Shown here one piece after another: positions 1 to 10,059 of a DNA stretch of 10,059 bases (position 1 is the first letter of the stretch; each line of letters begins with the position of its first letter). The notes below the pieces were generated by a model. That model did no database searches. It had not been told where the DNA came from and saw only the letters and a program-made list of their open reading frames with translations. This stretch comes from Halobacteriales archaeon (GTDB lineage Archaea; Halobacteriota; Halobacteria; Halobacteriales; Hikarchaeaceae), in assembly GCA_029941175.1 (NCBI GenBank), contig JAPYRM010000025.1, positions 1-10,059 of the forward strand. Reading direction: 5' to 3'. The translations under genes were made by a program, and so were the position numbers.

Positions 1-1085
1 TTGCTAGGAACTCCAATTTCAATTTCCCGATCAAACCTACCTCCTCGGCGCAAAGCCGGATCAATCGCATTAACACGATTAGTCGCCGCTATTACTACCA
101 CTTGTCCTCTTTCTTTTAACCCATCCATGAGGGTAAGCAATTGGGCAACTACTCGGCGTTCTACATCCCCACTGGCCTCTTCCCGTCGGGGGGCAATTGA
201 ATCTATCTCATCCAAGAAGACTATGGCTGGACTATTTTTTTCCGCTTCCTCGAACACTTCCCTCAACTGTCCTTCACTTTCTCCGTAATATTTTGACATT
301 ATCTCTGGCCCCGAAATAGAGATAAAATGCGCATCAATCTCGTTAGCCACTGCTTGTGCGATTAATGTTTTTCCAGTCCCTGGAGGGCCATGTAATAAAA
401 CTCCTTTGGGAGGTTCAATTCCTAGTTGCTCCCATAGTTCTGGATGTCTCATTGGGAGTTCTATCATCTCTCTAATTTGACCCAGTTGGTCTGATAGTCC
501 TCCTATATCTTCGTATGTTATGTCTGAAAGAGGCTCAACAGTTTCTCGTTTTGTATCACCCAGTTCCCTATCTATTGAAAACTTGATAACCGTCTCATCT
601 GTGACTTGTACTGGCCCTTTGGGTTTTGTTGCCGCAATAATTACTGGCACTCTCACTCCCGTGTAGAATATACTAAAATTGATAGGTATTGTTTGACCCA
701 CACTAACTGCCCTTCCTTTCAATCGGGCCCCCACCATCTGCGCGATTCCTCTATGGTCTCCTCCAATTATCTTGACATGCTTTGGAATTGTTGTACTAAC
801 ACTTTCTGCATCTTTGACTTCGATTTTTTCAATATTTACCTTTTCATCAATTCCCACATTAGCCGCATGTCTCAATCCCCCATCCATCCGAACAATTTTC
901 TGCTCTGAATCACTTGCATATCCTGGGAATACTTTCCCCACCACTGAATTTTTTGGAGACTCCGTACCTTTTATGGATACATAATCTCCTTCTTGCACAC
1001 CCAGCTCTGAGAAATCTCCCCGATCAATGAACACTAGACCTCTGCCTGCGTCTTTTTGGGGCACTTGTTTTACAATAAGTTCCAT
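1..1085 (-). CDS. cdc48: CDC48/VAT-type AAA+ ATPase, N-terminal half (cut by window edge)
   Basis: This is an ATP-driven unfoldase/segregase of the cytosol, the archaeal relative of p97/VCP; such proteins form hexamers that feed substrates to the proteasome. I translated it by hand from the ATG at 1083-1085; 361 complete codons lie in the window, about half of a usual two-ATPase-domain protein of roughly 730-750 residues. Residues 1 to about 185 form the double-psi-barrel N domain, starting [19 protein letters not shown]. The first ATPase domain follows: Walker A GPPGTGKT at 233-240, Walker B VFLDEID with D292 and E293, sensor ATNR, and the arginine-finger stretch RRGGRFDRE near the cut. The second ATPase domain must lie to the left of the window. 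An SD-like GAAGG lies 7 bases above the ATG, and a TATA-like box lies further up, so it is probably transcribed on its own. The family call is firm; only the C-terminal half is unseen. Confidence 0.95.
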
Positions 1086-1119
1086 TTTTTATCCTTCATG
1101 TTATGATCCATTTATCTAA

Positions 1120-1127
1120 TATATAAA
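1120..1127 (-). promoter_or_regulatory. TATA-like box for cdc48
   Basis: The minus strand reads TTTATATA here. A start site about 27 bases downstream would fall near 1096, giving a leader of about 11 bases that contains GAAGGAT just before the cdc48 ATG. A second box, TTTATAAA at 1161-1168, would start transcription near 1138 and is a possible alternative. No transcript evidence is available. Confidence 0.45.
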
Positions 1128-1137
1128 TATTCCGATT

Positions 1138-1143
1138 AAAAAA
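1138..1143 (-). terminator. T-run terminator candidate below panB
   Basis: The minus strand has six T in a row (CGTTTTTTAATC), about 75 bases after the panB stop. Short T-runs are typical archaeal terminators. It lies between panB and the proximal cdc48 TATA box, so it would separate the two transcripts. No strong hairpin precedes it. Confidence 0.35.
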
Positions 1144-1218
1144 CGTATCACTGCGTATACTTTATAAACTAAAGCTTGTTTTGTGGTCCCCTCCCCAGTT
1201 TCTCTCCTAACTGTCCTT

Positions 1219-2025
1219 TTAGTCTAGGCTTTCTGGTGGAAAATCCCCGGAAATAACTTCTTCTCGATATTTTTTAATTGCGTTTGAAATTTCTACTTTT
1301 ACATTACCAAATTTCCTAGCAAATGGGGGCACCGAATCCGAGAGGCCAATAACATCATCTACCACTAGAACTTGTCCACGTGTATGTGGACCTGCACCAA
1401 TACCTATCGTTGGAATCTCCAATTTTTGTGTGATTTTCTTGGCAATATCAGATGGCATATGTTCTAATACAATCGCAAAGGCCCCTGCATTTTCGTGCTC
1501 TATTGCCAGTTCCATTATCTTCTGTGCACTATTTTCATCCGTTCCTTGTTGATAATATCCCCCTATTTGTCGAATTCTTTGAGGTACCAGCCCAACATGT
1601 GCCATGACTGGTATCCCTATATCGACCATCTTTTTTGTAATATCAACCGTATGAGGTCCGCTTTCTATTTTCACGGCATCTGATCCCCCCATTTTCAACA
1701 TCTTACCTGCATTCATAACCGAAACCGATTCTTCCACCCCTACTGAAAGAAATGGTAAATCTGTTACAACTAGGGCTTCCTTCACCCCTCGAACAACCGC
1801 AGCTGTGTGGCTAATCATTTCTTCTATTGTAACCGGTAACGTAGTTTCATATCCTAACGCCGTATTCCCCACGCTATCCCCCACAAGAATGATGTCTATT
1901 CCGATAGAGTCTGCTATCTCGGCTATCGACTTATTATATGCAGTTAACATGGTAATCGGAGGCCCATTTCTTTCATGCGCCGCGATTTCCGGAACTGTTG
2001 GCATAATTTCACATGAGGCAGCCAT
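1219..2025 (-). CDS. panB: 3-methyl-2-oxobutanoate hydroxymethyltransferase (ketopantoate hydroxymethyltransferase)
   Basis: PanB adds a hydroxymethyl group from methylene-tetrahydrofolate (or an archaeal analogue) to 2-oxoisovalerate to give ketopantoate, the first committed step towards pantothenate and coenzyme A. The open frame runs from an ATG at 2037 (272 codons). On that numbering the metal and substrate residues known from E. coli PanB are all visible: D54 in VGDS, D93 in VTDLPF, K123 and E125 in VKIE, and E192 in LEHMP. The signature GIGAGPHTRGQVLV is also present. Start choice: a TTTTAAAA box at 2045-2052 predicts a transcript start near 2022-2025, which coincides with the ATG at 2023-2025 (M5). 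The ATG at 2002-2004, giving MPTVPEI, is closest to the usual family N-terminus, while the first ATG at 2037 is the automatic choice. The gene is divergent from the riboflavin kinase fusion. The product call is firm; the start is uncertain by up to 11 codons. Confidence 0.96.
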   Translation of the reverse strand: MAASCEIMPTVPEIAAHERNGPPITMLTAYNKSIAEIADSIGIDIILVGDSVGNTALGYETTLPVTIEEMISHTAAVVRGVKEALVVTDLPFLSVGVEESVSVMNAGKMLKMGGSDAVKIESGPHTVDITKKMVDIGIPVMAHVGLVPQRIRQIGGYYQQGTDENSAQKIMELAIEHENAGAFAIVLEHMPSDIAKKITQKLEIPTIGIGAGPHTRGQVLVVDDVIGLSDSVPPFARKFGNVKVEISNAIKKYREEVISGDFPPESLD

Positions 2026-2044
2026 CACATTAAACATGTTCGTA

Positions 2045-2052
2045 TTTTAAAA
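2045..2052 (-). promoter_or_regulatory. TATA-like box for panB
   Basis: This is the palindromic box TTTTAAAA in the divergent region. Read on the minus strand, it predicts a start near 2022-2025, consistent with leaderless translation from the second in-frame ATG of panB. Confidence 0.4.
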
Positions 2053-2079
2053 CATCTTTTGTTTCTTCAATTCCCTTTG

Positions 2080-2086
2080 TTTAAAT
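2080..2086 (+). promoter_or_regulatory. TATA-like box for the riboflavin kinase-HAD gene
   Basis: TTTAAAT is centred 27-28 bases above the ATG at 2111, the spacing expected for a leaderless archaeal transcript starting at or one base before the A of the ATG. A second TTTAAAG (2089-2095) lies too close to the ATG to serve this start. Confidence 0.5.
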
Positions 2087-2110
2087 CATTTAAAGATACA
2101 CTATTATTAC

Positions 2111-3040
2111 ATGCATGGAAAATTGGAATCCGGAAAGGGAGTTGCTAATATCTTAATTTCCGATCTCAATGAGCTCCTTTTCTCCCATTTATCTTTCCGT
2201 CCCTTCCCTGGGACGCTAAATTTAACTCAGATGGTTTCGACCATATCTCTAACTTCTACTATCGTACATGACATCGAAAATGCTTTGGATAATTGTGATG
2301 GGATAGAGTTACATCCTTGTTCTATCAGTGGAATCAAAGCGGCTCTTATTCGCCCTTTAGTCGATAACTATCCAAAATCCAAATTTGAGTTCATCGCACC
2401 CATTTCTTTACGAAAATTATTCTCTCTCAACGATGGCGATTTGGTTCATATATCTGCCACAGACAATCTATGGACTCATGAGTTAAAAGCTAGTTTAAAT
2501 TATCTTGATAAATTCGATGGAGTGATCTTTGATTTAGATGGAACTCTAACTAACCTCGACGTAGATTGGAAATCTGTTAGAACTCAAATACGTGATCTTT
2601 TCCCGTCTTCTATCGATCCATTTTCTTTTAGAGCAGATAGAAATAATCACGCTCCTATCTATGAACTAGCTCGCCAATATGGCCTTTATGAAGATCTCCT
2701 TGATCTGTTGGCTTCCCACGAACTCGACGGCACCAAAAATGCAGTCCCATTGCCCCTACTCGATGTCATTCCTAATTTAGATTGTCCAGTTGGTTTATGC
2801 ACAAAAAATTCCCATATAGCTTCTCAAGAAATCGCTGAAAAGTTCAATATCCATTTTGATTCGCTCATAACTAGAGAATCTACGTTAGAGGACAAACCCA
2901 ATCCTATCCCCCTACAAAAGTGTATTGAAGATCTTGAAATCTCCCCTGGAAATACGTTATTCATAGGAAACGAAAAAACCGATGCAGAGACTGCATATGG
3001 GGCAGGGACAAATTTTTTACAAGTTGATCAGTTTTACTAA
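2111..3040 (+). CDS. Fusion of CTP-dependent riboflavin kinase (RibK, DUF120) with a HAD-family phosphatase
   Basis: This 309-residue protein has two domains. Residues 1 to about 116 match the archaeal CTP-dependent riboflavin kinase (MJ0056 type), which makes FMN: GKLESGKGVANILI near the start, PFPGTLNL at 31-38, GIKAALIRP at 74-82 and EFIAPISLRKLFSLNDGD at 93-110. Residues from about 134 form a haloacid dehalogenase phosphatase: motif I DLDGT at 141-145 (nucleophile D141, acid/base D143), motif II T231 in LCTKNS, motif III K262 in DKPNP, and motif IV GNEKTD at 286-291. In motif IV the first acidic residue is N287, but D291 is kept. A helical cap can fit between motifs I and II. Seen: both domains are in one uninterrupted frame. 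Inferred: the HAD half may act on FMN or on the phosphorylated pyrimidine intermediate of riboflavin synthesis, whose phosphatase is poorly defined in archaea. The start fits the native N-terminus of MJ0056-like kinases and a leaderless promoter. Confidence 0.88.
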   Translation: MHGKLESGKGVANILISDLNELLFSHLSFRPFPGTLNLTQMVSTISLTSTIVHDIENALDNCDGIELHPCSISGIKAALIRPLVDNYPKSKFEFIAPISLRKLFSLNDGDLVHISATDNLWTHELKASLNYLDKFDGVIFDLDGTLTNLDVDWKSVRTQIRDLFPSSIDPFSFRADRNNHAPIYELARQYGLYEDLLDLLASHELDGTKNAVPLPLLDVIPNLDCPVGLCTKNSHIASQEIAEKFNIHFDSLITRESTLEDKPNPIPLQKCIEDLEISPGNTLFIGNEKTDAETAYGAGTNFLQVDQFY

Positions 3041-4311
3041 TCAAATCGGCGCTCTATACTTTCTGCATGGCCGTCCAATCCTTCCGATCTAGCAATTGTG
3101 GTTATGATTTTTCTAATTTTTTCCAACGCTGTTTTATCAAGTCTTTGTATCGTAGAAACTTTGGTGAATGTATCCACCGAAACTCCTCCTGTAACGCGAG
3201 AACCCTGATTTGTAGGTAATATATGATTAGTCCCTGATGCATAATCTCCTGCAGCAACTGGGGTGTCCCTCCCTACAAATATACTTCCTGCACTACTGAT
3301 TTTTTCTAAAAGCATCTTTTCGTTCTCCTCCGAAGTTTGAATGGAGAGATGCTCTGAAGCATATTCTTCTGCAAATTCTGCCGCGATCTCCATGCTTTTT
3401 ACCAAAATAATTCCGCTATATGCGTTATCTAGAGTTTGATTTATTATATCCCTTCTACCTAATAATTCAGTTTGCACTTTCACCTCTTCTACAATTCCTT
3501 TTGATAGTTCTTCGCTATCTGTTACCACCAACGCAGCAACATTCCCATCGTGTTCAGCTTGTGCAATCAAATCGGCTGCAACAATTCTCGGATCTGCAGT
3601 TAAATCTGCAATAATCAAAATTTCACTTATACCTGCAATAAACTCTATTTCCACATCATTTCTGATTTCTTTCTTGGCCACGGCAACCCATTGGTTTCCT
3701 GGCCCTATGATTTTGTCAACCGGGTCAATTGTTTGCGTGCCGTATGCAAGTGCAGCAATCCCCTGTGCCCCTCCTGCAGCATAGATCTTATCCGCACCTG
3801 AAATATATGCTGCAGCCAGTGTAACCTGATTCAATTTTTCTGCTGGAGGTGTCACAACGGCGATGTGCCCCACACCCGCAACTTTTGCTGGAATTATGGC
3901 CATCAACACACTAGATGGGTACGCGGCCGTACCTCCCGGAACGTATACTCCAATTTTATTTATCGGCCGAAACCTTTGTCCCATTTCCCTACCATCAAAA
4001 TTCCCAACCCAATCTTCTCTAACTTGGCGTTTGTGAAATACCTCAATGTTTTCCGCCGCTTTTTTTATGGCTAATTTTAACTCTTCATCAATTGCTTCAT
4101 ATGCTTTTTTCGCTTCTTGCGTGATGTCTATTTCTTTTACTTCTATTTTATCAAATTCTAATGCATATCTCCTAAGTGCATCATCTCCTTGCTCTCTTAC
4201 ATTATCAATAATAGTCCGAACCGTTTTCTGTATTTCTTGACTCACTTGATACCGCTTGAATACAACTTCACGCTGGTCCTCCTCCATATTTTCGAGGTAC
4301 CGCATTTCCAT
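3037..4311 (-). CDS. hisD: Histidinol dehydrogenase
   Basis: HisD oxidises L-histidinol to L-histidine in two NAD-dependent steps, the last reactions of histidine synthesis; it is a zinc enzyme. Numbering from the longest frame (TTG at 4387-4389, 450 codons), the zinc ligands Q277 and H280 (AQAEH), D382 (GDYASGTNHILPT) and H441 (GHAES) and the catalytic pair E346-H347 (ASEHL) are all present, as is GPGNQWVAVAK at 229-239. The common AGPSE motif reads AGISE here. Start choice: the longest frame begins with a rare TTG, and the TATA box at 4398-4405 predicts transcription from about 4375, downstream of that TTG. The ATG at 4309-4311 (M27) then gives 424 residues, the usual family length, so I use it; 4389 is the automatic alternative. 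Its stop codon overlaps that of the riboflavin kinase fusion by 4 bases. No other his gene is nearby. Confidence 0.95.
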   Translation of the reverse strand: MEMRYLENMEEDQREVVFKRYQVSQEIQKTVRTIIDNVREQGDDALRRYALEFDKIEVKEIDITQEAKKAYEAIDEELKLAIKKAAENIEVFHKRQVREDWVGNFDGREMGQRFRPINKIGVYVPGGTAAYPSSVLMAIIPAKVAGVGHIAVVTPPAEKLNQVTLAAAYISGADKIYAAGGAQGIAALAYGTQTIDPVDKIIGPGNQWVAVAKKEIRNDVEIEFIAGISEILIIADLTADPRIVAADLIAQAEHDGNVAALVVTDSEELSKGIVEEVKVQTELLGRRDIINQTLDNAYSGIILVKSMEIAAEFAEEYASEHLSIQTSEENEKMLLEKISSAGSIFVGRDTPVAAGDYASGTNHILPTNQGSRVTGGVSVDTFTKVSTIQRLDKTALEKIRKIITTIARSEGLDGHAESIERRFD

Positions 4312-4397
4312 ATCTGTTCTTGGATCTCTATGTGAAAAACCATTTCTACATTCTAATCCCTCCAAGAACCTCTCCGTATCCGAATCCAATTTTCTTT

Positions 4398-4405
4398 TTT
4401 ATAAA
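4398..4405 (-). promoter_or_regulatory. Palindromic TATA box, hisD side and possibly bidirectional
   Basis: TTTATAAA is the best TATA match in this part of the window and reads the same on both strands. On the minus strand it predicts a start near 4375 for hisD. On the plus strand it predicts a start near 4429, just before the GC-rich island. Whether it drives one or both cannot be told from sequence. Confidence 0.5.
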
Positions 4406-4428
4406 TATTTCCCAGAAACTAACCTCCA

Positions 4429-4588
4429 ACATCATCGCTTGGCTTCACGCCGCCTCAGATGGAAGACCCTGTTCCGGGACTATAGCGTACCGGGGTTCTC
4501 CATATTTTCATCGTGTCCATTTTAGACAAACTCCAATGGGGACTTCGGAACGCACTCTTACCATGGCACTTTACCAAGTTAAATTTTT
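4429..4588 (+). ncRNA. Candidate structured noncoding RNA in a GC-rich intergenic island
   Basis: The gap between hisD and the next gene is 265 bases and holds no convincing coding frame. Its part 4441-4500 is 37 of 60 G+C, against AT-rich flanks. Hairpin 1 pairs 4459-4471 with 4491-4503 (ATGGA/TCCAT, one mismatch, then seven pairs including two wobbles). Hairpin 2 pairs CCATT at 4517-4521 with AATGG at 4535-4539, extended by two pairs beyond a bulge. An alternative long pairing joins GTTCCG (4471-4476) to CGGAAC (4546-4551). A TATA box at 4398-4405 sits about 27 bases above the proposed 5' end, and five T at 4584-4588 could end it. I find no tRNA T-loop motif and no match to 5S rRNA. The family, the strand and the exact ends are unknown; the sequence between 4589 and 4654 is simply T-rich. 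Confidence 0.35.
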
Positions 4589-4623
4589 CCTTTATTCTGG
4601 AAAGTTTCTTTTCTATTACTCTA

Positions 4624-4631
4624 CTTTTTAC
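4624..4631 (+). promoter_or_regulatory. Weak TATA-like box for the cyclodeaminase-family gene
   Basis: CTTTTTAC is centred about 27 bases above the ATG at 4655, the same spacing as other genes in the window, but the match to a TATA box is poor. Confidence 0.25.
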
Positions 4632-4654
4632 TCTGCTAAGAATAACTCCTCTAT

Positions 4655-5707
4655 ATGGTAATTTTCCTCTCCGAGTCCGAGGTTGAACAATGTTTAGACA
4701 TGAGGTCTTCCATCGAAGCGTTAGAACTAGCATATAAGGCAGACGCCGCTGGAAGGGTTGTTAGCATCCCCCGGTCTGATATGATACTCCCGCTCGGACC
4801 AAACGATGCTTATGTTTACAAAATCATGTCTGGGATTATACAGGATTTCGGCGTATCTGCCCTCCGAATCCAATCTGATAGAATCCGCTGGGAAGGGGGT
4901 CGAAAATTCAAGATAGGAATGGCTAGAGACAAAAAATATGTAGAATATGTCCAATTATACGATATCAAAACAAACGAACCGCTATTGATAATTCCCGATG
5001 GATACGCTAGTAAAATGCGTGTTGGGGCCACAAATGCCCTTGGAGCTAAATACATGGTATCTTCTTCTGATGTACACACAATGGGTTTACTCGGCGCAGG
5101 TCGACACGCTGGTGGACAAATCGAGGCCTTCGCTGAGATGTTCAATCTCGAGCAAGTGAATGTATATAGCCCCACTCCTAAAAATCGTGAAGCCTTCGCG
5201 AAAGAATGGAACGATAAATTGGACCCCCTTGTTGTCCCTGTAGACGAACCTACCAAAGCAATATCTGGAACTAATATTCTCGCATGTGCTTCCAATGCAA
5301 TGAAGCCTATCTTCGATGCATCTTGGATAGAGCCTGAAATGCATGTAAGTGCAATCAAAAATCCCGAAATTCCAGGCGAGGCATTTTCCAAAGTAGATCG
5401 TGTAGCAGTTGCGACAACACAACTTCCATCTGGTCCCCATAACTATGCCCCCCGGTCTTCGGATTTTGCTCAAAATCTCACTGATAAATGGGCCATTTCA
5501 AATTTCGACATAAGTGCTGCTCAGGATATTTCTTCTCTTATTTCTGAAAATAGGGACCCAATATCTGAAGAAACTACTCTTTTCCTCAACAACACCGGAA
5601 TTGGTATGCAATTCGCAGCTGTCGGAAAAGTAGCGTACGATCACGCAATTGAAAACGGACTTGGAACTGAAGTAGACACTAATCTATTCTTACAATCTGT
5701 CTGGTAA
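4655..5707 (+). CDS. Ornithine cyclodeaminase/mu-crystallin family protein, substrate unknown
   Basis: This 350-residue NAD(P)-dependent protein belongs to the family of ornithine cyclodeaminase, archaeal alanine dehydrogenase, ketimine reductase and SbnB-type enzymes, cytosolic dimers acting on amino acids or cyclic imines. Family marks are the N-terminus VIFLSESEVEQCLDM, GRVVSIPRSDM at 33-43, R122 in MRVGATNALGAKYM, the Rossmann loop GLLGAGRHAGGQ at 144-155, and the C-terminal GIGMQFAAVGKVAYDHAIENG at 315-335. The segment that in ornithine cyclodeaminase reads roughly G-x-D-x-P-G-K and carries the catalytic Asp is SAIKNPEIPGEAF here (232-244), with no Asp in the expected place, so an ornithine cyclodeaminase function should not be assumed. 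It ends 81 bases before a diiron protein gene on the same strand. The start fits the family N-terminus. The family is firm, the reaction unknown. Confidence 0.88.
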   Translation: MVIFLSESEVEQCLDMRSSIEALELAYKADAAGRVVSIPRSDMILPLGPNDAYVYKIMSGIIQDFGVSALRIQSDRIRWEGGRKFKIGMARDKKYVEYVQLYDIKTNEPLLIIPDGYASKMRVGATNALGAKYMVSSSDVHTMGLLGAGRHAGGQIEAFAEMFNLEQVNVYSPTPKNREAFAKEWNDKLDPLVVPVDEPTKAISGTNILACASNAMKPIFDASWIEPEMHVSAIKNPEIPGEAFSKVDRVAVATTQLPSGPHNYAPRSSDFAQNLTDKWAISNFDISAAQDISSLISENRDPISEETTLFLNNTGIGMQFAAVGKVAYDHAIENGLGTEVDTNLFLQSVW

Positions 5708-5736
5708 TTTCTCCACAAATAACACCTAGTAAAGAG

Positions 5737-5741
5737 TTTTT
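5737..5741 (+). terminator. T-run terminator candidate
   Basis: Five T (GAGTTTTTCC) lie 30 bases after the stop of the cyclodeaminase-family gene and before the TATA-like box of the next gene. This suggests the two may be separate transcripts, but the run is short. Confidence 0.25.
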
Positions 5742-5755
5742 CCAACAAAACCATC

Positions 5756-5764
5756 TAATTTAAT
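5756..5764 (+). promoter_or_regulatory. TATA-like box for the diiron protein gene
   Basis: TAATTTAAT is centred about 28-29 bases above the ATG at 5789, again the spacing of a leaderless archaeal transcript. It is AT-rich but not a perfect TATA match. Confidence 0.3.
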
Positions 5765-5788
5765 TTCTTTGAACATAATTCTAATATT

Positions 5789-6466
5789 ATGTCATCCGAC
5801 TTATCTACTGTGGCGACATTAGTGAACGACTTCACAGAAGAATACCGCATAAAAATGGAAACTGCAGTTGAGAAGTACTTCACAGATGAATACTTCGATT
5901 CATTGGGGGGTCCACTCGCAATGATGCAAAAACAGTTTGCATCTCAAGCTTGGAGGGAGTTCTATATCGGTTGTTTGCCCCCTGCAAGACAAATGACTCA
6001 GATATATGAGATAGGGGACCCTTATTTTCGTGATAGAGATCTAATCGTTGGACTAGGTGAACAAATCCGAGACGAAGTAAAACACGCAAAAATTTACGCA
6101 AGTCTATCTGAACAAGTTGGAGTACCCTGCGATTTGGCAATTTGGACTGACGATAATTATGATAAATTGGTTACCAAATGTCGCTTGGCAACTGAGTGGG
6201 AAAAACCACACCATATCGCAGCAGGCTTCCAAATTTCAACTGAAATCGTTGCAGCAGAAACTTCTCGTAGAATGGGCGAATATGTTGAAGGTGAATACCC
6301 TGAAATAGCCAAAACACTTTTCGACGTAACCGCTGATGAGGGAGATCATATCCATTGCGGCCGTTTGATAGTAAAAAGATTCGCAGAAGTGGAAGATTTT
6401 GACTTCATGCATGAAATTGCAGAGAGGAAATACAAAGCAGCATTGGCAATTCTTGAGTCTCTCTGA
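5789..6466 (+). CDS. Ferritin-like diiron protein, probable oxidase/oxygenase of unknown substrate
   Basis: The protein has 225 residues, is largely helical, and has no signal peptide or membrane segment. It shows the residue pattern of a ferritin-like four-helix bundle with a carboxylate-bridged di-iron site: E57 (AWREFY), E96 and H99 (DEVKHAK), E152 (ISTEIVAAE; E157 is the alternative) and E184 and H187 (ADEGDHIH). The spacing of 39, 56 and 32 residues fits two pairs of helices. This superfamily holds ferritins, rubrerythrins, MiaE-type tRNA hydroxylases, PaaA/PaaC-like proteins and aurF-like N-oxygenases; I cannot assign it to one of them. A length of 225 is longer than a simple ferritin and shorter than a monooxygenase large subunit. 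The next gene starts 2 bases after its stop, so the two are probably translated together. The diiron fold is well supported, its reaction is not. Confidence 0.78.
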   Translation: MSSDLSTVATLVNDFTEEYRIKMETAVEKYFTDEYFDSLGGPLAMMQKQFASQAWREFYIGCLPPARQMTQIYEIGDPYFRDRDLIVGLGEQIRDEVKHAKIYASLSEQVGVPCDLAIWTDDNYDKLVTKCRLATEWEKPHHIAAGFQISTEIVAAETSRRMGEYVEGEYPEIAKTLFDVTADEGDHIHCGRLIVKRFAEVEDFDFMHEIAERKYKAALAILESL

Positions 6467-6468
6467 CT

Positions 6469-6708
6469 ATGACACGACGAATTCTAAAATTAACGCCAGA
6501 AACTAAAGTACAGTTCTCCGAACCTGCAGAGATACAAGATATCCATCTCCATGATTTATCTTTTGTGGCTGGAATCGAAACCGAAGGTGATCTTATTACT
6601 TCTTGCACTCTCGACGTGTCTCAGTTAATACAATCAATGACCCTCTATTCTGCCATGGAAAAAAAGCGAGAGAGTTGGCGCCGTGTAAAATCTTCTAAAG
6701 ATAGGTAA
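6469..6708 (+). CDS. Small protein of unknown function, coupled to the diiron protein gene
   Basis: This is a frame of 79 residues that I do not recognise. It starts at an ATG only 2 bases after the TGA of the ferritin-like gene, which suggests translational coupling and is the main reason to accept it as real. The first half alternates charged and hydrophobic residues as in a small beta-rich domain (MTRRILKLTPETKVQFSEPA). The last 25 residues are helical and strongly basic (EKKRESWRRVKSSKDR). There are no cysteine pairs, membrane segments or signal peptide; two His lie in DIHLHD at 24-29. It could be a partner or substrate carrier of the diiron protein, but nothing in the sequence proves that. 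Confidence 0.6.
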   Translation: MTRRILKLTPETKVQFSEPAEIQDIHLHDLSFVAGIETEGDLITSCTLDVSQLIQSMTLYSAMEKKRESWRRVKSSKDR

Positions 6709-6742
6709 ACTTTAAAACCATCAACTCGTTTTATCTGTTCAA

Positions 6743-6747
6743 TTTTT
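6743..6747 (+). terminator. T-run terminator candidate in a convergent gap
   Basis: Five T lie 35 bases after the stop of the small gene, inside the 55-base T-rich gap before the convergent dehydrogenase gene. It would end the plus-strand transcript. Confidence 0.3.
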
Positions 6748-6763
6748 CTATCTAACTTTTAAC

Positions 6764-7507
6764 TCAATAGAATACGTTCCCGCCATCTACATTTACTACC
6801 TGCCCTGTCATCATCCCACTTTCATGACTCAATAAAAATCCAATAACATTTGCAACATCTTCTGGCTGAATCGCCCTCTTGATAATTTGACTTGCTTCTG
6901 CCCGTTGTTGTATTCGATCTTCTCCCGCTTGCAGTGATGCCGGAGATGCGGTTAAACCTGGCATTATGGCATTTACTCTTATCTTTTTATCTGCTAGTTC
7001 TTTTGCCATACTCCTAGTCATCCCCACAACTGCAGCTTTTGACGCTATATAGTGAAAAAATCCTGGAGTTCCTTTCATAATAGTCCCCGAAGATATATTT
7101 ACAATACGCGCACCCTCATTGAATGATGGAACAGCTTCTTTTGTGGCAATAAATACACCAGTGGTATTGACGGACATTACTTTCTCAAACTCTTCCACTG
7201 TAATCTCTGTGAATGGTTTGAGATTCCCTGGAATCATTAGTGGCGCAAAGTAAGCCGCATTATTGACCAACCCATCTATTTTAGTATCTTTAAACACAGC
7301 ACGCATGGACTCTTCACTTGTCACATCACCCTTACGAAACTCTGCGCTTCCACCCGCATCTTCTATTTCCTTAACAGCATCCGACCCATCTTGAATGTCT
7401 GTTATCAGCACATGCGCCCCCTTCGCAGCCACATTTTTTGCAATTGCCAATCCGATTCCTTGCGAACCACCTGTTACTACTATAGTTTCTCCAGCTAAAC
7501 TTTTCAT
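6764..7507 (-). CDS. Short-chain dehydrogenase/reductase (SDR), NAD-preferring, substrate unknown
   Basis: This classical SDR of 247 residues is a full-length, soluble NAD(P)-dependent alcohol/ketone oxidoreductase. Visible motifs are TGGSQGIG at 12-19 (cofactor loop), D37 at the end of the second strand (LITDIQ, an acidic residue that favours NAD over NADP), NNAA at 82-85, N114 (SVNTTG), S139/S140 (NISSG), and Y153 with K157 (HYIASK). The C-terminus GQVVNVDGGNVFY is the usual SDR ending. The tetrad N-S-Y-K is complete, so the enzyme should be active. A TTTAT box about 28 bases above its ATG suggests it has its own leaderless promoter although it follows taw2 by only 55 bases. It is convergent with the diiron/small-protein pair; a shared pathway is possible but unproven. 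Substrate cannot be read from the sequence. Confidence 0.92.
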   Translation of the reverse strand: MKSLAGETIVVTGGSQGIGLAIAKNVAAKGAHVLITDIQDGSDAVKEIEDAGGSAEFRKGDVTSEESMRAVFKDTKIDGLVNNAAYFAPLMIPGNLKPFTEITVEEFEKVMSVNTTGVFIATKEAVPSFNEGARIVNISSGTIMKGTPGFFHYIASKAAVVGMTRSMAKELADKKIRVNAIMPGLTASPASLQAGEDRIQQRAEASQIIKRAIQPEDVANVIGFLLSHESGMMTGQVVNVDGGNVFY

Positions 7508-7533
7508 ATCTACTTTCTTATCTATACTGACCC

Positions 7534-7538
7534 ATAAA
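7534..7538 (-). promoter_or_regulatory. TATA-like box for the SDR gene
   Basis: The minus strand reads GGTTTATGGG here, with TTTAT centred 28-29 bases above the SDR ATG at 7507, consistent with a leaderless start. The match is short. Confidence 0.25.
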
Positions 7539-7562
7539 CCATTTGATCGATTCTAACTTTCT

Positions 7563-8582
7563 CTATATGATTCGAATATCTGCAACAAAATGAGATGTAC
7601 CTGGACTATATCCTTTAACCCTTCTGTGATCCACAATCTCAGCAACTCTCCCTGTTTCTGCTGCTATTGTTCTAATTTTATCATACGATTGAGATGGGTT
7701 TGAATTAGCTCTTACTTCGTGTAAATGAATCATCCCTCCTGCTTTTACCACTGAATATGCTTCTTTGAGAAATTCGATCGAATCGTAGTGACCCATTACA
7801 ATTCTATCAAATAATTTTCCTTCTTTATTTGTCCACTCTTTAACAAATTTTCTACAATCGTTTCTTATTGGGTATAAATTCCCTCCAATATGGTTCAGTC
7901 GGATATTCTCTTTTAGATATCTCATGGCCACTGCATTTTTCTCCACCGCTGTTACCTCTGCCCCCGAAATAGACATCGGAATCGAAAAATAACCTATTCC
8001 TGCAAACATATCCAATACACATTCTCTCCTATCGACCATTCTTCCCATCCTCTTTCTTTCCTCCCTATTGCCTGGAGAAAACATAACTTCTGATAGGTCC
8101 AGTGAGTATTTCGCACCCCATTCCGTATGCGTAGTCCTTGTCCCTTCCACTCCCGCAACACACTTCACAGTTGGTTCCCTTTGGGATCCCTCAATCCCTC
8201 CCCGAGATAGTACAGTTTTGATACCATGTAGCTCTATCAAACACTCCCCTATCTCTTTTTCAATGGTGCATTTTTCTGAAAATTGAACTAAAACTATTTC
8301 CCCAATTATATCCCATGATTGTGGTGCATTTTTTATTTCCTCTTCAGAAATTCCTCTCTCCTGAAGCAAATCTTTCAATCCTCTAATCCTTCTCTGAGGA
8401 TTTTTCTGATTTATTATGCTCTTGTTTTTCATTTTCTCCACCGACCCAAGAATTGGAAGCTCTATTGATCTTTCATCGTGGACCATAATTCTCCTGGAAT
8501 CATCATATATCCGCTCGTTTTTTAATAACTCTAGTTCCCTTTTAGCATCTCTTTTATCCACGATGACAGCACTTCTATTCAT
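7563..8582 (-). CDS. taw2: tRNA wyosine-synthesis enzyme Taw2 (aminocarboxypropyl transferase) with a Trm5-like N-terminal domain
   Basis: Taw2 moves the 3-amino-3-carboxypropyl group of S-adenosylmethionine to C7 of 4-demethylwyosine at position 37 of tRNA-Phe. The protein has 339 residues. From about residue 85 it follows the Trm5/TYW2 fold: WGAKYSLDLSEVMFSPGN at 155-172, SAM loop DMFAGIGYFSIPM at 191-203, and E214 for the ribose. The position where the methyltransferase Trm5 has NLP reads MGHYDSIEFL (263-272), which is the Taw2/TYW2 form, and the ending RRVKGYSPGTSHFVADIRI is also Taw2-like. Residues 1 to about 45 (AVIVDKRDAKRELELL and on to ELPIL) resemble the D1 domain of archaeal Trm5, usually missing from short archaeal Taw2 proteins of 250-280 residues. 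It overlaps the end of nmd3 by 8 bases, so the two form an operon. Trm5 is the alternative call, less likely. Confidence 0.82.
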   Translation of the reverse strand: MNRSAVIVDKRDAKRELELLKNERIYDDSRRIMVHDERSIELPILGSVEKMKNKSIINQKNPQRRIRGLKDLLQERGISEEEIKNAPQSWDIIGEIVLVQFSEKCTIEKEIGECLIELHGIKTVLSRGGIEGSQREPTVKCVAGVEGTRTTHTEWGAKYSLDLSEVMFSPGNREERKRMGRMVDRRECVLDMFAGIGYFSIPMSISGAEVTAVEKNAVAMRYLKENIRLNHIGGNLYPIRNDCRKFVKEWTNKEGKLFDRIVMGHYDSIEFLKEAYSVVKAGGMIHLHEVRANSNPSQSYDKIRTIAAETGRVAEIVDHRRVKGYSPGTSHFVADIRII

Positions 8583-9690
8583 TCGGTAAAACGTACACCC
8601 CTTCTTCTGTTTTTACTACTTTTACCTCCTTCAAATTTGGACCAATAAATGTTGGACGGGCTATTGTTATCGGACGATATGATTCTGGATCTAATATCTG
8701 CATTGAATATGTGTCATCTATCGATACAATGGAGGTTTTACCCACATTAGAGACATGCTGTATTCTGTTGAATTTTTCATCTTTAACTAACCCCTTGTAC
8801 GATTCGCCAGAAGCAAGTCTAATGCCTTTTAAAACATCCCCTGTGCTCTTAATTAAAATTGGCCCCTTCCCATCTCTTATGTCTATCACATCCCCAATAA
8901 TTATTGCTGGAAGGCGTACTAAATATGCAATTCTATACACTCTATTTCCATCCCGATCTTCTGACAATAATGTTTCAGAAGTTGATACTGAACCCCCCAA
9001 TTCTTCCACAATAGACTTAGATATTTTCTGTCCGAGTTTACTAGTGGATATTCGTATATCTATGCCCTCTTTTTTCTCCACTATCTTTGAGACAAAATCA
9101 TTTCTATCACCTAGTGACTTCCTCCGATCCGCCACATCATTAGCAATTTCAATAGAACGGCTTTTCTCCACTTTTGTAGGTTTTCTAGACGAAGCCCGAA
9201 TCTGTATTTCTCCGGAATAATAACCACCCGATTTTTTTCTACATATATCGCAGATTTCGCGTACTATTTTAATTTCGACTATTCTTTTCTCCACTACCTC
9301 TCTACTCCTCGCCTTTCCTTTAAATTCACAATTAACGTGCATGGTTTTTTTGTCTATATTTTCCAGACTAAAACCCCAACTTATATCTTTCACATCCCTT
9401 TGAATTTCTAGTCCTTCTTCTATCATCTCAGATATCATTTCCTCTTCTAAACCTTCTTTTTTATCTACCCATTTGTTTTTTCTACAGATGGCTTCGCAAA
9501 CCGAACAAATTCGAATACTCCCATTTTCATTCAATTTTACTAGTTCAAATTGATCAAAATAACACCGATTACACAATACATTTTCTCTCCCCCTTTCTAA
9601 CTCTCTTGATTCCCCTTGGGCAATTCTCCACTGTCCTCTCTCAACAGCATTCCCACAATTCGGACAAAACAACCCCAATTCGCTCATCAT
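8575..9690 (-). CDS. nmd3: NMD3 homologue, 60S/50S ribosomal subunit factor
   Basis: In eukaryotes NMD3 binds the late 60S subunit and acts as its export adaptor. Archaeal forms keep the ribosome-binding core without the export signals and presumably act in large-subunit maturation or quality control. Numbering from the longest frame (TTG at 9736-9738), zinc-type cysteines lie at C25/C28 (FCPNCG), C56/C59 (CNRC), C78/C81 (CSVC) and C163/C166 (CDIC). The last is followed by KKSGGYYSGEIQIR, a strong NMD3 signature. The rest holds the DFVSK/KKEGIDIRIS and GNRVYRIAYLVRLP segments of the family's middle domain and a beta-rich C-terminus (residues 275-387). Start choice: the ATG at 9688-9690 puts the first CxxC about 8 residues in, as in family members; the TTG start would add 16 residues. 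The next gene, taw2, overlaps its end by 8 bases. The identification is firm, the start less so. Confidence 0.93.
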   Translation of the reverse strand: MMSELGLFCPNCGNAVERGQWRIAQGESRELERGRENVLCNRCYFDQFELVKLNENGSIRICSVCEAICRKNKWVDKKEGLEEEMISEMIEEGLEIQRDVKDISWGFSLENIDKKTMHVNCEFKGKARSREVVEKRIVEIKIVREICDICRKKSGGYYSGEIQIRASSRKPTKVEKSRSIEIANDVADRRKSLGDRNDFVSKIVEKKEGIDIRISTSKLGQKISKSIVEELGGSVSTSETLLSEDRDGNRVYRIAYLVRLPAIIIGDVIDIRDGKGPILIKSTGDVLKGIRLASGESYKGLVKDEKFNRIQHVSNVGKTSIVSIDDTYSMQILDPESYRPITIARPTFIGPNLKEVKVVKTEEGVYVLPNE

Positions 9691-9762
9691 TTCTACATCG
9701 TTCCCGGGACAAGTTAATCTTGTAGCTCTCTTCTCCAAAATTTATCCACACAATTCGTCACG

Positions 9763-9770
9763 TTTTTAAT
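9763..9770 (+). promoter_or_regulatory. TATA-like box for htpX, possibly shared with nmd3
   Basis: TTTTTAAT is centred 27 bases above the htpX ATG at 9794, fitting a leaderless transcript. The same bases read on the minus strand (ATTAAAAA) lie about 28 bases above the rare TTG at 9738, so they could also serve nmd3. Another AT-rich stretch at 9738-9748 is an alternative for nmd3. Confidence 0.4.
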
Positions 9771-9793
9771 CATCCCTATACGTACCAAATCAC

Positions 9794-10059
9794 ATGGTAC
9801 ATTCTACAACTCATTCTTCCACACCGGCAACATGGAAAAAAGATCCAGGGCTGCGTTTTCGTATGATTTTAACCACATTTCTCTTATTCGCGCTCTATAT
9901 ATTTTTCCTCGCAGCTATCACCACATATTTTGATGTGGGTCTTATTTCAATGGCTGCCATCTTTGGACTTTTTTCATTAGGCCAGTGGTATTTCTCTGAT
10001 AAATTGGCTTTGCGTTCTATGGGGGCACGTATAGTTAATGCGACCGAATATCCCAATCT
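9794..10059 (+). CDS. htpX: HtpX-type membrane zinc metalloprotease, N-terminal part (cut by window edge)
   Basis: HtpX is an M48-family protease of the cytoplasmic membrane that degrades misfolded membrane proteins. I translated 88 complete codons from the ATG at 9794; the usual length is about 290, so two thirds lie beyond the right edge, including the HExxH zinc site. Visible parts are a short polar N-terminus (MVHSTTHSSTPATWKKDPGL), a first membrane segment at about 24-46 (MILTTFLLFALYIFFLAAI), a second at about 48-67, and the family signature FSDKLALRSMGARIV at 67-81 followed by EYP. The gene is divergent from nmd3, with a TATA box at leaderless spacing. Catalytic residues cannot be checked here, but the signature after the second segment is typical of HtpX. 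Confidence 0.9.
   Translation, partial: MVHSTTHSSTPATWKKDPGLRFRMILTTFLLFALYIFFLAAITTYFDVGLISMAAIFGLFSLGQWYFSDKLALRSMGARIVNATEYPN

Follow-up and report, generated by a model that had tools for sequence, protein, structure and literature searches.

A DUF120–HAD fusion protein from a haloarchaeal genus belongs to a cysteine-type DUF120 subfamily that is associated with UbiX and UbiD genes

In Arabidopsis, the protein AtFMN/FHy joins a riboflavin kinase to a HAD phosphatase. Its kinase is of an unrelated, ATP-dependent type and its domain order is the other one, whereas the kinase half of the protein described here belongs to PF01982 (DUF120). Two archaeal proteins share this domain but have no C-terminal HAD phosphatase. 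MJ0056, the CTP-dependent riboflavin kinase of Methanocaldococcus jannaschii (2vbu, 2p3m), is a chain of 136 amino acids. RbkR, found in haloarchaea and other archaea, presumably begins with a wHTH domain, and by its coordinates it adjoins RibB in many haloarchaea. It is described as a bifunctional regulator and enzyme (PMC8305020). The accessible part of a survey of fusions names riboflavin among the pathways that have them and describes no DUF120–HAD fusion (PMC11237513). Known proteins with a role like the one we propose below are small, and their genes accompany UbiX, either alone or together with UbiD: LpdD, whose gene stands with that of a UbiX homolog, is a prFMNH2-binding chaperone (PMC10865409), and PhdC is a prenylated-FMN (prFMN) maturase (PMC13040415). 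Their folds, described as Pba3/4-like and HpaC-like, differ from that of DUF120. In the available text, the former paper does not contain the string 'DUF' and the latter contains neither 'DUF120' nor 'riboflavin kinase'. UbiD operons hold further genes, many of unknown function; some UbiD enzymes resist activation in vitro, and many occur in obligate anaerobes, where an O2-free oxidation would be needed (PMC10865409). Our searches of the open-access literature returned nothing relevant on riboflavin kinase with UbiX and UbiD, no paper that links DUF120 to UbiX or UbiD (that exact word pair was not queried) and, judged by title and start of abstract, none about the DUF120 domain under its own name.

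The stretch of DNA analysed here (10,059 nucleotides, referred to as the window) comes from a Halobacteriales archaeon and encodes a genuine two-domain protein, a DUF120 domain followed by a C1-capped HAD phosphatase (Table 1). The sequence-only reading had recognised RibK/DUF120 and HAD domains joined in one uninterrupted frame, and this is borne out. The frame has no internal stop codon. Pfam places DUF120 (PF01982) at residues 19–115, where 57.4 bits compare with a gathering cut-off of 25, and HAD_2 (PF13419) at residues 138–304, with 55.4 bits against 23.8. The motifs that had been named (PFPGTLNL, FIAPISLRKLF, DLDGT, K262 and D291) are all present in the translation. Both domains also occur together in 19 protein clusters (P0002–P0020) of 307–328 amino acids, with 98–100% of the query covered, and the identical fusion in the identical gene order was seen in all four genomes found of the window's genus. 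As the fusion recurs in this way, it is not a reading error that joined two separate genes near 2470–2510, which had been considered as a possible refutation; the uninterrupted frame and a confident single AlphaFold2 model with two domains (pLDDT 92.5, pTM 0.91) agree with this. Foldseek matched the DUF120 half to MJ0056 with CDP (28% identity), and the C-terminal half has the C1-capped HAD fold.

Table 1. Coordinates of the features in the window, with the evidence for each.
Feature	Position	Strand	Evidence
Part of presumed Cdc48/VAT-like AAA ATPase, syntenic anchor	1..1085	-	homology cluster common to haloarchaeal neighbours
PanB, ketopantoate hydroxymethyltransferase	1219..2037	-	PF02548; synteny, conserved cdc48–panB neighbourhood
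CDS, DUF120–HAD fusion, 309 aa	2111..3040	+	single frame from ATG to stop; full-length homologs
DUF120 half, Cys-type, residues 1–119	2111..2467	+	PF01982, 57.4 bits; Foldseek 2vbu, TMt 0.72
Codons T35-L36-N37 of PxGTLN	2213..2221	+	Thr and Asn invariant in all groups aligned
C62 codon, invariant Cys replacing Gly	2294..2296	+	Cys in 24/24 archaeal and 17/17 sampled bacterial fusions
E93 codon	2387..2389	+	Glu present in every DUF120 compared
HAD phosphatase half, C1 cap, residues 136–304	2516..3022	+	
HAD motif I, D141 and D143	2531..2539	+	invariant in 24 archaeal fusions and 27 stand-alone haloarchaeal HADs
HAD motif III, K262	2894..2896	+	invariant in 24 archaeal fusions and 27 stand-alone haloarchaeal HADs
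HAD motif IV, N287...D291, first acid Asn	2969..2983	+	D291 invariant; Asn in 6/24 archaeal fusions
HisD, histidinol dehydrogenase	3037..4389	-	PF00815; convergent, 4 nt overlap with the fusion

The source genome (930 kb in 149 contigs, 78% complete) contains three DUF120 genes: a separate Gly-type RibK (143 amino acids, 121 bits), the window fusion, and a second fusion that lies on a different contig and begins 2 nt after a RibB gene. The window-type fusion lies between panB and hisD, near a gene that we take from its sequence to encode a Cdc48/VAT-like AAA ATPase, in the four genomes found of the genus. Three of these also carry the second fusion, with RibB 2–10 nt upstream, and it was not seen in the fourth (G196, 58% complete). 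In each of the three, the RibB gene directly before this paralog is the only one found. A CoxD/MadB-like ATPase gene lies downstream of the paralog; the two loci that reach further also contain an SDR gene and a CoxE-like gene, and in one locus (L149) a molybdenum (Mo)-hydroxylase large subunit is encoded 4.3 kb away. RibH was not found in the incomplete source genome and was found in its three siblings. As the CTP/Mg residues described below are kept and the paralog directly follows RibB, a link to flavins is likely. None of the neighbours of the window gene itself (the Cdc48-like gene, panB and hisD) is a UbiX, UbiD or riboflavin gene. A profile search found no UbiX or UbiD in the sibling window-type loci L146 and L148, and UbiX was not seen in the loci taken from the window's genus. 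Further along the window, 4655–5707 (+) encodes a member of the ornithine cyclodeaminase/mu-crystallin family; judged by eye, UbiD genes at other places in this genome have similar genes close by (L237, L242). The 225-amino-acid protein encoded at 5789–6463 (+), which is ferritin-like by eye, is conserved in the genus and matched no Pfam family.

To compare the kinase half with known DUF120 domains, we aligned 24 archaeal fusions, a cluster sample of 17 bacterial fusions, 23 haloarchaeal RbkR sequences (from 30 loci, of which seven gave partial hits that were dropped) and the genome's own RibK. The GTxN motif and the Glu are invariant across all groups, and the second loop Gly is retained in 23 of the 24 archaeal fusions. 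We take the loop Gly, GTxN and Glu to be the nucleotide/Mg signature of RibK, and the TLN of PxGTLN to be its Mg/CTP part. The R-T-[YF]-G motif has become x-x-x-Cys in every archaeal and bacterial fusion aligned, whereas the position equivalent to C62 is Gly in all 23 RbkR sequences and in the genome's own RibK. The Thr before the Glu, found in 22 of the 23 RbkR sequences (Ser in the remaining one), is lost in both fusion groups, and a His/Tyr has changed to Ala in 20/24 archaeal and 17/17 bacterial fusions. The window protein therefore has neither the R-T-[YF]-G motif nor the Thr/Ser before Glu of the Gly-type RibK. MJ0056, which shares the fold, GTLN and Glu with this half, differs in having Gly at the Cys position and in keeping its KT motif. 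Judged by these residues, the kinase half appears to keep its nucleotide/metal site while another conserved part has changed. Judging from conservation, the changed part is probably the flavin-binding side of the pocket, and the label 'riboflavin kinase' is doubtful for this half.

The division into Cys and Gly types extends beyond the fusions. In the phylum of the Syntrophaceae record L088, which we take to be Desulfobacterota, all 29 DUF120 matches in 27 genomes have Cys, whether fused or unfused. The class of the Hahella record L037 is presumably Gammaproteobacteria; of the copies in this class, all five that cover the site have Cys, a sixth is partial and a seventh scored below the cut-off. 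A further 70 archaeal sequences were compared, from 30 haloarchaeal loci, 29 members of the phylum at large, seven other archaea and four chosen extra copies. Gly together with Thr/Ser occurs in 67 of them, and the three exceptions, two with Cys and one with Leu, are second copies in genomes that have another DUF120 gene. The copy with Leu (L298, at 6605–7009 of G218 C3) has no UbiX or UbiD neighbours. Four neighbours of a locus in a bacterial bin (L205, G399 C109), which holds one of the 29 Cys-type matches above, resemble those of L298, so that L205 may be a misbinned archaeal contig or a transferred block. In a DUF120 tree of 95 rows and 133 columns, few columns for that many rows, the 23 Gly-type rows fall on one side of a branch with support of 98/89, and the Cys/Gly state requires a single change. 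A long stem, of 1.5 changes per column, leads to the archaeal fusions. In many bacterial Cys-type domains the second nucleotide-loop Gly is missing, which makes kinase activity doubtful in them. The NCBIfam model ribK_Meth (cut-off 168 bits) gave 44.2 bits for the fusion protein, 87.8 for an archaeal Cys-type protein (L294) and 87.6 for the genome's own Gly-type RibK; as the latter also scores below the cut-off, this cut-off does not discriminate between the two types.

In the HAD half, motifs I–III are complete (D141, D143 and T145 in motif I, T231 in II, K262 in III) and D291 of motif IV is kept. At the first acid of the GDxxxD motif IV, the window protein has N287, where 18 of the 24 archaeal fusions have Asp; the four window-type genes of the genus all share this Asn and are among the six fusions that have it. 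Judged from the motif, the Asn might reduce phosphatase activity. A tree of the HAD halves unites the archaeal fusions with the stand-alone haloarchaeal HADs in a single clade (SH-aLRT 99) and places the bacterial fusions elsewhere; its deep forks are weak, and 10 of the 17 bacterial rows filled less than half of the columns. The HAD half is thus most closely related to a stand-alone protein without DUF120, whose gene sits in the same cdc48/panB neighbourhood in several haloarchaeal relatives. The relatives that carry it are probably haloarchaea; the record L035 from Halobaculum litoreum groups with their HADs. We infer that the fusion arose at the cdc48/panB locus when a HAD gene gained a DUF120 domain, and that it was copied later.

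The pairing is not an archaeal peculiarity. Mapping of the lineages that carry it, which the sequence-only reading had proposed, found the fusion in the window's genus, in one other haloarchaeon (G125) and in many bacterial clusters among the best 120 matches listed. Those bacterial fusions, of Desulfobacula and others, share the pairing, the domain order and the Cys type with the window protein, but their HAD half branches elsewhere in the HAD tree. In three gammaproteobacterial fusions the order is reversed, with the HAD first. A unique archaeal invention is thereby ruled out. A single origin of the archaeal and bacterial fusions is not supported either: as their HAD halves lie in different parts of the tree, weak as its deep forks are, the bacterial fusion is probably independent. 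The bacterial proteins are annotated as 'DUF120 domain-containing protein', 'HAD-IA family hydrolase' or 'phosphoglycolate phosphatase'.

No genomic association of the Cys-type subfamily is stronger than that with UbiX and UbiD, and so with prenylated FMN, a link that was absent from the sequence-only reading. We examined 34 bacterial loci, made up of 28 loci that hold all 29 matches from the phylum of the Syntrophaceae record and six of the seven matches from the Hahella class. Profile searches found UbiX in 15 and UbiD in 18 of them, with at least one of the two in 20 and neither in 14. IDI-2-like genes were present in four loci and Mo-hydroxylase large subunits in two. UbiX, UbiD, IDI-2 and Mo-hydroxylase were found in none of 80 HAD-centred control loci, a rough control drawn from other taxa by a scan of genome contigs that returned HAD matches and no full-length fusion. 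Pfam searches of examples confirmed UbiD, the UbiX-type flavoprotein and a phenylphosphate carboxylase gamma subunit, and NCBIfam confirmed UbiX and IPP_isom_2, the latter a type 2 IPP isomerase in both loci tested (L218 and L259). The association is stronger in unfused copies (UbiX in 14/19, UbiD in 13/19) than in fused ones (1/15 and 5/15), where fusion was judged by frame length and HAD match and is uncertain for L219, near a contig end. In twelve unfused copies, UbiX lies within 12 bp of the open frame. One reverse-order gammaproteobacterial fusion (L251) has a UbiD gene 23 bp away, and one bacterial locus (L259) encodes UbiD, HAD, DUF120–HAD, UbiX, DUF120 and IDI-2 on a single strand. Among 297 genomes of the phylum of the Syntrophaceae record, at least two UbiD matches were found in 26 of the 27 with DUF120 versus 51 of the 270 without it (Fisher p 3e-16, a value that ignores kinship; matches were counted up to 10 per genome).

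UbiD matches were also counted in archaea. Over 59 genomes of the window's order, the four genomes of the window's genus have 6, 5, 8 and 7 UbiD matches, some of them contig-end pieces, and G125, the sole other haloarchaeon with a fusion, has three. The remaining 54 relatives have 0–2, with any at all in 18. As only two lineages carry it, this correlation is no more than suggestive. On one 404 kb contig of G125, which also has a stand-alone HAD, the fusion (301 kb), a xanthine-dehydrogenase-type Mo-hydroxylase (310–314 kb), UbiX (316 kb) and two UbiD genes (329–332 kb) span about 31 kb. Two other archaea have unfused Cys-type copies in such surroundings. G1082 (L294) has a split form, in which a HAD gene is followed 20 nt later by a Cys-type DUF120 gene beside three UbiD genes, and G1102 (L295) has UbiX, a Cys-type DUF120 gene and UbiD in a row.

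Other genes recur in these neighbourhoods. The genomes of the window's genus (G000, G194, G195 and G196) have their 5–8 UbiD matches despite being fragmentary and about 1 Mb in size, and some of these UbiD genes adjoin ornithine-cyclodeaminase-like genes (L237, by eye) or Mo-hydroxylase subunits (L241). CoxD/MadB-type ATPase genes lie near Cys-type DUF120 in the archaeal paralog loci L144, L149 and L150 and in the bacterial loci L218 and L221, CoxE-type VWA genes in L144, L149, L218 and L221, and XDH-type Mo-hydroxylase genes in L217, L222, L149 and G125. A protein of about 190 amino acids recurs near the DUF120/UbiD loci L206, L210, L212 and L221; the one tested had no Pfam match.

We consider it about an even chance (a probability of roughly 0.5) that the fusion acts as an accessory in supplying flavin to the prenylated-FMN system and is not the general riboflavin kinase of the cell. 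In that system, UbiX makes prFMN and UbiD decarboxylases use it. The DUF120 half, with the nucleotide/metal site of a riboflavin kinase retained and another part of its pocket remodelled around an invariant Cys, would bind or phosphorylate FMN, prFMN or a precursor for hand-over to UbiX or UbiD. The HAD half would strip the phosphate from a phosphorylated precursor, which may be a flavin phosphate or dimethylallyl (di)phosphate. Any one pair of substrates for the fusion protein is doubtful at best. The computations establish the fusion itself, the division into Cys and Gly types and the genomic association of the subfamily with UbiX, UbiD, IDI-2 and, for one paralog, RibB; the substrates, the direction of flux and a role of the window copy like that of its relatives are inferred. 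Several observations speak against the link to prFMN. The linkage to UbiX/UbiD exists at the level of the subfamily and not at that of the window gene, whose place matches that of the stand-alone haloarchaeal HAD, also found in genomes without UbiD. Fused bacterial loci show UbiX and UbiD less often than unfused ones, and 14 of the 34 loci have neither. Further points against it are the two-lineage basis of the archaeal UbiD correlation, the lack of UbiX or UbiD next to L298, the failure to see UbiX in the loci from the window's genus, the loop Gly missing from many bacterial copies and the Asn in motif IV. Slightly more tentatively, the Cys-type DUF120 proteins as a whole may form an unrecognised family of UbiX/UbiD helpers in bacteria and archaea, with a riboflavin-kinase fold, that feeds, carries or matures prFMN, perhaps by means of the invariant Cys. 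Such a family would apparently have been paired with HAD at least three times and in both orders, and the window protein would be its archaeal fused form.

The sequence-only reading had taken the protein to be a riboflavin kinase with a phosphatase for FMN or ARPP. As a bifunctional enzyme of this kind, its DUF120 half would convert riboflavin to FMN with CTP, and its HAD half would dephosphorylate FMN or a pyrimidine precursor. Part of this stands: the CTP/Mg signature is kept, including the second loop Gly in nearly all archaeal fusions, and the paralog directly follows the only RibB found in three genomes (no riboflavin gene adjoins the window copy). Roughly 30% of HAD phosphatases are able to remove the phosphate of FMN (PMC12051542), and EC 3.1.3.104, the ARPP phosphatase activity, is described as a pathway gap in Haloferax volcanii (PMC8305020). 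Against it, the conserved residues of the Gly-type RibK are lost, the Cys that replaces them is invariant, and the genome has a separate Gly-type RibK. The distribution of the HAD half argues against it as well. Of the 59 relatives, 57 gave a match for RibH, 56 for RibB and 58 for HisD, whereas close relatives of the HAD half, as set by a score gap in the search of these genomes, are missing from 13. Eight of the 13 are at least 88% complete (G001, G007, G020, G036, G037, G199, G204 and G207). That these eight keep RibB, RibH and HisD argues against the HAD family as an obligatory phosphatase for ARPP or histidinol phosphate, and presence and absence over the 59 genomes do not support such a role for the order. 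The bifunctional reading is thus possible but unlikely, and it is no longer the best supported.

The fusion could instead supply DMAP to UbiX, which uses this compound (PMC7662398). The HAD half would trim DMAPP to DMAP or to prenol, and the DUF120 half would phosphorylate prenol to DMAP with CTP. The type 2 IPP isomerase, a source of DMAPP, in four of the 34 bacterial loci (confirmed in L218 and L259) fits this idea, as does the single-strand array of L259. We nevertheless find it quite unlikely. The RibB neighbour of the paralog would be unexplained, the nucleotide-loop Gly is lost in many bacterial copies, and 14 of the 15 copies linked to UbiX are unfused. In addition, we know of no prenol kinase of the DUF120 fold. 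It is very unlikely that the protein is a histidinol-phosphate phosphatase with a regulatory CTP-binding domain that fills the gap for this enzyme beside HisD: HisD converges on it with a 4 nt overlap in the four genomes found of the genus, and the HAD protein HVO_0431 is a candidate for this activity in Haloferax (PMC8305020), but genes that overlap convergently need not be co-transcribed, the paralog adjoins RibB and not his genes, and the eight genomes without HAD-half relatives stand against a HisD present in 58 of the 59 relatives.

If the Cys-type DUF120 proteins do serve UbiX and UbiD, annotations such as 'DUF120 protein' and 'phosphoglycolate phosphatase' would conceal parts of the synthesis or maturation of prenylated FMN, and a kinase fold would have been reused beside an enzyme that consumes its former product. 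As prenylated FMN is the cofactor of the UbiD decarboxylases, a new family of helpers could be tested directly by co-expression.
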